The notes under the pieces: model-generated
Database searches by the model: none
What the model was told of the DNA's origin: nothing
Seen by the model: only the letters and a program-made list of their open reading frames with translations
From: Rhizobium bangladeshense
Lineage (GTDB): Bacteria > Pseudomonadota > Alphaproteobacteria > Rhizobiales > Rhizobiaceae
Assembly: GCF_017357245.1 (NCBI RefSeq)
Contig: NZ_CP071612.1
Span: 1,615,001-1,679,000, forward strand
Reading direction: 5' to 3'
Length of the DNA: 64,000 nt
Part shown: positions 1 through 64,000 of the stretch, one piece after another
How positions within the stretch are numbered: position 1 is the stretch's first letter
How the letters are laid out: every line of letters starts with the position of its first letter
Position numbers and translations under genes: made by a program

Positions 1-50
1 ATTTCATTCGGCGGCGATCTGTCTTTTCATCAGGATCTGCTGGGACAGAT

Positions 51-78
51 GCCGCAACAACAGCGCAGTTGTTGCGGC
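51..78. repeat. Perfect 11-bp inverted repeat
   Basis: Arms at 51-61 and 68-78 are perfect reverse complements around a 6-base spacer. No T-run follows on either strand, so this is not a standard intrinsic terminator. The surrounding stretch 1-233, downstream of rpsI, holds no gene I can support: long plus-strand frames there are read-through shadows of rpsI and rplM. Confidence 0.6.
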
Positions 79-233
79 CTAGTTGTCTGCGGACTTGGTT
101 GTTCCCATTATGCGACCTTGGCTGCGGGTTCGCCCGTTCGCGAAGCGCTTTGCCGAATTTCTATCAGCAGAACCGGGATGCGGCAATGGCGGCTGGCGCA
201 GGCGATCCCAGGAGTTTCTTCAAACCAGCAAAC

Positions 234-258
234 AAAAAGGCCGGGTTTCCCCGGCCTT
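234..258 (-). terminator. Rho-independent terminator of rplM-rpsI
   Basis: Read on the minus strand, a perfect 7-bp stem GGCCGGG/CCCGGCC (239-245 with 250-256) closes a 4-base GAAA-type loop and runs directly into five T residues. It lies about 25 bases past the rpsI stop codon. Confidence 0.9.
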
Positions 259-282
259 CGTAATTCCGTCTGTCCGAAGCGA

Positions 283-750
283 TCAACGCTTGGAGAACTG
301 GAACGAACGGCGGGCCTTCGCCTTGCCGTACTTCTTGCGTTCGACGACGCGGCTGTCGCGGGTCAGGAAGCCGCCCTTCTTCAGCACCGAGCGCAGGCCC
401 GGTTCGAAGTAGGTCAGCGCCTTCGACAGGCCGTGGCGAACGGCGCCGGCCTGGCCGGACAGGCCGCCGCCGGCAACGGTTGCGACGATGTCGAACTGAC
501 CGTCACGGGCAGCCGCGACGATCGGCTGGCGCAGGATCATCTGCAGCACCGGACGGGCGAAATATTCCGCGAATTCCTTGCCGTTGATGATGATCTTGCC
601 GGAGCCCGGCTTGACCCAGACGCGGGCGACGGCGTTCTTGCGCTTGCCGGTGGCGTAGGAGCGGCCGAGCGAATCGACCTTGCGGACATGGGCCGGAGCA
701 GCAGCTTCGGAAGCCGTGCCGAGATCCTTCAGGGAGGAGAGGTCAGCCAT
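283..750 (-). CDS. rpsI: 30S ribosomal protein S9
   Basis: Ribosomal protein S9 of the small subunit. The C-terminal tail reaches the P-site tRNA. The 155-residue product has the S9 core ([14 protein letters not shown] near residue 32, then [14 protein letters not shown]) and ends in the basic SKR tail expected of the family. The N-terminal extension of about 30 residues is usual in alphaproteobacteria. It follows rplM with a 2-base gap, the standard L13-S9 operon order, so the two are surely cotranscribed and translationally linked. A terminator lies just downstream. Confidence 0.97.
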
Positions 751-752
751 GA

Positions 753-1217
753 TCAGGCGCTCCTTACGTTCTTTTTGTTGAGCGCGGCGACGTCGAGGGC
801 GACCGGCTGCTGGGCTTCATGGGGATGGTTGGAGCCGGCGTAGACGCGCAGGTTCTTCATCTGGCGACGGCCGAGCGGGCCGCGCGGAACCATGCGTTCG
901 ACCGCCTTTTCGAGGACGCGCTCCGGGAAGCGGCCTTCGATGATCTGGCGTGCGGTGCGTTCCTTGATGCCGCCGGCATAACCGGTGTGCCAGTAGTAGA
1001 CCTTGTCGGAATACTTCTTGCCGGTGAAAACGACCTTGTCGGCATTGATTACGATGACGTTGTCGCCGTCGTCAACGTGAGGGGTGAAGGTTGCCTTGTG
1101 CTTGCCGCGCAGGCGCATAGCGATGATGGAAGCGAGACGGCCAACGACCAGCCCTTCGGCGTCGATGATCACCCACTTCTTCTCCACCTCTGCGGGCTTC
1201 TGGGAGAAGGTTGCCAT
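753..1217 (-). CDS. rplM: 50S ribosomal protein L13
   Basis: Ribosomal protein L13, an early-assembling large-subunit protein. The 154-residue product shows the family core: [16 protein letters not shown] near residue 15, [12 protein letters not shown] near 50, and [21 protein letters not shown] near 106. It is the first gene of the rplM-rpsI operon. The promoter is at 1340-1368 and the leader of about 115 bases contains hairpins that may regulate the operon (see the entry at 1300-1327). Confidence 0.97.
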
Positions 1218-1299
1218 AGTGAATACTCTCTTTTGGGACCCTTGGCCCGAAGGCTGGAAGGGCGTTTCTTGTTGCTTGGATTGGCAAGCGCGAACGTGC

Positions 1300-1327
1300 C
1301 AAAAAGAAAGCAGCCCGGATAGGCTGC
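1300..1327 (-). promoter_or_regulatory. Terminator-like hairpin in rplM leader
   Basis: On the minus strand GCAGCC (1327-1322) pairs with GGCTGC (1315-1310) over a 6-base loop and is followed by the T-rich run TTTCTTTTT. The hairpin would be transcribed within the first 25 bases from the promoter at 1340-1368. A competing inverted repeat, TTGGCA/TGCCAA (1281-1286 with 1297-1302), overlaps the T-run. This is the geometry of an attenuator, but no family I can name matches it. Confidence 0.45.
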
Positions 1328-1339
1328 GTTCTGGCGCGG

Positions 1340-1368
1340 TGTATAAAGCGGATGTGACATAGGGTCAA
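1340..1368 (-). promoter_or_regulatory. Sigma70-type promoter of rplM
   Basis: On the minus strand the -35 box is TTGACC (1368-1363), then exactly 17 bases, then the -10 box TATACA (1345-1340). The expected start near 1333 leaves a leader of about 115 bases before rplM. The rest of the gap, 1369-1530, shows nothing else I can name. Confidence 0.8.
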
Positions 1369-1530
1369 TATCGGGCTCTGCGGTCGCTCAAAAAAAACTA
1401 AAAGGAAAACAATGAGTTACTAGTGTGGTGTTATCATACCTCAAATTTGTCGCTTGAAAATCTGCCGAATTTGACATTTTTCACGTCGGCCTGCCCCTTT
1501 CGGAGAGCGCGCTTTGGCCGAGGGCGACCG

Positions 1531-2409
1531 CTAATCTCCCAACGCACGCAGACATTTTATCACCTCCCGAAGGCCGCGTGTCAGATGTTTGTCGCGGCGA
1601 AGAACTATGCCGAGGCGGCGTGTCAGCTTCGGCTGCAGCGACGACGTCGTCAGGGGCCTGCCTCGGTCGCGCTTCACCGCCAGCCCCGGCAGGATCGACC
1701 AGCCGAGTCCGACCGCCACAAGCTCCTTGATTGCCTCGATACTGCCGAACTCCATCGCCGGTCGCATCCTGGTTTCCGGGGCGGCCAGCCACGCGTCGAT
1801 TGCCCGCCTCGTATTGCCGCCCTCATAGAGGAGCAGTGTCCTGTCGCGCATGAAGGCGGCGTCCGGTCCACCCTCGGGCACCGGGCTGCCCGCGGGGGCG
1901 ACGGCCAGCAATTCCTCCTCGTAGAAGGGTTCGATCTCCAGGTTCCGTCCCGATGCCGGCAGGGCCACGACGGCGATGTCGAGACTGTTGGCCTCCAGAT
2001 CGCGCAAAATATCGTCTGCATTGCCGATGGAGACGGTGATTTCGAGGCCGGGCATGGATTTCCGTGCGGCGGCGATGGCGCCGGGAAGCAGATGGATCGA
2101 GGCCGTGCCGCCGCTGCCGATGCGCACCCGTCCGCTGGCGCCATCCCTGTGGGGCATCATCGCTTCTTCCGCCGTGGCCGCTTCCTGAAGCAGACGCCTT
2201 GCATGAGAAAGCAGGTCGAGGCCCGCCGCCGTCGGTTGCGCCCGCCGTCCGACGCGCTCGATCAGCCTGACGCCGAGCCGCTGTTCGAGCCCTTTGATCT
2301 GCAGGCTCACGGCCGGTTGCGTCACGCCTTCCTTGTCGGCGGCGGCCGTAAAGCTTCCGAGATCGACGACATTGATGAAGGTTGCCAACTGATCGAGGTT
2401 AAGGGGCAT
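1531..2409 (-). CDS. LysR-family transcriptional regulator
   Basis: LysR-type DNA-binding regulator of unknown effector. The 292-residue product has the N-terminal winged helix-turn-helix (LATFINVVDLGSFTAAAD, then TQPAVSLQIKGLEQRLGVRL) and a substrate-binding-like C-terminal domain. I chose the ATG at 2409 because an AAGGA Shine-Dalgarno precedes it at good spacing and the protein then begins where the family begins; a frame extension up to 2499 lacks family similarity. It is divergent from the DUF1127 gene at 2503, with a 26-bp palindrome between them that is the likely autoregulatory and target operator. Confidence 0.88.
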   Translation of the reverse strand: MPLNLDQLATFINVVDLGSFTAAADKEGVTQPAVSLQIKGLEQRLGVRLIERVGRRAQPTAAGLDLLSHARRLLQEAATAEEAMMPHRDGASGRVRIGSGGTASIHLLPGAIAAARKSMPGLEITVSIGNADDILRDLEANSLDIAVVALPASGRNLEIEPFYEEELLAVAPAGSPVPEGGPDAAFMRDRTLLLYEGGNTRRAIDAWLAAPETRMRPAMEFGSIEAIKELVAVGLGWSILPGLAVKRDRGRPLTTSSLQPKLTRRLGIVLRRDKHLTRGLREVIKCLRALGD

Positions 2410-2421
2410 ACCAAAGAAATC

Positions 2422-2447
2422 CTTATGCATATCATAATATCCATAAG
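2422..2447. promoter_or_regulatory. 26-bp palindrome, likely LysR operator
   Basis: CTTATG (2422-2427) is mirrored by CATAAG (2442-2447), and the interior ATAT/ATAT is also symmetric: 11 of 13 base pairs match. The site is AT-rich in a GC-rich genome and sits in the divergent gap, 12 bases upstream of the LysR start. Its size and place fit a LysR-type operator. Confidence 0.65.
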
Positions 2448-2502
2448 CTTCTTTTGGCGCGCCTTCCAGCGCATCTTTCCTCCACCAGGAAAGGATCAAG
2501 AG

Positions 2503-2733
2503 ATGACTGTGGAATTTGGCGAAATCCTAGAGACACCGCGCGACGCCCTTCGGCTGAAACTTCGCGCGATGAGGCGCCTGGGCTGGTGGCTACTGGCGGC
2601 CATCGAGGGTCGGCTCGAAAAGCGTCGCAGCCGCCGTAGGCTCTCGGACCTCAGCGATGACGAACTTCGCGACATCGGTCTCACCCCTGCGCAGGTGAAA
2701 GCGGAGACGTCGAAATCATGGTTCTGGTTCTGA
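2503..2733 (+). CDS. DUF1127 small basic protein
   Basis: Small Arg-rich protein of 76 residues. The C-terminal half carries the DUF1127 signature, an amphipathic helix-turn-helix RRLSDLSDDELRDIGLTPAQ (about residues 46-65). Members of this family in Agrobacterium and Rhodobacter have been linked to RNA turnover and to phosphate or sRNA-related phenotypes; the exact role here is unknown. The start at 2503 has a good AGGAAAGG ribosome-binding site. It is divergent from the LysR gene and probably under its control. Confidence 0.8.
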   Translation: MTVEFGEILETPRDALRLKLRAMRRLGWWLLAAIEGRLEKRRSRRRLSDLSDDELRDIGLTPAQVKAETSKSWFWF

Positions 2734-2830
2734 CCCAGACGGCGGCGGGGCAGGGCAGGATCCTGCTCGAAATTGGCGGCGCCTTGTGGCAGAACGGCTA
2801 GATGGAAATCGAGCGCAGGGAGCACCCATC

Positions 2831-3658
2831 ATGGCCGAGATCGTATCCTTCCGAAAGGAAGCAGGCAAAACGGAGGGATTGTTGCTCCGCTCGTTGCACG
2901 ACGGCGTGCTGCGGCTCGTGCTTAACGACCCGCCCGCAAACGCGCTGTCGATCGCGCTTCTCGAAGCGCTGATGGCCGAGCTCGAAAAGGCGGAGGTGGA
3001 TTCGGATGTGCGCGTGGTTGTCATCGCCTCGACCGGCGCCGTCTTTTCCGCCGGCCATGACCTCAAGGAACTCACGGCCCATCGCGTCGACGAAGATCAG
3101 GGCGCCGCTTTCTTCGAGAAGAGCTTCCGGCTCTGCGCCGATTTGATGCTGAAGATTGCGCATCTGCCAAAACCTGTCATCGCCGAGGTCGATGGGCTTG
3201 CAACGGCTGCGGGCTGTCAGCTCGTCGCCTCCTGCGATCTGGCTATCTGCACCGACACTTCGACCTTCTGCACGCCGGGCGTCAATATCGGCCTGTTCTG
3301 TTCGACGCCGATGGTCGCCGTTTCCCGTGTCGCGCACCGCAAGCAGGCTATGGAGATGCTCTTGACCGGCGAAACGATCGACGCCTCGACCGCCAAGGAT
3401 TTCGGCCTCGTCAACCGGATCGTGCCGAAGCAATATCTGGCGCAGGTCGTTTCCAAGTATGCAGCCGTGATTGCCGGCAAATCGCCATTGATCCTGAAAA
3501 TCGGCAAGGAAGCGTTTTATCGCCAGCTCGAAATGCCGGTGGCGGCGGCCTATGACTACGCCTCCAGGGTTATGGTGGAGAACATGCTGACGCGGGATGC
3601 GCAGGAAGGGATCGGCGCCTTTCTCGGCAAACGCAAGCCGGAATGGAAGGGCGAATGA
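2831..3658 (+). CDS. Enoyl-CoA hydratase/isomerase family protein
   Basis: Crotonase-fold protein of 275 residues, with the CoA/oxyanion-hole motif FSAGHDLKEL near residue 73 and GLATAAGCQLVASCDLAI near 119. The general architecture is that of an enoyl-CoA hydratase, but the two catalytic glutamates of true hydratases seem to be replaced: Gln stands in GCQLVASCD, and no Glu is present in the TPGVNIGLF segment. This resembles the ECHDC3-like subgroup, so hydratase activity is doubtful. The ATG at 2831 follows an AGGGAG site. Its stop codon directly abuts the stop of the convergent transporter gene. Confidence 0.85.
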   Translation: MAEIVSFRKEAGKTEGLLLRSLHDGVLRLVLNDPPANALSIALLEALMAELEKAEVDSDVRVVVIASTGAVFSAGHDLKELTAHRVDEDQGAAFFEKSFRLCADLMLKIAHLPKPVIAEVDGLATAAGCQLVASCDLAICTDTSTFCTPGVNIGLFCSTPMVAVSRVAHRKQAMEMLLTGETIDASTAKDFGLVNRIVPKQYLAQVVSKYAAVIAGKSPLILKIGKEAFYRQLEMPVAAAYDYASRVMVENMLTRDAQEGIGAFLGKRKPEWKGE

Positions 3659-4495
3659 TCAGGCGAGTTTCAGAAACAGCACGCCCATCGCGATGACGAT
3701 GCCGGCGACGTAACGCCAGATACCTGCTTTTTCCTTGAATACCGCAACGGAGATTACCAGCGCAAAAAGGATCGAAGTTTCCCGTAGTGCGGCAACCGTC
3801 GCCACCGGCGCCTTCGTCATCGCCCAAAGTGCCAGTCCGTAGGATGCAATCGATCCCGCGCCGCCGATAAGACCACGCCACCAGTTGCGGCGAACGTGAC
3901 GCAGCACCATCAAGCTGCCGCGCTGGGACGCCGCCCACACAAACAACAGCATGGGCGGTAGCAGCGACATCCACAACGTATAAGAAACCGCATTGCCTGA
4001 AAGGCGCGCGCCGATGCCGTCGACATAGGTGTAGCAGGCGATGACGAAAGCATTGGCAATGGAGAAGGCGACCGCACGGCCGCTATTTCGCCGAGCCTCC
4101 AGGGCGAGCGTCAGGACGCCGGCTGAAATCGTCATGATACCGGCCAGAGCGGCGCCGGAAAGGTTTTCCCGCAGGACGACACCGCTTGTCGCAGCGACCA
4201 GCAACGGCGCGCAACCACGCATCAGCGGATAGACGAGGCCGATATCACCGGCTCGGTAGGCGGCGGCTACCAGCTGGAAATAGGCGAACTGCAGGATGGC
4301 CGAAGCGCCGATGAACGGCCAGGCAGCGCTTTGCGGCAATGGCAAAAATGCCAGAAACGGCAGAGCAGACACCGCGCCGCCGGCCGAAATCAGCGCCGCA
4401 TCAAGGGATTTATCACTTCCCGCTTTGACGATCGCATTCCATGTCGCATGCAGGAACGCACCGAACAGAACGAGCAGGATGACGTCGAGGGGCAA
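3659..4495 (-). CDS. EamA/DMT-family transporter
   Basis: Inner-membrane transporter of the drug/metabolite transporter superfamily, with about ten hydrophobic segments arranged as two EamA repeats. The first begins at LDVILLVLFGAFLHATWNAIVK and the second has the GLALWAMTKAPVATVAALRETSILFA segment. The substrate is unknown. The frame extends to an ATG at 4588, but the family normally starts right at the first membrane helix. I therefore favour the TTG at 4495 (278 residues); neither start has a strong ribosome-binding site. It is convergent with the crotonase gene, with no terminator between. Confidence 0.8.
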   Translation of the reverse strand: MPLDVILLVLFGAFLHATWNAIVKAGSDKSLDAALISAGGAVSALPFLAFLPLPQSAAWPFIGASAILQFAYFQLVAAAYRAGDIGLVYPLMRGCAPLLVAATSGVVLRENLSGAALAGIMTISAGVLTLALEARRNSGRAVAFSIANAFVIACYTYVDGIGARLSGNAVSYTLWMSLLPPMLLFVWAASQRGSLMVLRHVRRNWWRGLIGGAGSIASYGLALWAMTKAPVATVAALRETSILFALVISVAVFKEKAGIWRYVAGIVIAMGVLFLKLA

Positions 4496-4839
4496 TGGAT
4501 AAATCCGGTGCTGCGCGGAGGAAGGCAAGCGCTTCGTCCAACAGGGCAAACTTTTGGAAAGACAACTGGGATTTGCACGAAAATGCATTGCCGCGGGTGC
4601 GGATGCTTTCCGAGCTCCAATACCACCCTTTCAATACCCAGACAATGGCGGGGTCTGTCGACAATTTTTACGTGCGCGCGATATGCGTTCAATCCACGCG
4701 ATCTTCTCAACTATGAGATGTTTCTAATGGACGCGAGAACATAAAGTGATCTTGCAGTGAACATAACAAGAAAACAGACTGGGGGAATTCACGAGTGGAT
4801 CTTTCTATGTTGCTGAAATACAGATATTATTCTATAACT

Positions 4840-4868
4840 TTGACATACGTGAATTATAAAGCTTATGA
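4840..4868 (+). promoter_or_regulatory. Sigma70-like promoter in an AT-rich gap
   Basis: A consensus TTGACA (4840-4845), a 17-base spacer and TTATGA (4863-4868) lie in an unusually AT-rich stretch (about 4790-4900). The gap from 4496 to 5294 carries no conserved gene I recognise. A weak 68-residue frame starts at 4876 (MMDKSQRAIE) and ends at 5082, but the leader from this promoter would be almost nil. What this promoter drives is open. Confidence 0.45.
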
Positions 4869-5078
4869 TTGTATCATGATGGATAAATCGCAGCGCGCGA
4901 TTGAGCCGGAAACCTATTCGCAAACGCGAAACGCGTATGCAGCCTGCCGCAGCCACGGCGCAAAAATGTCAAAGCTGATGATGCGGAATGGAAAGCATCC
5001 CGTCAAGGTTGTCTATGCTTTGGCAGTTCAAAACGGGGCAGCGGGGATCGTCCTTTGCAGGGATATGCGTCCATTCCG

Positions 5079-5178
5079 CTAAGCGGTCGCGTCACAATAA
5101 CTACTGTTGCGGCGCGAGATCGCCAAGGCCGGCGTAGCGGCGAGCACAAGCATGAAGGGCAAGAGCAATTTTTCTCAT
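5079..5178 (-). pseudogene. Frameshifted remnant of a small secreted protein
   Basis: On the minus strand a good GAGGA site lies 7 bases before an ATG at 5178 that encodes MRKIALAL, the start of a signal peptide. The frame is then broken by one base. The continuation in the next frame reads MLVLAATPALAISRRNSS, a classic hydrophobic core plus an ALA cleavage site, and stops at 5079. The span is 100 bases, one more than a multiple of three. It resembles the front of the small rhizobial secreted proteins that begin AISR-N-S after cleavage, as far as I recall. The rest of the gene is missing. Confidence 0.45.
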
Positions 5179-5203
5179 TGAATCATCCTCAGGGCCATTC
5201 AAC

Positions 5204-5212
5204 TGCTATATA
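5204..5212 (+). promoter_or_regulatory. Possible extended -10 promoter
   Basis: TGCTATATA is an extended -10 element (TG-N-TATATA) about 82 bases before the CoA-binding protein gene. No good -35 box is seen, which is compatible with an extended -10 promoter. Confidence 0.3.
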
Positions 5213-5294
5213 CGCAAAACATGTGCAGCCGGTTTAACCGAAATGCGAAAAATGCCGGCGGGCTCAAAGGCATTCCCGGAATGGAGAAACGGAA

Positions 5295-5723
5295 ATGGAT
5301 CACGACGTCTACACGGATGATTATCTCGCCGGAATCCTGCAGTCGGTAAAGACCATCGCGTTGACTGGTGCCTCGCCCAATCCGGCCAGACCGAGCAACG
5401 GCGTCATGGGTTATCTGTTGTCGCGCGGCTACGAGGTCATACCCGTCAATCCGGGGCAGGCGGGCAAACAGATCCAGGGCCGCACCGTCTATGCCCGGCT
5501 TGCCGACGTTCCGGTGCCGATTGATATGGTCGACGTCTTTCGCGCCTCCGAATATCTCGATGGTATCGTCGAGGAGGCGTTGGCGCTGAGGCCGTTGCCG
5601 AAGGTCATCTGGGCTCAGCTTGGCGTCCGCGACGATGCCGCGGCGGCAAAGGCGGAGGTTGCCGGCATCAAAGTGGTTATGAACCGCTGCCCGGCGATCG
5701 AATATCCCCGTCTCATTGCCTGA
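5295..5723 (+). CDS. CoA-binding protein, YccU type
   Basis: Stand-alone CoA-binding Rossmann domain of 142 residues, like the CoA-binding half of succinyl-CoA synthetase alpha. KTIALTGASPNPARPSNGVM near residue 19 supplies the nucleotide loop, GYEVIPVNPG follows, and MNRCPAIEYPRL near 128 closes the domain. These proteins are usually of unknown physiological role. The start is supported by a purine-rich GGAGAAACGGA site. It lies 117 bases before the O-acetylhomoserine sulfhydrylase gene in the same orientation, and this pairing is common in Rhizobiales. Confidence 0.88.
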   Translation: MDHDVYTDDYLAGILQSVKTIALTGASPNPARPSNGVMGYLLSRGYEVIPVNPGQAGKQIQGRTVYARLADVPVPIDMVDVFRASEYLDGIVEEALALRPLPKVIWAQLGVRDDAAAAKAEVAGIKVVMNRCPAIEYPRLIA

Positions 5724-5840
5724 GCAGGGCTGCGCTGAGACGGATTTTCCACCGAACGCCCAAGGCTTGAAACGGATCGCGGTTAACTTTCGCTGCCGGC
5801 AGGCTATGATCCTGCCCGTCAGCAATAATTGGAGGGCGAG

Positions 5841-7124
5841 ATGGCCAAGAATGATCCTGGATTCAACACCTTGGCGGTCCACGCGGGCGCACAGCCCGAC
5901 CCGGCGACCGGCGCGCGGGTAACGCCGATTTATCAGACGACCGCTTTCGTCTTCAACGATTCCGATCATGCCGCCGCCCTATTTGGCTTGCAGGCGTTCG
6001 GCAACATCTACACCCGCATTATGAACCCGACGCAGGCCGTGCTGGAGGAGCGCGTCGCCGCGCTCGAAGGCGGCACGGCAGCCCTTGCCGTCGCCTCCGG
6101 CCACGCGGCGCAGATGATCGTCTTTCACACCATCATGCGCCCAGGAGAAAATTTCATCGCCGCCCGCAAGCTCTATGGGGGCTCGATTAATCAGTTCGGC
6201 CATGCTTTCGAGAATTTCGGCTGGCAGGTGCGTTGGGCCGATTCCGCCGATCCGGCGAGCTTCGAGAGCCAGATCGACGACAAGACTCGCGGCATCTTTA
6301 TCGAGAGCCTTGCCAATCCGGGCGGTACCTTCGTCGATATCGCCGCGATTGCCGACGTCGCGCATCGCAATGGCCTGCCGCTGATCGTCGACAACACGAT
6401 GGCAACACCCTATCTCATCCGTCCGATCGAACACGGCGCCGATATCGTCGTGCATTCGCTGACGAAATTCCTCGGCGGCCATGGCAATTCCATGGGGGGC
6501 CTCATCGTCGACGGCGGCACCTTCGACTGGTCGAAGTCAGGCAATTATCCGATGCTCTCGAGCCCGCGGCCGGAATATAACGGCATGGTGCTGCACGCGA
6601 CATTCGGTAATTTCGCCTTCGCGATCGCTGCCCGCGTTCTCGGCCTGCGCGACCTCGGGCCGGCGATCTCGCCCTTCAATGCCTTTCTCATCCTAACCGG
6701 TATCGAAACACTGCCTCTCAGGATGCAGCGCCACAGCGACAATGCCATCGCCGTGGCGAGATGGCTGAAGGCGCACAGCAAGATCGCCTGGGTGAATTAT
6801 GCCGGCCTTGAAGACGATCCGAACCATGCCCTGCAGCAGCGCTATTCGCCCAGGGGCGCAGGCTCCGTCTTCACCTTCGGCGTCCAGGGCGGTTATGAGG
6901 CCGGCAAGACGCTGGTCGAAGGACTTGAACTCTTCTCCCACCTTGCCAATATCGGCGACACCCGCTCGCTCGTCATCCATCCGGCCTCGACAACGCATCG
7001 GCAGTTGAACGACGAGCAGAAGATTGCCGCCGGTGCCGGACCCGACGTGGTGCGCCTTTCCGTCGGGATCGAAGACGTCAAGGACATCATCGCCGATCTC
7101 GAGCAGGCGCTCTCGAGGATCTGA
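5841..7124 (+). CDS. metY: O-acetylhomoserine sulfhydrylase (PLP enzyme)
   Basis: O-acetylhomoserine aminocarboxypropyltransferase, making homocysteine from O-acetylhomoserine and sulfide in methionine biosynthesis; PLP-dependent, Cys/Met-metabolism family, cytoplasmic. The 427-residue product shows [19 protein letters not shown] at the front, a PLP-phosphate region [12 protein letters not shown] near 85, the aspartate region [12 protein letters not shown] near 180, and the Schiff-base lysine in [15 protein letters not shown] near 206. I start at the ATG at 5841 because GGAGGG precedes it by the right distance. The leader has a GGCAGG/CCTGCC hairpin at 5798-5816, but I see no SAM riboswitch. 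Confidence 0.92.
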
Positions 7125-7200
7125 TGTAGTTCGTCACGTATATCTGACTCGTACGTCAGCACCTTTGACAACTTTTTTGAGCAGGTTGTATTGAGTCGAC

Positions 7201-7235
7201 CGCCGAGGAGCCCTGAAAACAGGGCGCTTTCGGCG
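7201..7235. terminator. Hairpin after metY
   Basis: An outer stem CGCCGA/TCGGCG (7201-7206 with 7230-7235) encloses a perfect GCCCTG-AAAA-CAGGGC hairpin (7210-7225). No T-run follows, so terminator activity is only likely, not certain. The rest of the 422-base gap before the copper cluster (7125-7546) holds no gene or mobile-element end that I can recognise. Confidence 0.4.
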
Positions 7236-7546
7236 CTCGAACTTTGAAAAAGCGGCATTTTAAATTTGTGGTGCTCGAAGGCCGTTTGTTAACCCCTTGC
7301 CGCGCGACAGCGGTCGCGGGATGGCGGGCCCGGAAGCCCAATTCAGGGGGGCGAGGGAGAGGGCCGGGTCCTACACTGGCTTGGCGACCGGCCTGAGCTC
7401 TCTCAAATAGCCATCCATTCCAAGAAGAAAAAGGTGGGATGTATGCCTCTGTAAGCCTTCTCACTATGACGGATGGAGGTTAACGCAACGTTCAATCTTT
7501 CGTGTGCCACTTGCCCGAGGCGAAAACCGCGTGCCAGAATAGTCGT

Positions 7547-7948
7547 ATGAGGGTCATCTTCGTGTTCCAGCGCATGCTTGGCGTGCTCGCAATGCTCGGG
7601 GTCGTGTTTGGCCCGGTGAGCATCGGCGTTGCCGAAAGCGCGATGGCCGCTTCGGCTAGTATGTCGGTGTCGAACTCGATGCCCGATATGCACATGTCTG
7701 CGGCTGAAACGGAAACGGCAGGGGCGGCGGACGACATGCCGTGCTGCCCCAAAGCCCAGCCCGTTGCGCCTGACTGCCAGAAGAATTGCCCGTTGGCGCT
7801 GATCTGCGCCTCAATGGTCTTTGTCCATCCTCTGCAGCTGCCGTCTGGCGATTTGGCGCTCCCTCTGGCCATCTCCTTCCGCGTTTCCCGCGATGCCAGC
7901 TTGGCATCGGCTGTCCCGGAGCCGCCCGCCCGACCCCCAAGAGCCTGA
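7547..7948 (+). CDS. Secreted Met/Cys/His-rich protein, copper cluster
   Basis: A 133-residue exported protein at the head of the copper cluster. A signal peptide or membrane anchor covers about residues 1-33 (hydrophobic MLGVLAMLGVVFGPVSIGVA). It is followed by a metal-ligand-rich stretch with SMPDMHMS, DMPCCPK and CQKNCPLALIC, then a low-complexity tail. I do not recognise a named family; the composition and context suggest a periplasmic Cu(I)/Ag(I)-binding protein. The start at 7547 has only a weak ribosome-binding site; a GTG at 7502 in the same frame is the alternative. Confidence 0.7.
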   Translation: MRVIFVFQRMLGVLAMLGVVFGPVSIGVAESAMAASASMSVSNSMPDMHMSAAETETAGAADDMPCCPKAQPVAPDCQKNCPLALICASMVFVHPLQLPSGDLALPLAISFRVSRDASLASAVPEPPARPPRA

Positions 7949-8051
7949 CTATATCGACAATTGCGAAACGCTGACGCTGGTTCCACGACGCGTTCGGCAA
8001 CCATTGTTCGCGGCATGCCTATGGCTTTCCGCAAAATAGATGTAGTCAAAC

Positions 8052-8456
8052 ATGAAGAAAACCAACCTCCTTTCGCGGGCGCTGCTCGCAACAATCACCT
8101 ATGCCGCTCTTTCACTTTCCGGTGCCCACGCTGGCGCACAAGACTATGAGTTCCAGCTTTTCCCGTCCGAGGTGAAGACGGGGCCGGCAGCCGAAGTCTC
8201 CGTACGCCTCGTCGACAAGAGGACGGGCAGTCTCGTCTCGGATGCGGTCATTTTCACGACCCGGATGGACATGGCTCCCGAGGGCATGGAGATGATGGCG
8301 ACCCCGGTCGAGGAGCTTCCGTCTTCGCAGCCCGGAACCTACAAGTTCAAGACGAACCTCAGCATGGAAGGCGGTTGGCGCTTTCAGATCGGGGCCAAGG
8401 TGCAGGGCGAAGGCGAAACCGTGAATGGTGAAGTCGTCGTAAAGGCTACCCCGTGA
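8052..8456 (+). CDS. FixH/YtkA-like periplasmic protein
   Basis: Small exported protein of 134 residues: signal peptide with ALSLSGAHA cleavage near residue 28, then a single beta-sandwich domain of the YtkA/FixH-like type (EVSVRLVDKRTGSLVSDAVIF, then GTYKFKTNLSMEGGWRFQI). Met-rich RMDMAPEGMEMM near residues 74-85 could coordinate copper. Members often sit next to CusAB efflux systems. Its stop overlaps the GTG start of cusB by four bases, so the two are translationally coupled. Confidence 0.78.
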   Translation: MKKTNLLSRALLATITYAALSLSGAHAGAQDYEFQLFPSEVKTGPAAEVSVRLVDKRTGSLVSDAVIFTTRMDMAPEGMEMMATPVEELPSSQPGTYKFKTNLSMEGGWRFQIGAKVQGEGETVNGEVVVKATP

Positions 8457-9892
8457 AGACGACCACATGGCTGGTCGCCGTAACCTCCTTCGCCGTGATC
8501 GGCGGGGGAGCGTACTTGGCTGGTGCCACTGGGGTTGGCCAGCAACAGCTCGACTATTTGCTAAGGTTGGCGTCTGCAGAGGCGGAGCCGGTGATCCCCG
8601 TCGGCACCGGAAGCATTATCTATTACCGCCATCCCGATGGTCGCCCCGAGTATTCGCGCCAGGCCAAGAAGGCTGCCGACGGCCGTGACTTCGTCGCTGT
8701 CAGGCAGACTGCCGACATCAGCTTCGACGCCTCTGGCGTCGTGGCGGCGAAGGACGCTTCCCAAAGCGCAGCGCCCGTGCTTGAGCAGGCACAGGAACAG
8801 CGCAAAATTCTCTATTACCGCAACCCCATGGGTCTGCCGGACACGTCGAAGGTTCCCAAGAAAGACAGCATGGGGATGGACTACCTTCCTGTTTACGAGG
8901 GTGATCAGGCTGATGCTTCTACGGTCAAGGTTTCCCTCGGCAAGCTGCAGCGGACAGGCGTGAAGACTGCGGTCGCCGAAATGGCGGCCATATCCCGGAA
9001 GGTACGGGTTCCCGGAACTGTTACCTGGGACGAAAGGCTTGTGAGCGTCATCTCGATGCGAACGGACTCCTTCGTAGATGAGGTGGCTGGCATCACGACG
9101 GGCGACCGTGTGTCGAAGGGCCAGAAGCTTTTCAGCTTCTACTCCCAGGAAATCGCGACCGCCGGCGCAGAGTTCGCGGCAGGAAGGAGCGCTGGCCGCG
9201 CAACGGAAAGCGGCTCCGCGCTCCGACTGAAGAACCTCGGCGTGCCTCAAGAGGTCATCGACGGGATTGCTGCAAAAGGCCAGGTCCCGACGAGCATAGA
9301 CTACATGTCGCCGCGCAACGGGGTCGTCCTGGAGCGCTTGGCGACCACGGGTATGATGGCGAAGCCCGGCGACCCTCTGTTCAAGATCGCCGACATCTCC
9401 ACGGTTTGGATCGTTGCCGAAGTTCCCGAATACGACATTGGCTCCGTGAAGATCGGGTCTCCGGTCAAGGTTTCGGTTAGAAGCCTGCCTGGGCAGTCGT
9501 TCTCCGGTACTGTCAGCTTGTTCTATCCACAGATCGAAGAGCAGACGCGGACGACGAAGGTCCGGATCGAGTTGGCGAACCCCAATGGACTGCTTCTGGC
9601 GAACATGTACGCCGACGTCGAGATCGAAGCGGGTGCGCCCAAGCCTGTGGTTAGTGTTCCGTCGAGCGCCGTGATCGACACGGGCGACCGCCGGGTAGTG
9701 TTCATCGACAAGGGCGACGGACGCTTCGAGCCCAAGGATGTCTCCGTAGGCGTTCGTGGCGGCGAGCACACGGAGATCCTCAAGGGCATCGTCGCGGGCG
9801 ACAAGGTCGTCGTTGCGGCGAACTTCCTCCTCGATGCAGAGAGCAATTTGAATTCTGCGTTGAGTTCGATGACCGAGGAGGCAAAGCCATGA
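8453..9892 (+). CDS. cusB: CusB-type RND efflux periplasmic adaptor
   Basis: Membrane-fusion (adaptor) subunit linking an RND pump to an outer-membrane channel. The 479-residue product has an N-terminal membrane segment (about 7-26), two tandem 30-residue heavy-metal-binding-like repeats (55-84 and 119-148), and then the adaptor core with barrel-sandwich segment KVRVPGTVTWDERLVSVISM and GVVLERLATTGMMAKPGDPL. The second repeat keeps Met126, Met140 and Met142; the first has Asp62, Asp76 and Arg78 instead. The GTG start overlaps the previous stop; the stop overlaps the cusA start (ATGA). Confidence 0.92.
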   Translation: MKTTTWLVAVTSFAVIGGGAYLAGATGVGQQQLDYLLRLASAEAEPVIPVGTGSIIYYRHPDGRPEYSRQAKKAADGRDFVAVRQTADISFDASGVVAAKDASQSAAPVLEQAQEQRKILYYRNPMGLPDTSKVPKKDSMGMDYLPVYEGDQADASTVKVSLGKLQRTGVKTAVAEMAAISRKVRVPGTVTWDERLVSVISMRTDSFVDEVAGITTGDRVSKGQKLFSFYSQEIATAGAEFAAGRSAGRATESGSALRLKNLGVPQEVIDGIAAKGQVPTSIDYMSPRNGVVLERLATTGMMAKPGDPLFKIADISTVWIVAEVPEYDIGSVKIGSPVKVSVRSLPGQSFSGTVSLFYPQIEEQTRTTKVRIELANPNGLLLANMYADVEIEAGAPKPVVSVPSSAVIDTGDRRVVFIDKGDGRFEPKDVSVGVRGGEHTEILKGIVAGDKVVVAANFLLDAESNLNSALSSMTEEAKP

Positions 9893-12800
9893 TCTCTAAA
9901 GCCATCTCCTGGTCTGCGCACAATCTTCTGCTTGTCTTCGTCTCCGCCGCACTTCTGGTTGCCTCAGGTATCTACGCACTCCGGTCCCTTCCGCTCGACG
10001 CCATTCCCGACCTCTCGGACATCCAGGTCATCGTCTATACCGAATACCCCGGCCAAGCGCCGCAGGTCGTCGAAGACCAAGTGACCTATCCGCTGACGAC
10101 ATCGATGCTGACGGTCCCGAAGTCCAAGGTCGTTCGTGGGTTTTCTTTCTTCGGCTCCTCCTTCGTCTACGTGATCTTCGAGGACGGCACCGATCCGTAT
10201 TGGGCAAGGAGCCGCGTGCTGGAATACCTGAACGGGGTGTCGAACCGACTGCCACAGGGGGTCACGCCAACGCTTGGGCCCGATGCCACTGGTGTGGGCT
10301 GGGTCTATCAATACGCAGTTGTCGCCCAGAACCTGACGCTTGCAGAGCTACGCTCGTTGCAGGACTGGGTGATCCGCTTCGGGCTCGCGAAGTCCGAAGG
10401 TGTCGCCGAGGTCGCAAGTGTCGGCGGCTTCGTGAAGCAATATTCCATCGTCGTCGATCCCTCGCGCCTGAAAGCGCAGGGTGTCTCCTTGAACGATATC
10501 GCCAACGCCGTCCGGGCAAGCAACACGGACGTTGGCGGCCGGACCATCGAGCTTTCCGAATTCGAATTCATGGTCCGGGGGCGTGGCTACCTCAAGAGTG
10601 TTAGCGATATCGAGAACATCACCCTGAAGTCGACTAACGGCGTGCCTCTGCGGCTGGCAGATGTCGCGAGGGTCGAGCTTGTTCCGGATGAAAGGCGCGG
10701 GATCACCGAATTGAACGGTGACGGCGAGGTCGCGAGCGGCATCGTCCTCCAGAGGTTCGGGTCCAATGCACTGACCGTCATAGACAACGTCAAGAAGAGC
10801 ATCGACGGGGTCAAGACCAGTATGCCAGCGGGGACGGAGATCGTTCCGGTCTACGACCGCTCGACGCTGATCGAAGCCGCCATCGAGACACTCAAAGGGA
10901 CGCTCGTCGAGGAATCCATCGTGGTCGCGCTGGTGACGGTCGCGTTCCTGCTTCATTTGCGGAGTGCTCTTGTCGCCATCATCATGCTCCCTGTCGGCAT
11001 CCTGATCGCCTTCATCGCCATGAGATTCTTGGGGATCGGTGCGAACATCATGAGCCTCGGAGGGATTGCCATCGCAATCGGGGCGATGATCGACGCCGCC
11101 ATCGTCATGATCGAGAATGCCCATAAGCATCTGGAACGAGCGCCGCCGGACAAGCCAAGGATCGAGGTACTGGTGGCGGCGGCCAGCGAGGTCGGGCCGG
11201 CGCTGTTCTTCAGCCTGCTGGTCATTACGGTTTCCTTCCTGCCGATCTTCACCTTGGAATCGCAGGAAGGGCGGCTCTTCGGTCCACTAGCCTACACCAA
11301 GACCTTCGCCATGGCGGCAGCTGCCTTCCTGTCGGTCACGCTGGTTCCGGCGCTTATGGTCGTCTTCGTACGGGGCCGGATCGTTCCCGAGCATAAGAAC
11401 CCGTTGAACCGGTTTCTGATCTGGGTCTATCGACCGATCATATCGGGAGTGCTCAAGGTGAAGACGCTGACGATCCTTGCCGCCGTTGCGATCCTCGCCG
11501 CAAGCGTCTGGCCTGTTCAGCATATCGGCAGCGAGTTCATGCCGAACCTTGACGAAGGCACGCTGATGTACATGCCGACGACACTGCCGGGGATTTCCGT
11601 CACCAAGGCGGCGGAGTTGATGCAGACGCAGGATCGCATCATCAAATCCTTCCCTGAGGTTGAAAGCGTGTTCGGCAAGGCCGGCAGGGCGCTGACTGCC
11701 ACGGACCCGGCACCGACGGAGATGTTCGAGACTATCATCACCTTGAAGCCAAAGTCACAGTGGCGGCCAGGGGTGACCACGGAAAGCCTCAAGCGGGAGA
11801 TGGATGCGGCCCTGCAATTCCCGGGCGTTTCGAATGCCTGGACCATGCCGATCCGCGCTCGTATCGACATGCTCTCCACCGGCATCAGAACGCCCGTCGG
11901 GGTCAAGGTCTATGGCACCGACCTCGGCGAAATGGAGAAGGTGGCCCGGCAAATCGAGGCCGTCCTGAAGACGATCCGGGGCACCTCAAGCGCCTATGCC
12001 GAGCGGGTAATCGGCGGCTACTATCTGGATATCGTTCCCGACAGGATCGCGCTCGGACGCTATGGTTTGACTGTAGACGACGTTCAGACTGTGATAGGAA
12101 AGGCGCTTGGTTCGGAGGTCGTGACCTCGACCGTGGAAGGCCGGGAGCGGTACGGCGTAGCGATCCGCTATCCGCGATCCACCCGAAGCGACCCTCAATC
12201 TATCGCACGGGACGTCCTTGTTTCGTTGCCCGGCGGCGGGAACGTTCCCCTCGGAGAGGTGGCCGAAGTCAAGCTCACACGTGGGGCGACGACGATCCGA
12301 ACCGAAAACGGCCAACTGGCGGTCTATATCTTCGTCGATATCGCCAACCGCGATCTCGGCGGCTACGTGGCTGAGGCACAGAAGGCTGTCGCCAACAAGG
12401 TTAGGATGCCCCCCGGCTATTCCGTCGCCTGGAGTGGACAGTTCGAATACCTGGAGCGAGCAAAAGCGCGGCTGACAATCGTCGTCCCGCTGACATTGGC
12501 CCTGATATTCCTGCTGCTCTATCTTAACTTCAAGCGGCTGACCGAAACGATGATCGTCATGCTGTCGCTGCCCTTTGCCCTGGTAGGCGGCATCTGGCTC
12601 ATGTGGTGGCTGGGCTTCAACGCTTCCGTCGCGGTGGCGGTCGGCTTCATAGCACTGGCGGGCGTCGCCGCGGAGACAGGTGTCATCATGCTGATCTATC
12701 TCGATCATGCGATGAACGAGCAGAAGGCCGAAGCGCTCGCGGAACGAAGGGACTTCACACGGCAGGACCTGAACCGCGCCATCATGATTGGAGCAGTCGA

Positions 12801-13062
12801 GCGCGTACGGCCCAAGATGATGACGGTCGTCGCGATCATGGCCGGGCTGCTTCCGATCCTGTGGCGCACTGGAACCGGCTCGGAGATCATGCAGCGGATC
12901 GCCGTGCCTATGATCGGTGGGATGGTGTCTTCAACCATCCTGACACTGGTCGTCATCCCGGCAGTCTACGGATTGATAAAGGGATGGTCGCTCTCTGAAG
13001 CAGGCTTCGCAACTGCCGAGCCTGACGAAATCGAATATCAACGGAAGGAGAAACGAGCATGA
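9889..13062 (+). CDS. cusA: CusA-type Cu(I)/Ag(I) RND efflux pump
   Basis: Inner-membrane proton-driven heavy-metal efflux pump of 1057 residues with the RND layout of 12 membrane helices and two large periplasmic loops. Three methionines expected at the substrate site of the Cu/Ag class are present: Met562 (YMPTTLPG), Met612 (PTEMFETII) and Met661 (RIDMLSTG). Their 50- and 49-residue spacing equals that of the CusA triad Met573/623/672. This argues for monovalent copper or silver rather than zinc/cobalt. It is coupled by ATGA overlaps to cusB upstream and the DUF411 gene downstream. No CusC-like outer-membrane gene is in the cluster. Confidence 0.95.
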   Translation: MISKAISWSAHNLLLVFVSAALLVASGIYALRSLPLDAIPDLSDIQVIVYTEYPGQAPQVVEDQVTYPLTTSMLTVPKSKVVRGFSFFGSSFVYVIFEDGTDPYWARSRVLEYLNGVSNRLPQGVTPTLGPDATGVGWVYQYAVVAQNLTLAELRSLQDWVIRFGLAKSEGVAEVASVGGFVKQYSIVVDPSRLKAQGVSLNDIANAVRASNTDVGGRTIELSEFEFMVRGRGYLKSVSDIENITLKSTNGVPLRLADVARVELVPDERRGITELNGDGEVASGIVLQRFGSNALTVIDNVKKSIDGVKTSMPAGTEIVPVYDRSTLIEAAIETLKGTLVEESIVVALVTVAFLLHLRSALVAIIMLPVGILIAFIAMRFLGIGANIMSLGGIAIAIGAMIDAAIVMIENAHKHLERAPPDKPRIEVLVAAASEVGPALFFSLLVITVSFLPIFTLESQEGRLFGPLAYTKTFAMAAAAFLSVTLVPALMVVFVRGRIVPEHKNPLNRFLIWVYRPIISGVLKVKTLTILAAVAILAASVWPVQHIGSEFMPNLDEGTLMYMPTTLPGISVTKAAELMQTQDRIIKSFPEVESVFGKAGRALTATDPAPTEMFETIITLKPKSQWRPGVTTESLKREMDAALQFPGVSNAWTMPIRARIDMLSTGIRTPVGVKVYGTDLGEMEKVARQIEAVLKTIRGTSSAYAERVIGGYYLDIVPDRIALGRYGLTVDDVQTVIGKALGSEVVTSTVEGRERYGVAIRYPRSTRSDPQSIARDVLVSLPGGGNVPLGEVAEVKLTRGATTIRTENGQLAVYIFVDIANRDLGGYVAEAQKAVANKVRMPPGYSVAWSGQFEYLERAKARLTIVVPLTLALIFLLLYLNFKRLTETMIVMLSLPFALVGGIWLMWWLGFNASVAVAVGFIALAGVAAETGVIMLIYLDHAMNEQKAEALAERRDFTRQDLNRAIMIGAVERVRPKMMTVVAIMAGLLPILWRTGTGSEIMQRIAVPMIGGMVSSTILTLVVIPAVYGLIKGWSLSEAGFATAEPDEIEYQRKEKRA

Positions 13063-13511
13063 AACGCAGAGCTTTCATGTGCCTGGCGGCGACAAGTGCT
13101 ATTGCTGCCATAACGCGACCTGTGTCCGCATCCCAGCTCCGGATGGACGTCTACAAGGACCCGACCTGCGGGTGTTGCGAGGCTTGGTCGAAAGCCATGG
13201 CCGACGCTGATTTCAACGTCGTTGTTCGCGATGAGGATTTCATGGCAATGAAGGCCAAGCTTGGCATCCCAGAAAACATGCAGGGGTGCCACACCGCTGT
13301 GGTGGGCGATTACTTCTTCGAAGGACACGTCCCATTGGAAGCCGTCGAAAAGGTCATGAGCGAGAAACCCCGTATTGCCGGTCTTGCAGTGCCGGGCATG
13401 CCTGCCGGCTCGCTGGGAATGGGGGACGATCCGAAAGCGGCTTATGAGGTATACAGCCTGAGCAAGCCGGAGATGACGCCGACAATGTTCATGCGGATCG
13501 GCAAGGCTTAG
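13059..13511 (+). CDS. DUF411 copper-associated periplasmic protein
   Basis: Exported protein of 150 residues with a signal peptide ending near VSASQ (residue 25). The DUF411 domain shows the metal or redox motif DPTCGCCEAWSKAM near residue 35, a conserved Cys in MQGCHTAVVGDYFFEGHVP, and GLAVPGMPAGSLGM towards the end. DUF411 proteins are found with copper-resistance genes and are thought to bind metal; the precise activity is not established. It overlaps cusA by four bases and is the last gene of the cluster. Confidence 0.85.
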   Translation: MKRRAFMCLAATSAIAAITRPVSASQLRMDVYKDPTCGCCEAWSKAMADADFNVVVRDEDFMAMKAKLGIPENMQGCHTAVVGDYFFEGHVPLEAVEKVMSEKPRIAGLAVPGMPAGSLGMGDDPKAAYEVYSLSKPEMTPTMFMRIGKA

Positions 13512-13803
13512 CCATCAACTATGCGGCTCAATTTCGATGATGTCGACGGTGCAAGTTGCCGAGGGTTGACCGTCCAGGGCACCGGCCTCGGCGACTAAAG
13601 ATGTGCGAAAACAGTCAACAAAACAATGATCTACGTTCTGGTTGCAGAGTTGGTCAAGGTATTTGACGTAAGGCCTATACCTGAGCAATGGAATGTGAGG
13701 AAACAGCCACACTACGTGAAGTCGTCTCCTTTGAAACTCAATGATTTCAACGGGGGTGTTGTCAAACGTATGTGACGAACAACATCTGAGATCGGAGGGA
13801 CCC

Positions 13804-14157
13804 ATGGTGACCGCCACCAATTTCATCACCTTCAACATCGATGGCATCGAACCGGAGTTCGGTGCCCCGGACCCCGGCCGGATCATCTCCGGCGACCCGC
13901 AGTTCCGTACGTGGAACTTGGAGGAGTCGGAAGGCGGCCTCTATTCCGGCATCTGGGAGGCGACACCCGGCAAGTGGCGGATCGTTTACGAGGAGTGGGA
14001 ATATTTCAACCTGCTGTCCGGTCATTCGATCGTCACGGAGGACGGCGGTGAGCCGGTCCACCTGAAGGGCGGCGACCGGATGATCCTGAGACCCGGCTTC
14101 AAGGGAACCTGGGAAGTCGTTGAAACGACTCGCAAGGACTACGTGATCAAGATTTGA
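13804..14157 (+). CDS. Cupin-domain protein
   Basis: Single-domain beta-barrel protein of 117 residues resembling the DUF861/ureidoglycine-type cupins: GLYSGIWEATPGKWRIVYEEWEYFNLLSG, then GDRMILRPGFKGTWEVVE. The usual metal-binding histidines are largely absent; glutamates sit at EEWEYF. The function is unknown; relatives are often annotated as enzymes of unspecified activity. The ATG at 13804 has a strong GGAGGG site. The 292-base gap before it (13512-13803) shows nothing I can support. Confidence 0.75.
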   Translation: MVTATNFITFNIDGIEPEFGAPDPGRIISGDPQFRTWNLEESEGGLYSGIWEATPGKWRIVYEEWEYFNLLSGHSIVTEDGGEPVHLKGGDRMILRPGFKGTWEVVETTRKDYVIKI

Positions 14158-14186
14158 GCAGCGGCTGCGGATGGACTGTGACGATG

Positions 14187-14204
14187 CCGGGCCTGTCCCG
14201 GTTT
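14187..14204 (+). terminator. Weak terminator-like hairpin after cupin gene
   Basis: CCGGG and CCCGG (14187-14191 with 14197-14201) form a short perfect stem followed by only three T residues, 30 bases after the cupin stop. Confidence 0.35.
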
Positions 14205-14271
14205 GCGGCGATTATGGCTGTTTCTCCTGAAATAACCGCTTCATTTTCGCGGATAGAAGGCATTTGATCTT

Positions 14272-14285
14272 TCCCATTAATGGGA
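14272..14285. promoter_or_regulatory. Perfect 14-bp palindrome
   Basis: TCCCATTAATGGGA is a perfect palindrome 46 bases before the first candidate start of the GGDEF-EAL gene. Such uninterrupted symmetry suggests a dimeric repressor or activator site; the protein is unknown. Confidence 0.5.
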
Positions 14286-14331
14286 CCTGCATCGTCAAAA
14301 TGCTAGATCTGATCTGCAGCGCATTGCGGAC

Positions 14332-16518
14332 ATGATGTCTCCTGCAGTCACTACAGACATGGCCTTGCAATTCATTCTTTTCGGGATTGGCATGTCGTCA
14401 AATCTTGCGGGTAGGCACGTTCGAACCCAGACGTCTTCCATCATTGTGACAACAGTTTGCTTCCTCGTCGTCGCGCTCGTACTGACTGGCCTTGTGGCCC
14501 ACGTCGTCGCCACCATGACCCGGTCGGCGAACGAGATCGACGATGCAAGGGCCAACCGCGCCGCTCGCGCGTCGATCGCAGCCTTTGTCAGTCGCCTGAG
14601 CGCCACAACGACTGATAACGCCGTATGGGATGATGCCTATAAGGCGATTTCATCTGCCGGCGCCGCGGATTGGGCCTATGAGAACTGGGGCAAGACCAGC
14701 GAGGACTACCCGCTCTATGACGGCGCGATCGTGATCGGTCCCGACCGCTCCTCCGTCATCTCCGCCTATGGCAAAGGCAAACCGATCGAGCCGAGTGCTT
14801 TCTTCGGCCAGGCCTTCTTCCGGCAGATCAACACAGCCGCCGATTTCGAACAGGCGCCGGTGGTCAACTTCATCAAGACCGAAACTGGGATCGCGCTGAT
14901 CGCGTCACAGGCAATTCAGCCTTATGATGAGGAGGGCGAGCTCCCGGAGCTCAGCGTGCTGAGCTTCTACAAGGAATTCAACTCGGAAGTTCTTGGCACA
15001 CTTTCGAACGAACACGAACTCGAGGGCTTGCGCCTTGCAGCCGCGCCCCAGCCGGGCCTTCTGAACACCCCGATCACGGACATGAAGGGGGCCGTCCTGG
15101 GCCATCTCGTCTGGCCGAGCAAAGCGCCGGGAAGCGCCGTGTTCCAGCAGGTCTATCCTTATGTTGCAGCCGCCACCATCATCCTCGTGCTGTTCCTGGT
15201 CGGCGTTCTGCTGGTGGGCGCATCCGAGGCGCGGCGCCTGCGCCAACTGGCGCTGGCAGCTATATTCGAAGCGAACCACGATAGCCTGAGCGGCCTGCTG
15301 AACAGGCACGGGCTTCTCGCCCTGCTGGAAGAGCTGGAAGGCTCGGATATTTCGCCGCCTCGGCTCTATCTGGTCGATCTCGATGGCTTCAAGGCGGTCA
15401 ATGATGCCTGGGGGCATGCGGTTGGGGATGACCTCATCCGGATCGTTTCGAGCGGGCTGAGCGCCTGCCATTCAGAAGTCGTCGCCGCGGCGCGGCTCGG
15501 AGGCGACGAATTTGCTCTGGTGCAGGTCGGAACCGCCGCGCGCCAGGAGATAGAAGAGACCATTCTGGCCCTGTTTGCCGATCCCTTCAAAATCGATGGA
15601 CGAACGATCGAGGTTGGCGCGAGCATCGGTGCTGCTGCGCGTGACGGAGACATCGAGCCTTTGGAGCTTCTGCGCAGGGCTGATATGGCGCTCTATCGCG
15701 CCAAGGAGAATGGCAGAGGCCGGGCGATCGAATACGATTTCGAGCTGGATCGGGAGCGCCAAAGGGTCGCTGAATTGGAAAGCCAGTTGAAGAGCGCCAT
15801 AAGCAACGGTGCGATCGAAGCCGTTTTCCAACCTCTCGTCTCTGCAACGACGGGTGCTGTCACCGGTCTTGAAGCGCTGGCCCGCTGGCGGACTGCGACA
15901 GGAAATATCAGCCCGGAGATTTTCATTTCGCTTGCCGAAAGATGCGGCCTCATCGATGCGCTCGGCGAGCATATGCTGAAGACATCGATCGAGCATGCCA
16001 AGAACTGGCCCGGTCTGGCGCTGTCCGTCAACGTTTCGCCGGTCCAGCTCTGCAACCCGGAATTTGCCGCCGAGGTGATCTCGCTCCTGCAGGAACTCGA
16101 TTTCGATCCGAGGCGCCTGACATTGGAGATCACCGAAGGTGTCCTCATGACAAATCCGGATCAGGCCCGCCGGTCGATAGATCACCTAAAACAGGTCGGT
16201 ATCAAATTCGCGCTCGATGACTTCGGCTGCGGCTATGCAAGTATTGGCGCATTGCGGCAGTTTGGCTTTGATCGGATGAAGATCGACCGATCGCTCGTGT
16301 CCGCTCTCGACCAGGCCTCGAACGGTGCCGATGTTCTCAAGGCAACCATCTCTCTGGCGACCGCCCTGCAGATTCCGGTCACCGCAGAAGGCATTGAGAA
16401 TATGCACCAGGCAGCGATATTGCGGGAGGCCGGCTGCGACCAACTGCAAGGCTATTTAATCGGAAAACCCATGTCGGCGTTCGACATATCCAGCAAGCTT
16501 CAAGAACAAGCAGCCTAA
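14332..16518 (+). CDS. Membrane sensor with GGDEF and EAL domains
   Basis: Bifunctional cyclic-di-GMP enzyme of 728 residues. A membrane helix near 37-58 and another near 282-300 bracket a periplasmic sensor region of CHASE4 type (TTDNAVWDDAYKAI near 98). The cytoplasmic part has an intact GGDEF motif (390-394) and an intact EAL motif (514-516). The later phosphodiesterase residues are all present (LEITEGVL, LDDFGCGYAS, KIDRSLV, TAEGIEN, LQGYLIGKP). No RxxD inhibitory site precedes GGDEF. Both activities are thus possible. The start is uncertain: ATG at 14332, 14359 or 14392, none with a strong ribosome-binding site. Confidence 0.9.
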   Translation: MMSPAVTTDMALQFILFGIGMSSNLAGRHVRTQTSSIIVTTVCFLVVALVLTGLVAHVVATMTRSANEIDDARANRAARASIAAFVSRLSATTTDNAVWDDAYKAISSAGAADWAYENWGKTSEDYPLYDGAIVIGPDRSSVISAYGKGKPIEPSAFFGQAFFRQINTAADFEQAPVVNFIKTETGIALIASQAIQPYDEEGELPELSVLSFYKEFNSEVLGTLSNEHELEGLRLAAAPQPGLLNTPITDMKGAVLGHLVWPSKAPGSAVFQQVYPYVAAATIILVLFLVGVLLVGASEARRLRQLALAAIFEANHDSLSGLLNRHGLLALLEELEGSDISPPRLYLVDLDGFKAVNDAWGHAVGDDLIRIVSSGLSACHSEVVAAARLGGDEFALVQVGTAARQEIEETILALFADPFKIDGRTIEVGASIGAAARDGDIEPLELLRRADMALYRAKENGRGRAIEYDFELDRERQRVAELESQLKSAISNGAIEAVFQPLVSATTGAVTGLEALARWRTATGNISPEIFISLAERCGLIDALGEHMLKTSIEHAKNWPGLALSVNVSPVQLCNPEFAAEVISLLQELDFDPRRLTLEITEGVLMTNPDQARRSIDHLKQVGIKFALDDFGCGYASIGALRQFGFDRMKIDRSLVSALDQASNGADVLKATISLATALQIPVTAEGIENMHQAAILREAGCDQLQGYLIGKPMSAFDISSKLQEQAA

Positions 16519-16639
16519 TGCCACGAGATTGCGACATCAGGCTATGTGGTAGAATACGGGCCGGCCCCTGAAAGTTTCCAGTCAATGAAGGTCAAAAGAT
16601 TACATCACCGGGCGGTACGGCTGATCTACTAAGGGGCAT

Positions 16640-17884
16640 TCACCACCGCAGATCCAGCCGGTCGAGACCGTGGAAATGATAGACGTCCTTGACCACGGGC
16701 GTCCTCGCCAGCCTGAGGCCGGAAAGCCGCTCGAACAGGAGGGGCAGCACGACGTTGAGCTCCAGCCGCGCCAGCGGTGCGCCGATGCAGAAATGGATGC
16801 CGGCGCCGAAGGAGAGGTTGGGCGCCTCGTCGCGATCCGGCCGGAAGGCGAGGGGATCGGTGAATCTAGCCGGGTCGAGATTGGCCGCGGCGAGGATGAG
16901 GCTGACCTTGTCGCCGCGCTTGAAGGAGATACCGTCGATCTCGGCAGGCTCCAAAGCCCAGCGCTGGAAGATGTGAACCGGCGCACAGATGCGCAGGGTT
17001 TCCTCGACCGTTCGCTCGGTGGTGGCTTCGTCCCGGAAGAGCTCCGCAGGATCGCAGCCGCTGTTGAGGATGGTGTGCACGGAGTTGCCGATCTGGTGCA
17101 CGGTCGCTTCGTGCCCGGCATTGAGCAGCACGATCGTCGTTGAGATGAGTTCTTCTTCGGTGAGATACTGACCCTTGTGCTCCGTGTGGATCATGTGGGT
17201 CAGCAGGTCGTCGCGCGGCTCGGCCCGGCGTTCCGCGATAACTCCACTGACATAGTCGGAAAATTCCCTCGCCGCCCTTTCGGCCTCGTCCTCCTGCTCG
17301 CGCGTTCGGCCGAACATGTACATGCGGACGTAGGCATGCGACCAGGCGAGCAATTGCGGCCCCATCTCCTCGGGGATGCCGATCATCCGGGCAATCATCG
17401 TCACCGGGATGATGTCGGCAAAGGCCGAGAGCAGCTCGACCTCGCGCCTCCCCACAAAGTCGTCAATTAGCCGGTTTGCTAGCTCGACAAGCTCCGGCTT
17501 CATCTTCTCGACATGGCGGGAGACGAAGGCGCGGTTGACGAGCGTGCGCAGTCGCGTGTGCTCCGGCGGTTCGAGCTCGAGCAGGGAATAACGTTCCGAG
17601 AGATCGAAACTCTCAAGATGCGCCATCGGCTCGCCTAGGCCGAGCTCCTCGCGACTGGCAATATGCAGGATCTGCCGGCCGAAGCGGCGGTCGCGCAGCA
17701 GCCCGTTCACATTGTCGTAGCCGGTGAAGAACCACTGTTTCTGCTCGGTCCAGTAGAAGGTCGGACAATGGGCGTGAAGTGCGGCATAGACGGCATTCGG
17801 ATTGCCGTAAAAGGCCGGATTGCGGGCGTCCAGCGAGACATGGCGGAGGGCAGGGTCGATCGAGAGGAAAGGCGGTATCGTCAT
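16640..17884 (-). CDS. Cytochrome P450
   Basis: Soluble bacterial cytochrome P450 of 414 residues. The heme-ligand motif FGAGIHFCIGAPLARLE puts the cysteine at 366. The K-helix ExxR is EETLR, and the I-helix oxygen-activation motif reads AGHEAT, with Glu where Asp is more common. The substrate is unknown. No ferredoxin or reductase gene lies next to it, so electrons must come from elsewhere. It stands between two cyclic-di-GMP genes, apparently as a single-gene unit. Confidence 0.93.
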   Translation of the reverse strand: MTIPPFLSIDPALRHVSLDARNPAFYGNPNAVYAALHAHCPTFYWTEQKQWFFTGYDNVNGLLRDRRFGRQILHIASREELGLGEPMAHLESFDLSERYSLLELEPPEHTRLRTLVNRAFVSRHVEKMKPELVELANRLIDDFVGRREVELLSAFADIIPVTMIARMIGIPEEMGPQLLAWSHAYVRMYMFGRTREQEDEAERAAREFSDYVSGVIAERRAEPRDDLLTHMIHTEHKGQYLTEEELISTTIVLLNAGHEATVHQIGNSVHTILNSGCDPAELFRDEATTERTVEETLRICAPVHIFQRWALEPAEIDGISFKRGDKVSLILAAANLDPARFTDPLAFRPDRDEAPNLSFGAGIHFCIGAPLARLELNVVLPLLFERLSGLRLARTPVVKDVYHFHGLDRLDLRW

Positions 17885-18031
17885 GAACCGAAGGCTTAGC
17901 GGATTTGCAGGGCCTCGAAAAGATGAGGGGTGAGGAGTGCCTGCCGGAAGCGAGGCGCGCGGGATCGGGCGCCAACGACTTTAAGATCTGTGTCTAAGCC
18001 TGAAGATTGATTCTGTTTTTCGGAATTACTG

Positions 18032-19363
18032 CTAGCCGGCCCGTGAGAGCGCGCCCATGCGCCGCAGCGCCTCGACCTGGTCGTCGACCGTCGGCACGAG
18101 TTCGCCGGCGGCGGTGCTCGGCGTGGTAGGCGCCAGGGCCGCCGCTTCCGCCTCACCGAAGGTGACCGTGCAATTGCGGCCGGCGGCCTTGGCCGCATAG
18201 AGCGCCCGATCGGCGGCCGAGATCAGCTTGTCCATATTGGCTTCGATCGAGGAGGCGAGCGCAATGCCGATGCTGACGGTGACCGGAACGATAGACTCGC
18301 CGGTGCTGACGGGAAGGCGGCAGAATTCGGTGCGGATAGCTTCGGCGATCGCCTCGGCTTCCGTCTGGTCCGCGACGGCCGCGAAGGCGGCGAATTCTTC
18401 ACCGCCCATGCGGCCGAAGATGTTGTTTGGAATATACTGCCGGGCCATGCGCGCGAAAGCGGTGAGCACGGCGTCGCCGGACTGATGGCCGAAGCGGTCG
18501 TTGACGCGTTTGAAATGGTCAAGGTCGAAAAGGACCACCGCGACCTGCCGCTGCTCGCTATGGGCTCTCTCCTGGATGGATTCGAAATAGCCGAGCAGGC
18601 CACGGCGGTTAAGCACGCCGGTCAGGGAATCGGTCAGTGTCATCGCACGCAAGTGCCGTTCGGAGCGCTCCATGACCAGACGGCATGTGAGCGCGAAGGC
18701 GATGGTGAGCAGGAAGGCGCTAGCCATTGCCGAGACGCCGCCGAGATTGGTTGCCTCGGTATCGCTTGGCAGCGTCACCGCCATCGTCAGCGCCGAGCCG
18801 AAACATAGGCAGCCCTGGATGACGAACACGCCCATCAGCTTGATGCGGGTGCGCTCGCGGCGCATGTCGCCGGCGGCGACTGCCATGGCCAGTGCCGTGG
18901 CACCCGTCGCCGAAGCGAGATTATAGAGCACGACGCGGTTGGAATAATCGGTGTTGACCCAGGGCAGAAACACCCCGGCCAGCCAGATTGCCGGCGGCAG
19001 CAGAGCCCACAATTCAATCTTCTTTCGGTCGAGTGCAAGAAAGCCCGCTACCCAGGCGCTCTGGCCGAGCAGCGCGATGGCATTGCCCACCTCGATCGAA
19101 AACAGGCTGGGTATTTCGCCGCGCAGCGAGATCATCGCAAAGCCGATGCCGGTCAGAAAGAAGCCGAGGCCCCAATAGAGATAGGCTTCGTTCCTGACGT
19201 TGTGGCGCCAGGCGACGAAAAGCACCAAAGCGAGCGTCATGGCCTCCGAACACCAGATGGCGAGACCTGTAGCGATATTGAACACGGCAGCAACCCCTTG
19301 CCCGTCGGCTTGTCTGTTGGCCCGCATCCTTGCGGAGGAAGTTCGCCAGTTCCTTAATGCCAT
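18032..19363 (-). CDS. Membrane-bound GGDEF diguanylate cyclase
   Basis: Likely diguanylate cyclase making cyclic di-GMP, 443 residues. The N-terminal half is a membrane domain of about seven helices (from ATGLAIWCSEAMTLALVLFV near 32 to the segment ending FALTCRLVMERS). The GGDEF domain begins at DSLTGVLNRRGLLGYF and has an intact GGEEF active site at 320-324. No RxxD feedback site is visible just before it. The tail after 400 is low complexity. The start is uncertain between ATG 19363 and ATG 19327; neither has a clear Shine-Dalgarno. Confidence 0.9.
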   Translation of the reverse strand: MALRNWRTSSARMRANRQADGQGVAAVFNIATGLAIWCSEAMTLALVLFVAWRHNVRNEAYLYWGLGFFLTGIGFAMISLRGEIPSLFSIEVGNAIALLGQSAWVAGFLALDRKKIELWALLPPAIWLAGVFLPWVNTDYSNRVVLYNLASATGATALAMAVAAGDMRRERTRIKLMGVFVIQGCLCFGSALTMAVTLPSDTEATNLGGVSAMASAFLLTIAFALTCRLVMERSERHLRAMTLTDSLTGVLNRRGLLGYFESIQERAHSEQRQVAVVLFDLDHFKRVNDRFGHQSGDAVLTAFARMARQYIPNNIFGRMGGEEFAAFAAVADQTEAEAIAEAIRTEFCRLPVSTGESIVPVTVSIGIALASSIEANMDKLISAADRALYAAKAAGRNCTVTFGEAEAAALAPTTPSTAAGELVPTVDDQVEALRRMGALSRAG

Positions 19364-19589
19364 TGCGCTGCGGCATGATTTTCGGCTGCTATCTGGCTAT
19401 AGGCTTTCCGTTGGGTAAACGTGCGTGAGCGCTGCCGAATGGAGTAACCTTTCCTTCATCCTGTCATCGAGAAAAGCGGGGGGAGCCGAGATCGAGGGCT
19501 CGCGGCCGACAGGCGTTTGCGAGAAAGAGGCTGCCGGCGTCGAAGCCTTGCCGCCTTGCCCGCCTTCTTAACGTTATCCAAACGCGTGT

Positions 19590-19619
19590 CTTGAAGAGGA
19601 GGGCAGGGACACTCTATGT
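19590..19619 (+). promoter_or_regulatory. RpoH-like promoter of clpP
   Basis: CTTGAA (19590-19595) is the typical heat-shock sigma -35 core; CTATGT lies 18 bases on (19614-19619). The start would be near 19626, giving a leader of about 55 bases. ClpP is a heat-shock gene in related bacteria. The rest of the 316-base gap 19364-19679 shows nothing further. Confidence 0.5.
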
Positions 19620-19679
19620 AGGGATAAGACAATTTCTTTGATTCCCGGCCTGCCGGCATGACGTTGACAAAGGACGCAC

Positions 19680-20309
19680 ATGAGAAACCCAGTTGATACC
19701 GCAATGGCCCTCGTGCCGATGGTCGTGGAACAGACCAACCGCGGTGAACGCTCCTACGACATCTATTCCCGTCTGTTGAAGGAACGCATCATCTTCCTGA
19801 CCGGCGCCGTCGAGGATCACATGGCAACGCTCGTCTGCGCTCAGCTTCTCTTCCTCGAGGCGGAAAACCCGAAGAAGGAAATCGCCCTCTATATCAATTC
19901 TCCCGGTGGCGTCGTCACCGCCGGCATGGCGATCTACGACACTATGCAGTTCATCAAGCCTGCGGTGTCGACGCTCTGCATCGGCCAGGCCGCGTCTATG
20001 GGATCGCTGCTGCTGGCGGCCGGCCATAAGGACATGCGCTTCGCCACGCCGAATTCCCGCATCATGGTTCACCAGCCCTCGGGCGGCTTCCAGGGCCAGG
20101 CCTCGGACATCGAGCGTCACGCCCGCGACATCCTGAAGATGAAGCGTCGGCTGAACGAGGTCTATGTCAAGCACACCGGCCGCAGCTATGAGGAAGTTGA
20201 AAAGACGCTCGATCGTGACCATTTTATGGATGCGGACGAGGCCCAAGGCTGGGGCGTGATCGACAAGGTTCTGACGTCGCGCCTTGAGATGGAAGGCGAG
20301 CAGGCCTAG
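19680..20309 (+). CDS. clpP: ATP-dependent Clp protease proteolytic subunit
   Basis: Serine protease subunit forming the 14-mer chamber served by ClpX or ClpA. The 209-residue product has the full triad at standard spacing: Ser106 in GQAASMGS, His131 in MVHQPSGG, and Asp180 in [23 protein letters not shown] is the oligomer-binding strand. The ATG at 19680 has an AAGGA site. clpX follows after 301 bases on the same strand, a conserved order, but the gap has its own regulatory-looking palindromes, so clpX may be separately transcribed. Confidence 0.97.
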
Positions 20310-20392
20310 TAATTAATTGGGATGGTGTTTTCCTCGCCACAGTTCTATCTCATTTGTGATCGAACAAGGCTTTCATCCGGCGACGAAGACGC

Positions 20393-20437
20393 TAATAGTA
20401 ACTATTAATGCTATGTTGAATTTTTATGACATAGCAT
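20393..20437. promoter_or_regulatory. Two adjoining palindromes upstream of clpX
   Basis: A 15-bp perfect palindrome centred on one base (TAATAGT-A-ACTATTA, 20393-20407) abuts an inverted repeat with 9-bp arms ATGCTATGT/ACATAGCAT (20408-20416 with 20429-20437). The 45-bp block is very AT-rich compared with its surroundings and lies about 175 bases before clpX. It may be a binding site and/or a cis-acting hairpin. The rest of the gap 20310-20610 holds no gene. Confidence 0.5.
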
Positions 20438-20610
20438 TTGGCATTCGAAGGGGAATTCGTTGCCGCCGGAACCCGGACATGGTTGATTGGGACCGGTTCG
20501 TAGCCCCTGAAGCCCTTCTCGGCAAAGGCTCCGGAAACGGAGTGCCGCCAGGAGTGATAGAGTGGACCGCGATTTCGCCTTGAAATGCGGCGTGCTGGAA
20601 GGAAAGTGAT

Positions 20611-21888
<1,278 letters not shown>

Positions 21889-21910
21889 TCTTGTGGCTTT
21901 CGCACCATTA

Positions 21911-21949
21911 TTTTGAGGGGCTTGCCATGGGCGAGCCCCTTTCTATTTG
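21911..21949 (+). terminator. Rho-independent terminator of clpX
   Basis: AGGGGCT (21916-21922) pairs with AGCCCCT (21934-21940), extended inside by GC/GC pairs, and is followed by TTCTATTT. It sits 25 bases after the clpX stop. Confidence 0.85.
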
Positions 21950-22182
21950 AAAAACCATGCGAGGCGCTGTTAGTATCTTGCCGGTGGGGACCGGAATTGC
22001 CTTTGCCGATGTCGCGCAAGGGGCGGTGCTTGGTGAAGATGCAGCGATTCCGTAAGCCTATTGCTGGCGTTGTATTTTAGCGGGTCGGAAGTGGTAAGCG
22101 CCGGTCCAGCCACGCGCTTCATAGTGTTGGCGTTCCGTTGTAATAAAGCTGTCACATCCGTGGAACGCGGGCGTTAGCGTGG

Positions 22183-22211
22183 CTTGAAAAGCGTAGTCAG
22201 AACCTCCACTT
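22183..22211 (+). promoter_or_regulatory. RpoH-like promoter of lon
   Basis: CTTGAA (22183-22188) is followed after 15-17 bases by a CTCCACTT region (22204-22211), a partial match to the heat-shock -10. The leader to the lon ATG would be about 75 bases. Nothing else is recognised in the gap 21950-22291. Confidence 0.4.
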
Positions 22212-22291
22212 GTAGGCCAAGTGAGAGTGCCGGCCGGGTCCCAAGCGGCCGTGCAGAGAGCCCGGCAACGGGACGATGGAAAGGACATAAA

Positions 22292-24709
22292 ATGACGAAG
22301 AAAACGTCTGTAGCGAGCAGCACTGCCTACCCTGTTCTGCCCCTGCGCGACATCGTGGTTTTCCCGCATATGATCGTGCCGCTGTTTGTCGGTCGGGAAA
22401 AGTCGATCCGTGCGCTCGAAGAGGTCATGGGCTCGGACAAGCAGATCATGCTGGTGACGCAGATCAACGCCAGCGACGATGATCCGGACCCTTCGGCGAT
22501 CCACAATGTCGGCACGGTGGCAAACGTACTGCAGCTGCTGAAGCTGCCTGATGGCACCGTCAAGGTTCTGGTCGAAGGCCGCGCCCGCGCCGAAATCGAC
22601 ACCTATACGAGCCGTGAGGATTTCTATGAGGCGCTCGGCCATGTGCTCGAGGAGCCGCATGACGATCCGGTCGAACTGGAAGCCTTGTCGCGCTCGGTCG
22701 TTTCCGAATTCGAAAGCTATGTGAAGCTCAACAAGAAAATCTCGCCCGAAGTGGTCGGCGCCGCCAGCCAGATCGACGACTATTCCAAGCTCGCCGATAC
22801 GGTCGCCTCGCATCTGTCGATCAAGATCACCGAGAAGCAGGAGATGCTGGAGACGACGAGCGTCAAACAGCGCCTCGAAAAGGCTCTCGGCTTCATGGAA
22901 GGCGAAATTTCGGTACTGCAGGTCGAAAAGCGCATCCGCTCGCGCGTTAAGCGCCAAATGGAGAAGACCCAGCGCGAATACTACCTCAATGAGCAGATGA
23001 AGGCGATCCAGAAGGAACTCGGCGACGGCGAGGAAGGCCGCGACGAGATGAGCGAACTGGAAGAGCGCATCGCCAAGACCAAGCTGTCAAAGGAAGCCCG
23101 TGAAAAGGCCGATGCGGAGCTGAAGAAGCTGCGCCAGATGAGCCCGATGTCGGCCGAAGCCACCGTCGTGCGCAACTATCTGGATTGGCTGCTCGGCATT
23201 CCCTGGGGCAAGAAGTCGAAGATCAAGGCGGACCTCAACAACGCCGAAAAGATCCTTGAAGCCGATCACTTCGGTCTCGACAAGGTCAAGGAGCGCATCG
23301 TCGAATATCTCGCCGTGCAGGCCCGGGCCACCAAGATCAAGGGCCCGATTCTCTGCCTCGTCGGCCCTCCGGGCGTCGGCAAGACCTCGCTCGCGCAGTC
23401 GATCGCCAAGGCAACCGGCCGTGAGTATGTCCGCATGGCGCTCGGTGGCGTTCGCGACGAAGCTGAAATCCGCGGTCATCGCCGCACCTATATCGGTTCG
23501 ATGCCCGGCAAGGTCATCCAGTCGATGAAGAAGGCGAAGAAGTCCAACCCGCTCTTCCTGCTCGACGAAATCGACAAGATGGGCATGGATTTCCGCGGCG
23601 ATCCGTCCTCGGCTCTGCTCGAAGTGCTCGATCCGGCGCAGAACTCGACCTTCATGGATCACTATCTGGAAGTCGAATATGACCTCTCGGATGTGATGTT
23701 CATCACCACCGCGAATACGCTGAATATTCCGGCACCGCTGATGGACCGCATGGAGATCATCCGGATTGCCGGCTACACCGAGGACGAAAAGCGCGAGATC
23801 GCCAAGCGGCACCTGCTGCCGAAGGCCATCAAGGAACATGCGTTGCAGCCGGAAGAATTCTCGGTCAGCGACGACGCCCTGATGGCGATCAGCCAGCAGT
23901 ACACCCGTGAAGCCGGTGTCCGCAGCTTCGAACGCGAATTGATGAAGCTCGCCCGCAAGGCGGTCACCGAGATCATCAAGGGCAAGACGAAGTCCGTTCA
24001 CGTGACGGCCGCCAACATTGCCGACTATCTCGGCGTCCCGCGCTTCCGCCATGGCGAAGCCGAGGGCGAGGATCAGGTCGGCGTCGTGACCGGTCTTGCC
24101 TGGACGGAAGTCGGTGGCGAACTGCTGACCATCGAAGGCGTGATGATGCCGGGCAAGGGCCGCATGACGGTTACCGGCAATCTGAAGGACGTCATGAAGG
24201 AATCGATCTCGGCAGCGGCCTCTTATGTCCGCTCGCGCGCCGTCGATTTCGGCATCGAACCGCCGATGTTCGAAAAGAACGACATCCACGTGCACGTGCC
24301 GGAAGGTGCGACACCGAAGGATGGCCCGTCGGCCGGTGTCGCCATGGCAACCGCCATCGTATCGATCATGACCGGCATTCCGGTGAACAAGCATGTGGCC
24401 ATGACCGGTGAAATTACCCTTCGCGGCCGGGTGCTGCCGATCGGCGGTCTCAAGGAAAAGCTGCTCGCAGCGCTTCGCGGCGGCATCAAGAAGGTGCTGA
24501 TTCCGGAGGAAAACGCCAAGGATCTGGCGGAGATTCCGGACAATGTGAAGAACAGCATGGAGATCATCCCGGTCTCCCGGATGGGCGAGGTGATCAAGCA
24601 TGCGCTGATCCGCCGGCCGGAGCCGATCGAGTGGGATGGCACGGTGGAAACGCCTGTCATCACATCGGTGGAAGGCCTTGATGACTCGGGCGTAGCCATA
24701 GCGCATTGA
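22292..24709 (+). CDS. lon: ATP-dependent protease Lon
   Basis: Cytoplasmic AAA+ serine protease for misfolded and regulatory proteins. The 805-residue product has the N-terminal substrate-binding domain ([20 protein letters not shown]), a coiled segment, Walker A GPPGVGKT, Walker [12 protein letters not shown], and the protease domain with the Ser680/Lys723 dyad (DGPSAG and GGLKEK, 43 residues apart as in E. coli). I start at ATG 22292 because AAGGA precedes it and the protein then begins like other Lon proteins; the open frame extends upstream without family similarity. Confidence 0.97.
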
Positions 24710-24750
24710 GTGGCATTTGCCACATTTATGCCCAATTGGCGCAAAAGACA

Positions 24751-24784
24751 CAAAAAGGCTGGCGGAAACGCCAGCCTTTTTGTG
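24751..24784. terminator. Strong bidirectional terminator after lon
   Basis: A perfect 8-bp stem GGCTGGCG-GAAA-CGCCAGCC (24757-24764 with 24769-24776) is flanked by five A on the left and five T on the right, so it can work on both strands. Confidence 0.93.
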
Positions 24785-24914
24785 AAAACGTCATGGAGAC
24801 GCTTGCTTTTCCTTGATTTGCAGGGCTTTTGGGTTCCCGGCGGGCCTGATGAAACCTATTCTGCGCCTAGCTTAGATTTGAGTCGTTTCATACCATTTTG
24901 AAAGGGGTGGAAAC

Positions 24915-25190
24915 ATGAACAAGAATGAACTCGTGTCCGCAGTCGCCGAAAAGGCAGGACTGACGAAGTCTGACGCGGCTTCCGCTGTTGACGCGGTTTT
25001 CGACGTTGTCCAGGCCGAACTCAAGAACAAGGGCGACATCCGCCTTGCTGGTTTCGGCAGCTTCACCGTTTCTCATCGCGCTGCAACGAAGGGCCGCAAC
25101 CCGTCGACTGGCGCTGAAGTCGATATTCCGGCCCGCAACGTGCCGAAGTTCACGCCCGGCAAGGGCCTGAAAGACGCCGTTAACGGCTGA
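24915..25190 (+). CDS. hupB: DNA-binding protein HU
   Basis: Nucleoid-associated HU protein, 91 residues, the usual length. It begins MNKNELVSAVAEKAGL; GFGSFTVSHRAATKGRNPSTG spans the DNA-contacting beta-arm, and IPARNVPKFTPGKGLKDAV ends the protein. HU bends and compacts DNA as a dimer. GAAAGGGGTGG upstream supplies the ribosome-binding site. It lies between two intrinsic terminators, so it is a single-gene unit. The lon-hupB order is widely conserved in proteobacteria. Confidence 0.97.
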   Translation: MNKNELVSAVAEKAGLTKSDAASAVDAVFDVVQAELKNKGDIRLAGFGSFTVSHRAATKGRNPSTGAEVDIPARNVPKFTPGKGLKDAVNG

Positions 25191-25237
25191 TTTGATCGTC
25201 CGCCAGTCGTAAACGAGAACGGCTGAACAGGATTTCG

Positions 25238-25268
25238 AGGGGTTCGGCGTGCCGGACCCCTTTTGTTT
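25238..25268 (+). terminator. Rho-independent terminator of hupB
   Basis: GGGGTTCGGC (25239-25248) pairs with GCCGGACCCC (25251-25260), with one G-T wobble, and is followed by TTTTGTTTTG. Confidence 0.88.
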
Positions 25269-25309
25269 TGCCGCTTGCCGCAGGCAGCGCTTTGTTTTAC
25301 GAAAGATGC

Positions 25310-25455
25310 CGTTCTCAGGGCGGGGTGAAAGTCCCCACCGGCGGTAAGGGCTGCGGCCCGAGCCCGCGAGCGCCTTCTCAAGCTTCGGCAGGGGAGGGGT
25401 CAGCAGATCCGGTGCAATTCCGGAGCCGACGGTATAGTCCGGATGAAAGAGAATG
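25310..25455 (+). promoter_or_regulatory. FMN riboswitch (RFN element)
   Basis: All hallmark segments of the FMN aptamer are present in order: CAGGGCGGGGTGAAAGTCCC, then ACCGGCGGTAAGGGC, AGCCCGCGAGC, CAGATCCGGTGCAATTCCGG, AGCCGACGGTATAGTCC, and GGATGAAAGAGAATG. FMN binding normally switches off riboflavin synthesis or uptake genes. It lies about 95 bases before the transporter gene at 25548, so that gene should be repressed when flavin is plentiful. Between aptamer and gene, a GGCAG/CTGCC hairpin near 25470-25490 may be part of the switch. Confidence 0.96.
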
Positions 25456-25547
25456 AGCATGCGCCAGCGGGCAGGGGACTGCCGGCGTCCGCGTGTCATC
25501 GCCTCATGCGTCCTGATTTATGTTGGTCCCTGTTTTGGATGGAAGAC

Positions 25548-26447
25548 ATGAATCAGAATTCCCTTGCACTCCCGCGTTCCCGCGCCTTTGCCGGCGCAGC
25601 TTTCATGGTGCTCGGAGGCGTGGCCTTCTCGCTCCTGAACGTCGTCACCCAGTGGCTGACCATGAGGCTCGCCTTTCCGCCGGCCTCCGCAGCCTTCTGG
25701 CAGTATGCCTTCGCCTTCTTTTTCTCTTTGCCTTTTCTGCGCAAGGCCGGACTTTCGGCCATGCGGACGAACTATCCGTGGCGGCATGTCGTGCGCGTCC
25801 TCTTTGCCGCGCTCGGCGTCGAGGCCTGGGTTCTGGGTCTTGCCTCGGTGCCGATCTGGCAGGCGATCGCGCTCGTCATGACCTCGCCCTTCTTCATCAT
25901 CCTCGGTGCCCGCCTGTTCCTCGGTGAGCGCGTCGGCCCGGCCCGCTGGGCAGCGACGGGTGTCGGCTTTGCCGGCGCGATGATCATCCTTCAGCCATGG
26001 TCGGACGGTTTCACCTGGGCCGCGCTCCTGCCGGTCCTCTCGGCGCTGCTCTGGGGTGCCTCCTCGCTCATCACCAAGAGCCTGACGGGCATCGAGAGGC
26101 CGGAGACAATCACTGTCTGGCTGTTGGTGCTGCTGACGCCGATCAACGGCAGTCTGGCGCTTGCGGCGGATTTTGCGGTGCCTACCGGCACCACACTCGC
26201 GCTCTTCCTTCTGGCAGGCCTCCTGACGGTCGTGGCGCAGTATTTGCTGACCCTTGCCTATGCCAGCGCCGACGCCGCCTACGTCCAGCCGTTCGACGAT
26301 CTGAAGCTGCCGCTCAACGTGTTCGCCGGCTGGCTGTTCTTCGGCTACGCGCCCGCCGGCTATCTGTGGTTGGGCGCTGCACTCATTCTTTCCGCATCGC
26401 TCTTCATCATGAGGAACGAGCTGCGGCGGGAAAGGCAAACCGCATGA
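25548..26447 (+). CDS. ribN: RibN-type riboflavin transporter (EamA family)
   Basis: Ten-helix inner-membrane transporter of the drug/metabolite superfamily, 299 residues, with two EamA repeats (FMVLGGVAFSLLNVVTQWL at the start; LLPVLSALLWGASSLITKSL in the second half). An FMN riboswitch directly upstream makes riboflavin uptake the likely role. RibN, described from R. leguminosarum, is exactly this kind of EamA protein, so the symbol is given on family plus context. The start is the ATG at 25548, 5 bases after GGAAG; ATGs at 25443 and 25539 are in frame but less likely, the first lying inside the aptamer. Confidence 0.88.
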   Translation: MNQNSLALPRSRAFAGAAFMVLGGVAFSLLNVVTQWLTMRLAFPPASAAFWQYAFAFFFSLPFLRKAGLSAMRTNYPWRHVVRVLFAALGVEAWVLGLASVPIWQAIALVMTSPFFIILGARLFLGERVGPARWAATGVGFAGAMIILQPWSDGFTWAALLPVLSALLWGASSLITKSLTGIERPETITVWLLVLLTPINGSLALAADFAVPTGTTLALFLLAGLLTVVAQYLLTLAYASADAAYVQPFDDLKLPLNVFAGWLFFGYAPAGYLWLGAALILSASLFIMRNELRRERQTA

Positions 26448-26472
26448 CGCCAAGCCTCTGAAATCTTGCAGC

Positions 26473-26490
26473 CTGTCATGTGTCTGTCAT
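26473..26490 (+). promoter_or_regulatory. Perfect Pho box (PhoB binding site)
   Basis: CTGTCAT-GTGT-CTGTCAT: two identical 7-base direct repeats spaced by four bases, exactly the PhoB consensus of rhizobia. It is oriented towards the gene at 26541, and a TATTCG -10-like hexamer follows at 26512-26517. The site predicts induction under phosphate starvation. Confidence 0.88.
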
Positions 26491-26540
26491 GGCAGTCCCG
26501 CAAAACCCCTCTATTCGATCTTTCGACATTGGGGGTTTCC

Positions 26541-28739
26541 ATGACAATTTCATCCCGCAAGGCAGCGCTTGCTGCCGTGCTTCTCGCATCTGTTGCCTTT
26601 CCCGCTGCGGCTGAGCCGGTCTTCAACCGCGTCGCCTCCTTCCCGGTCGCCCAGAACCTGCCTGGTGACAAGGACAAGCTGTCGGTGACATCGGCAGAAA
26701 TCATCACCGCGACCGACGACGGCAACACCCTGATCTATAGCGACAGCCCGCTCGGTGCGATCGGCTTCATTGACATCACCGACGCCAAGGCCCCGAGAGC
26801 CGCCGGCGCGCTTATGATGGATGGCGAGCCGACATCGGTCACCTCGAGCGCCGGCAAGGCGCTGGTTGCCGTCAACACCTCCCAAAGCAAGACCAAGCCC
26901 TCAGGCCGCCTCGCAATCGTCGACGTGGCGACGAAGAAGATCGAGAGTACCTGCGATCTCGGCGGCCAGCCGGATTCGATCGCCCTCAACAAGGATAAGA
27001 CGCTCGGTGCCATCGCGATCGAAAACGAGCGCGACGAAGACGTCAATGACGGCAAGATCCCGCAGATGCCGGCCGGCGACCTCGTCGTCTTCCAGGTCAA
27101 GAACGGCACAGTCGATTGCGGCACCACCAAGCACGTGGCGCTGACCGGGCGTGCCGGTGTCGCCCCCGAAGATCCGGAGCCGGAATTCGTCGCTTTCAAC
27201 GGCCTGAACGAAATTGCCCTGACGCTGCAGGAAAATAACGAGATCGTCATCATCGACGCCAACACGGCTCAGGTGAAGACCCACTTTACCGCCGGCAGCG
27301 CCGATCTCTCCGGCATTGACACGAAGCGCGACGGCGCCCTGAAATTCTCAAGCGAATCGAAAGGTGTGCTGCGCGAGCCTGATGCCGTGAAGTGGCTGGA
27401 CGACAACCGCCTCGTCGTTGCCAATGAAGGCGATTACCAGGGCGGCTCGCGCGGCTTCACCATCTTCGACAAGACGGGCAAGGTCCTCTACGAATCGGGC
27501 GCATCCTTCGAACGCGCCGTTTCCCATATCGGCCATTATCCCGAAAGCCGTTCGGGATCGAAAGGTGTCGAGCCGGAAGGTCTCGAAGTCGCCAAGTTCG
27601 GCGACGATAATTATTTCTTCCTGCTCGCCGAGCGCGCCTCGATCGTCGGCGTCTATAAGGATACCGGCGCCGATCCCGAACTCGTCCAGCTGCTGCCGTC
27701 AGGTATTTCGCCGGAAGGCGCGATCGCGATTCCCCAGCGCAATCTCTTTGCCACCGCAAATGAACTCGACCTCGGAAAGGATGGCGGCGCGCGCTCGCAT
27801 GTGATGATCTACGAGCGTTCGGAAGGCGAAAGAGCCTATCCGCAGATCGTCTCCGCCGAGAAGGATGGCAATCCGATCGGTTTCGCAGCGCTTTCGGGTC
27901 TCGCCGCCGTTCCCGGCAAACCGGGCATGCTCTACGCCGTCAGCGACAGCGTTCTGGGCTCGCAGCCGACGATCTACACGATCGACGCCAGCAAGAAGCC
28001 GGCGGTCATCACCGACGCGCTGGTCGTCAAGCGTGACGGCACTCCGGCCCAGAAGCTCGACATAGAAGGCATCGCGGCTGCCGCCGACGGTTCCTTCTGG
28101 CTGGCCTCGGAAGGGTATAGCGAACGCCTCGTCCCGCATGCCCTCTACAACGTCAATGCCAAGGGCGACATCAAGGCCGAGATCGCCCTGCCGAAGGAAT
28201 TTGCCGCCAACGAAATCCGCTACGGCTTCGAGGGCGTCACCATTGTCGGCACCGGCGACGATGCCACGCTCTGGATGGCCGTCCAGCGCGAGTGGGGTGA
28301 TGACGAGAAGGGCTTCGTGAAGCTCGTCTCCTACAATCCGAAGAAAAAGGAATGGGGCGCCGTGCGCTATCCGCTCGACAAGACGGAAAGCGGCTGGGTC
28401 GGACTGTCCGAGATTTCCGCCCACGGCGACAGCGTCTACATCATCGAGCGCGACAACCTGGTCGGCGACGCCGCCAAGCTGAAGAAGCTCTACAAGGTCG
28501 CAATCTCCGACCTGAAGCCGGGCAAGCTCGGTGGCGAACTGCCTGTCGTCAGGAAGACGGAAGCCCATGATTTCATAGGCGACCTGAAGTCGGCCACCAA
28601 CGGCTACGTTCTCGACAAGCTGGAAGGTTTTGCCTTCGACGCATCGGGCAAGGCCTATGGCGTGACCGACAATGACGGTGTGAGCGACTCCTCCGGCGAA
28701 ACATTGTTCTTCCCGGTCAACCTGACCGCCACTAACTGA
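26541..28739 (+). CDS. Secreted esterase-like/phytase-family beta-propeller protein
   Basis: Exported protein of 732 residues with a clear signal peptide (MTISSRKAALAAVLLASVAF, cleavage near AAA-EP at about 24). The body looks like two beta-propeller-type regions: the first (about 30-290) has repeated SDSPLGAIGFIDI, RLAIVDV and NEIVIID strands; the second (about 310-730) resembles the esterase-like activity of phytase domain (KGVEPEGLEVAKFGDDNYFF, KLDIEGIAAAADGSFWLASE, VLDKLEGFAFDASGKAYGVTDNDG). Acidic clusters could bind metal. A perfect Pho box upstream suggests a role in scavenging organic phosphate, an inference. The start at 26541 has a GGGGG site. Confidence 0.85.
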   Translation: MTISSRKAALAAVLLASVAFPAAAEPVFNRVASFPVAQNLPGDKDKLSVTSAEIITATDDGNTLIYSDSPLGAIGFIDITDAKAPRAAGALMMDGEPTSVTSSAGKALVAVNTSQSKTKPSGRLAIVDVATKKIESTCDLGGQPDSIALNKDKTLGAIAIENERDEDVNDGKIPQMPAGDLVVFQVKNGTVDCGTTKHVALTGRAGVAPEDPEPEFVAFNGLNEIALTLQENNEIVIIDANTAQVKTHFTAGSADLSGIDTKRDGALKFSSESKGVLREPDAVKWLDDNRLVVANEGDYQGGSRGFTIFDKTGKVLYESGASFERAVSHIGHYPESRSGSKGVEPEGLEVAKFGDDNYFFLLAERASIVGVYKDTGADPELVQLLPSGISPEGAIAIPQRNLFATANELDLGKDGGARSHVMIYERSEGERAYPQIVSAEKDGNPIGFAALSGLAAVPGKPGMLYAVSDSVLGSQPTIYTIDASKKPAVITDALVVKRDGTPAQKLDIEGIAAAADGSFWLASEGYSERLVPHALYNVNAKGDIKAEIALPKEFAANEIRYGFEGVTIVGTGDDATLWMAVQREWGDDEKGFVKLVSYNPKKKEWGAVRYPLDKTESGWVGLSEISAHGDSVYIIERDNLVGDAAKLKKLYKVAISDLKPGKLGGELPVVRKTEAHDFIGDLKSATNGYVLDKLEGFAFDASGKAYGVTDNDGVSDSSGETLFFPVNLTATN

Positions 28740-28760
28740 GTTCGCGTTCCCATGAAAATG

Positions 28761-28794
28761 AAAGGCCGGGTTTAGCTCCCGGCCGGTTTCATTT
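28761..28794 (+). terminator. Terminator after the esterase-like gene
   Basis: GGCCGGG (28764-28770) and CCCGGCC (28778-28784) form a perfect 7-bp stem with a 7-base loop, followed by GGTTTCATTT. Convergent genes meet here, so it may serve both. Confidence 0.75.
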
Positions 28795-28820
28795 GCCGGT
28801 TTGCCCCTGAACAGCCTGGC

Positions 28821-29720
28821 CTACGCCATGAGTTTAGGCAATGCAGCCGCCAATGCGTCGACAGCAAGACGAGTTCTGAGCGGCAGATGTGGTGTCTGCA
28901 GCCACAGCGCATGACAATCATACGGGAATTCTGGCTCGTCCGGCAGCACCACCACCAGCATCCCTGCCTGCACACGGTCCCGGATAAGCCAGGAGGGCAA
29001 CCAGGCGAGCCCCATGCCTGCCGTTGCCGCATCAGCAATGGCATCGAGGTCGTCGAGCCTCAAACGGCCCTTGGGCCTGATTTCAGTCGGTGGCTCGTCG
29101 CCGCGCGGAAAAAGCCACGGGCGGAGCCGGGCGGAGCGGGCATATACGATTGCATCGTGCCTGCCGAGATCCTCGAGCCGCTCGGGCCTGCCTTGGGCAT
29201 CGAGATAGGCTGGCGAGGCGCAGACCACCATGCGCTGGCGCGCGACACGGCGCGCGATGACGCCAGACCTGTCCTCCAACTCGCCAGTGCGGATCGCGAG
29301 ATCGTAGCCGCCCTCCGCGAGGTCGATGACAGGATCGCTGAGCGATAGATCAAGTTCGAGGTTCGGATGCCGCTGGGCGAGTTCGATTAGGATCGGGACC
29401 ACGCAGCGCCGACCGAAATGAACGGGCATGGTGACGCGCAGCCTTCCGCAGGGTTCGGAAAGATGATCGACTGCTAGCGCATCCGCAGCCTCGGTCTCCG
29501 CAAGGATCACCCGGCAGCGCTCGTAATAGGCGCGTCCGAAATCCGTCAGGCTCTGGCGACGCGTCGTCCGGTTGAGGAGGCTCACACCCAGGCGCTCCTC
29601 AAGAAAGCGGATATGCTTGCCGACCATCGGTCCGGACAGGCCAAGCGCCGCGGCCGCCGCTGCGAATGAGCCCAGATCGACGGCCTTCACGAAGACGGCC
29701 ATGCTGGTGAGACGATCCAT
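28821..29720 (-). CDS. LysR-family transcriptional regulator
   Basis: LysR-type regulator of 299 residues: helix-turn-helix at MDRLTSMAVFVKAVDLGSFA through GPMVGKHIRFLEERLGVSLL, then LNRTTRRQSLTDFGRAYYE and a substrate-binding domain (CGRLRVTMPVHFGRRCVVP). It falls with the subgroup often annotated next to oxidoreductases that respond to quinones or aldehydes. It is divergent from the quinone-oxidoreductase-like gene at 29825 with a 104-base shared gap, so that gene is the probable target. Confidence 0.9.
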   Translation of the reverse strand: MDRLTSMAVFVKAVDLGSFAAAAAALGLSGPMVGKHIRFLEERLGVSLLNRTTRRQSLTDFGRAYYERCRVILAETEAADALAVDHLSEPCGRLRVTMPVHFGRRCVVPILIELAQRHPNLELDLSLSDPVIDLAEGGYDLAIRTGELEDRSGVIARRVARQRMVVCASPAYLDAQGRPERLEDLGRHDAIVYARSARLRPWLFPRGDEPPTEIRPKGRLRLDDLDAIADAATAGMGLAWLPSWLIRDRVQAGMLVVVLPDEPEFPYDCHALWLQTPHLPLRTRLAVDALAAALPKLMA

Positions 29721-29824
29721 ATTGCAAACTCGTGGTTTCTTCTGTCTTGCCTTTTGGCCAATTTATCTTCTGGAGGCGGCTTGGCATAGATCATTCGGTT
29801 CAATCATTTTGGAGTTGATATCGA

Positions 29825-30814
29825 ATGGCACGTGTAATCCGCTTTCGTGAGCTTGGCGGTCCCGAGGTTCTCCGCATCGAGGATGTAGTGATTCCCGCGC
29901 CCCAGCCGGGGTTGGTTCAGATCCGCGTCAAGGCGCTGGGCATCAATCGCGCTGAAGCTTTGTTGCGGTCAGGCGCCTATATCGAAACTGCGCCGCTGCC
30001 CTCGGGCCTCGGCCTCGAAGCGGCTGGTATCATCGAGGCGGTGGGCGAGGGGGTGGATGGGTTTGTGCCCGGCGACCATGTCAGCATCATCCCGCCCATC
30101 TCTATGGTCCGGTGGCCGGCTTATGCGGAACTCATAACCTTTCCCGCCGAATTCGTCGTCAGGCATCCGCCGACGCTGTCCTGGGAAGCCGCCGCTGCCG
30201 TCTGGATGCCATATTTGACGGCCTACGGCGCACTCATCGACATTGCGAGGTTGAGCAAAGGTGATTTCGTCGCCGTGACCGCGGCATCGAGCAGCGTGGG
30301 ACTTGCTGCGATCCAGATTGCCAACAAGGTCGGTGCGACGCCGATTGCGATTACCAGGACCTCCGTCAAGCGTCAGGCATTGCAAGATGCCGGTGCTGCG
30401 CATGTCCTCGCTTCACAGGAGGAAGATCTGCAAATGAAGCTGAAGGCCGTCGCCGGCCCGGATGGCGTGCGGGTCGTCTTCGATGCCGTCGCCGGCCCCA
30501 TCTTCGAGCCGCTGAGCGCGGCAATGTCATCGGGCGGCATTGTCATCGAATATGGCGGATTGGACCCCGAGCCGACGCCGTTTCCGCTCCGTGCGGTGCT
30601 CGGCAAAGGCCTGACCCTACGCGGTTATCTCGTCCATGAGATTGTCCGCGATCCGGCGCGGCTGCAGGCTGCAAAGACCTTTATTCTCGAAGGGCTCGCG
30701 TCCGGCGCGCTGGAGCCTGTCATATCAAGGACATTCCCCTTCGAGCAGATCGTCGAGGCACACCGCTTCCTGGAATCGAACGAGCAGTTCGGCAAGATTG
30801 TCGTGACGGTCTGA
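29825..30814 (+). CDS. Quinone oxidoreductase-like MDR family protein
   Basis: NAD(P)H-dependent oxidoreductase of the medium-chain dehydrogenase/reductase superfamily, 329 residues. An N-terminal GroES-like domain (KALGINRAEALLRSGAY, LGLEAAGIIEAVGEGVDGFV) is followed by a Rossmann cofactor domain (VTAASSSVGLAAIQIANKVG near 157). Catalytic and structural zinc cysteines are not seen, so it is closer to quinone oxidoreductases than to zinc alcohol dehydrogenases. The substrate is unknown. The start has a TTGGAG site. It is likely regulated by the divergent LysR gene. Confidence 0.87.
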   Translation: MARVIRFRELGGPEVLRIEDVVIPAPQPGLVQIRVKALGINRAEALLRSGAYIETAPLPSGLGLEAAGIIEAVGEGVDGFVPGDHVSIIPPISMVRWPAYAELITFPAEFVVRHPPTLSWEAAAAVWMPYLTAYGALIDIARLSKGDFVAVTAASSSVGLAAIQIANKVGATPIAITRTSVKRQALQDAGAAHVLASQEEDLQMKLKAVAGPDGVRVVFDAVAGPIFEPLSAAMSSGGIVIEYGGLDPEPTPFPLRAVLGKGLTLRGYLVHEIVRDPARLQAAKTFILEGLASGALEPVISRTFPFEQIVEAHRFLESNEQFGKIVVTV

Positions 30815-30838
30815 TTCCGTCCTACTTGGGAAAATGTC

Positions 30839-30870
30839 TCAAGCCCGGCCAGGCGGACAGCCGGGCTTGA
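30839..30870. terminator. Perfect 11-bp hairpin between convergent genes
   Basis: TCAAGCCCGGC (30839-30849) and GCCGGGCTTGA (30860-30870) are perfect complements with a 10-base loop, midway between the stops of the oxidoreductase and the aldo/keto reductase genes. There is little T-run, but place and strength suggest a shared terminator. Confidence 0.6.
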
Positions 30871-30885
30871 ACGGGCTGTCAGGGC

Positions 30886-31872
30886 TTACCAGCGCTGATG
30901 CACATGCGGCGCGATCAGTCGCTCGTAAATCTCGCGTGTCGCCGCCATGACGTCAGCCGAGAGCGGCGCGAGATCCGCGGCCGCCGCATTGGCTCTCGCC
31001 TGTTCGGCATTGCGGGCGCCTGGGATGACGACAGTGACGGCTTCAGCCATAAGGATCCAGCGTAGCGCAAAGGCGGCCATGGTGGCGCCCTGAGGCACCA
31101 GCTTGCGCACTTCCTCGACTGCCTGCAGCCCGACCTCGAGAGGTACGCCCGCAAAGGTCTCGCCGACATCGAAAGCTTCGCCGTGGCGGTTGAAATTGCG
31201 GTGGTCGTCGCTGGCAAACTGCGTCTCGCGACTTATCTTGCCGGAGAGAAGGCCGCTTGCCAGCGGTACGCGGGCGATGATCGCCACGTTCCTGCGGCGC
31301 GCTTCCGTGAAGAACAGATGGTCGGGGCGCTGGCGGAAGATGTTGTAGATGATCTGGGTGCTAACGACGCCAGGATATTCGATCGCCTTCAGCCCGTCCT
31401 CGACCTTTTCGACGCTGACGCCGTAACCCTTGATCTTGCCGGCCTTCTGTAGCGCGTCGAGGCCCTCGAAGACCTCGGGCTGGTAAAGCACTTCGCGCGG
31501 CGGGCAGTGCAACTGTACGAGATCGAGACTGTCGACCGCAAGATTCTTGAGGCTGCGGTCGATGAAGCCTTCGAGATTGGCCTTGCTATAGCCTTCCGCG
31601 ACATGTGGGTTGAGGCGGCGGCCTGCCTTGGTCGCGACCATCGGGCGCTCGCCGCCGCGCGTCTTCAACACATCGGCAATGATCTTTTCCGAGCGACCAT
31701 CGCCGTAAACATCCGCCGTGTCGATGAACGTCATTCCGGCATCGAGTGCGGCATTCAGCGCCGCCCGCCCGTCCGCCTCGCTGATATCGCCCCAGGAGCC
31801 GCCGATCTGCCAGGCGCCGAAGCCGATATTGGTGACGGTGAAAGGCATGCGGCCGAAAGCATGGTGTCTCAT
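30886..31872 (-). CDS. Aldo/keto reductase
   Basis: NADPH-dependent carbonyl reductase of the aldo/keto reductase superfamily, (beta/alpha)8 barrel, 328 residues. The catalytic tetrad is visible: Asp and Tyr in FIDTADVYGDGRSE, Lys in MVATKAGRR, and His in LVQLHCPP. The cofactor-binding end is VTVVIPGARNAEQARANAAA. The substrate is unknown. I start at ATG 31872, preceded by GGGGAG, rather than at the frame's first ATG at 31968. It is divergent from the small cupin gene at 32018, with 145 bases between. Confidence 0.9.
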   Translation of the reverse strand: MRHHAFGRMPFTVTNIGFGAWQIGGSWGDISEADGRAALNAALDAGMTFIDTADVYGDGRSEKIIADVLKTRGGERPMVATKAGRRLNPHVAEGYSKANLEGFIDRSLKNLAVDSLDLVQLHCPPREVLYQPEVFEGLDALQKAGKIKGYGVSVEKVEDGLKAIEYPGVVSTQIIYNIFRQRPDHLFFTEARRRNVAIIARVPLASGLLSGKISRETQFASDDHRNFNRHGEAFDVGETFAGVPLEVGLQAVEEVRKLVPQGATMAAFALRWILMAEAVTVVIPGARNAEQARANAAAADLAPLSADVMAATREIYERLIAPHVHQRW

Positions 31873-32017
31873 GAAAAAATCTCCCCAGGTTATGAAGAAA
31901 TGCTGGCCTATCAGGCGGGCGGCCGTGCGGCAATTGCCGATCCGGCTTTGACGTGTCGCCTCGATCAAATATCGTCGTACCGCAGAGCTTCAACAGCATG
32001 GAAGGAAAGGAACGATC

Positions 32018-32419
32018 ATGGAGATCAAACCCGCCGGCTCCAGCCCCTCGATGAAACCGCCCGCCGACTATTTCACCGGCGCCGTGCGCCAGGATCCGCT
32101 GATCGAGCCGCCGGCGCCGGCCCGGGTGAGGGCAACCTCTGTCACCTTCGAACCGGGCGCTCGCACGGCCTGGCACACGCATCCGCTCGGCCAGACGCTG
32201 ATCGTCACCTCAGGCAAGGGCCTCGCCCAGAGCTGGGGCGGCGACATTCGCGAGATCCGCGCCGGCGACACCGTGTGGTTTGCGCCGGGCGAAAAACACT
32301 GGCACGGCGCTGGCCCGGACACGGCGATGACGCACATCGCCATTCACGAGGCATTGGACGGCAGCCATGTCGCCTGGATGGAAAAAGTCAGCGACGAACA
32401 ATATTCCGGCAAGCCGTAA
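32018..32419 (+). CDS. Cupin-domain protein
   Basis: Small cupin of 133 residues. The two cupin motifs supply metal ligands: [20 protein letters not shown] and [20 protein letters not shown]. Relatives are variously annotated as carboxymuconolactone-decarboxylase-associated cupins or hydroxynitrile-lyase-like cupins; the activity here is unknown. A double GGAAGGAAAGGA stretch gives a good ribosome-binding site. It is divergent from the aldo/keto reductase and convergent with the methyltransferase, whose stop is 5 bases away. Confidence 0.85.
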
Positions 32420-32424
32420 GCTGA

Positions 32425-33030
32425 TCAAAGGCGCTTCAGGCAATAGGAAAAATGCGCATGCGATTCGACCGTCAGGAATTCGAATTGCCAGCCATAATCC
32501 TTGCAGAATTTCGTAACCGCCTCGACGACGCCGTAGACGATTGGCTTGACCGTGTTGCCGGTGCAGAAATCATGGCCGGCAATGCGTCCTGTCCGCTTCA
32601 CCTTCTTATCGCAGAGCAGGAGCTCCTGCCAGGTGAGCTCGAACGAATGGTCGGTGTCGATATAGGCCCAGTCGAGGAAGTCGTCTTCGAATTCGGCGAG
32701 CTGTTCGAGCGACGTGCCTTGCATCAGGTGCAGCCGGCCGGCTTCGATCTCGGCGGCGAAATTCGTGTGGATCGCGTCGAGCCCGGAGCTGTAGCGATCC
32801 ATCGACCAGGGATCGATGAGATAAAGCTGCGCCGGGCGATTTTTTTCCAGGATCTCCGCCGTATATTCGCCAAAGGCTGCGCCCACCTCGACGCCGATGC
32901 CGCCATTCGGAATCCGGTAGAGCAACTCGCCGCGATTCGGCAGCAGCCGGGCGTTTTCCAAATGATGGGCGCTGAGCGGGGTGCGCGGCATGCTCGCCCG
33001 CAGTGCCTGCCTTTCTTCACGTGTCTTCAT
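32425..33030 (-). CDS. Class I SAM-dependent methyltransferase
   Basis: Rossmann-fold methyltransferase of 201 residues with a motif I-like segment GIGVEVGAAFGEYTAEIL near 44, an acidic motif II-like LYLIDPWSM, and the later DWAYIDTDHSFELTWQELLL. The acceptor is unknown. The start at 33030 (MKTREERQALRASM) is the family-like beginning; an upstream in-frame ATG at 33141 would add a non-conserved leader and run through the Pho-box-like site. That site, at 33103-33120, points towards this gene. Confidence 0.82.
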   Translation of the reverse strand: MKTREERQALRASMPRTPLSAHHLENARLLPNRGELLYRIPNGGIGVEVGAAFGEYTAEILEKNRPAQLYLIDPWSMDRYSSGLDAIHTNFAAEIEAGRLHLMQGTSLEQLAEFEDDFLDWAYIDTDHSFELTWQELLLCDKKVKRTGRIAGHDFCTGNTVKPIVYGVVEAVTKFCKDYGWQFEFLTVESHAHFSYCLKRL

Positions 33031-33102
33031 CTCTGATCTCGGAATTGGGGCGGCTGACGGCCCTGATGCGGTTCGAGGGGAACGTAGGAGCAGCCGATGC
33101 GG

Positions 33103-33120
33103 ATGACAACGGCATGACAA
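33103..33120 (-). promoter_or_regulatory. Pho-box-like direct repeat
   Basis: On the minus strand TTGTCAT-GCCG-TTGTCAT: two identical 7-base repeats spaced by four, differing from the CTGTCAT consensus only at the first base of each. It points at the methyltransferase gene whose start is 73 bases away, with a TACGTT -10-like hexamer beyond. Confidence 0.6.
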
Positions 33121-33194
33121 GAATTTGCTTCTTTCCGACAAAGCGTTAAGTTTTGCCTGTAGACCGACGAAAGAGCCCTGGGAGGAGCGATTTC

Positions 33195-33557
33195 ATGAGA
33201 CGGACGTGGCCTGAAGAGTTCAATGCAATCATAGCCGATGCCGAAGAAGTGATGCTGGAATCGTCCGCTGAGACAGGCGCCGGCGAGCCGCTGCACCGGA
33301 AAGCGCTGAAGGCGCGCATCACCATGGAAGATTACGAGCGAATCTGGCCGCTCGCCGAGATGCGTTTCCGGTTGAGCGAGGAGAAATTCGCCGGCAAGGC
33401 CATCACCCTCATCACTACCAACCCACATTACCATCCCTGGCATCCAAAGGATGGCGGCAGCGTCGAATCCGTCTCGGACAGCGGCCGCCACTACAAGACG
33501 GATTACCTCGTCGTGCATTTCCTGCTCGATGACGTAAGGGAAACCTCGCCCGCCTGA
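33195..33557 (+). CDS. Hypothetical protein
   Basis: Protein of 120 residues that I do not recognise. It appears cytoplasmic: no signal peptide or membrane helix, acidic overall, with a helical first half (EEFNAIIADAEEVMLESS) and a His-rich segment TTNPHYHPWHPKDGG near 75. A strong GGGAGGAG ribosome-binding site supports the ATG at 33195 and real translation. It is divergent from the methyltransferase gene and is followed by the MITE-like element. Confidence 0.7.
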   Translation: MRRTWPEEFNAIIADAEEVMLESSAETGAGEPLHRKALKARITMEDYERIWPLAEMRFRLSEEKFAGKAITLITTNPHYHPWHPKDGGSVESVSDSGRHYKTDYLVVHFLLDDVRETSPA

Positions 33558-33644
33558 CGGGCCGCCCCGGCGTTGGCGGAGGCGACGCCGGGCGCGCTGA
33601 CGCCGAGTTGATCCCTAACCCTGATGACAATGGCGGCGATATCG

Positions 33645-34000
33645 TTAGAGCTTTTCCGGGTTAGCCTGAAGAATTCTGTTGGCTCAAACGGAGTCGGTTG
33701 GTCGACCGGCCGGCGCGCGGCGTAGCCCAGCTCTGCGGCCAAGCCGGCCGGTCGATCAGCCGGCCCGTTTCAGCCAACCTCCCGCAGATTTGCGTGGCAA
33801 ATCTGCACGACCCCAGAATCACCGGACGCACTTGTCGCTTCGCCACGGCCAAGCGGTGCGGCCGGTGGGCCGGGCATCTCTAGCCAGGATCAAGGCGATT
33901 GGCTCGGACGTACCTTTGGGTATGCCCTTCGTCGATCGCCTTTGCCCTGACGAAAACCTGCTCCGGCAGAATGCTTCAATGTAACCCGGAAAAGCTCTAA
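33645..34000. mobile_element. MITE-like element with 19-bp terminal inverted repeats
   Basis: A 356-bp non-coding block bounded by perfect 19-bp inverted ends, TTAGAGCTTTTCCGGGTTA at 33645-33663 and its complement at 33982-34000. The ends extend to 38 bp with 32 matches. Inside are a second inverted repeat of about 37 bp (33678-33714 with 33743-33778) and a 10-bp hairpin (33784-33806). Both ends contain TA, compatible with IS630-type TA target duplication. No transposase is encoded, so it would depend on one supplied in trans. It accounts for most of the 479-base gap before the peroxidase gene. Confidence 0.75.
33678..33778. repeat. Long internal hairpin of the MITE-like element
   Basis: Left arm 33678-33714 and right arm 33743-33778 are near-complementary, with identical GTTGGCT, AAACGG and TCGACCGGCCGGC blocks in register. 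The loop is 28 bases. The folded RNA or single-stranded DNA would be very stable. Confidence 0.75.
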
Positions 34001-34036
34001 GCTCCCGGAACGATCCTTGCCAATTTGGAGGTTCCC

Positions 34037-34585
34037 GTGACGGGCAATGTGCTGGATATTCGGGTGAAATCACTGAATGGTCGACAGACCGAACTGAACG
34101 AATACCAGGGCAGGGTGCTCCTGATCGTCAACGTCGCCTCGAAATGCGGGCTGACGCCGCAATATGAGGGGCTTGAAAGGCTCTATAGGGAAAAGCGCGA
34201 CCGCGGCTTCGTCATCGCCGCTTTCCCCGCCAACGATTTCAAGGGTCAGGAACCTGGCACCGACGCCGAAATCCTCGATTTCTGCACCAGCACCTACGAT
34301 GTCACCTTCCCGATCTTCGCCAAGATTTCGGTCAAGGGTGAGGCCCAGCACCCGCTCTACCGGCAACTGACCAAATCGGGCGTGAAGACGACGGGCGATG
34401 GTCCGATGCGCGAACGCCTGAAAGCCCATGGCATTTCAGGCGGCGACGAGGACGACATTCTCTGGAATTTCGAAAAATTCCTGATTGGCCGCGACGGCAA
34501 GGTCGTCGCCCGCTTTGCGCCCGATGTGACGGCAGATGATTCGCGGCTAGTTTCGGCGGTGGATCAGGAACTGGCGAAGGGATGA
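34037..34585 (+). CDS. Glutathione peroxidase family protein
   Basis: Thiol peroxidase of the glutathione peroxidase/BtuE family, 182 residues, reducing hydroperoxides with glutathione or thioredoxin. The peroxidatic Cys37 is in NVASKCGLTPQY, the partner Gln in FPANDFKGQEPG, and the Trp/Asn in DDILWNFEKFLI. The GTG at 34037 is the start because GGAGG lies 6 bases before it; a TTG at 34025 is in frame but sits upstream of that site. It is monocistronic. Confidence 0.92.
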   Translation: MTGNVLDIRVKSLNGRQTELNEYQGRVLLIVNVASKCGLTPQYEGLERLYREKRDRGFVIAAFPANDFKGQEPGTDAEILDFCTSTYDVTFPIFAKISVKGEAQHPLYRQLTKSGVKTTGDGPMRERLKAHGISGGDEDDILWNFEKFLIGRDGKVVARFAPDVTADDSRLVSAVDQELAKG

Positions 34586-35132
34586 GTTGCCAGCAGGCTG
34601 AGCAGGATCTTCAGATCCCGAGCACGGTCACAAGCGGAGGCGTAAAGTCCTTGAAGCCCAGTCTCGGCTGGTCGCACCTTCTGTCAAACTTCGTCTTCGG
34701 TACGTGGCGCAGGCATTTCGGATTCGTCTTGAATGCGTATCCGGGCAGACTGACATATGTCGCGCTTGGCGCGCAAAGGGCAATCGCGATGCACAACGTC
34801 AATGCGGAACATAGAGTTCTCATGGCACCCCCCGCGCCGCAAGCCTTCAACCGTGGAGACTTCCGGGCGACGAATAGTCTCACTTTTGCGCGCCCCCATC
34901 CATTCGCCCAATAGGAGGTGCGCGGAGGCTGGAGTAGTCCGTTTTGGTGGAGATCCGTTTCCAGACGGCGCGTATTTGACCTGCCGGACAGCTATGCTGC
35001 GCAGGAACGTCTTGCCGAATGCCGCGTCGCGTTCATAGCCGACGGCTTCAGAGGCAGTTACCTGCATGAGCCAATCAGCGCACATGTGACCGCGGCAGTC
35101 GACATCACTCTTGGGAACTTGAGGGGGAGGAA
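34586..35132. other. 547-base gap with no supported gene
   Basis: Between the peroxidase gene and tRNA-Val I see a 110-residue plus frame (34582-34914) and a long minus frame running out of tRNA-Val (to 34684). Neither has a convincing ribosome-binding site, a family resemblance or a plausible protein composition. No second copy of the tRNA 3' end is visible, so there is no sign of an integrated island. Confidence 0.5.
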
Positions 35133-35208
35133 TGGTGGGCGATGAGAGACTCGAACTCCCGACATCCTCGGTGTAAACGAGGCGCTCTACCAACTGAGCT
35201 AATCGCCC
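35133..35208 (-). tRNA. tRNA-Val (anticodon TAC)
   Basis: A 76-nt cloverleaf on the minus strand: acceptor GGGCGAT/ATCGCCC, D-arm AGCTCAGTTGGTAGAGC, anticodon loop TTTACAC within CTCG/CGAG stems, T-arm GGGAGTTCGAGTCTCTC, and an encoded 3' CCA. Confidence 0.96.
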
Positions 35209-35525
35209 TTCGCTGGCGAAGCCGGATCGGCCTGCTGCGTTGGTGGCCGTGATCTATGCGGATCGCGGCAAAACCGCAAGAGTGTTTGTGAAGAATTTTT
35301 GATTTTTTTGGCGGTGGTCGTCTCCCTTGCCGTATGGATCGGGCGCGACCGGGCTGTGGAAAAAGGGAAGGGGAAGGCGGCGGGCATATGAGTTTTGCCG
35401 GTGCTGCCGGCTTCGAACATGCTGTGGTTGGGCTGCGGATTACGGAATTGCCGGCTTTCCGGTGGCGAGGCGGCGGCTTTGTCAAAACAATTCAGCGGCT
35501 GTCATGGTTTTGTCTCCAAACCTGC

Positions 35526-35554
35526 TTGACACTAAAAGGCGAACCCCGTAGTTA
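35526..35554 (+). promoter_or_regulatory. Sigma70 promoter of tRNA-Asp pair
   Basis: TTGACA (35526-35531), a 17-base spacer and TAGTTA (35549-35554), about 68 bases before the first tRNA-Asp. The remainder of the gap 35209-35621 holds nothing I can support. Confidence 0.7.
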
Positions 35555-35621
35555 GCCGCTCATCGAAACGGGCAGCCGTTTTGGTGGGGGTGCGAAGGCA
35601 TCCGGATTGCTTGAAATGAAT

Positions 35622-35698
35622 GCGGGTGTAGCTCAGTCGGTTAGAGTGCCGGCCTGTCACGCCGGAGGTCGCGGGTTCGAGCCCCGTCACTCGCGCCA
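35622..35698 (+). tRNA. tRNA-Asp (anticodon GTC), copy 1
   Basis: A 77-nt cloverleaf: acceptor GCGGGTG/CACTCGC, D-arm AGCTCAGTCGGTTAGAGT, anticodon loop CTGTCAC, T-loop GGGTTCGAGCCCC, encoded CCA. The next copy begins 52 bases on. Confidence 0.97.
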
Positions 35699-35749
35699 TT
35701 TCAAAGCAGGCGTCCAATCGCCGCCGTCCGGCTCTTCCGTCCGTCATGC

Positions 35750-35826
35750 GCGGGTGTAGCTCAGTCGGTTAGAGTGCCGGCCTGTCACGCCGGAGGTCGC
35801 GGGTTCGAGCCCCGTCACTCGCGCCA
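35750..35826 (+). tRNA. tRNA-Asp (anticodon GTC), copy 2
   Basis: Identical over all 77 nt to copy 1 at 35622-35698. No promoter is evident in the 51-base spacer, so both are probably processed from one transcript. Confidence 0.97.
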
Positions 35827-36073
35827 TTCCTTCCGAAAAGCCATGCAATTTCCAGGGGTCAGGCATGCAGCTTGAATCGGCTTCTGCGGATTTGTCGCGA
35901 CATCGTTGCATCTGCTTGATAATGTCCGCGCGCGGCGCGTCGAATTGCCTCTGTAAAAGTCTTGCGCCGGGGCGTCGGCTGCGCTAACCACGGCTTGTTG
36001 CAACGCACGTTCGCTTGCCGGGCAATTGCCCAAATGCGCTGCCTGGCGCCTCCGGCAAGCAAGGATGAACATG

Positions 36074-36439
36074 ATGACTGAACTGCTCAGTTCCTATATT
36101 CCGATCGCTATCTTCATCGCCATAGCGCTCGTTATCGGCCTGGCGCTGCTCATTGCGCCGTTCGCCGTGGCTTTCAAAGCGCCCGATTCGGAAAAGCTCT
36201 CGGCTTACGAATGCGGTTTCAACGCCTTCGACGACGCCCGCATGAAGTTCGATATCCGCTTCTACCTCGTGTCGATCCTCTTCATCATCTTCGACCTCGA
36301 GGTCGCCTTTCTCTTTCCCTGGGCCGTTTCCTTCGGCGCCATCGGCTGGTTCGGCTTCTGGTCCATGATGGTCTTCCTCTTCGTGCTGACCATCGGCTTT
36401 ATCTATGAATGGAAGAAGGGAGCCCTGGAATGGGAGTGA
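36074..36439 (+). CDS. nuoA: NADH-quinone oxidoreductase subunit A
   Basis: First gene of the complex I operon; a 121-residue membrane subunit with three helices near the quinone site. The signature [26 protein letters not shown] contains the mobile-loop Cys. I choose the ATG at 36074 ([10 protein letters not shown]), 9 bases after AAGGA; ATGs at 36065 and 36071 are in frame. The 247-base gap upstream (35827-36073) shows no clear promoter. It overlaps nuoB by 10 bases. Confidence 0.96.
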
Positions 36440-37014
36440 CCGCTGTGAGCAATCAGCCGCTCGTCGCGCCGCAGCCGAAGGGGATCATTGACCCTTCGAC
36501 CGGCAAGCCGATCGGCAGCAATGACGCATTTTTGGGCGAGATCAACAACGAGCTCGCCGACAAGGGTTTCCTCGTCACCTCGACGGACGAGCTGATCAAC
36601 TGGGCCCGCACCGGCTCGCTGATGTGGATGACCTTTGGTCTGGCCTGCTGCGCCGTCGAAATGATGCAGCTCTCCATGCCGCGTTATGACGTCGAACGCT
36701 TCGGTTTTGCGCCGCGCGCTTCGCCGCGCCAGTCCGACGTGATGATCGTCGCTGGCACGCTGACCAACAAGATGGCGCCGGCTCTGCGCAAGGTCTACGA
36801 CCAGATGCCCGAGCCGCGCTACGTCATCTCGATGGGCTCCTGCGCCAATGGTGGCGGCTACTATCACTATTCCTATTCCGTGGTGCGTGGCTGCGACCGC
36901 GTCGTGCCGATCGACATCTACGTGCCGGGCTGTCCCCCCACGGCGGAAGCGCTGCTTTATGGCGTGCTTCTGCTGCAGAAGAAGATCCGGCGCACCGGCA
37001 CGATCGAACGCTAA
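36430..37014 (+). CDS. nuoB: NADH-quinone oxidoreductase subunit B
   Basis: Peripheral-arm subunit that binds the last iron-sulfur cluster, N2, next to the quinone site. The 194-residue product supplies the four cysteines: the tandem pair in [11 protein letters not shown], one in [10 protein letters not shown] and one in [11 protein letters not shown]. The ATG at 36430 ([10 protein letters not shown]) starts inside the end of nuoA, implying translational coupling. Confidence 0.97.
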
Positions 37015-37032
37015 GGGTTAAGGACAAGGCAT

Positions 37033-37635
37033 ATGAGTGAAGCCCTGACTGAGCTTGCCTCCTATCTTGGCGAAGCGCGCGGCAACCTGATCGCCGCATC
37101 GCAGATGAAGTACGGCGAGCTGACGCTGACGACAACGGGTGAAAACCTGATCGCGCTGCTGACCTTCCTGCGCGACGACGCCAAATGCGGCTTCGTCAAC
37201 CTGATCGATATTTGCGGTGTCGACTGGCCGCAGCGTGAGCTGCGCTTCGATGTTGTCTACCATCTGCTGTCGCCGAAGAGAAACCTGCGCATCCGCGTCA
37301 AGGTGGCTACCGACGAGGATACGCCGGTGCCTTCGGCCTGCGCCGTCCATCCCGGCGCCGACTGGTTCGAGCGCGAGACCTGGGATATGTACGGCGTGCT
37401 CTTTACCGGCCATCCGGATCTGCGCCGCATCCTGACCGACTACGGCTTCGAAGGTCACCCGCTGCGCAAGGACTTCCCGACCACCGGTTTCGTCGAGGTC
37501 CGTTACGACGACGCGGCAAAGCGCGTCGTCTATGAGCCAGTGGAACTGAAGCAGGAATTCCGCAACTTCGACTTCATGTCGCCATGGGAGGGAACTGAAT
37601 ATGTTCTGCCTGGCGACGAAAAGGCGAAGCAGTAG
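37033..37635 (+). CDS. nuoC: NADH-quinone oxidoreductase subunit C
   Basis: The 30-kDa subunit of the complex I peripheral arm, 200 residues. The signature is [22 protein letters not shown] near 113, followed by [20 protein letters not shown]. It is separate from nuoD, unlike the E. coli NuoCD fusion. The spacing to nuoB is 18 bases. Confidence 0.97.
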
Positions 37636-37700
37636 GATCTAAAAACTACACTATTGCCTATTGCCCACTGGCTAATGCCTGCAATAGCGGAGCACGCAGC

Positions 37701-38891
37701 ATGACCGAACATAACGTCCGCAACTTTAACATCAATTTCGGACCGCAGCATCCGGCGGCGCACGGCGTTCTTCGTCTTGTCCTGGAGCTTGACGGCGAAA
37801 TTGTGGAGCGGGTCGATCCGCATATTGGGCTGTTGCATCGCGGCACCGAGAAGCTGATCGAGACCAAGACCTATTTGCAGGCTGTGCCCTATTTCGATCG
37901 CCTCGATTATGTCGCGCCGATGAACCAGGAGCATGCCTATGCGCTCGCCGTGGAAAGGCTGCTTGGCATCCAGATCCCGATCCGCGGCCAGTTGATCCGC
38001 GTTCTCTACTCGGAAATAGGCCGCATCCTCTCGCATCTCTTGAACGTCACGACGCAGGCCATGGACGTCGGCGCGCTGACCCCGCCGCTCTGGGGTTTCG
38101 AAGAGCGTGAAAAGCTGATGGTGTTCTACGAGCGCGCCTCCGGTTCGCGCATGCACGCGGCTTATTTCCGTCCGGGCGGTGTCCACCAGGATCTGCCGGA
38201 AAAGCTCGTGCAGGACATCGGCGATTGGTGCGATCCTTTCCTGAAGGCGCTCGACGACATCGACAACTTGTTGACCGGCAACCGCATCTTCAAGCAACGC
38301 AACGTCGATATCGGCATCGTCTCGCTTGAGGATTGCTGGGCCTGGGGCTTCTCCGGCGTTATGGTGCGTGGTTCGGGTGCTGCCTGGGATTTGCGTCGCG
38401 CCCAGCCCTACGAATGTTATTCCGACCTCGAGTTCGATATCCCGATCGGCAAAAACGGCGACAATTACGACCGCTATTTGATCCGCATGATCGAAATGCG
38501 CGAATCGGTCCGCATCATGAAGCAATGCGTCAACCGCCTGCTCTCCGATGCGAAGACCGGTCCTTACTCGTCGATCGACGGCAAGGTCGTTCCGCCGAAG
38601 CGCGGCGAGATGAAGCGCTCGATGGAAGCGCTGATCCACCACTTCAAGCTCTACACCGAAGGCTACCATGTGCCGGCGGGTGAGGTTTATGCTGCCGTTG
38701 AGGCCCCTAAGGGCGAGTTCGGCGTATATCTCGTCTCCGACGGCTCCAACAAGCCTTATCGCTGCAAAATCCGCGCTCCTGGTTACGCCCATCTGCAGGC
38801 GATGGACTTCATGTGCCGCGGCCATCAGCTTGCCGATATCGCCGCCGTCCTCGGCTCACTCGACATCGTTTTCGGCGAGGTGGACCGCTGA
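37701..38891 (+). CDS. nuoD: NADH-quinone oxidoreductase subunit D
   Basis: The 49-kDa subunit, forming the quinone-binding cavity with NuoB. The 396-residue product has [22 protein letters not shown] near the front, with the quinone-ligating His, and [10 protein letters not shown], and ends with DIVFGEVDR as expected. Its stop overlaps the start of the small secreted-protein gene (TGATG). Confidence 0.98.
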
Positions 38892-39163
38892 TGCGACTTC
38901 TGCCGCTGGCCGTCGCAATCCTTCTCTCGGCGTCCGGGGTTTCGGCCCAGGAGGCCGACACCCTCGGCACGCCGCTGGGTCATAAGGAAGTGACGCCGCC
39001 GGGGCAGCAATCGTCCATGGGCGAGCTTTTGTCCAAGGGCTATCAGATCAAGGCCGCCATTCCGAATGGCGGCAAATTCGTCGTATTTATGCAGAAAGAC
39101 CAGTCGGCCTATGCCTGCGAAATGCAGTCTTTGACCGCTTCGCGGTGTGGAACCCTAAACTGA
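38891..39163 (+). CDS. Small secreted protein inside the nuo operon
   Basis: A 90-residue exported protein with signal peptide [20 protein letters not shown] (cleavage near 20). The mature part is hydrophilic, with GYQIKAAIPNGGKFVVFMQK, and two cysteines in YACEMQ and SRCGTL that could form a disulfide. It is not a complex I subunit of any species I know. It is translationally coupled to nuoD and followed 16 bases later by nuoE, so it must be made with the complex. Its role (periplasmic assembly factor or passenger) is unknown. Confidence 0.85.
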   Translation: MRLLPLAVAILLSASGVSAQEADTLGTPLGHKEVTPPGQQSSMGELLSKGYQIKAAIPNGGKFVVFMQKDQSAYACEMQSLTASRCGTLN

Positions 39164-39179
39164 CAAGGCGTGAGGAAGA

Positions 39180-40343
39180 ATGTCCGTTCGTCGATTAGCC
39201 GAAGATCAATTTCAGCCTGCCGCATTCGCTTTCAGCGATGAAAATGCGGTCTGGGCGGACAAGACGATCCAGAAATACCCCGCCGGCCGCCAGCAGTCGG
39301 CAGTCATTCCGCTACTGATGCGGGCGCAGGAACAGGACGGCTGGGTCACGCGCGCGGCGATCGAAAAGATCGCCGACATGCTCGACATGGCCTATATCAG
39401 AGTGCTCGAGGTCGCGACCTTCTATACGCAGTTCCAGCTGCATCCTGTAGGCACGCGCGCCCATGTCCAGGTCTGCGGCACGACGCCGTGCATGCTGCGC
39501 GGTTCGGAAGCGCTGATGTCGGTCTGCAAGAGCAAGATCCATGCTCATCCCTTCGAGCGAAATGCCGAAGGCACGCTCTCCTGGGAAGAGGTCGAATGTC
39601 TTGGCGCCTGCGTCAACGCCCCGATGGTGATGATCGGCAAGGACACCTATGAGGATCTGACGCCCGAGCGTCTCGAAGAGATCATCGATGCCTTTGCCGC
39701 AGGCAGTGGCGCGAGCATCAAGCCGGGCACCCAGATCGACCGCATATTCTCGGCGCCCGAAGGCGGTCCGACCTCGCTGACGACGGAAGAGCCGAAGGCA
39801 AGGGCACGCGCCAAGAAGACCGATGCCGGAACCGTGTCGGCTCCCGCTGACGGCGCGCCGGTCCCGCCTTCCGAGGCCGCCCGCCCGAAGAGCACCGATG
39901 CCGAAACTAATGCCGCGCTGAAGACGCCGGCAACGGCTCCGAAGGCGGCTGCGAAGAACGCCAAGGCAGCCGAGGAGCAGCCGGTTTCCGGCACAGCGCC
40001 TGCCGAGCCGGCGCCGGCCGCCGCCAAGGCCGAAACCGCCCCGGCGGCCAAGCCCAGCCTGACCGACAAGAACCGCCCGGCCGGCATCGAAAAGCCCGCC
40101 GCACCGGATGATCTGAAGATGATCTCGGGCGTCGGTCCGAAGATCGAGGCGACATTGAATGAAATCGGCATCTTCACCTTCTCGCAGGTCGCGGGCTGGA
40201 AGAAGGCCGAGCGCGAATGGGTCGATGGCTACCTGAATTTCCGCGGCCGCATCGAACGCGACGACTGGGTCAAGCAGGCCAAGGCGCTCGCCAAGGGCGG
40301 CGAAGCGGAATATATCAAGGTCTTCGGCAAGAAGCCGCGGTAA
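39180..40343 (+). CDS. nuoE: NADH-quinone oxidoreductase subunit E with HhH tail
   Basis: The 24-kDa subunit with the N1a [2Fe-2S] cluster. Ligands are Cys99, Cys104, Cys140 and Cys144 (CGTTPC and CLGAC). The 387-residue product is about twice the usual length: after residue 170 comes an Ala/Pro/Lys-rich linker (about 180-305), then a helix-hairpin-helix-like module (DDLKMISGVGPKIEATLNEI near 315, GRIERDDWVKQAKALAKG near 355). The same module ends the protein at 41661-42344. Such tails occur in rhizobial NuoE and, as I recall, in rhizobial L21; their function is unknown. Confidence 0.95.
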   Translation: MSVRRLAEDQFQPAAFAFSDENAVWADKTIQKYPAGRQQSAVIPLLMRAQEQDGWVTRAAIEKIADMLDMAYIRVLEVATFYTQFQLHPVGTRAHVQVCGTTPCMLRGSEALMSVCKSKIHAHPFERNAEGTLSWEEVECLGACVNAPMVMIGKDTYEDLTPERLEEIIDAFAAGSGASIKPGTQIDRIFSAPEGGPTSLTTEEPKARARAKKTDAGTVSAPADGAPVPPSEAARPKSTDAETNAALKTPATAPKAAAKNAKAAEEQPVSGTAPAEPAPAAAKAETAPAAKPSLTDKNRPAGIEKPAAPDDLKMISGVGPKIEATLNEIGIFTFSQVAGWKKAEREWVDGYLNFRGRIERDDWVKQAKALAKGGEAEYIKVFGKKPR

Positions 40344-40353
40344 GAGGTGAAGC

Positions 40354-41658
40354 ATGTTACAAGATAAAGACCGCATCTTTACCAACATCTACGGCCTCAA
40401 GGACAAGTCCCTGAAGGGCGCAATGAGCCGCGGCCACTGGGACGGCACCAAGCAGATCCTCGAAAAGGGCCGCGACTGGATCATCAACGAGATGAAGGCC
40501 TCTGGCCTTCGCGGCCGCGGCGGCGCCGGCTTCCCCACGGGTCTCAAATGGTCCTTCATGCCGAAGGAAAGCGACGGCCGCCCGCATTACCTCGTCGTCA
40601 ATGCCGACGAATCGGAGCCTGGCACCTGCAAGGACCGCGACATCATACGCCACGATCCGCATACGCTGATCGAAGGCTGCGTCGTTGCAAGCTTCGCCAT
40701 GGGCGCCAATACCGCCTATATTTATGTGCGCGGCGAATACATCCGCGAGCGCGAAGCGCTGCAGGCGGCGATCGACGAATGTTATGATTATGGCTTGCTC
40801 GGCAAGAACAACAAGCTTGGCTGGGACATGGACATCTTCGTCCATCACGGCGCCGGCGCCTATATCTGCGGCGAGGAAACCGCGCTGCTCGAAAGCCTCG
40901 AGGGCAAGAAGGGCCAGCCGCGCCTGAAGCCGCCGTTCCCCGCCAATATGGGCCTCTACGGCTGCCCGACGACTGTTAACAACGTCGAGTCGATCGCTGT
41001 CGCGCCGACGATCCTGCGCCGCGGCGCCGGCTGGTTCTCCGCCATCGGTCGTCCGAACAACGTCGGCACCAAGCTGTTCATGCTCTCCGGCCACGTCAAC
41101 AAGCCGTGCACGGTCGAAGAGGAAATGGGCATCACCTTCCGCGAACTGGTCGACCGCCACGCCGGCGGCATCCGCGGCGGCTGGGACAATCTGCTCGCCG
41201 TCATTCCGGGCGGCGCATCCTGCCCGATCGTTCCGGCCAAGGATATCATCGATTGCCCGATGGATTTCGACGGCCTGCGCGGCGTCGGCTCCTCTTTCGG
41301 CACGGCTGCGTCGATCGTTATGGACAAGTCCACCGACGTCATCAGGGCGATTGCCCGCATCTCCTCCTTCTTCAAGCATGAGAGCTGTGGACAGTGCACG
41401 CCCTGCCGCGAAGGCACGGGCTGGATGTGGCGGGTGATGGAGCGCATGGCCAAGGGCAATGCCCAGAAGCGCGAGATCGACATGCTGTTCCAGGTGACGA
41501 AGCAGATCGAAGGTCACACCATCTGCGCCCTCGGCGATGCCGCCGCATGGCCGGTTCAGGGCCTGATCCGCAACTTCCGTTCCGAGATCGAAAAACGCAT
41601 CGACCAATATACGGCAAGCGCCCTCGACCACGGCGCGGTTCTGGAGGCGGCTGAATAA
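40354..41658 (+). CDS. nuoF: NADH-quinone oxidoreductase subunit F
   Basis: The 51-kDa subunit: oxidises NADH, carries FMN and cluster N3. The 434-residue product has the FMN loop [16 protein letters not shown], the NADH-binding [20 protein letters not shown], and the [4Fe-4S] site [10 protein letters not shown] plus a Cys in [13 protein letters not shown]. It lies 10 bases after nuoE. The stop is followed after two bases by the start of the HhH protein gene. Confidence 0.98.
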
Positions 41659-41660
41659 TC

Positions 41661-42344
41661 ATGACGGACAAGGCATCCAAGAGTGGGAAGAAGGAAGAGA
41701 CTGCCGATTTCGCGGCCGGCTTCGGCCGTCTTGCCGCGGAGATGCTGGAAAACGCGCAGGCGATGCCTGTGCATCCGCTAATGGCGCACCCTGCCGCAGC
41801 CTTTGCCGCCGCAACGGCAATCGGCTTCGGCTTCTCGACGCAGATGGCGGGCGCCGTTTTCGGAGCCTTCCAGAGCGCTCTGGAAACCACCGGGAAGCTC
41901 GCTGCAGCCCTTGATGACACGCCGCCGGACGAGCCGGCGCCTGAAGTCGACATCCAACCGGAGAATATCCGTACGGCCGGCAAAGCTCTCAGCAAGCCCG
42001 CGGCCGAGAAGCCTGTGGTCGAGAGGAGAGCGGGGCCGAGATTGACGGTTGTCAAGCCGACTAGCGCGCCGGTTCCGGCAAGCCAGCCAAAGCCGGCTGT
42101 GAAGGCGAAAGCTGCTCAGCGGGCTGCAAAGGCCGACGATCTCAAGCTGATCGCCGGCATCGGCCCGAAGCTGGAGCAAGTGTTGAATGCCAAGGGCATT
42201 CGCAGCTTCGCCGAGATCGCCGCCTTGACCGATGAGGATATCGCGCGGCTGGACGCGGAGCTTGGCTTTAACGGCCGCATCGCGCGTGACGACTGGATTG
42301 GTCAGGCGAAGGTTCTGGCCGGGCGGGGTCGCAGAAGGAAATGA
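41661..42344 (+). CDS. HhH-domain protein inserted in the nuo operon
   Basis: A 227-residue protein between nuoF and nuoG, not a known complex I subunit. The N-terminal part (about 20-90) is an Ala-rich helical segment (FAAGFGRLAAEMLENAQ, HPAAAFAAATAIGFGFS), phasin-like in feel. A linker follows, then the HhH-like module DDLKLIAGIGPKLEQVLNAK and GRIARDDWIGQAKVLAGRG, closely similar to the NuoE tail. This suggests the two proteins meet the same partner. It has a two-base gap after nuoF. The function is unknown. Confidence 0.85.
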   Translation: MTDKASKSGKKEETADFAAGFGRLAAEMLENAQAMPVHPLMAHPAAAFAAATAIGFGFSTQMAGAVFGAFQSALETTGKLAAALDDTPPDEPAPEVDIQPENIRTAGKALSKPAAEKPVVERRAGPRLTVVKPTSAPVPASQPKPAVKAKAAQRAAKADDLKLIAGIGPKLEQVLNAKGIRSFAEIAALTDEDIARLDAELGFNGRIARDDWIGQAKVLAGRGRRRK

Positions 42345-42348
42345 ACTG

Positions 42349-42369
42349 TCCGGCCATGAACTGGCCGGA
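42349..42369 (+). other. Hairpin between HhH gene and nuoG
   Basis: TCCGGCCA (42349-42356) and TGGCCGGA (42362-42369) are perfect complements with a 5-base loop, directly after the stop of the HhH gene. No T-run follows. The 219-base gap is the largest inside the operon; the hairpin may stabilise or process the upstream mRNA. The small frame 42341-42583 there overlaps nuoG and looks accidental. Confidence 0.5.
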
Positions 42370-42563
42370 GATATGGCGGATCGGCGAAGGGGCGGGGCCT
42401 CACGCTGCAGATGCCGGTGCGGGTTCCGCGTCTGGAACGCGCGACAGAGAATTTGGGCGACATCGGCTGTCGGCAGGACGAAAGGTCCGGCTCGGCAAAG
42501 AGAATGTTGCAAAACAGGTTTGTTTGTCGGCATCCGGCAAACGGGAAACAGGACTGAGCGACG

Positions 42564-44645
42564 ATGGCAAAACTGAAGATTGACGGCAACGAGATCGAAG
42601 TTCCGGATCATTTCACGCTATTGCAGGCGTGCGAAGAGGCCGGTGCTGAAGTTCCGCGCTTCTGCTTCCACGAGCGCCTCTCGGTCGCCGGCAATTGCCG
42701 CATGTGCCTCGTCGAAGTGAAGGGCGGTCCGCCGAAGCCGCAGGCCTCCTGCGCCATGAGCGTGCGCGACATCCGCGGCGGCCCGAACGGCGAGCTGCCG
42801 GAGGTCTTCACCAATACCGCGATGGTCAAGAAGGCCCGCGAAGGCGTAATGGAGTTCCTGCTGATCAACCATCCGCTGGATTGCCCGATCTGCGACCAGG
42901 GCGGCGAATGCGATCTGCAGGACCAGGCGATGGCCTTTGGCATCGACACCTCGCGCTACCAGGAAGACAAGCGCGCCGTCGAGGACAAGTATATCGGTCC
43001 GCTCGTCAAGACGGTGATGAACCGCTGCATTCATTGCACACGCTGCGTCCGCTTCACCACCGAGGTCGCAGGCATTTCCGAACTCGGCCTGATCGGCCGC
43101 GGCGAGGATGCCGAGATCACCACCTATCTCGAACAGGCGATGACCTCCGAACTGCAGGGCAACGTCGTCGACCTCTGCCCGGTCGGCGCGCTCACCTCCA
43201 AGCCCTTCGCCTTCACCGCGCGCCCTTGGGAATTGAACAAGACCGAATCGATCGACGTGATGGATGCCGTCGGTTCCGCAATCCGCGTCGACACTCGCGG
43301 CCGTGAGGTCATGCGCATCCTGCCGCGTGTCAACGAGGCGATCAACGAGGAGTGGATTTCCGACAAGAGCCGCTTCATCTGGGACGGTCTTAAGACCCAG
43401 CGCCTCGACCGGCCCTATGTCCGCCGCGACGGCCGCCTGCAGCCCGCGACCTGGGCAGAGGCCTTTGCCGCCATCAAGACCGCGGTCGGCGCCACCTCCG
43501 GCGACAAGATCGGTGCAATCGCCGGCGACCTTGCTTCGGTCGAGGAAATGTATGCGCTGTCCGAACTGGTGAAGTCGCTGGGATCGGAGAATCTCGACTG
43601 TCGACAGGATGGGGCGGCACTCGATCCGTCGCTCGGCCGTGCAAGCTACATCTTCAACCCGACCATATCGGGCATTGATGAGGCCGATGCGCTGCTGATC
43701 ATCGGCGCCAATCCGCGTTTCGAAGCGGCCATCCTCAATGCCCGGATCCGCAAGCGCTGGCGCCGCGGCAAGTTCCCGATCGGCGTGATCGGTGAGCCCG
43801 GCGAACTGCGCTACAACTATGATTATCTCGGCGGCGGTCCCGACACGCTGAAGGATCTGGTCGACGGGAACCATGCCTTCGCCGACGTCCTGAAGAACGC
43901 CGCCAAGCCGATGATCATTATCGGCCAGGGCGCGCTGTCGCGCAGCGACGGCGCCGGCGTTCTCGCAAGTGCCGCCAAGCTTGCCGGTTCGGTCGGTGCG
44001 GTCGTCGACGGCTGGAACGGCTTTGCCGTCCTCCATACGGCCGCTTCGCGTGTCGGCGGCCTCGATCTCGGCTTCGTGCCGGGCGCCAAAGGCGTCAATG
44101 CCGCCGAAATGCTGACGACGATGGACGTGCTCTTCCTGCTCGGCGCCGACGAACTCGACTTTACGACCAAGAAAGCCGGGCTCACCGTCTACATCGGTTC
44201 GCATGGCGACAACGGCGCCCATCACGCCGACGTCATCCTGCCGGCCGCAGCCTATACCGAAAAGTCCGGCACCTGGGTCAACACCGAAGGGCGCGTCCAG
44301 ATGGGCAACCGCGCGGGCTTTGCGCCGGGCGATGCCCGTGAGGACTGGGCGATCATTCGTGCCCTGTCCGACGTGCTCGGCAAGAAGCTCCCCTTCGATT
44401 CGCTGCGTGAACTGCGCGCCCGGCTCTATGCCGCTTTCCCGCATTTTGCCGCCATCGACGAGATCGCCGAAACCGATAGCGCCCAAATTGCCGCAGTCGC
44501 GAAAAAAGCCGGCAAGATGAACAAGTCAGGGTTTGCGTCACCGGTCAAAGACTTCTATTTGACGAACCCGATAGCGCGCGCCTCGGCTGTCATGGCCGAG
44601 TGCTCGGCATTGGCCCGCAACAACTTCAAAGTCGCGGCAGAGTAA
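42564..44645 (+). CDS. nuoG: NADH-quinone oxidoreductase subunit G
   Basis: The 75-kDa subunit, the largest of the peripheral arm, 693 residues. The N-terminal ferredoxin-type part has CHERLSVAGNCRMC, the second site CPICDQGGECDLQD, and a [4Fe-4S] site CIHCTRCVRF. The remainder is a molybdopterin-oxidoreductase-like domain without cofactor ligands that I can see. The length fits mitochondrial-type NuoG rather than the 900-residue enterobacterial form. Confidence 0.97.
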   Translation: MAKLKIDGNEIEVPDHFTLLQACEEAGAEVPRFCFHERLSVAGNCRMCLVEVKGGPPKPQASCAMSVRDIRGGPNGELPEVFTNTAMVKKAREGVMEFLLINHPLDCPICDQGGECDLQDQAMAFGIDTSRYQEDKRAVEDKYIGPLVKTVMNRCIHCTRCVRFTTEVAGISELGLIGRGEDAEITTYLEQAMTSELQGNVVDLCPVGALTSKPFAFTARPWELNKTESIDVMDAVGSAIRVDTRGREVMRILPRVNEAINEEWISDKSRFIWDGLKTQRLDRPYVRRDGRLQPATWAEAFAAIKTAVGATSGDKIGAIAGDLASVEEMYALSELVKSLGSENLDCRQDGAALDPSLGRASYIFNPTISGIDEADALLIIGANPRFEAAILNARIRKRWRRGKFPIGVIGEPGELRYNYDYLGGGPDTLKDLVDGNHAFADVLKNAAKPMIIIGQGALSRSDGAGVLASAAKLAGSVGAVVDGWNGFAVLHTAASRVGGLDLGFVPGAKGVNAAEMLTTMDVLFLLGADELDFTTKKAGLTVYIGSHGDNGAHHADVILPAAAYTEKSGTWVNTEGRVQMGNRAGFAPGDAREDWAIIRALSDVLGKKLPFDSLRELRARLYAAFPHFAAIDEIAETDSAQIAAVAKKAGKMNKSGFASPVKDFYLTNPIARASAVMAECSALARNNFKVAAE

Positions 44646-44657
44646 GGGCAGGAACTC

Positions 44658-45701
44658 ATGGATTCTTTCTTCTCAACCTATGTCTGGCCGGGGATCATCA
44701 TGATCGGTCAGTCGCTGCTGCTTCTCGTCTGCCTGCTCGTCTTCATTGCTTACGTGCTGCTTGCCGACCGTAAGATCTGGGCGGCGGTGCAGCTGCGCCG
44801 CGGTCCGAACGTCGTCGGTCCCTTCGGCCTGTTCCAGTCCTTCGCCGACCTTCTGAAGTTCGTCTTCAAGGAGCCGATCATTCCGGCCGGCGCCAATAAG
44901 GCGGTGTTCCTGCTGGCGCCGCTGGTGACGGTGCTTCTCGCGCTGTCGACCTGGGCGGTGGTGCCGCTCGCCGACGGCTGGGTGATCGCCAACATCAATG
45001 TCGGCATCCTTTATATCTTTGCGATCTCATCGCTCGAAGTCTATGGCATCATCATGGGCGGTTGGGCGTCGAACTCGAAGTATCCATTCCTCGGTGCGCT
45101 GCGCTCGGCCGCACAGATGGTGTCCTATGAAGTCTCGATCGGCTTCGTCATCGTCACTGTTCTGCTCTGCGTCGGATCGCTCAACCTGACCGACATCGTC
45201 AATGCACAGCACAATGGCGTCGGCACCATGCTCGGCCTGCCTGCCTCGTTCCTCGACTGGCACTGGCTGTCGCTGTTCCCGATGTTCATCATCTTCTTCA
45301 TTTCGGCGCTCGCCGAGACGAACCGTCCGCCTTTCGATCTGCCGGAAGCCGAATCGGAACTCGTCGCCGGCTTCATGGTCGAATACGGCTCCTCGCCATA
45401 CATGATGTTCATGCTCGGCGAATATGCCGCCGTCTGCCTGATGTGCTCGCTCACGACGATCCTCTTCCTGGGCGGCTGGCTGCCTCCGGTCGATATCTGG
45501 ATCCTCAACTGGGTCCCCGGCATCATCTGGTTCATGCTGAAGGCCTGCTTCGTGTTCTTCATGTTTGCGATGGTCAAGGCCTTCGTCCCGCGCTACCGCT
45601 ACGACCAGCTCATGCGCCTCGGCTGGAAGGTCTTCCTGCCGCTGTCGCTCGCCATGGTCATCATCGTTGCATTCGTGCTGAAGCTGATGGGGTGGGCGTA
45701 A
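44658..45701 (+). CDS. nuoH: NADH-quinone oxidoreductase subunit H
   Basis: Membrane subunit joining the peripheral arm to the pump modules and completing the quinone chamber. The 347-residue product has about eight helices. Signatures are [19 protein letters not shown] near 49 and [20 protein letters not shown] near 218, with the acidic loop residues conserved. It lies 12 bases after nuoG. Confidence 0.98.
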
Positions 45702-45741
45702 TGATGCCCGCTCTCGTTTCCGGCAAAATTGGAGGTTGAAG

Positions 45742-46233
45742 ATGGCAAGCTTGTCCAGCTCCATCAACTCGCTGTTCCTCAAGGAATTCTTCGGCGCGTT
45801 CTTTCTGTCGATGCGTTATTTCTTCCGCCAGAAGGCGACCATCAACTACCCTTTCGAAAAGGGTCCGGTCTCCCCGCGCTTCCGCGGCGAACATGCGCTG
45901 CGCCGTTATCCGAACGGCGAGGAGCGCTGCATTGCCTGCAAGCTCTGCGAGGCGATCTGTCCTGCCCAGGCGATCACCATCGAGGCCGGTCCGCGCCGCA
46001 ACGACGGCACGCGCCGCACGGTGCGATACGACATCGACATGGTGAAGTGCATCTATTGCGGCTTCTGCCAGGAAGCCTGCCCGGTTGACGCGATTGTCGA
46101 AGGCCCGAATTTCGAATTTGCGACGGAAACCCGCGAAGAGCTCTATTTCGACAAGGCGCGCCTTCTCGATAACGGAGACCGGTGGGAGCGTGAAATCGCC
46201 CGCAACATCGCGATCGACTCGCCGTACCGCTGA
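45742..46233 (+). CDS. nuoI: NADH-quinone oxidoreductase subunit I
   Basis: The 23-kDa ferredoxin-like subunit with clusters N6a and N6b, 163 residues. Two classic [4Fe-4S] motifs are visible: [16 protein letters not shown] and [16 protein letters not shown]. The ATG at 45742 follows GGAGG; an in-frame TTG at 45736 is too close to that site. The stop is 140 bases before nuoJ, and the gap shows no other gene. Confidence 0.97.
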
Positions 46234-46373
46234 GTGAGATCTGAAATGCCGCGATGGAGCTGCTCGCTCCTGCCGCGGTCAATATGCACAGGAGCTTTGC
46301 CGGCGAGTGCCGCGAAGCTTCATCGGGCAGGGAAACTCCCGGCTGCCCGGGGGAAGATGAAAAAGGCACCAAC

Positions 46374-46988
46374 ATGGGTCTGCAGGCTCTATTTTTCTAT
46401 CTTTTCGCCTTTGTCGCAGTGGCGTCGGCGTTCATGGTCATCTGGGCGAAGAACCCGGTTCACTCGGTTCTGTTTCTGATCCTGGTGTTCTTCAACGCGG
46501 CCGGCCTCTTCCTGTTGCTCGGCGCCGAGTTCCTGGCGATGATCCTGCTTGTCGTCTATGTCGGCGCGGTCGCCGTTCTTTTCCTCTTCGTGGTGATGAT
46601 GCTCGACATCGACTTCACCGAATTGAGGGCCGGCGTTCTCGAATATGCGCCGATCGGCGGATTGATCGGGATCATTTTGGCGGCCGAACTGATCGTCGTC
46701 ATCGGCGGCAGCGTCATCTCGCCTGACATCGCCAAATCAGTCGCCATGCCGATCCCTGCGCTGACCGAACGCACCAATACGGCCGCTCTCGGCGACGTGC
46801 TCTACACCAACTACGTCTATTTCTTCCAGATTGCCGGCCTGGTGCTGCTGGTCGCCATGATCGGCGCGATCGTGCTGACGCTGAGACATCGCACCAACAT
46901 CAAGCGGCAGAATATTTCCAGGCAGGTTGCCCGTACGCCCGCCACCGCCGTCGAGGTGGTTACGGTCAAGCCAGGGCAGGGCGTCTAA
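46374..46988 (+). CDS. nuoJ: NADH-quinone oxidoreductase subunit J
   Basis: Membrane subunit of 204 residues with five helices. The conserved helix-3 region is [25 protein letters not shown], containing the pi-bulge segment important for coupling. I choose ATG 46374 ([11 protein letters not shown]), after an AAGG site; the frame extends back to 46254 without family resemblance. Confidence 0.96.
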
Positions 46989-47011
46989 AGGCAGGTCAAG
47001 GAACAAAGAAC

Positions 47012-47320
47012 ATGGTCATCGGACTTTCCCACTACCTGACGGTCAGCGCCATCCTCTTCACGCTCGGCGTCTTCGGCATCTTCCTGAACCGGAAGAACGT
47101 CATCGTCATCCTGATGTCGGTCGAACTGATCCTGCTTGCCGTCAACATCAACATGGTCGCCTTCTCTTCCTTCCTGAACGACATTGTCGGCCAGGTCTTC
47201 GCACTGTTCATTCTGACGGTTGCGGCTGCCGAAGCGGCGATCGGTCTTGCAATTCTCGTTGTCTTCTACCGCAACCGCGGCTCGATCGCGGTCGAAGACG
47301 TCAATATGATGAAGGGCTGA
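47012..47320 (+). CDS. nuoK: NADH-quinone oxidoreductase subunit K
   Basis: Three-helix membrane subunit of 102 residues, homologous to MrpC antiporter subunits. It has the conserved membrane glutamates in [17 protein letters not shown] and [13 protein letters not shown]. It lies 23 bases after nuoJ and 7 bases before nuoL. Confidence 0.97.
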
Positions 47321-47327
47321 GTGGCTC

Positions 47328-49328
47328 ATGTTCCTCTATAAGGCTATTGTCTTTCTTCCCTTGATCGGCGCGATCATCGCCGGCCTTTTCGGCCGCGCCA
47401 TCGGCGCCAAAGCTTCGGAATATGTCACCAGCGGCCTGATGATCATTGCCGCCATCCTGTCCTGGATCGTCTTCTTCACCGTCGGCATGGGCCACCTTGA
47501 AGGCGGGCCGATCAAGGTCGAGGTATTCCGCTGGATCCAGTCCGGCGGCATCGACGCCTCATGGTCGCTGCGTGTGGATACGCTGACCTCCGTCATGCTG
47601 ATCGTCGTCAACACGGTCTCGACGTTGGTGCATATCTATTCGATCGGCTACATGCACACCGATCCGCATCGTCCGCGCTTCTTCGCCTATCTCTCACTCT
47701 TCACTTTCGCGATGCTGATGCTGGTGACCTCGGACAACCTGGCCCAGATGTTCTTCGGCTGGGAAGGCGTCGGTCTCGCCTCCTATCTGTTGATCGGCTT
47801 CTGGTTCAAGAAGCCTTCGGCGACGGCCGCGGCGATGAAGGCCTTCATCGTCAACCGTGTCGGCGACTTCGGCTTCGTGCTCGGCATTGCCGGCGTCTTC
47901 GTTCTGTTCGGCTCGATCAACTTCGACACGATCTTCGCCAACGCGTCGAACTTCGCCCCGCATGAAGGCGGCGGCGAGGCGGGCGAGGTGATCCTCAACC
48001 TCTTCGGCATGCAGCTCGACAAGGCGCACGCGCTGACCGGCATCTGCCTGCTGCTGTTCATGGGCGCCATGGGCAAATCGGCCCAGTTCCTGCTGCACAC
48101 TTGGCTGCCGGACGCCATGGAGGGCCCGACCCCGGTCTCGGCCCTCATCCATGCCGCCACCATGGTCACCGCCGGCGTTTTCCTCGTCGCCCGCATGTCG
48201 CCGCTCTTCGAACTGTCGCACGATGCGCTCGTTGTTGTCACCGTGATCGGTGCGATCACCGCCTTCTTCGCGGCAACCGTCGGCCTCGTACAAAACGACA
48301 TCAAGCGCGTCATCGCCTATTCCACCTGCTCGCAGCTCGGCTACATGTTCGTGGCGCTGGGGGTAGGGGCTTATGGCGCGGCGATCTTCCATCTCTTCAC
48401 CCACGCCTTCTTCAAGGCGCTGCTCTTCCTCTGCGCCGGCTCGGTCATCCATGCCGTCGATGGCGAGCAGGACATGCGCTACATGGGTGGCCTGCGGCCA
48501 CACATCAAGGTGACGTTCTGGCTGATGATCATCGGCACGCTGGCGATCACCGGCGTCGGCATTCCCTTCACGCCGATCGGCTTTGCCGGCTTCTTCTCCA
48601 AGGATGTGATCATCGAGGCGACCTATGCTTCACATTCGCCGGTCGCGGGCTTCGCCTTTTCGCTGCTCGTGATCGCGGCTCTCTTCACCAGCTTCTATTC
48701 CTGGCGGCTGATCTTCATGACTTTCTTCGGCAAGCCGCGCGCGTCGCACGAGGTCATGCACCACGTTCACGAGTCGCCGCAGGTCATGCTGGTACCGCTT
48801 TATCTGCTCGCGATGGGCGCGGTGCTGGCGGGCGTGATCTTCGAGGGCCGTTTCTACGGCGAGGAGTATGCCGAGTTCTGGAAGGGCGCGCTCTTCACCA
48901 GCGCTGAGAACGAGCTCGTGGAAGAGTTCCATCATGTGCCGGCGCTGGTGGCCTTGAGCCCCTTCATCGCCATGCTGCTCGGCTTCGTCATTGCCTGGTA
49001 CATGTATATCCGCTCGCCGCAGACGCCGCGCGTCCTCGCCAGACAGCACCGGGTTCTCTACAATTTCCTGCTCAATAAGTGGTATTTCGACGAACTCTAC
49101 GACTTCCTCTTCGTCCGTACGGCAAGGGCACTTGGCCGCTTCCTGTGGAAGAAGGGTGACGTCGGCGTCATCGATACCTATGGCCCGAACGGCGTCGCAG
49201 CCCGCGTCGTCGCCGTCACCGACAGGGTGGTCCGCCTGCAGACCGGTTACCTCTATCACTATGCCTTCGCGATGCTGCTCGGCATTGCGGCGCTCGTTAC
49301 CTGGATGATGCTCGGGAGTTCCTTCTGA
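47328..49328 (+). CDS. nuoL: NADH-quinone oxidoreductase subunit L
   Basis: Distal antiporter-like proton pump subunit, 666 residues, with 14 core helices plus the long lateral helix and an extra C-terminal helix. Signatures are [18 protein letters not shown] near 143 (key Glu), [31 protein letters not shown] near 245, with the pumping Lys and His, and [16 protein letters not shown]. The last base of its stop is the first base of nuoM. Confidence 0.98.
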
Positions 49329-50839
49329 TGACCGCTTGGCCTATTCTTTCAACGGTCACCTTCCTGCCGCTTGTCGGCGTGGTGCTCCTGCTCTTGATGA
49401 ACGGCGACAGCGAAAGCGGCCGGAAGAACGTGCTGTGGATCTCGCTGATCACCACTGTCTTCACCTTCGTCGTCTCGCTCTTCATCTGGATCGGCTTCGA
49501 CAATGCCAATCCGGGCTTCCAGATGCTCGAAAAGCATGATTGGCTCGGCACCGGCATCGGCTATCACGTTGGCGTCGACGGCATCTCGATGCTGTTCGTC
49601 ATCCTGTCGACCTTCCTCATGCCCTTCTGCGTGCTGGCGAGCTGGCTCTCGATCGAGAAGCGCCTGAAGGAATACATGATCGCCTTCCTCATCCTCGAAA
49701 CGATGATGGTCGGCGTCTTCGTGTCGCTCGATATCGTGCTCTTCTACGTCTTCTTCGAGGCAGGCCTCATTCCGATGTTCCTGATCATCGGGGTCTGGGG
49801 CGGCAAGGACCGTGTCTATGCGAGCTACAAGTTCTTCCTCTACACGCTGCTCGGCTCGGTGCTGATGCTGCTCGCCATCATGGCGATGTACTGGCAGGCC
49901 GGCACGACGGACATCACCGCGCTGCTCGCTTACAAGTTCCCGCCCGCGCTGCAGACCTGGCTCTGGCTTGCTTTCTTCGCCTCCTTTGCGGTGAAGATGC
50001 CGATGTGGCCGGTCCATACCTGGCTGCCCGATGCGCACGTTCAGGCGCCGACGGCGGGCTCGGTGATCCTGGCCGGCGTGCTCCTGAAGCTCGGCGGCTA
50101 CGGTCTCATTCGCTTCTCGCTCGGCATGTTCCCGGTCGCCTCCGACTATTTCGCGCCGCTCGTCTTCGCTCTGTCCGTCATCGCCATCATCTACACCTCG
50201 CTGGTGGCGATGATGCAGGACGACATCAAGAAGCTGATCGCCTATTCCTCGGTGGCGCACATGGGCTACGTGACCATGGGCATCTTCGCTGCCAATATGC
50301 AGGGTGTTCAGGGTTCGATCTTCCAGATGCTGTCGCACGGCATCGTCTCCGGCGCGCTCTTCCTCTGCGTCGGCGTCGTCTACGACCGTACCCACACCCG
50401 CGAGATCAATGCCTATGGCGGTCTCGTCAACAACATGCCTAAATATGCCGTCGCGATGATGGTGTTCACCATGGCCAATGTCGGACTTCCCGGCACCTCC
50501 GGCTTCGTCGGCGAATTCCTGACGCTGATCGGCGTCTTCCGGGTCAACACCTGGGTCGCGCTCTTTGCCGCCACCGGCGTCATCCTCTCGGCCGCTTACG
50601 CGCTTTGGCTCTATCGCCGGGTGATCTTCGGTGCGCTGGAGAAGGAAAAGCTGAAGGCATTGCTCGATCTTTCGCCACGCGAGCAGTTGATCCTCTATCC
50701 GCTCGTCGCACTGACGATCTTCTTCGGCGTATACCCGGCTCCGGTCTTCGACGCGACGGCCGCCTCGGTGGATCTGCTTGTCAACAACTACACGGCCGCC
50801 GTGCACGCAGCGCAGAATGTTGCGCTGTCTATGAAATGA
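49328..50839 (+). CDS. nuoM: NADH-quinone oxidoreductase subunit M
   Basis: Antiporter-like pump subunit, 503 residues, 14 helices. The key Glu lies in [19 protein letters not shown]; pumping Lys and His lie in [37 protein letters not shown] follows. It overlaps nuoL by one base (TGATG) and is 18 bases before nuoN. Confidence 0.98.
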
Positions 50840-50857
50840 TGACGGGACTTATCGCAC

Positions 50858-52303
50858 ATGACCGCTGAAACAATTCTCCTCAGTCTGCATCTTTCCGCGC
50901 CGGAGCTCATCCTCGCGGTCGGCGCCCTTGTCCTGTTGATGGTCGGCGTCTTCTCGGGCGAGCGGTCAGGCCACGTCGTCACCGGCCTCGCTATCGTCTT
51001 GCTGCTCGCCTCCGGCCTTTGGCTGCTCTTCGTGCCCACGGAAGGCCTCGCCTTCGGCGGCGTCTATATGGCCGACGGCTTCTCTCGCTTCATGAAGCTG
51101 GTGGCGCTTATCGGTTCGCTGGTCGCCCTGTTCATGACGATCGGCCATGCCCGCGAAAACCAGCTCGACAAGTTCGAATTCCCGGTTCTCCTGGTCCTTG
51201 CCACCCTCGGCATCCTGCTGATGATCTCGGCCAACGACCTGATTTCGCTCTATCTGGCGTTGGAACTGCAGTCGCTGGCGCTCTACGTCGTCGCCGCGAT
51301 CAACCGTGACAGTCTGAAATCGACCGAAGCCGGCCTGAAATATTTCGTCCTCGGCGCGCTTTCCTCCGGCATGCTGCTCTACGGCATGTCGCTGGTCTAC
51401 GGCTTCACCGGTCATACCCATTTTGCCGAAATCGCCCAGGCGCTTTCGGTTGAGGGCGCGCGTTCGCTCGGCCTCATCTTCGGCCTGGTCTTCATCCTTG
51501 CCGGCATTGCCTTCAAGATCTCGGCCGTCCCCTTCCACATGTGGACTCCCGACGTTTACGAAGGCGCGCCGACGCCGGTCACCGCCTTCTTTGCCGCAGC
51601 CCCCAAGGTTGCTGCCATGGCGATGATGACCCGTATCGTCATCACCGCTTTTCAACCGGTTCTCGCGGACTGGCAGCAGGTCGTCGTCTTCATCTCGATC
51701 GCCTCGATGCTGCTCGGATCCTTTGCCGCGATCGGCCAGAAGAACATCAAGCGGCTGATGGCCTATTCCTCGATTGGCCACATGGGTTACGCGCTGGTCG
51801 GCCTTGCCGCCGGCAACCAGACCGGTGTTTCCGGCGTCATGCTTTATATGGTCATCTACATGATCATGACGCTCGGCACCTTTGCGATCATCATGTCGAT
51901 GCGCCGCAAGGACGGCACTGTCGTCGAGAATGTTAACGATCTCGCCGGCCTTTCCACCACGAACCCGTTCATGGCCGTGGTGCTGACGGCGCTGATGTTT
52001 TCGCTGGCCGGTATTCCGCCGCTCGCCGGCTTCTTTGCGAAGTACTTCGTCTTCGTTGCTGCGATCGAAGCCAAGCTTTATGCGCTTGCCATCATCGGCG
52101 TTCTCGCCTCGGTCGTCGGCGCCTACTATTATCTGCGTGTCATCAAGCTGATGTGGTTCGATGAGGCGACCGACGAATTCGCTCGTGTTTCTGGCTCTCT
52201 GCGCCTGGTATTTGGTCTCTCCGGTCTTTTCGTCACCGCCTATGTTCTCATCGGCGGCCCGATCGGCGGTGCGGCAGAGCTTGCCGCGGCGACGCTCTTC
52301 TGA
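50858..52303 (+). CDS. nuoN: NADH-quinone oxidoreductase subunit N
   Basis: Antiporter-like pump subunit nearest the quinone end, 481 residues, 14 helices. Signatures are [18 protein letters not shown] with the key Glu, [20 protein letters not shown] with the pumping Lys, and [19 protein letters not shown]. It ends the complex I genes. Its stop overlaps the birA start (TGATG), so transcription clearly continues. Confidence 0.98.
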
Positions 52304-53067
52304 TGGTCTCCGGCAGGCAGCGCCGAATATCGCTCGACGATTTCAGGCATGAGGCCCTGTCGGAAACATCGTCCACCAATAGCGAATGCCTCGCCCGGGC
52401 CCGGGCGGGCGATCCAGGAAATCTCTGGGTGACGGCCGAGAGGCAGACCGGCGGCCGCGGCCGTCGCGGCAGGCTTTGGGTTTCCGAACGCGGCAATCTC
52501 TATGCGTCTCTTTTGCTGATCGACCCGGCTCCGATGGAGCGCCTCGGCTCGCTGCCGCTGGCCGTTGCCGTTGCCGTTCACCAGGCCATCCACAGGGTGC
52601 TGCCGCCTGGTGGCGAACCGCTTGAGGTCAAATGGCCGAACGATATTCTCATCGGCCGAAAGAAGACCTGCGGCATCCTGGTCGAAGGCGAGGGGTTGCC
52701 GGACGGCCGTTATGCGCTGATCGTCGGTATCGGCATCAATGTTTCGGTCATGCCGGACAATCCGCTCTATCCCGTCACTTGCCTGCGCCAGCACGCAAGC
52801 GCAGCTTCGCCGGAGGAACTCTTCGCTCATCTATTCGCGGCGATGGTGGAACTGCTCGAAGTATGGGATCAGGGCCGCGGCATTGCCAAGATCACCGCCC
52901 GCTGGCGCGCCATTGCCTGTGGCATCGGCGAAAAGATTACGGTGAATTTGCCGGACCAATCGATTTCCGGACAATTCGCCGGAATTGATGATAATGGCTT
53001 GTTGATGCTCGATACCGGCGCTGGCAGGATCATGTCTATTGCCGCCGGTGATGTGTTTTTTGGATAG
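52303..53067 (+). CDS. birA: Biotin-acetyl-CoA-carboxylase ligase
   Basis: Biotin protein ligase: activates biotin with ATP and attaches it to carrier lysines. The 254-residue product has the biotinyl-AMP loop TGGRGRRGRLWVSERGNLYAS near 49, KWPNDILIGRKKTCGILVEG near 107, and a C-terminal SH3-like domain. There is no N-terminal helix-turn-helix, so it is a class I enzyme and not a repressor. It is coupled to nuoN by a one-base overlap; functionally it is unrelated to complex I. Confidence 0.94.
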   Translation: MVSGRQRRISLDDFRHEALSETSSTNSECLARARAGDPGNLWVTAERQTGGRGRRGRLWVSERGNLYASLLLIDPAPMERLGSLPLAVAVAVHQAIHRVLPPGGEPLEVKWPNDILIGRKKTCGILVEGEGLPDGRYALIVGIGINVSVMPDNPLYPVTCLRQHASAASPEELFAHLFAAMVELLEVWDQGRGIAKITARWRAIACGIGEKITVNLPDQSISGQFAGIDDNGLLMLDTGAGRIMSIAAGDVFFG

Positions 53068-53085
53068 CGGAAAAAAACGAAAATT

Positions 53086-54756
53086 ATGGCGAAACAGGAC
53101 GAATTGGTATTCCTGCCTCTGGGTGGCGTCGGCGAGATTGGGATGAATCTTGCCCTTTACGGCTACGGCCCGCCCGAGCATCGCCAGTGGATCATGGTCG
53201 ATTGCGGCGTGACTTTTCCCGGACCGGACCTGCCGGGCGTCGATCTCGTGCTGCCAGATATCCGCTTCCTTGCCAGCGAGCGAAAGAATCTTAAGGCGAT
53301 CATCATCACCCATGCCCATGAAGACCATTATGGCGCGCTTGCCGACCTCTGGCCAGGTCTCAACGTTCCGGTTTTCGCCTCGGCATTCACATCGGGTCTG
53401 CTTGAAGCCAAGCGCAACTTCGAGAAGGCAACGATCGGCGAAGTGCCGGTGACGCCGTTCAAGGCAGGCGACACGATCAATGTCGGCCCTTTCAGCATCG
53501 AAGGCGTCGCTGTCAACCACTCGATTCCTGAGCCGATGTCGCTGATGATTCGCACGCCGGCTGGGAATGTGATCCATACAGGCGACTGGAAGATCGATCA
53601 CGAGCCTTCGCTCGGCCCCCTGACCGATGAGACGCGCTTCCGCCAGCTCGGCGACGAGGGCGTGCTGGCGCTGATGTGCGATTCCACCAATGCCCTGCGC
53701 GACGGTGTTTCTCCCTCCGAGAAGGATGTGTCGGAAAGCCTGCGCAAGATCATCGAGGATGCCGAGGGCCGGGTGGCGATCACCACTTTCTCGTCGAATG
53801 TCGGTCGTATTCGCACCGTTGCCGAGGCTGCCGAGGCGGCAGGCCGAGAGGTGCTGCTGCTCGGCAGCTCGCTGAAGCGCGTCGTCGACGTCGCTAGCGA
53901 TATCGGCCTGATGGAAGGGGTCAAACCTTTCATTTCCGAGGACGAATACGGCTATATCCCGCGCGACAAGGTCGTCGTCATCTTGACCGGCAGCCAGGGC
54001 GAGGCGCGCGCGGCCCTTGCCAAGCTCTCCCGTGACGAGATGCGCAATGTGGCCTTTGCGGCAGGCGATATCGTCGTCTTTTCCTCGCGCGCCATTCCAG
54101 GCAACGAGAAGGCGATCCAGGACATCAAGAACGGCCTCGTCGAGCAGGGCGTGCATATCATCACCGATACCGAGGCGCTCGTTCACGTGTCCGGCCATCC
54201 ACGCCGCAACGAGTTGCAGAGGATGTATGAGTGGACGCGGCCGAAAATTGTCGTGCCGGTGCATGGCGAGGCGACGCATCTGACGGCGCACAAGGAGCTT
54301 GCCGAGCAATCCGGCATCGCGATCGTGCCGCGGGTGCGCAACGGCGATATCCTGCGGCTGGCGCCAGGTCCGGTCGAGGTGATCGGGGAAGCGCCGCACG
54401 GCCGGATCTACAAGGACGGCCTGCTGATCGGCGATTTCGACGAAATGGGTATCGGCGAGCGTAGGAAACTCTCCTATGTCGGCCACGTCGCGGTCAGCGT
54501 CGTGCTCGACGCCCGTTATGACATTCTCGGCGATCCGGACCTCGTCTCGATCGGCCTGCCGGTTTATGATGACGAAGGCGAGGAGATGGAGGATACGCTC
54601 TACGATGCGGCGATCAGCGCCATCGAAAGCATTCCGCGCGCCCGCCGCAAGGATATCGACATGCTGCAGGAAGCCGTGCGCCGCGCCATTCGCGCGGCTG
54701 CAAATCACGCCTGGGGCAAAAAGCCCGTTGTCACCGCCTTCGTAACCAAGGTCTGA
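53086..54756 (+). CDS. rnj: Ribonuclease J
   Basis: Metallo-beta-lactamase/beta-CASP ribonuclease of 556 residues, with 5'-to-3' exonuclease and endonuclease activity in mRNA decay and rRNA processing. The zinc motif THAHEDHYGAL near 72 is intact, as are HTGDWKIDHEP near 164, CDSTNALRDG, and the beta-CASP GSQGEARAALAKLSR and VHVSGHPRRNELQRM. Rhizobial RNase J is known for a role in 16S rRNA maturation. The start has only a purine-rich upstream stretch. It follows birA by 18 bases. Confidence 0.94.
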   Translation: MAKQDELVFLPLGGVGEIGMNLALYGYGPPEHRQWIMVDCGVTFPGPDLPGVDLVLPDIRFLASERKNLKAIIITHAHEDHYGALADLWPGLNVPVFASAFTSGLLEAKRNFEKATIGEVPVTPFKAGDTINVGPFSIEGVAVNHSIPEPMSLMIRTPAGNVIHTGDWKIDHEPSLGPLTDETRFRQLGDEGVLALMCDSTNALRDGVSPSEKDVSESLRKIIEDAEGRVAITTFSSNVGRIRTVAEAAEAAGREVLLLGSSLKRVVDVASDIGLMEGVKPFISEDEYGYIPRDKVVVILTGSQGEARAALAKLSRDEMRNVAFAAGDIVVFSSRAIPGNEKAIQDIKNGLVEQGVHIITDTEALVHVSGHPRRNELQRMYEWTRPKIVVPVHGEATHLTAHKELAEQSGIAIVPRVRNGDILRLAPGPVEVIGEAPHGRIYKDGLLIGDFDEMGIGERRKLSYVGHVAVSVVLDARYDILGDPDLVSIGLPVYDDEGEEMEDTLYDAAISAIESIPRARRKDIDMLQEAVRRAIRAAANHAWGKKPVVTAFVTKV

Positions 54757-54758
54757 CC

Positions 54759-55163
54759 ATGCTCGGCCGGGTGAACCATATCGCCATCGCCGTTCCCGAC
54801 CTCGCAGCGGCGACGGCCGCTTATCGCGACTCGCTGGGGGCCGCCGTATCGCAGCCACAGCCTCTACCGGAACACGGGGTCACCGTCGTCTTCGTCGAAT
54901 TGCCGAACACCAAGATCGAATTGTTGCAACCGCTCGGGCAGGACTCGCCGATCGAAGCCTTCCTCGAAAAGAACCCGTCCGGCGGCATGCACCATATCTG
55001 TTACGAGGTGGACGATATCATCCTCGCCCGTGACCGCCTGCTCGCGGCCGGGTCGCGGGTGCTGGGCGGCGGCGAGCCGAAAACCGGCGCGCATGGCAAG
55101 CCGGTGCTCTTTCTGCACCCCAAGGATTTCTTCGGCACGCTGATCGAGCTCGAACAAGCCTAA
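54759..55163 (+). CDS. mce: Methylmalonyl-CoA epimerase
   Basis: Vicinal-oxygen-chelate enzyme interconverting (2R)- and (2S)-methylmalonyl-CoA in propionate metabolism. The 134-residue product starts MLGRVNHIAIAVPDLAAA, with the first metal His; GGMHHICYEVDDI holds a second, and TLIELEQA the ligand Glu. It is 2 bases after rnj, so cotranscribed. Confidence 0.93.
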   Translation: MLGRVNHIAIAVPDLAAATAAYRDSLGAAVSQPQPLPEHGVTVVFVELPNTKIELLQPLGQDSPIEAFLEKNPSGGMHHICYEVDDIILARDRLLAAGSRVLGGGEPKTGAHGKPVLFLHPKDFFGTLIELEQA

Positions 55164-55325
55164 ACCAAATACAGTCGAAGGCGCTTCGCTGCGGCAGAGT
55201 GACCTGAAGGCGGCGAAATGGTTCGTTCGCTTTGAGTTGGACGCTATTCCGCCGTATAAGTGCGCCAGCTCCAAGCGACACAGCGCTTCATGCGTTCTGT
55301 CGGCAAGACACTACCGGGAAAGATA

Positions 55326-55601
55326 ATGCTCCAGACCTTCCTTCAGGGACTCGCTGTCTACTTCATCATCTGGTGGATGACGCTTTTCGCCGTCCTTCCG
55401 ATCGGCTTGCGTACCCAGGCGGAAGACGACGATATCGTGCTCGGCACGGTGCCAAGCGCGCCCACCCGCTTTCGCGCCGCCTTCGTCTTTTCGCTGACGA
55501 CGCTGATCTCGGCGCTGATCTACGGTCTCTGGTATGTCTGCGACATCTATCTTGGCTGGGGCTTCGATGCCCTTCCACAACTCGGGCCCAGCTTCTATTG
55601 A
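55326..55601 (+). CDS. DUF1467 family membrane protein
   Basis: Small inner-membrane protein of 91 residues with two helices (FLQGLAVYFIIWWMTLFAVLP and FVFSLTTLISALIYGLWYVC). The DUF1467 hallmark is IGLRTQAEDDDIVLGTVPSAP between them. The function is unknown. It follows mce in most Rhizobiales. I choose ATG 55326, after GGGAAAG; the frame opens with a GTG at 55260. Confidence 0.86.
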   Translation: MLQTFLQGLAVYFIIWWMTLFAVLPIGLRTQAEDDDIVLGTVPSAPTRFRAAFVFSLTTLISALIYGLWYVCDIYLGWGFDALPQLGPSFY

Positions 55602-55610
55602 CGTAGCTTT

Positions 55611-55627
55611 TGCTCAAACTTTGAGCA
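55611..55627 (+). other. Short hairpin after DUF1467 gene
   Basis: TGCTCAA (55611-55617) and TTGAGCA (55621-55627) pair around a 3-base loop, 10 bases after the stop. No T-run follows, so termination here is doubtful; the true terminator seems to be at 55762-55794. Confidence 0.45.
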
Positions 55628-55761
55628 GATGTAAATTCAAGGAAAAATCGGTTTCGTCATACCGCCGTCATGCCGTTGCCGCAAAGAGCTCGCGTAACGG
55701 AATAAGAGGGTTCCTTTACGGAAGCCATTCGGAGTTTGAATGGGAGAAGAGGGCGAAAAGC

Positions 55762-55794
55762 CAAAAAAAAACAAGGCTGGAAGCCTTGTTTTAA
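55762..55794. terminator. Bidirectional terminator
   Basis: AACAAGGCT (55770-55778) pairs with AGCCTTGTT (55782-55790). Nine A precede the stem core and TTTTAA follows. On the plus strand it ends the nuo-birA-rnj-mce-DUF1467 transcript; on the minus strand it has an even longer T-run, implying a leftward transcript from the 55.8-56.2 kb gap. Confidence 0.8.
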
Positions 55795-55985
55795 GTATCG
55801 CGTGATCTGTAACCGTTGCCGGGGCTGCGACGAGCGCGCCTAAGATCTGATCCTCCCAAGACTTGACCGCGAATTCGGCAAGAATTTAACTTCCTGCCTG
55901 TTTTGTGAGCTAAAGCTAGCTCAAACATTGGGCTTTGTCATTAGCTTTTTTTGCATTTTTGCTACACTCCAGCAAAATTTTTCTG

Positions 55986-56015
55986 TTGACAAGATTTTCG
56001 TTCAAGTCCTTATAA
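55986..56015 (+). promoter_or_regulatory. Sigma70 promoter of proS-lolCD
   Basis: TTGACA (55986-55991), 18 bases and TTATAA (56010-56015) in an AT-rich stretch. The start near 56022 leaves a leader of about 165 bases before proS. The rest of the 587-base gap 55602-56188 contains the terminator described at 55762 and no gene that I can support. Confidence 0.75.
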
Positions 56016-56188
56016 ACACGCGCTTTTTCACGCCCTTTCATTTTGCGGGCGCGAACATGCGTGTCCGGGAGGCGGCCGACGGCAGTTGCGGGTTTCCTTC
56101 CTGCCGCGAAGCGGCTATGAACGCTCCCACATAACGATGTACCTTCGATTCCGCTCGTCTGCGGGATCTCAACTGCTTCGGAATCGCC

Positions 56189-57511
56189 ATGCGCCTGTCT
56201 CGCTATTTCATGCCCATCCTTAAGGAAAACCCCAAGGAGGCGGAGATCGTCTCCCACCGGTTGATGCTGCGCGCCGGCATGATCCGCCAGCAGTCACAGG
56301 GCATTTATTCCTGGTTGCCCCTCGGCAAGCGTGTGCTGGACAAGGTCAACGCCGTTATCCGCGAGGAGCAGAACCGCGCCGGCGCCATCGAGCTTTCAAT
56401 GCCGACCCTGCAATCCGCGGAGCTTTGGCAGGAAAGCGGCCGTTACGACGCCTACGGCAAGGAGATGCTGCGCATCAAGGACCGCCAGGAGCGGCCGATG
56501 CTTTATGGTCCCACCAATGAGGAAATGGTGACGGATATTTTCCGCGCCTCAGTCAAATCCTATAAGGACCTGCCGCTCAATCTCTATCACATTCAGCTGA
56601 AGTTCCGCGACGAGATCCGTCCGCGTTTCGGCACCATGCGCTCGCGCGAGTTCATGATGAAGGACGCCTATTCCTTCGATCTGACGCGCGAAGCAGCAGA
56701 GCATTCCTATAATAAGATGTTCGCAGCCTATCTCAGAACTTTCGATCGGCTCGGCCTGCGCGCCATCCCGATGCGTGCCGATACCGGCCCGATCGGCGGC
56801 AATCTCAGCCATGAATTCATCATCCTCGCCGATACCGGTGAATCCGAGGTTTTCTGCCACAAGGACTTCGTCGGCTTCGATATTCCTGGTGAACGGACCG
56901 ATTTCGACAGCGTCGAAGGCCTGCAGGCGATCTTCGACAAGTGGACCTCTCTTTATGCCGCGACCTCGGAGATGCACGACGAGGCAGCCTTCAACGCCAT
57001 CCCCGAGGGCGAGCGCCTTTCCGCCCGCGGCATCGAGGTCGGCCATATCTTCTATTTCGGCACGAAATATTCCGAGCCGATGGGCGCGAAAGTGCAGGGG
57101 CCGGATGGTAAGGAACATTTCGTTCACATGGGGTCCTACGGTATCGGTCCGACGCGCCTTGTTCCCGCCATCATCGAAGCATCGCATGACGACAACGGAA
57201 TCATCTGGCCGGCGTCGGTCGCACCCTTCGATGTTGTCGTAATCAACATGAAGTCGGGCGACGAAGCCTGCGACGATACTTGCGAGCTGATCTACGCTGC
57301 GCTGACCAAGGCCGGCAAGGATGTGCTTTATGACGACACCGACGACCGGGCTGGGACGAAATTCGCGACCGCCGACCTGATCGGCGTACCTGTCCAGATC
57401 ATCGCTGGTCCGCGTGCGGTCGCAAACGGCGAGGTCGAAGTGAAGGACCGCAAGACCGGCGCCCGCGAAACGATGACCATCGAAGCGGCGATCAACAGGT
57501 TCGTGGCGTAA
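56189..57511 (+). CDS. proS: Prolyl-tRNA synthetase
   Basis: Class II aminoacyl-tRNA synthetase charging tRNA-Pro. The 440-residue product has motif 1 around [16 protein letters not shown], motif 2 [26 protein letters not shown], motif 3 [17 protein letters not shown], and a C-terminal anticodon-binding domain. It lacks the long INS editing domain of the E. coli enzyme, as is usual in alphaproteobacteria. The start is preceded by CGGAA. lolC/E begins 15 bases downstream, an order shared with related genomes. Confidence 0.96.
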
Positions 57512-57526
57512 GGAAACGGAGGCGAA

Positions 57527-58831
57527 ATGGCAGAGGCAGCAGTGGACCGGAGTTCAAAATCCGGCTTGGGTCCGGCTGGCAAGCCATTTTCCACCTTTGA
57601 GCGTCTTGTGGCGTGGCGTTATCTGCGCGCCCGCCGCAAGGAGGCATTTATTTCGGTGATCGCCGGCTTCTCCTTCGTCGGCATCATGCTGGGCGTTGCG
57701 ACGCTGATTATCGTCATGGCCGTCATGAACGGCTTCCGCACCGAGCTCGTCTCGCGCATTCTAGGCATCAACGGCCACATGATCGTGCAACCGGTCGATG
57801 GTCCTTTCACCGATTATCCCGACCTCGCCAGTAGGCTCGCCGGCGTGCCCGGCATCAAGATGGCGCTGCCCCTGGTGGAAGGCCAGGTGCTCGCCTCCGC
57901 CTCGGCCGGCGGCAGCACCGGCGCTTTGGTGCGCGGCGTCCGCGCTGAAGACCTGACCAAGCTCAAAACGGTCTCGGATAACATCAAATCCGGCGATATG
58001 GTGGGCTTTGCCGCCGGTGAAGGTGTGCTGATCGGCACTCGCATGGCCGATCAACTGGGTCTGCGCGTCGGCGACCTCATCACCCTGACCTCGCCGGAAG
58101 GTGACATCACGCCGATGGGCGTCAATCCGCGCGTCAAGTCCTACAAAATCTCCGGGCTGTTCGAGATCGGCATGTCGGAATACGACTCCTCGATCATCTT
58201 CATGCCGCTCGAGGAGGCGCAGCTCTATTTCAATGCCGCTGGGCTGGTGCAGTCGATCGAGCTCTTCGCCGATCACCCCGATGATATCGCCGCTCTGAGG
58301 CCGAAGGTGGAGGAGGCGGCTGGCCGCCAGATCAACCTCACCGACTGGCGCCAGCGCAACCAGACCTTCTTCTCCGCACTCCAGGTCGAGCGCAATGTCA
58401 TGTTCATGATCCTGACTCTGATCGTGCTCGTGGCGGCGCTGAACATCATCTCCGGCCTCATCATGCTGGTGAAGGACAAGGGCAGCGATATCGCGATCCT
58501 GCGCACGATGGGCGCCAGCGCCGGCTCGATCATGCGCATCTTCTTCATGACCGGGGCGGCGATCGGCATCGTCGGCACCATTGGCGGCGTGCTGCTCGGT
58601 GTTCTCGTCTGCGTCAACATCGAATCCATCCGCCAGTTCTTCTCCTGGATATCAAGCACCGAGATCTTCAATCCGCAGGTCTATTTCCTCAGCCAGCTGC
58701 CGGCCGAGATGCAGCTCAGCGAAACCATTTCGATCGTCGTGATGGCGCTGACGCTCTCCTTCATCGCGACGATCTTTCCGGCCTGGCGCGCCTCCAGGCT
58801 CGATCCGGTGCAGGCCCTGCGCTACGAATAA
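57527..58831 (+). CDS. lolC: Lipoprotein-releasing ABC permease (LolC/LolE)
   Basis: Membrane subunit of the Lol complex that extracts lipoproteins from the inner membrane for delivery to LolA. The 434-residue product has the MacB/FtsX layout: a helix at [29 protein letters not shown], a large periplasmic domain (about 70-290), then three helices ([23 protein letters not shown] onward) and a typical end DPVQALRYE. Only one permease gene is present, so it probably forms the homodimeric LolF-type version. The ATP-binding lolD follows after 14 bases. Confidence 0.92.
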
Positions 58832-58845
58832 GGAATGCCGTCTTC

Positions 58846-59529
58846 ATGAATCGCAACGTCGTTCTCAAGCTTACCGGCGTCGAGCGCCATTACGGGCAGG
58901 GCGATACGCTGCTCCCGATTCTGAAGGGCGCGGATTTTTCACTGTCGAAAGGTGAGATCGTCGCTCTCGTCGCTCCCTCCGGCACCGGCAAGTCTACGCT
59001 GCTGCATATTGCCGGGCTCTTGGAACATCCCGATGGCGGTGAGGTCACCATCAATGGCCATGCCTGCGACGGCCTTTCAGACGAGAAACGCACCGCGATC
59101 CGCCGCAGCGAGATCGGCTTCGTCTACCAGTTCCATCACCTCCTCCCGGAATTTTCGGCGCTTGAAAACATCATGATGCCGCAGCTGATCGCCGGCCTGT
59201 CCTGGAAGGAAGCCGGCGAGCGAGCCGGCCAGCTTCTCGATTATATGCGCATCGGCCATCGCGGTTCGCATCGTCCGGCCGAACTTTCCGGCGGCGAACA
59301 GCAGCGCGTCGCGATCGCCCGCGCCGTCGCCAATGCCCCGACGCTGCTTCTCGCCGACGAGCCGACCGGCAATCTCGATCCGGAGACGGCAAGTTACGTC
59401 TTCGACGCGCTCGAGGCGCTGGTGCGCCAGTCCGGCCTCGCGGCCCTCATCGCCACTCACAACCATGAACTGGCCGGACGCATGGATCGGCGCGTCACGA
59501 TCTCCGATGGCAAGGTTGTCGACTTCTAA
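58846..59529 (+). CDS. lolD: Lipoprotein-releasing ABC ATPase LolD
   Basis: ATP-binding subunit powering lipoprotein release, 227 residues. Walker A is APSGTGKST near 44, the signature [14 protein letters not shown] near 147, and Walker [14 protein letters not shown] near 166. It ends shortly before the stop of the convergent DUF5680 gene (5 bases between). Confidence 0.95.
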
Positions 59530-59534
59530 TTCGA

Positions 59535-59999
59535 TTACGGGATGACAAGCCCGCCGCGGTAATCGAGCACATAAGCCTTCCGGCCGCCGACCATGATGCA
59601 TTCATGGCCGCTGAATCGGTCGCAGCCGCCTTCGCTGCGGTCGATATAGCGGCCGAACGGATGATCGAATTCCATTCCGCCGAGAAAGCGGCCCTCCCCA
59701 TACATCGCCGACAGCGCCGCCTTGATCACAGTTCCGGCGGCACTGCCATCGATGAGATCGGCCGCGACGACGCAGCCGAAATAATTCATCGCCCAGACGG
59801 GTTCGCCGGCAAACCACACCACTTCCTGTCCGGCGAAATCGGTGCCGCCGACGTAACTGTCGAGATATGACCAGTCGCCGCGTTCATAGCCAATATCGTG
59901 AGCGCCCGGCCGGCAGGGCGGGCGAGGCACGCCCCCGCCGATATAGGTCGCGGCCTTAGCCTCTACGATGAAGTCGTTCAGCATAGCGGTGTCGAGCAT
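59535..59999 (-). CDS. DUF5680 domain protein
   Basis: Cytoplasmic protein of 154 residues resembling the DUF5680 family: NDFIVEAKAATYIGGG at the start, RPGAHDIGYERGDWSYLDSYVGG, then VVWFAGEPVWAMNYFGC. Some relatives are fused to XRE-type DNA-binding domains; this one has none. The function is unknown. The ATG at 59999 is 9 bases after GGAGG; an ATG at 60005 is in frame but too close. It is divergent from the small SOS-like gene at 60305. Confidence 0.75.
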   Translation of the reverse strand: MLDTAMLNDFIVEAKAATYIGGGVPRPPCRPGAHDIGYERGDWSYLDSYVGGTDFAGQEVVWFAGEPVWAMNYFGCVVAADLIDGSAAGTVIKAALSAMYGEGRFLGGMEFDHPFGRYIDRSEGGCDRFSGHECIMVGGRKAYVLDYRGGLVIP

Positions 60000-60247
60000 T
60001 ATCATCTTCCTCCCTGCCTCACCTGATGCCGATATAGCAGACTGCTGAGAACATAAGAAAAACAAAACGGTTCGCATTGCTAGAAGCCAGAGGCAGGCAT
60101 CAGGCACAGGATGCGTTGGCCCGACCGGTTCGTCCAGGCGATGCAGGGCGGGTTGGAGAGCATGTCAAGACTGGCGCGATGCGAGGTTCGATTCGCAGCT
60201 CGCGAGCGGCCCTTTTTCAAAGGCAAGCGGGGAGGAAAAGATTCCTG

Positions 60248-60276
60248 TTGACATTGGAACATAGATGGAACAAATT
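60248..60276 (+). promoter_or_regulatory. Promoter of the 28-aa peptide gene, with LexA box
   Basis: TTGACA (60248-60253) is a perfect -35; 17 bases on lies a poor -10, CAAATT (60271-60276). A LexA-type box, GAAC-N7-GAAC (60257-60271), fills the spacer, where a repressor would block RNA polymerase. Confidence 0.5.
60257..60271 (+). promoter_or_regulatory. LexA (SOS) box, alphaproteobacterial type
   Basis: GAAC-ATAGATG-GAAC matches the direct-repeat GAAC-N7-GAAC (equivalently GTTC-N7-GTTC) bound by LexA in alphaproteobacteria. It lies between the -35 and the start of a 28-codon gene and about 250 bases before dnaE. The motif is short, so a chance match is possible, but the location is right. 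Confidence 0.6.
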
Positions 60277-60304
60277 GAAAACATAACGAGTAAAGGAGAG
60301 CCAG

Positions 60305-60391
60305 ATGACTGACATGATCCGTGATATCGCAGCATTCACCTCCATCGCAATGTTCGTTGCCAGCTTCTCGCTTATCGTCATCGCGATCTAA
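60305..60391 (+). CDS. 28-residue single-pass membrane peptide
   Basis: A tiny gene with a strong AAAGGAG site 6 bases before ATG. The product is 28 residues: a short charged head MTDMIRD, then one hydrophobic segment (IAAFTSIAMFVASFSLIV, about residues 8-28) that could just span the inner membrane. A LexA-type box overlaps its promoter. In size, topology and apparent SOS control it resembles SidA of Caulobacter, a 29-residue SOS-induced division inhibitor, or TisB-type peptides; homology is not shown. dnaE starts 117 bases downstream on the same strand. Confidence 0.7.
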   Translation: MTDMIRDIAAFTSIAMFVASFSLIVIAI

Positions 60392-60508
60392 AGTTTTCGG
60401 GGGATCGCATGGCAGTCATGCGGTTCGCACGCCGGTCTTCTTCTGGACATCATCGCCCTCAATGCCGACAATGCGTCCGATTCATTTCGGCTGATTGAAA
60501 GGCATATC

Positions 60509-63500
60509 ATGGCGGAGACGCAAACGGGTTCAATTGGTGAGGCGACCGGTGGCGAACCGGGTTTCATCCACCTGAGGGTCCACTCCGCCTATTCGCTGCT
60601 TGAGGGCGCCTTGCCTCTGAAGAAGATCCTCTACAAGGCGACCGGCGACAGCCAGCCGGCGATCGCCATCACCGACACCAACAATCTCTTTGTCGCCCTT
60701 GAATTCTCCCAGAAGGCAATGGACGAGGGCCTGCAGCCGATCATCGGCTGCCAGGTCTCGATCGACATGGAAGACGGATTGGAAAGTGAAAAGCGCGGCG
60801 GTCAGCAGGCACTGATCAAGCTGCCGTCGATCGTTCTTCTTGCGGCGACGGACGCCGGTTACGAAAGGCTGGTTGATCTCGTCAGCCGCGCCTATCTCGG
60901 CGGTGATAGCAACCAGGCCATTCATATCAGAGCCTCCTGGCTGGAAGAGTCAGGCACGGAAGGGCTGATCGCCTTGACCGGCGCCCTGACTGGGCCGGTT
61001 GACGCGGCTTTCAGGGAAGGCCATCCCGCTCAGGCGGAAGCCCGGCTGCTCACGCTGAAGCGTCTGTTCGGCGACAGACTCTATGTCGAGCTGCAGCGGC
61101 ACGGCACCTACGACAAGCGGCACGAGCAGAAGATCGTCAGGCTTGCTTACACGCATGACCTGCCGCTCGTCGCCACCAACGAAGCCTTCTTTCCGACTCG
61201 CGACGATTACGACGCCCATGATGCGCTGATGGCGGTTGCGCATAACGCCATCGTCTCCGACGACAGCCGTTTTCGCCTGACGCCGGATCACTACCTGAAG
61301 AGCCGGGCCGAGATGGCCAAGCTCTTTCCCGACCTGCCGGAAGCGCTCGATAACACGATCGAGATCGCCAAGCGCTGCTCCTTCGTGTTGAAGACGCGAA
61401 AGCCGATCCTGCCGCGCTTCACTGGCGCCACCGACGATGCCGAGGAGGCCGAACGCGCCGAGGCGGGCGAATTGCGCCGCCAGGCGGTGGAAGGGCTGGA
61501 CATGCGGCTTGCCACGCTCGGAATGTCGCCGGGTTACGAGGAAAAGGATTACCGCGAGCGCCTCGAGTTCGAACTCAGCGTTATCGAGCGCATGCGCTTC
61601 CCGGGTTACTTCCTGATCGTTTCCGACTTCATCAAGTGGGCCAAGCAGCATGATATTCCCGTCGGTCCGGGCCGTGGTTCGGGCGCCGGTTCGCTGGTCG
61701 CCTATGCCTTGACGATCACCGATGTCGACCCGCTGCGCTTCTCGCTGCTCTTCGAGCGCTTCCTCAATCCGGAACGCGTCTCGATGCCTGACTTCGACAT
61801 CGACTTCTGCCAGGACCGCCGCGAAGAGGTGATCCGCTACGTTCAGGCGAAATATGGGCGCGAGCAGGTGGCGCAGATCATTACCTTCGGTTCGCTGCAG
61901 GCACGCGCCGCACTTCGCGATGTCGGCCGCGTGCTGGAAATGCCTTACGGCCAGGTCGACAAGATCTGCAAACTCGTGCCGAACAATCCGGCCAATCCGA
62001 CGCCGCTCTCCAAGGCGATCGAGGAGGAGCCGAAGCTGCAGGAGGAGGCGGCGAAGGAGCCGGTGGTCGCGCGTCTGCTCGACATCGCCCAGAAGATTGA
62101 AGGGCTTTATCGTCACGCCTCGACGCATGCTGCCGGCATCGTCATCGGCGACCGCCCGCTGTCCAAGCTCGTGCCGATGTATCGCGATCCGCGCTCCGAC
62201 ATGCCCGTCACCCAGTTCAACATGAAATGGGTGGAGCAGGCAGGCCTCGTGAAGTTCGACTTCCTCGGCTTGAAGACGTTGACCGTGCTGAAGGTCGCCG
62301 TCGATTTCGTCGCCAAACGCGGCATTAAAGTCGATCTTGCGGCCATTCCGCTCGACGACAAGAAGACTTACGAAATGCTGTCGCGCGGCGAGACGGTCGG
62401 CGTGTTCCAGGTGGAAAGTGCCGGCATGCGCAAGGCGCTGATCGGCATGAAGCCGGACTGCATCGAGGACATCATCGCGCTGGTGGCGCTCTACCGCCCG
62501 GGCCCGATGGAGAACATCCCGGTTTATAATGCCCGCAAGCACGGCGAGGAGGAGGTGGAATCGATCCACCCGATGATCGACCATCTGCTCAAGGAAACCC
62601 AGGGCGTCATCGTCTATCAGGAACAGGTGATGCAGATCGCCCAGGTCCTGTCCGGCTATTCATTGGGTGAAGCCGATCTTCTGCGCCGCGCCATGGGTAA
62701 GAAGATCAAGGCCGAGATGGACCAGCAGCGTGAGCGCTTCGTCGATGGCGCGGTGAAGAACGGTGTGAAGAAGCCGCAGGCCGACGTCATCTTCGATCTC
62801 TTGGCGAAATTCGCCAATTACGGCTTCAACAAGTCGCATGCCGCCGCCTATGCCATCGTCTCATACCAGACGGCCTATATGAAGGCGCATTACCCGGTCG
62901 AGTTCCTCGCCGCTTCGATGACGCTCGACATGTCCAACACGGAAAAGGTCAATGATTTCCGTCAAGATGCCAAACGCCTCGGCATCGAGGTGATCGCACC
63001 TTCGGTGCAGACCTCCTTCCGCCATTTCGAGACCGGCGACAACCGGATCTACTATGCGCTGGCCGCCCTCAAGGGCGTCGGCGAATCCGCCGTCGACCAT
63101 ATCGTCGAGGTGCGCGGCGACAAGCCCTTCGCCAGCATCGAGGATTTCTGCCTGCGCATCGATCCGCGCCAGGTGAACCGCCGCGTGTTGGAAAGCCTGA
63201 TCTATGCCGGCGCCTTCGATTGTTTCGGCACGGACCGCGCCCAGCTTGCCGCCGGGCTCGACCGCATCCTCGGCTATGCCCAGCGCGCCCAGGAAAACAA
63301 GCTGAGCGGCCAGTCGGATATTTTCGGCAGTACATTGACGTCAGGTCCGGAGAAGATCTCCTTGCCGCCTTATTCACCCTGGCTGGCTTCGGAGCGGCTG
63401 CTCAAGGAATTCCAGGTGCTGGGCTTCTATCTCACGGCCCACCCGCTCGATTCCTACAGCAACATCCTGCAGAAGATGCGCGTGCAGACCTTTGCCGAGT

Positions 63501-64000
63501 TCTCCGCGGCGATCAAGCAGGGGGCTGCCAATGCGCGCCTTGCCGGCACCGTCATCTCGAAGCAGGAGCGCAAGACCCGCACCGGCAACAAGATGGGCAT
63601 CATCGTCTTTTCCGACTCGTCGGGCCAGTTCGAAGCCGTGCTGTTTTCGGAGATGCTGAACCAGTATCGCGATGTGCTCGAGTCCGGAAAATCCTTCTTG
63701 CTGACCGCGACCGGCGAGGAGCGGCCGGAGGGCATCGGCCTGCGTATCCAGACGATCCAGTCGCTCGAGGAAAAGTCGCTGCAGATGCAGAAGGCGCTGC
63801 GCGTCTATGTCAGAGATTCCGGACCGCTGAGAATGGTTGCCGGCCATCTGAACGCCAAGGGCGACGGCCTGGTTTCCTTCATCGTCATCAAGGAGGAGGG
63901 CAAACGCGAGGTGGAAGTGGCGCTGCCGGAGAAATACCGCATCACGCCGGAGATCGCAGCCGCCCTTCGCGCCGCCCCTGGCGTCGTTGACGTCGAACTT
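60509..64000 (+). CDS. dnaE: DNA polymerase III alpha subunit (3' end beyond window)
   Basis: Replicative polymerase subunit; the frame is open from ATG 60509 to the window edge (1164 codons), close to the full length of rhizobial DnaE1. An N-terminal PHP domain starts at FIHLRVHSAYSLLEGA; the metal-site Asp of E. coli-type sequences is already an Ala here. The polymerase catalytic aspartates are D428, D430 and D432 in MPDFDIDF, following GPGRGSGAGSLVAYAL. Later come QGVIVYQEQVMQIAQVLSGY, the HhH region, and an OB-fold near 1000-1080. GAAAGG gives the ribosome-binding site. It may be partly cotranscribed with the 28-aa gene. Confidence 0.97.
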   Translation, partial: MAETQTGSIGEATGGEPGFIHLRVHSAYSLLEGALPLKKILYKATGDSQPAIAITDTNNLFVALEFSQKAMDEGLQPIIGCQVSIDMEDGLESEKRGGQQALIKLPSIVLLAATDAGYERLVDLVSRAYLGGDSNQAIHIRASWLEESGTEGLIALTGALTGPVDAAFREGHPAQAEARLLTLKRLFGDRLYVELQRHGTYDKRHEQKIVRLAYTHDLPLVATNEAFFPTRDDYDAHDALMAVAHNAIVSDDSRFRLTPDHYLKSRAEMAKLFPDLPEALDNTIEIAKRCSFVLKTRKPILPRFTGATDDAEEAERAEAGELRRQAVEGLDMRLATLGMSPGYEEKDYRERLEFELSVIERMRFPGYFLIVSDFIKWAKQHDIPVGPGRGSGAGSLVAYALTITDVDPLRFSLLFERFLNPERVSMPDFDIDFCQDRREEVIRYVQAKYGREQVAQIITFGSLQARAALRDVGRVLEMPYGQVDKICKLVPNNPANPTPLSKAIEEEPKLQEEAAKEPVVARLLDIAQKIEGLYRHASTHAAGIVIGDRPLSKLVPMYRDPRSDMPVTQFNMKWVEQAGLVKFDFLGLKTLTVLKVAVDFVAKRGIKVDLAAIPLDDKKTYEMLSRGETVGVFQVESAGMRKALIGMKPDCIEDIIALVALYRPGPMENIPVYNARKHGEEEVESIHPMIDHLLKETQGVIVYQEQVMQIAQVLSGYSLGEADLLRRAMGKKIKAEMDQQRERFVDGAVKNGVKKPQADVIFDLLAKFANYGFNKSHAAAYAIVSYQTAYMKAHYPVEFLAASMTLDMSNTEKVNDFRQDAKRLGIEVIAPSVQTSFRHFETGDNRIYYALAALKGVGESAVDHIVEVRGDKPFASIEDFCLRIDPRQVNRRVLESLIYAGAFDCFGTDRAQLAAGLDRILGYAQRAQENKLSGQSDIFGSTLTSGPEKISLPPYSPWLASERLLKEFQVLGFYLTAHPLDSYSNILQKMRVQTFAEFSAAIKQGAANARLAGTVISKQERKTRTGNKMGIIVFSDSSGQFEAVLFSEMLNQYRDVLESGKSFLLTATGEERPEGIGLRIQTIQSLEEKSLQMQKALRVYVRDSGPLRMVAGHLNAKGDGLVSFIVIKEEGKREVEVALPEKYRITPEIAAALRAAPGVVDVEL

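Follow-up and report, generated by a model that had tools for sequence, protein, structure and literature searches.

The 28-codon gene directly before dnaE in the window, i.e., the whole stretch of 64,000 nucleotides of Rhizobium bangladeshense that was analysed, is very probably the Rhizobium orthologue of sidA, which LexA would keep silent until DNA damage sets it free, and which would encode a peptide probably holding the FtsW/FtsI/FtsN septal synthase inactive. The peptide belongs to a known kind, SidA, the apparent range of which is much widened, and the new part of the analysis is that the SidA locus itself appears to have stayed next to dnaE in numerous Rhizobiales as well as in Caulobacteraceae. 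It is likely that SidA is an ancient alphaproteobacterial checkpoint peptide, older in its place beside dnaE than the divergence of Rhizobiales from Caulobacterales, and that its shortness kept it from notice. For the rhizobia, it could supply the SOS division inhibitor that has been missing, and it might even be used in bacteroids when these cease to divide and go on copying their DNA. The initial annotation had compared the peptide with SidA and had proposed a new checkpoint element. The comparison turned out stronger than proposed, and the claim of novelty was given up in favour of the name rhizobial SidA, because the place at dnaE, the length (28 vs. 29 amino acids), the LexA box, and an ungapped core are shared.

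The peptide gene and its surroundings

All elements of the locus lie on the forward strand. The −35 element of the peptide promoter, TTGACA (60248–60253), was read directly and has the consensus form that had been claimed for it; the sigma-70 consensus scan of the window did not report this promoter. In the promoter spacer follows the LexA-type box GAAC-N7-GAAC (GAACATAGATGGAAC, 60257–60271, direct reading), overlapped by a degenerate repeat GAAC-N7-AAAC that is offset by 11 nt downstream (60268–60282). The likely −10 element CAAATT (60271–60276) is weak and was placed by eye from its spacing of 17 nt past the −35 element; its counterpart in locus L060 reads CATAAT (by eye). The Shine-Dalgarno sequence AAGGAGA (60293–60299, direct reading) precedes the 28-codon gene at 60305–60391 (ATG at 60305, TAA at 60389–60391; product MTDMIRDIAAFTSIAMFVASFSLIVIAI), so that the description as a 28-codon gene with a strong ribosome-binding site was confirmed by direct reading. 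The gene was taken from the list of open reading frames and is proposed as a sidA orthologue based on conservation and profile comparisons. Its product carries a single hydrophobic segment from about residue 8 onward, as had been described, and the charged head of that description is modest (D3, R6, D7). Scans against NCBIfam at E-values up to 1 and against Pfam at E-values up to 0.1 retrieved no family for the Rhizobium peptide. A weak match of another family member to TIGR03068 of NCBIfam (E 0.011) was under the cut-off and was dropped. Being tiny, the gene is easily overlooked by gene callers.

Downstream, dnaE has a promoter-like element of its own, TGGACA-17-GACAAT (60444–60472), which was identified by the sigma-70 consensus scan and by conservation: in the pattern TGGAC-N18-GAnAAT, both TGGAC and GAnAAT showed hardly any variation among 78 distinct intergenic sequences, with the C of GACAAT less conserved than the rest. 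The gene dnaE, encoding the DNA polymerase III alpha subunit, starts with the ATG at 60509, reaches the window end at 64000, and continues beyond it. A second dnaE-type gene is present elsewhere in the genome, and the copy in the window is taken to be the replicative dnaE1 on account of its better Pfam score and longer frame. Given its own promoter-like element, dnaE is probably independent of the peptide promoter, with read-through possible. Past the peptide stop (60392–60440), an inverted repeat similar to CGCATGGCAGTCATGCG was noticed by eye. Its counterparts in L055 and L060 are better paired, and L055 has a second hairpin with T residues behind it (by eye). The inverted repeat at 60392–60440 may represent a terminator between the peptide gene and the dnaE promoter.

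The peptide search retrieved a match in all 37 genomes of the genus, the own genome included (E ≤ 5.6e-6), and in the other families of the order in one of 24 genomes (G049), where the match is weak and directly precedes dnaE. Conservation of frame and box in sister species had been set in advance as the test of the proposal, and both were found: all 80 dnaE loci of the Rhizobium group contain the 28-amino-acid frame, and 79 of them have the exact GAAC-N7-GAAC, with a varying 7-nt spacer, at the corresponding position, the sole exception being L060 with GAAC-N7-AAAC (by eye). Across 81 peptide genes (62 distinct, window included), pN/pS is 0.17, and 13, 4, and 25 of 28 sites are variable at codon positions 1, 2, and 3, respectively. 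The peptide gene is a conserved coding frame under protein-level purifying selection, and a chance open reading frame was rejected on these codon statistics. Residues are conserved across the peptide members, without a run of one residue. Among 71 distinct promoters, aligned after exclusion of L060 and of one row of differing length, TTGAC is invariant, and drift is seen in the box spacer and in most of the flanking sequence; the invariance of the GAAC halves in this alignment is not evidence, because that pattern had been the criterion for including a row.

The box was present as claimed and is, taken alone, not significant: the window holds one exact box vs. 1.96 expected from shuffling, and the genome holds 170 vs. 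141 for the reversed pattern, i.e., hardly an enrichment. The box alone was therefore rejected as evidence, and its conservation has to carry the case for its being real; with the relatives included, the observation clearly exceeds what chance would give. The published LexA motif of Caulobacter, GTTCN7GTTC, is the same motif (PMC12700426). In agreement with the earlier assignment to the alphaproteobacterial LexA motif, the box was found in the own genome upstream of lexA, ssb, an ogt-type methyltransferase gene, and the DNA-repair radical-SAM gene TIGR03916 (rSAM_link_UDG), the proteins of all four scoring above the NCBIfam cut-offs. Genes for a UvrD/PcrA-like helicase and a PRK09951-like protein, both with matches below the cut-offs, also follow a box, and one short peptide downstream of another box had no NCBIfam match. 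These results refer to seven downstream proteins, scanned from 20 boxes that were chosen by A/T-rich spacers among 100 of the 170. The box before the peptide gene is a LexA-type, repressor-type site to which LexA would bind.

Distribution of the locus and relation to Caulobacter SidA

When 247 genomes of the family were searched with a profile, matches were obtained in 189 at the loose threshold of E ≤ 10; chance presumably accounts for many of the weaker matches. From the searches, 98 loci were assembled (30 from the peptide search, 28 from the profile search, and 40 hand-picked from the profile list with E-values from 4e-10 to 0.25), with one locus doubled, L015 and L113 being identical in position. 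The box lies within 100 nt in 90 of the 98 loci, eight being without an exact box, and dnaE follows on the same strand in 93, with box and dnaE together in 86. The distance from the peptide ATG to dnaE ranges from 156 to 621 nt. Four of the five loci without dnaE found nearby in the ~1.6 kb fetched (L152, L155, L166, L180) keep the box, so that box and peptide appear to form a unit; in these, either the peptide has been relocated or dnaE displaced. In L180, the neighbour of peptide and box is a frame identified by eye as carB-like. The fifth, L169, holds a boxless relative (E 4.4e-4) among phage-like frames (by eye), which may be a mobile copy or may match by chance.

A test starting from dnaE instead of the peptide was performed on three sets of loci. 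The order set consisted of 40 dnaE loci fetched of 117 matched genomes, 39 of them from 28 other families and one (G132) from the own family but without a peptide match; the set of other orders consisted of 40 loci fetched of 124 matched genomes of the class; and for Caulobacteraceae, 30 of 199 genomes were hand-picked, 29 of which matched dnaE. A locus was counted if a box was located within 500 nt of dnaE and a hydrophobic ORF of 22–40 amino acids began 12–90 nt after the box. In the order set, 24 of 40 loci had the box and 23 the box with the hydrophobic ORF, so that 17 failed the combined test; the respective counts for the other orders were nine and eight of 40, with 32 failing, and for Caulobacteraceae 21 and nine of 29. 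Three altered patterns used as controls gave 0–1 boxes and no pairs in the order set (0–2 boxes and no pair over both 40-locus sets), and shuffling gave 0.28 boxes and 0.00 pairs in the order set (about 0.3 and 0.00 over both). The motif on the opposite strand gave four boxes and two pairs in each 40-locus set, which are possibly real reversed sites, and a control with a spacing of 6 gave two boxes and one pair in the Caulobacteraceae set.

The peptide profile built from Rhizobiaceae only was also searched against six-frame translations of the regions upstream of dnaE in 109 other loci, where it matched 43 segments at E ≤ 0.5. All 43 are in forward frames (19 in the order set, three in the other orders, and 21 in Caulobacteraceae). 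The individual E-values are often weak, the best in Caulobacteraceae being 0.0039 and that of the G870 ORF 0.25. A further profile (A3), built from 13 of the 29 Caulobacteraceae loci with some sequences trimmed to an inner Met, matches all 29, 13 of them by construction. For the A4 profile, 20 of 29 candidate loci were picked by eye on the basis of position and hydrophobicity, and their starts were cut back to an internal Met, so that the tie of this profile to A2 is somewhat favoured; it gave one reverse-frame match (L198, E 5.8e-5).

For a direct comparison with SidA, genomes G870 and G851 were used, both of which contain the MipZ sequence of PDB 2xj4, which we take to be that of C. crescentus, at 100% identity over 260 residues. 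In G870, an ORF of 29 codons precedes dnaE, which begins 35 nt past its stop, and the box GAACATCTTGTGAAC starts 64 nt before its ATG; the counterpart in G851 differs in two residues. This ORF was taken as SidA because of its length, its box, and its neighbours. The gene sidA is presumably CC1927. It has the locus tag CCNA_02004 (PMC10769358), Caulobacter dnaE is CC1926 (PMC1839093), and SidA is described as a 29-amino-acid inner-membrane protein that inhibits division via FtsW (PMC4211646). The adjacency to dnaE is a feature found in this analysis, and the cited papers do not define SidA by it. The Rhizobium peptide and the G870 ORF share the ungapped core R6-[DE]7-x-x-A10-[FL]11-x-S13-[IV]14-x-x-F17-V18. 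Comparison of the Rhizobiaceae and Caulobacterales profiles with hhalign gave 78.5% (1.7e-5) over 19 aligned columns, and comparison via other Rhizobiales families gave 97.4% (1.3e-11) and 91.9% (7e-7), the intermediate set having been picked by eye. Shuffles of SidA that preserve hydropathy classes reached the real score in 55 of 20,000 trials, and for two of 13 Caulobacterales members shuffles reached the score in more than 10% of trials. The sequence comparison gives moderate support for homology to SidA, over a short alignment. In both organisms the gene product is tiny with one hydrophobic segment (28 and 29 amino acids), an exact GAAC-N7-GAAC lies upstream, and dnaE follows directly. They differ in that W19 is common in Caulobacterales members, whereas the Rhizobiaceae peptides are without W19 and mostly start with M-T-D, and in that the gap to dnaE is longer in Rhizobium and holds the separate dnaE promoter-like element. 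No report linking SidA to rhizobia was found in the literature searched, including the available portions of PMC4211646, PMC12700426, PMC13384398, PMC10957082, PMC13396833, PMC4117421, and PMC9578287; the original SidA paper (Modell 2011) lies outside this literature.

In Sinorhizobium meliloti 2011, ribosome profiling revealed a novel translated sORF25 in the dnaE1 5′-UTR, and sORFs such as this one were suggested as possible uORFs (PMC10117765); the main text of that paper makes no mention of SOS, LexA, SidA, or FtsW. Genomes nearest to a stretch of S. meliloti pSymB were G104, G196, and G260 (80–83%). The Sinorhizobium-like G104 and G260 have a 28-amino-acid member before dnaE with two overlapping boxes (L146, L149). 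Like this member, sORF25 lies before dnaE, the two being compared by position.

Alternative explanations and proposed mechanism

As an alternative, the peptide frame could be a uORF or leader peptide that adjusts the expression of dnaE through its own translation; its place before dnaE, the suggestion made for sORF25, and the separation of only 35 nt in Caulobacter would speak for this. It is very unlikely, given that a nearly invariant promoter-like element belonging to dnaE lies 3′ of the peptide gene, that the distance to dnaE varies as widely as given above, that amino acids are conserved without a single-residue run, and that four box-bearing members have no dnaE found nearby. The same loci and the same element bear on the notion that the LexA box serves dnaE itself, i.e., an SOS boost of the replicative polymerase with an incidental frame. 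Adjacency in the same direction and possible read-through are compatible with such an operator, but the box stays with the peptide in four of the five loci without dnaE found nearby, dnaE has a separate promoter-like element, and the peptide frame is under purifying selection; the box as a dnaE operator was rejected on the first two grounds, and this explanation as a whole is extremely improbable.

The initial annotation had named TisB as an analogue along with SidA. TisB acts on the membrane, and a peptide of this type would depolarise it and slow growth without being directed at the divisome. E. coli TisB and DinQ, the latter also reported to act on the membrane (PMC3567139), resemble the Rhizobium peptide by description as SOS-controlled single-helix peptides, and a single hydrophobic segment with a LexA-type box would fit them. 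Similarity and synteny favour SidA instead, and no antisense RNA partner was matched by Rfam at the gathering threshold in the window, a point of little weight. Of the two analogies, that to SidA held by place, length, box, and ungapped core, and a TisB- or DinQ-like action is very unlikely. Other damage-induced membrane division inhibitors (DidA, YneA, SosA, ChiZ), compared by description, are different proteins, YneA having a LysM domain and DidA being SOS-independent; a block of septal wall synthesis at FtsW/FtsN is likely the shared action (PMC4211646, PMC13396833).

For the rhizobial SidA, the following sequence of events is proposed. By occupying GAAC-N7-GAAC in the promoter spacer, LexA would silence the peptide gene, and after DNA damage, RecA-driven cleavage of LexA would release it. 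The single-helix peptide would then insert into the inner membrane and keep the septal synthase inactive until LexA recovers, with FtsW/FtsI/FtsN probably being its target by analogy. Control by LexA and damage, membrane insertion, action on FtsW, and division arrest are known for Caulobacter SidA (PMC4211646), from which it is predicted that LexA binds before the Rhizobium gene, and that its peptide is induced, enters the membrane, and acts on the corresponding target to arrest division. If this is true, a likely SOS division inhibitor would be named for a large group of plant-associated bacteria, and a function would be suggested for a translated, unexplained sORF of S. meliloti. The divergent SidA sequences would furthermore constitute a natural library for mapping how a 28-residue helix stops FtsW, and a checkpoint role in rhizobial bacteroids, which enlarge without division, would become testable.

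Additional sites around the locus

A full second overlapping box, i.e., three GAAC repeats 11 nt apart, was observed in L115, L118, L136, L146, L149, and L160, and the third GAAC repeat in the window appears as a decayed version of this arrangement; double overlapping boxes possibly confer tighter repression. Farther upstream of dnaE, a second exact GAAC-N7-GAAC occurs in 29 of the 80 Rhizobium-group loci, in 27 of these at −385 to −475. This position approximates the expected promoter of the divergent DUF5680 gene (59535–60005, reverse strand), the identity of which was derived from the window only, and the counterpart of the second upstream box in the window is degenerate (GAACATAAGAAAAAC, 60049–60063). 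Elsewhere in the window, Rfam matches were obtained for the sRNA ar9 (55763–55906, reverse strand) and for an FMN riboswitch (25307–25458, forward strand).
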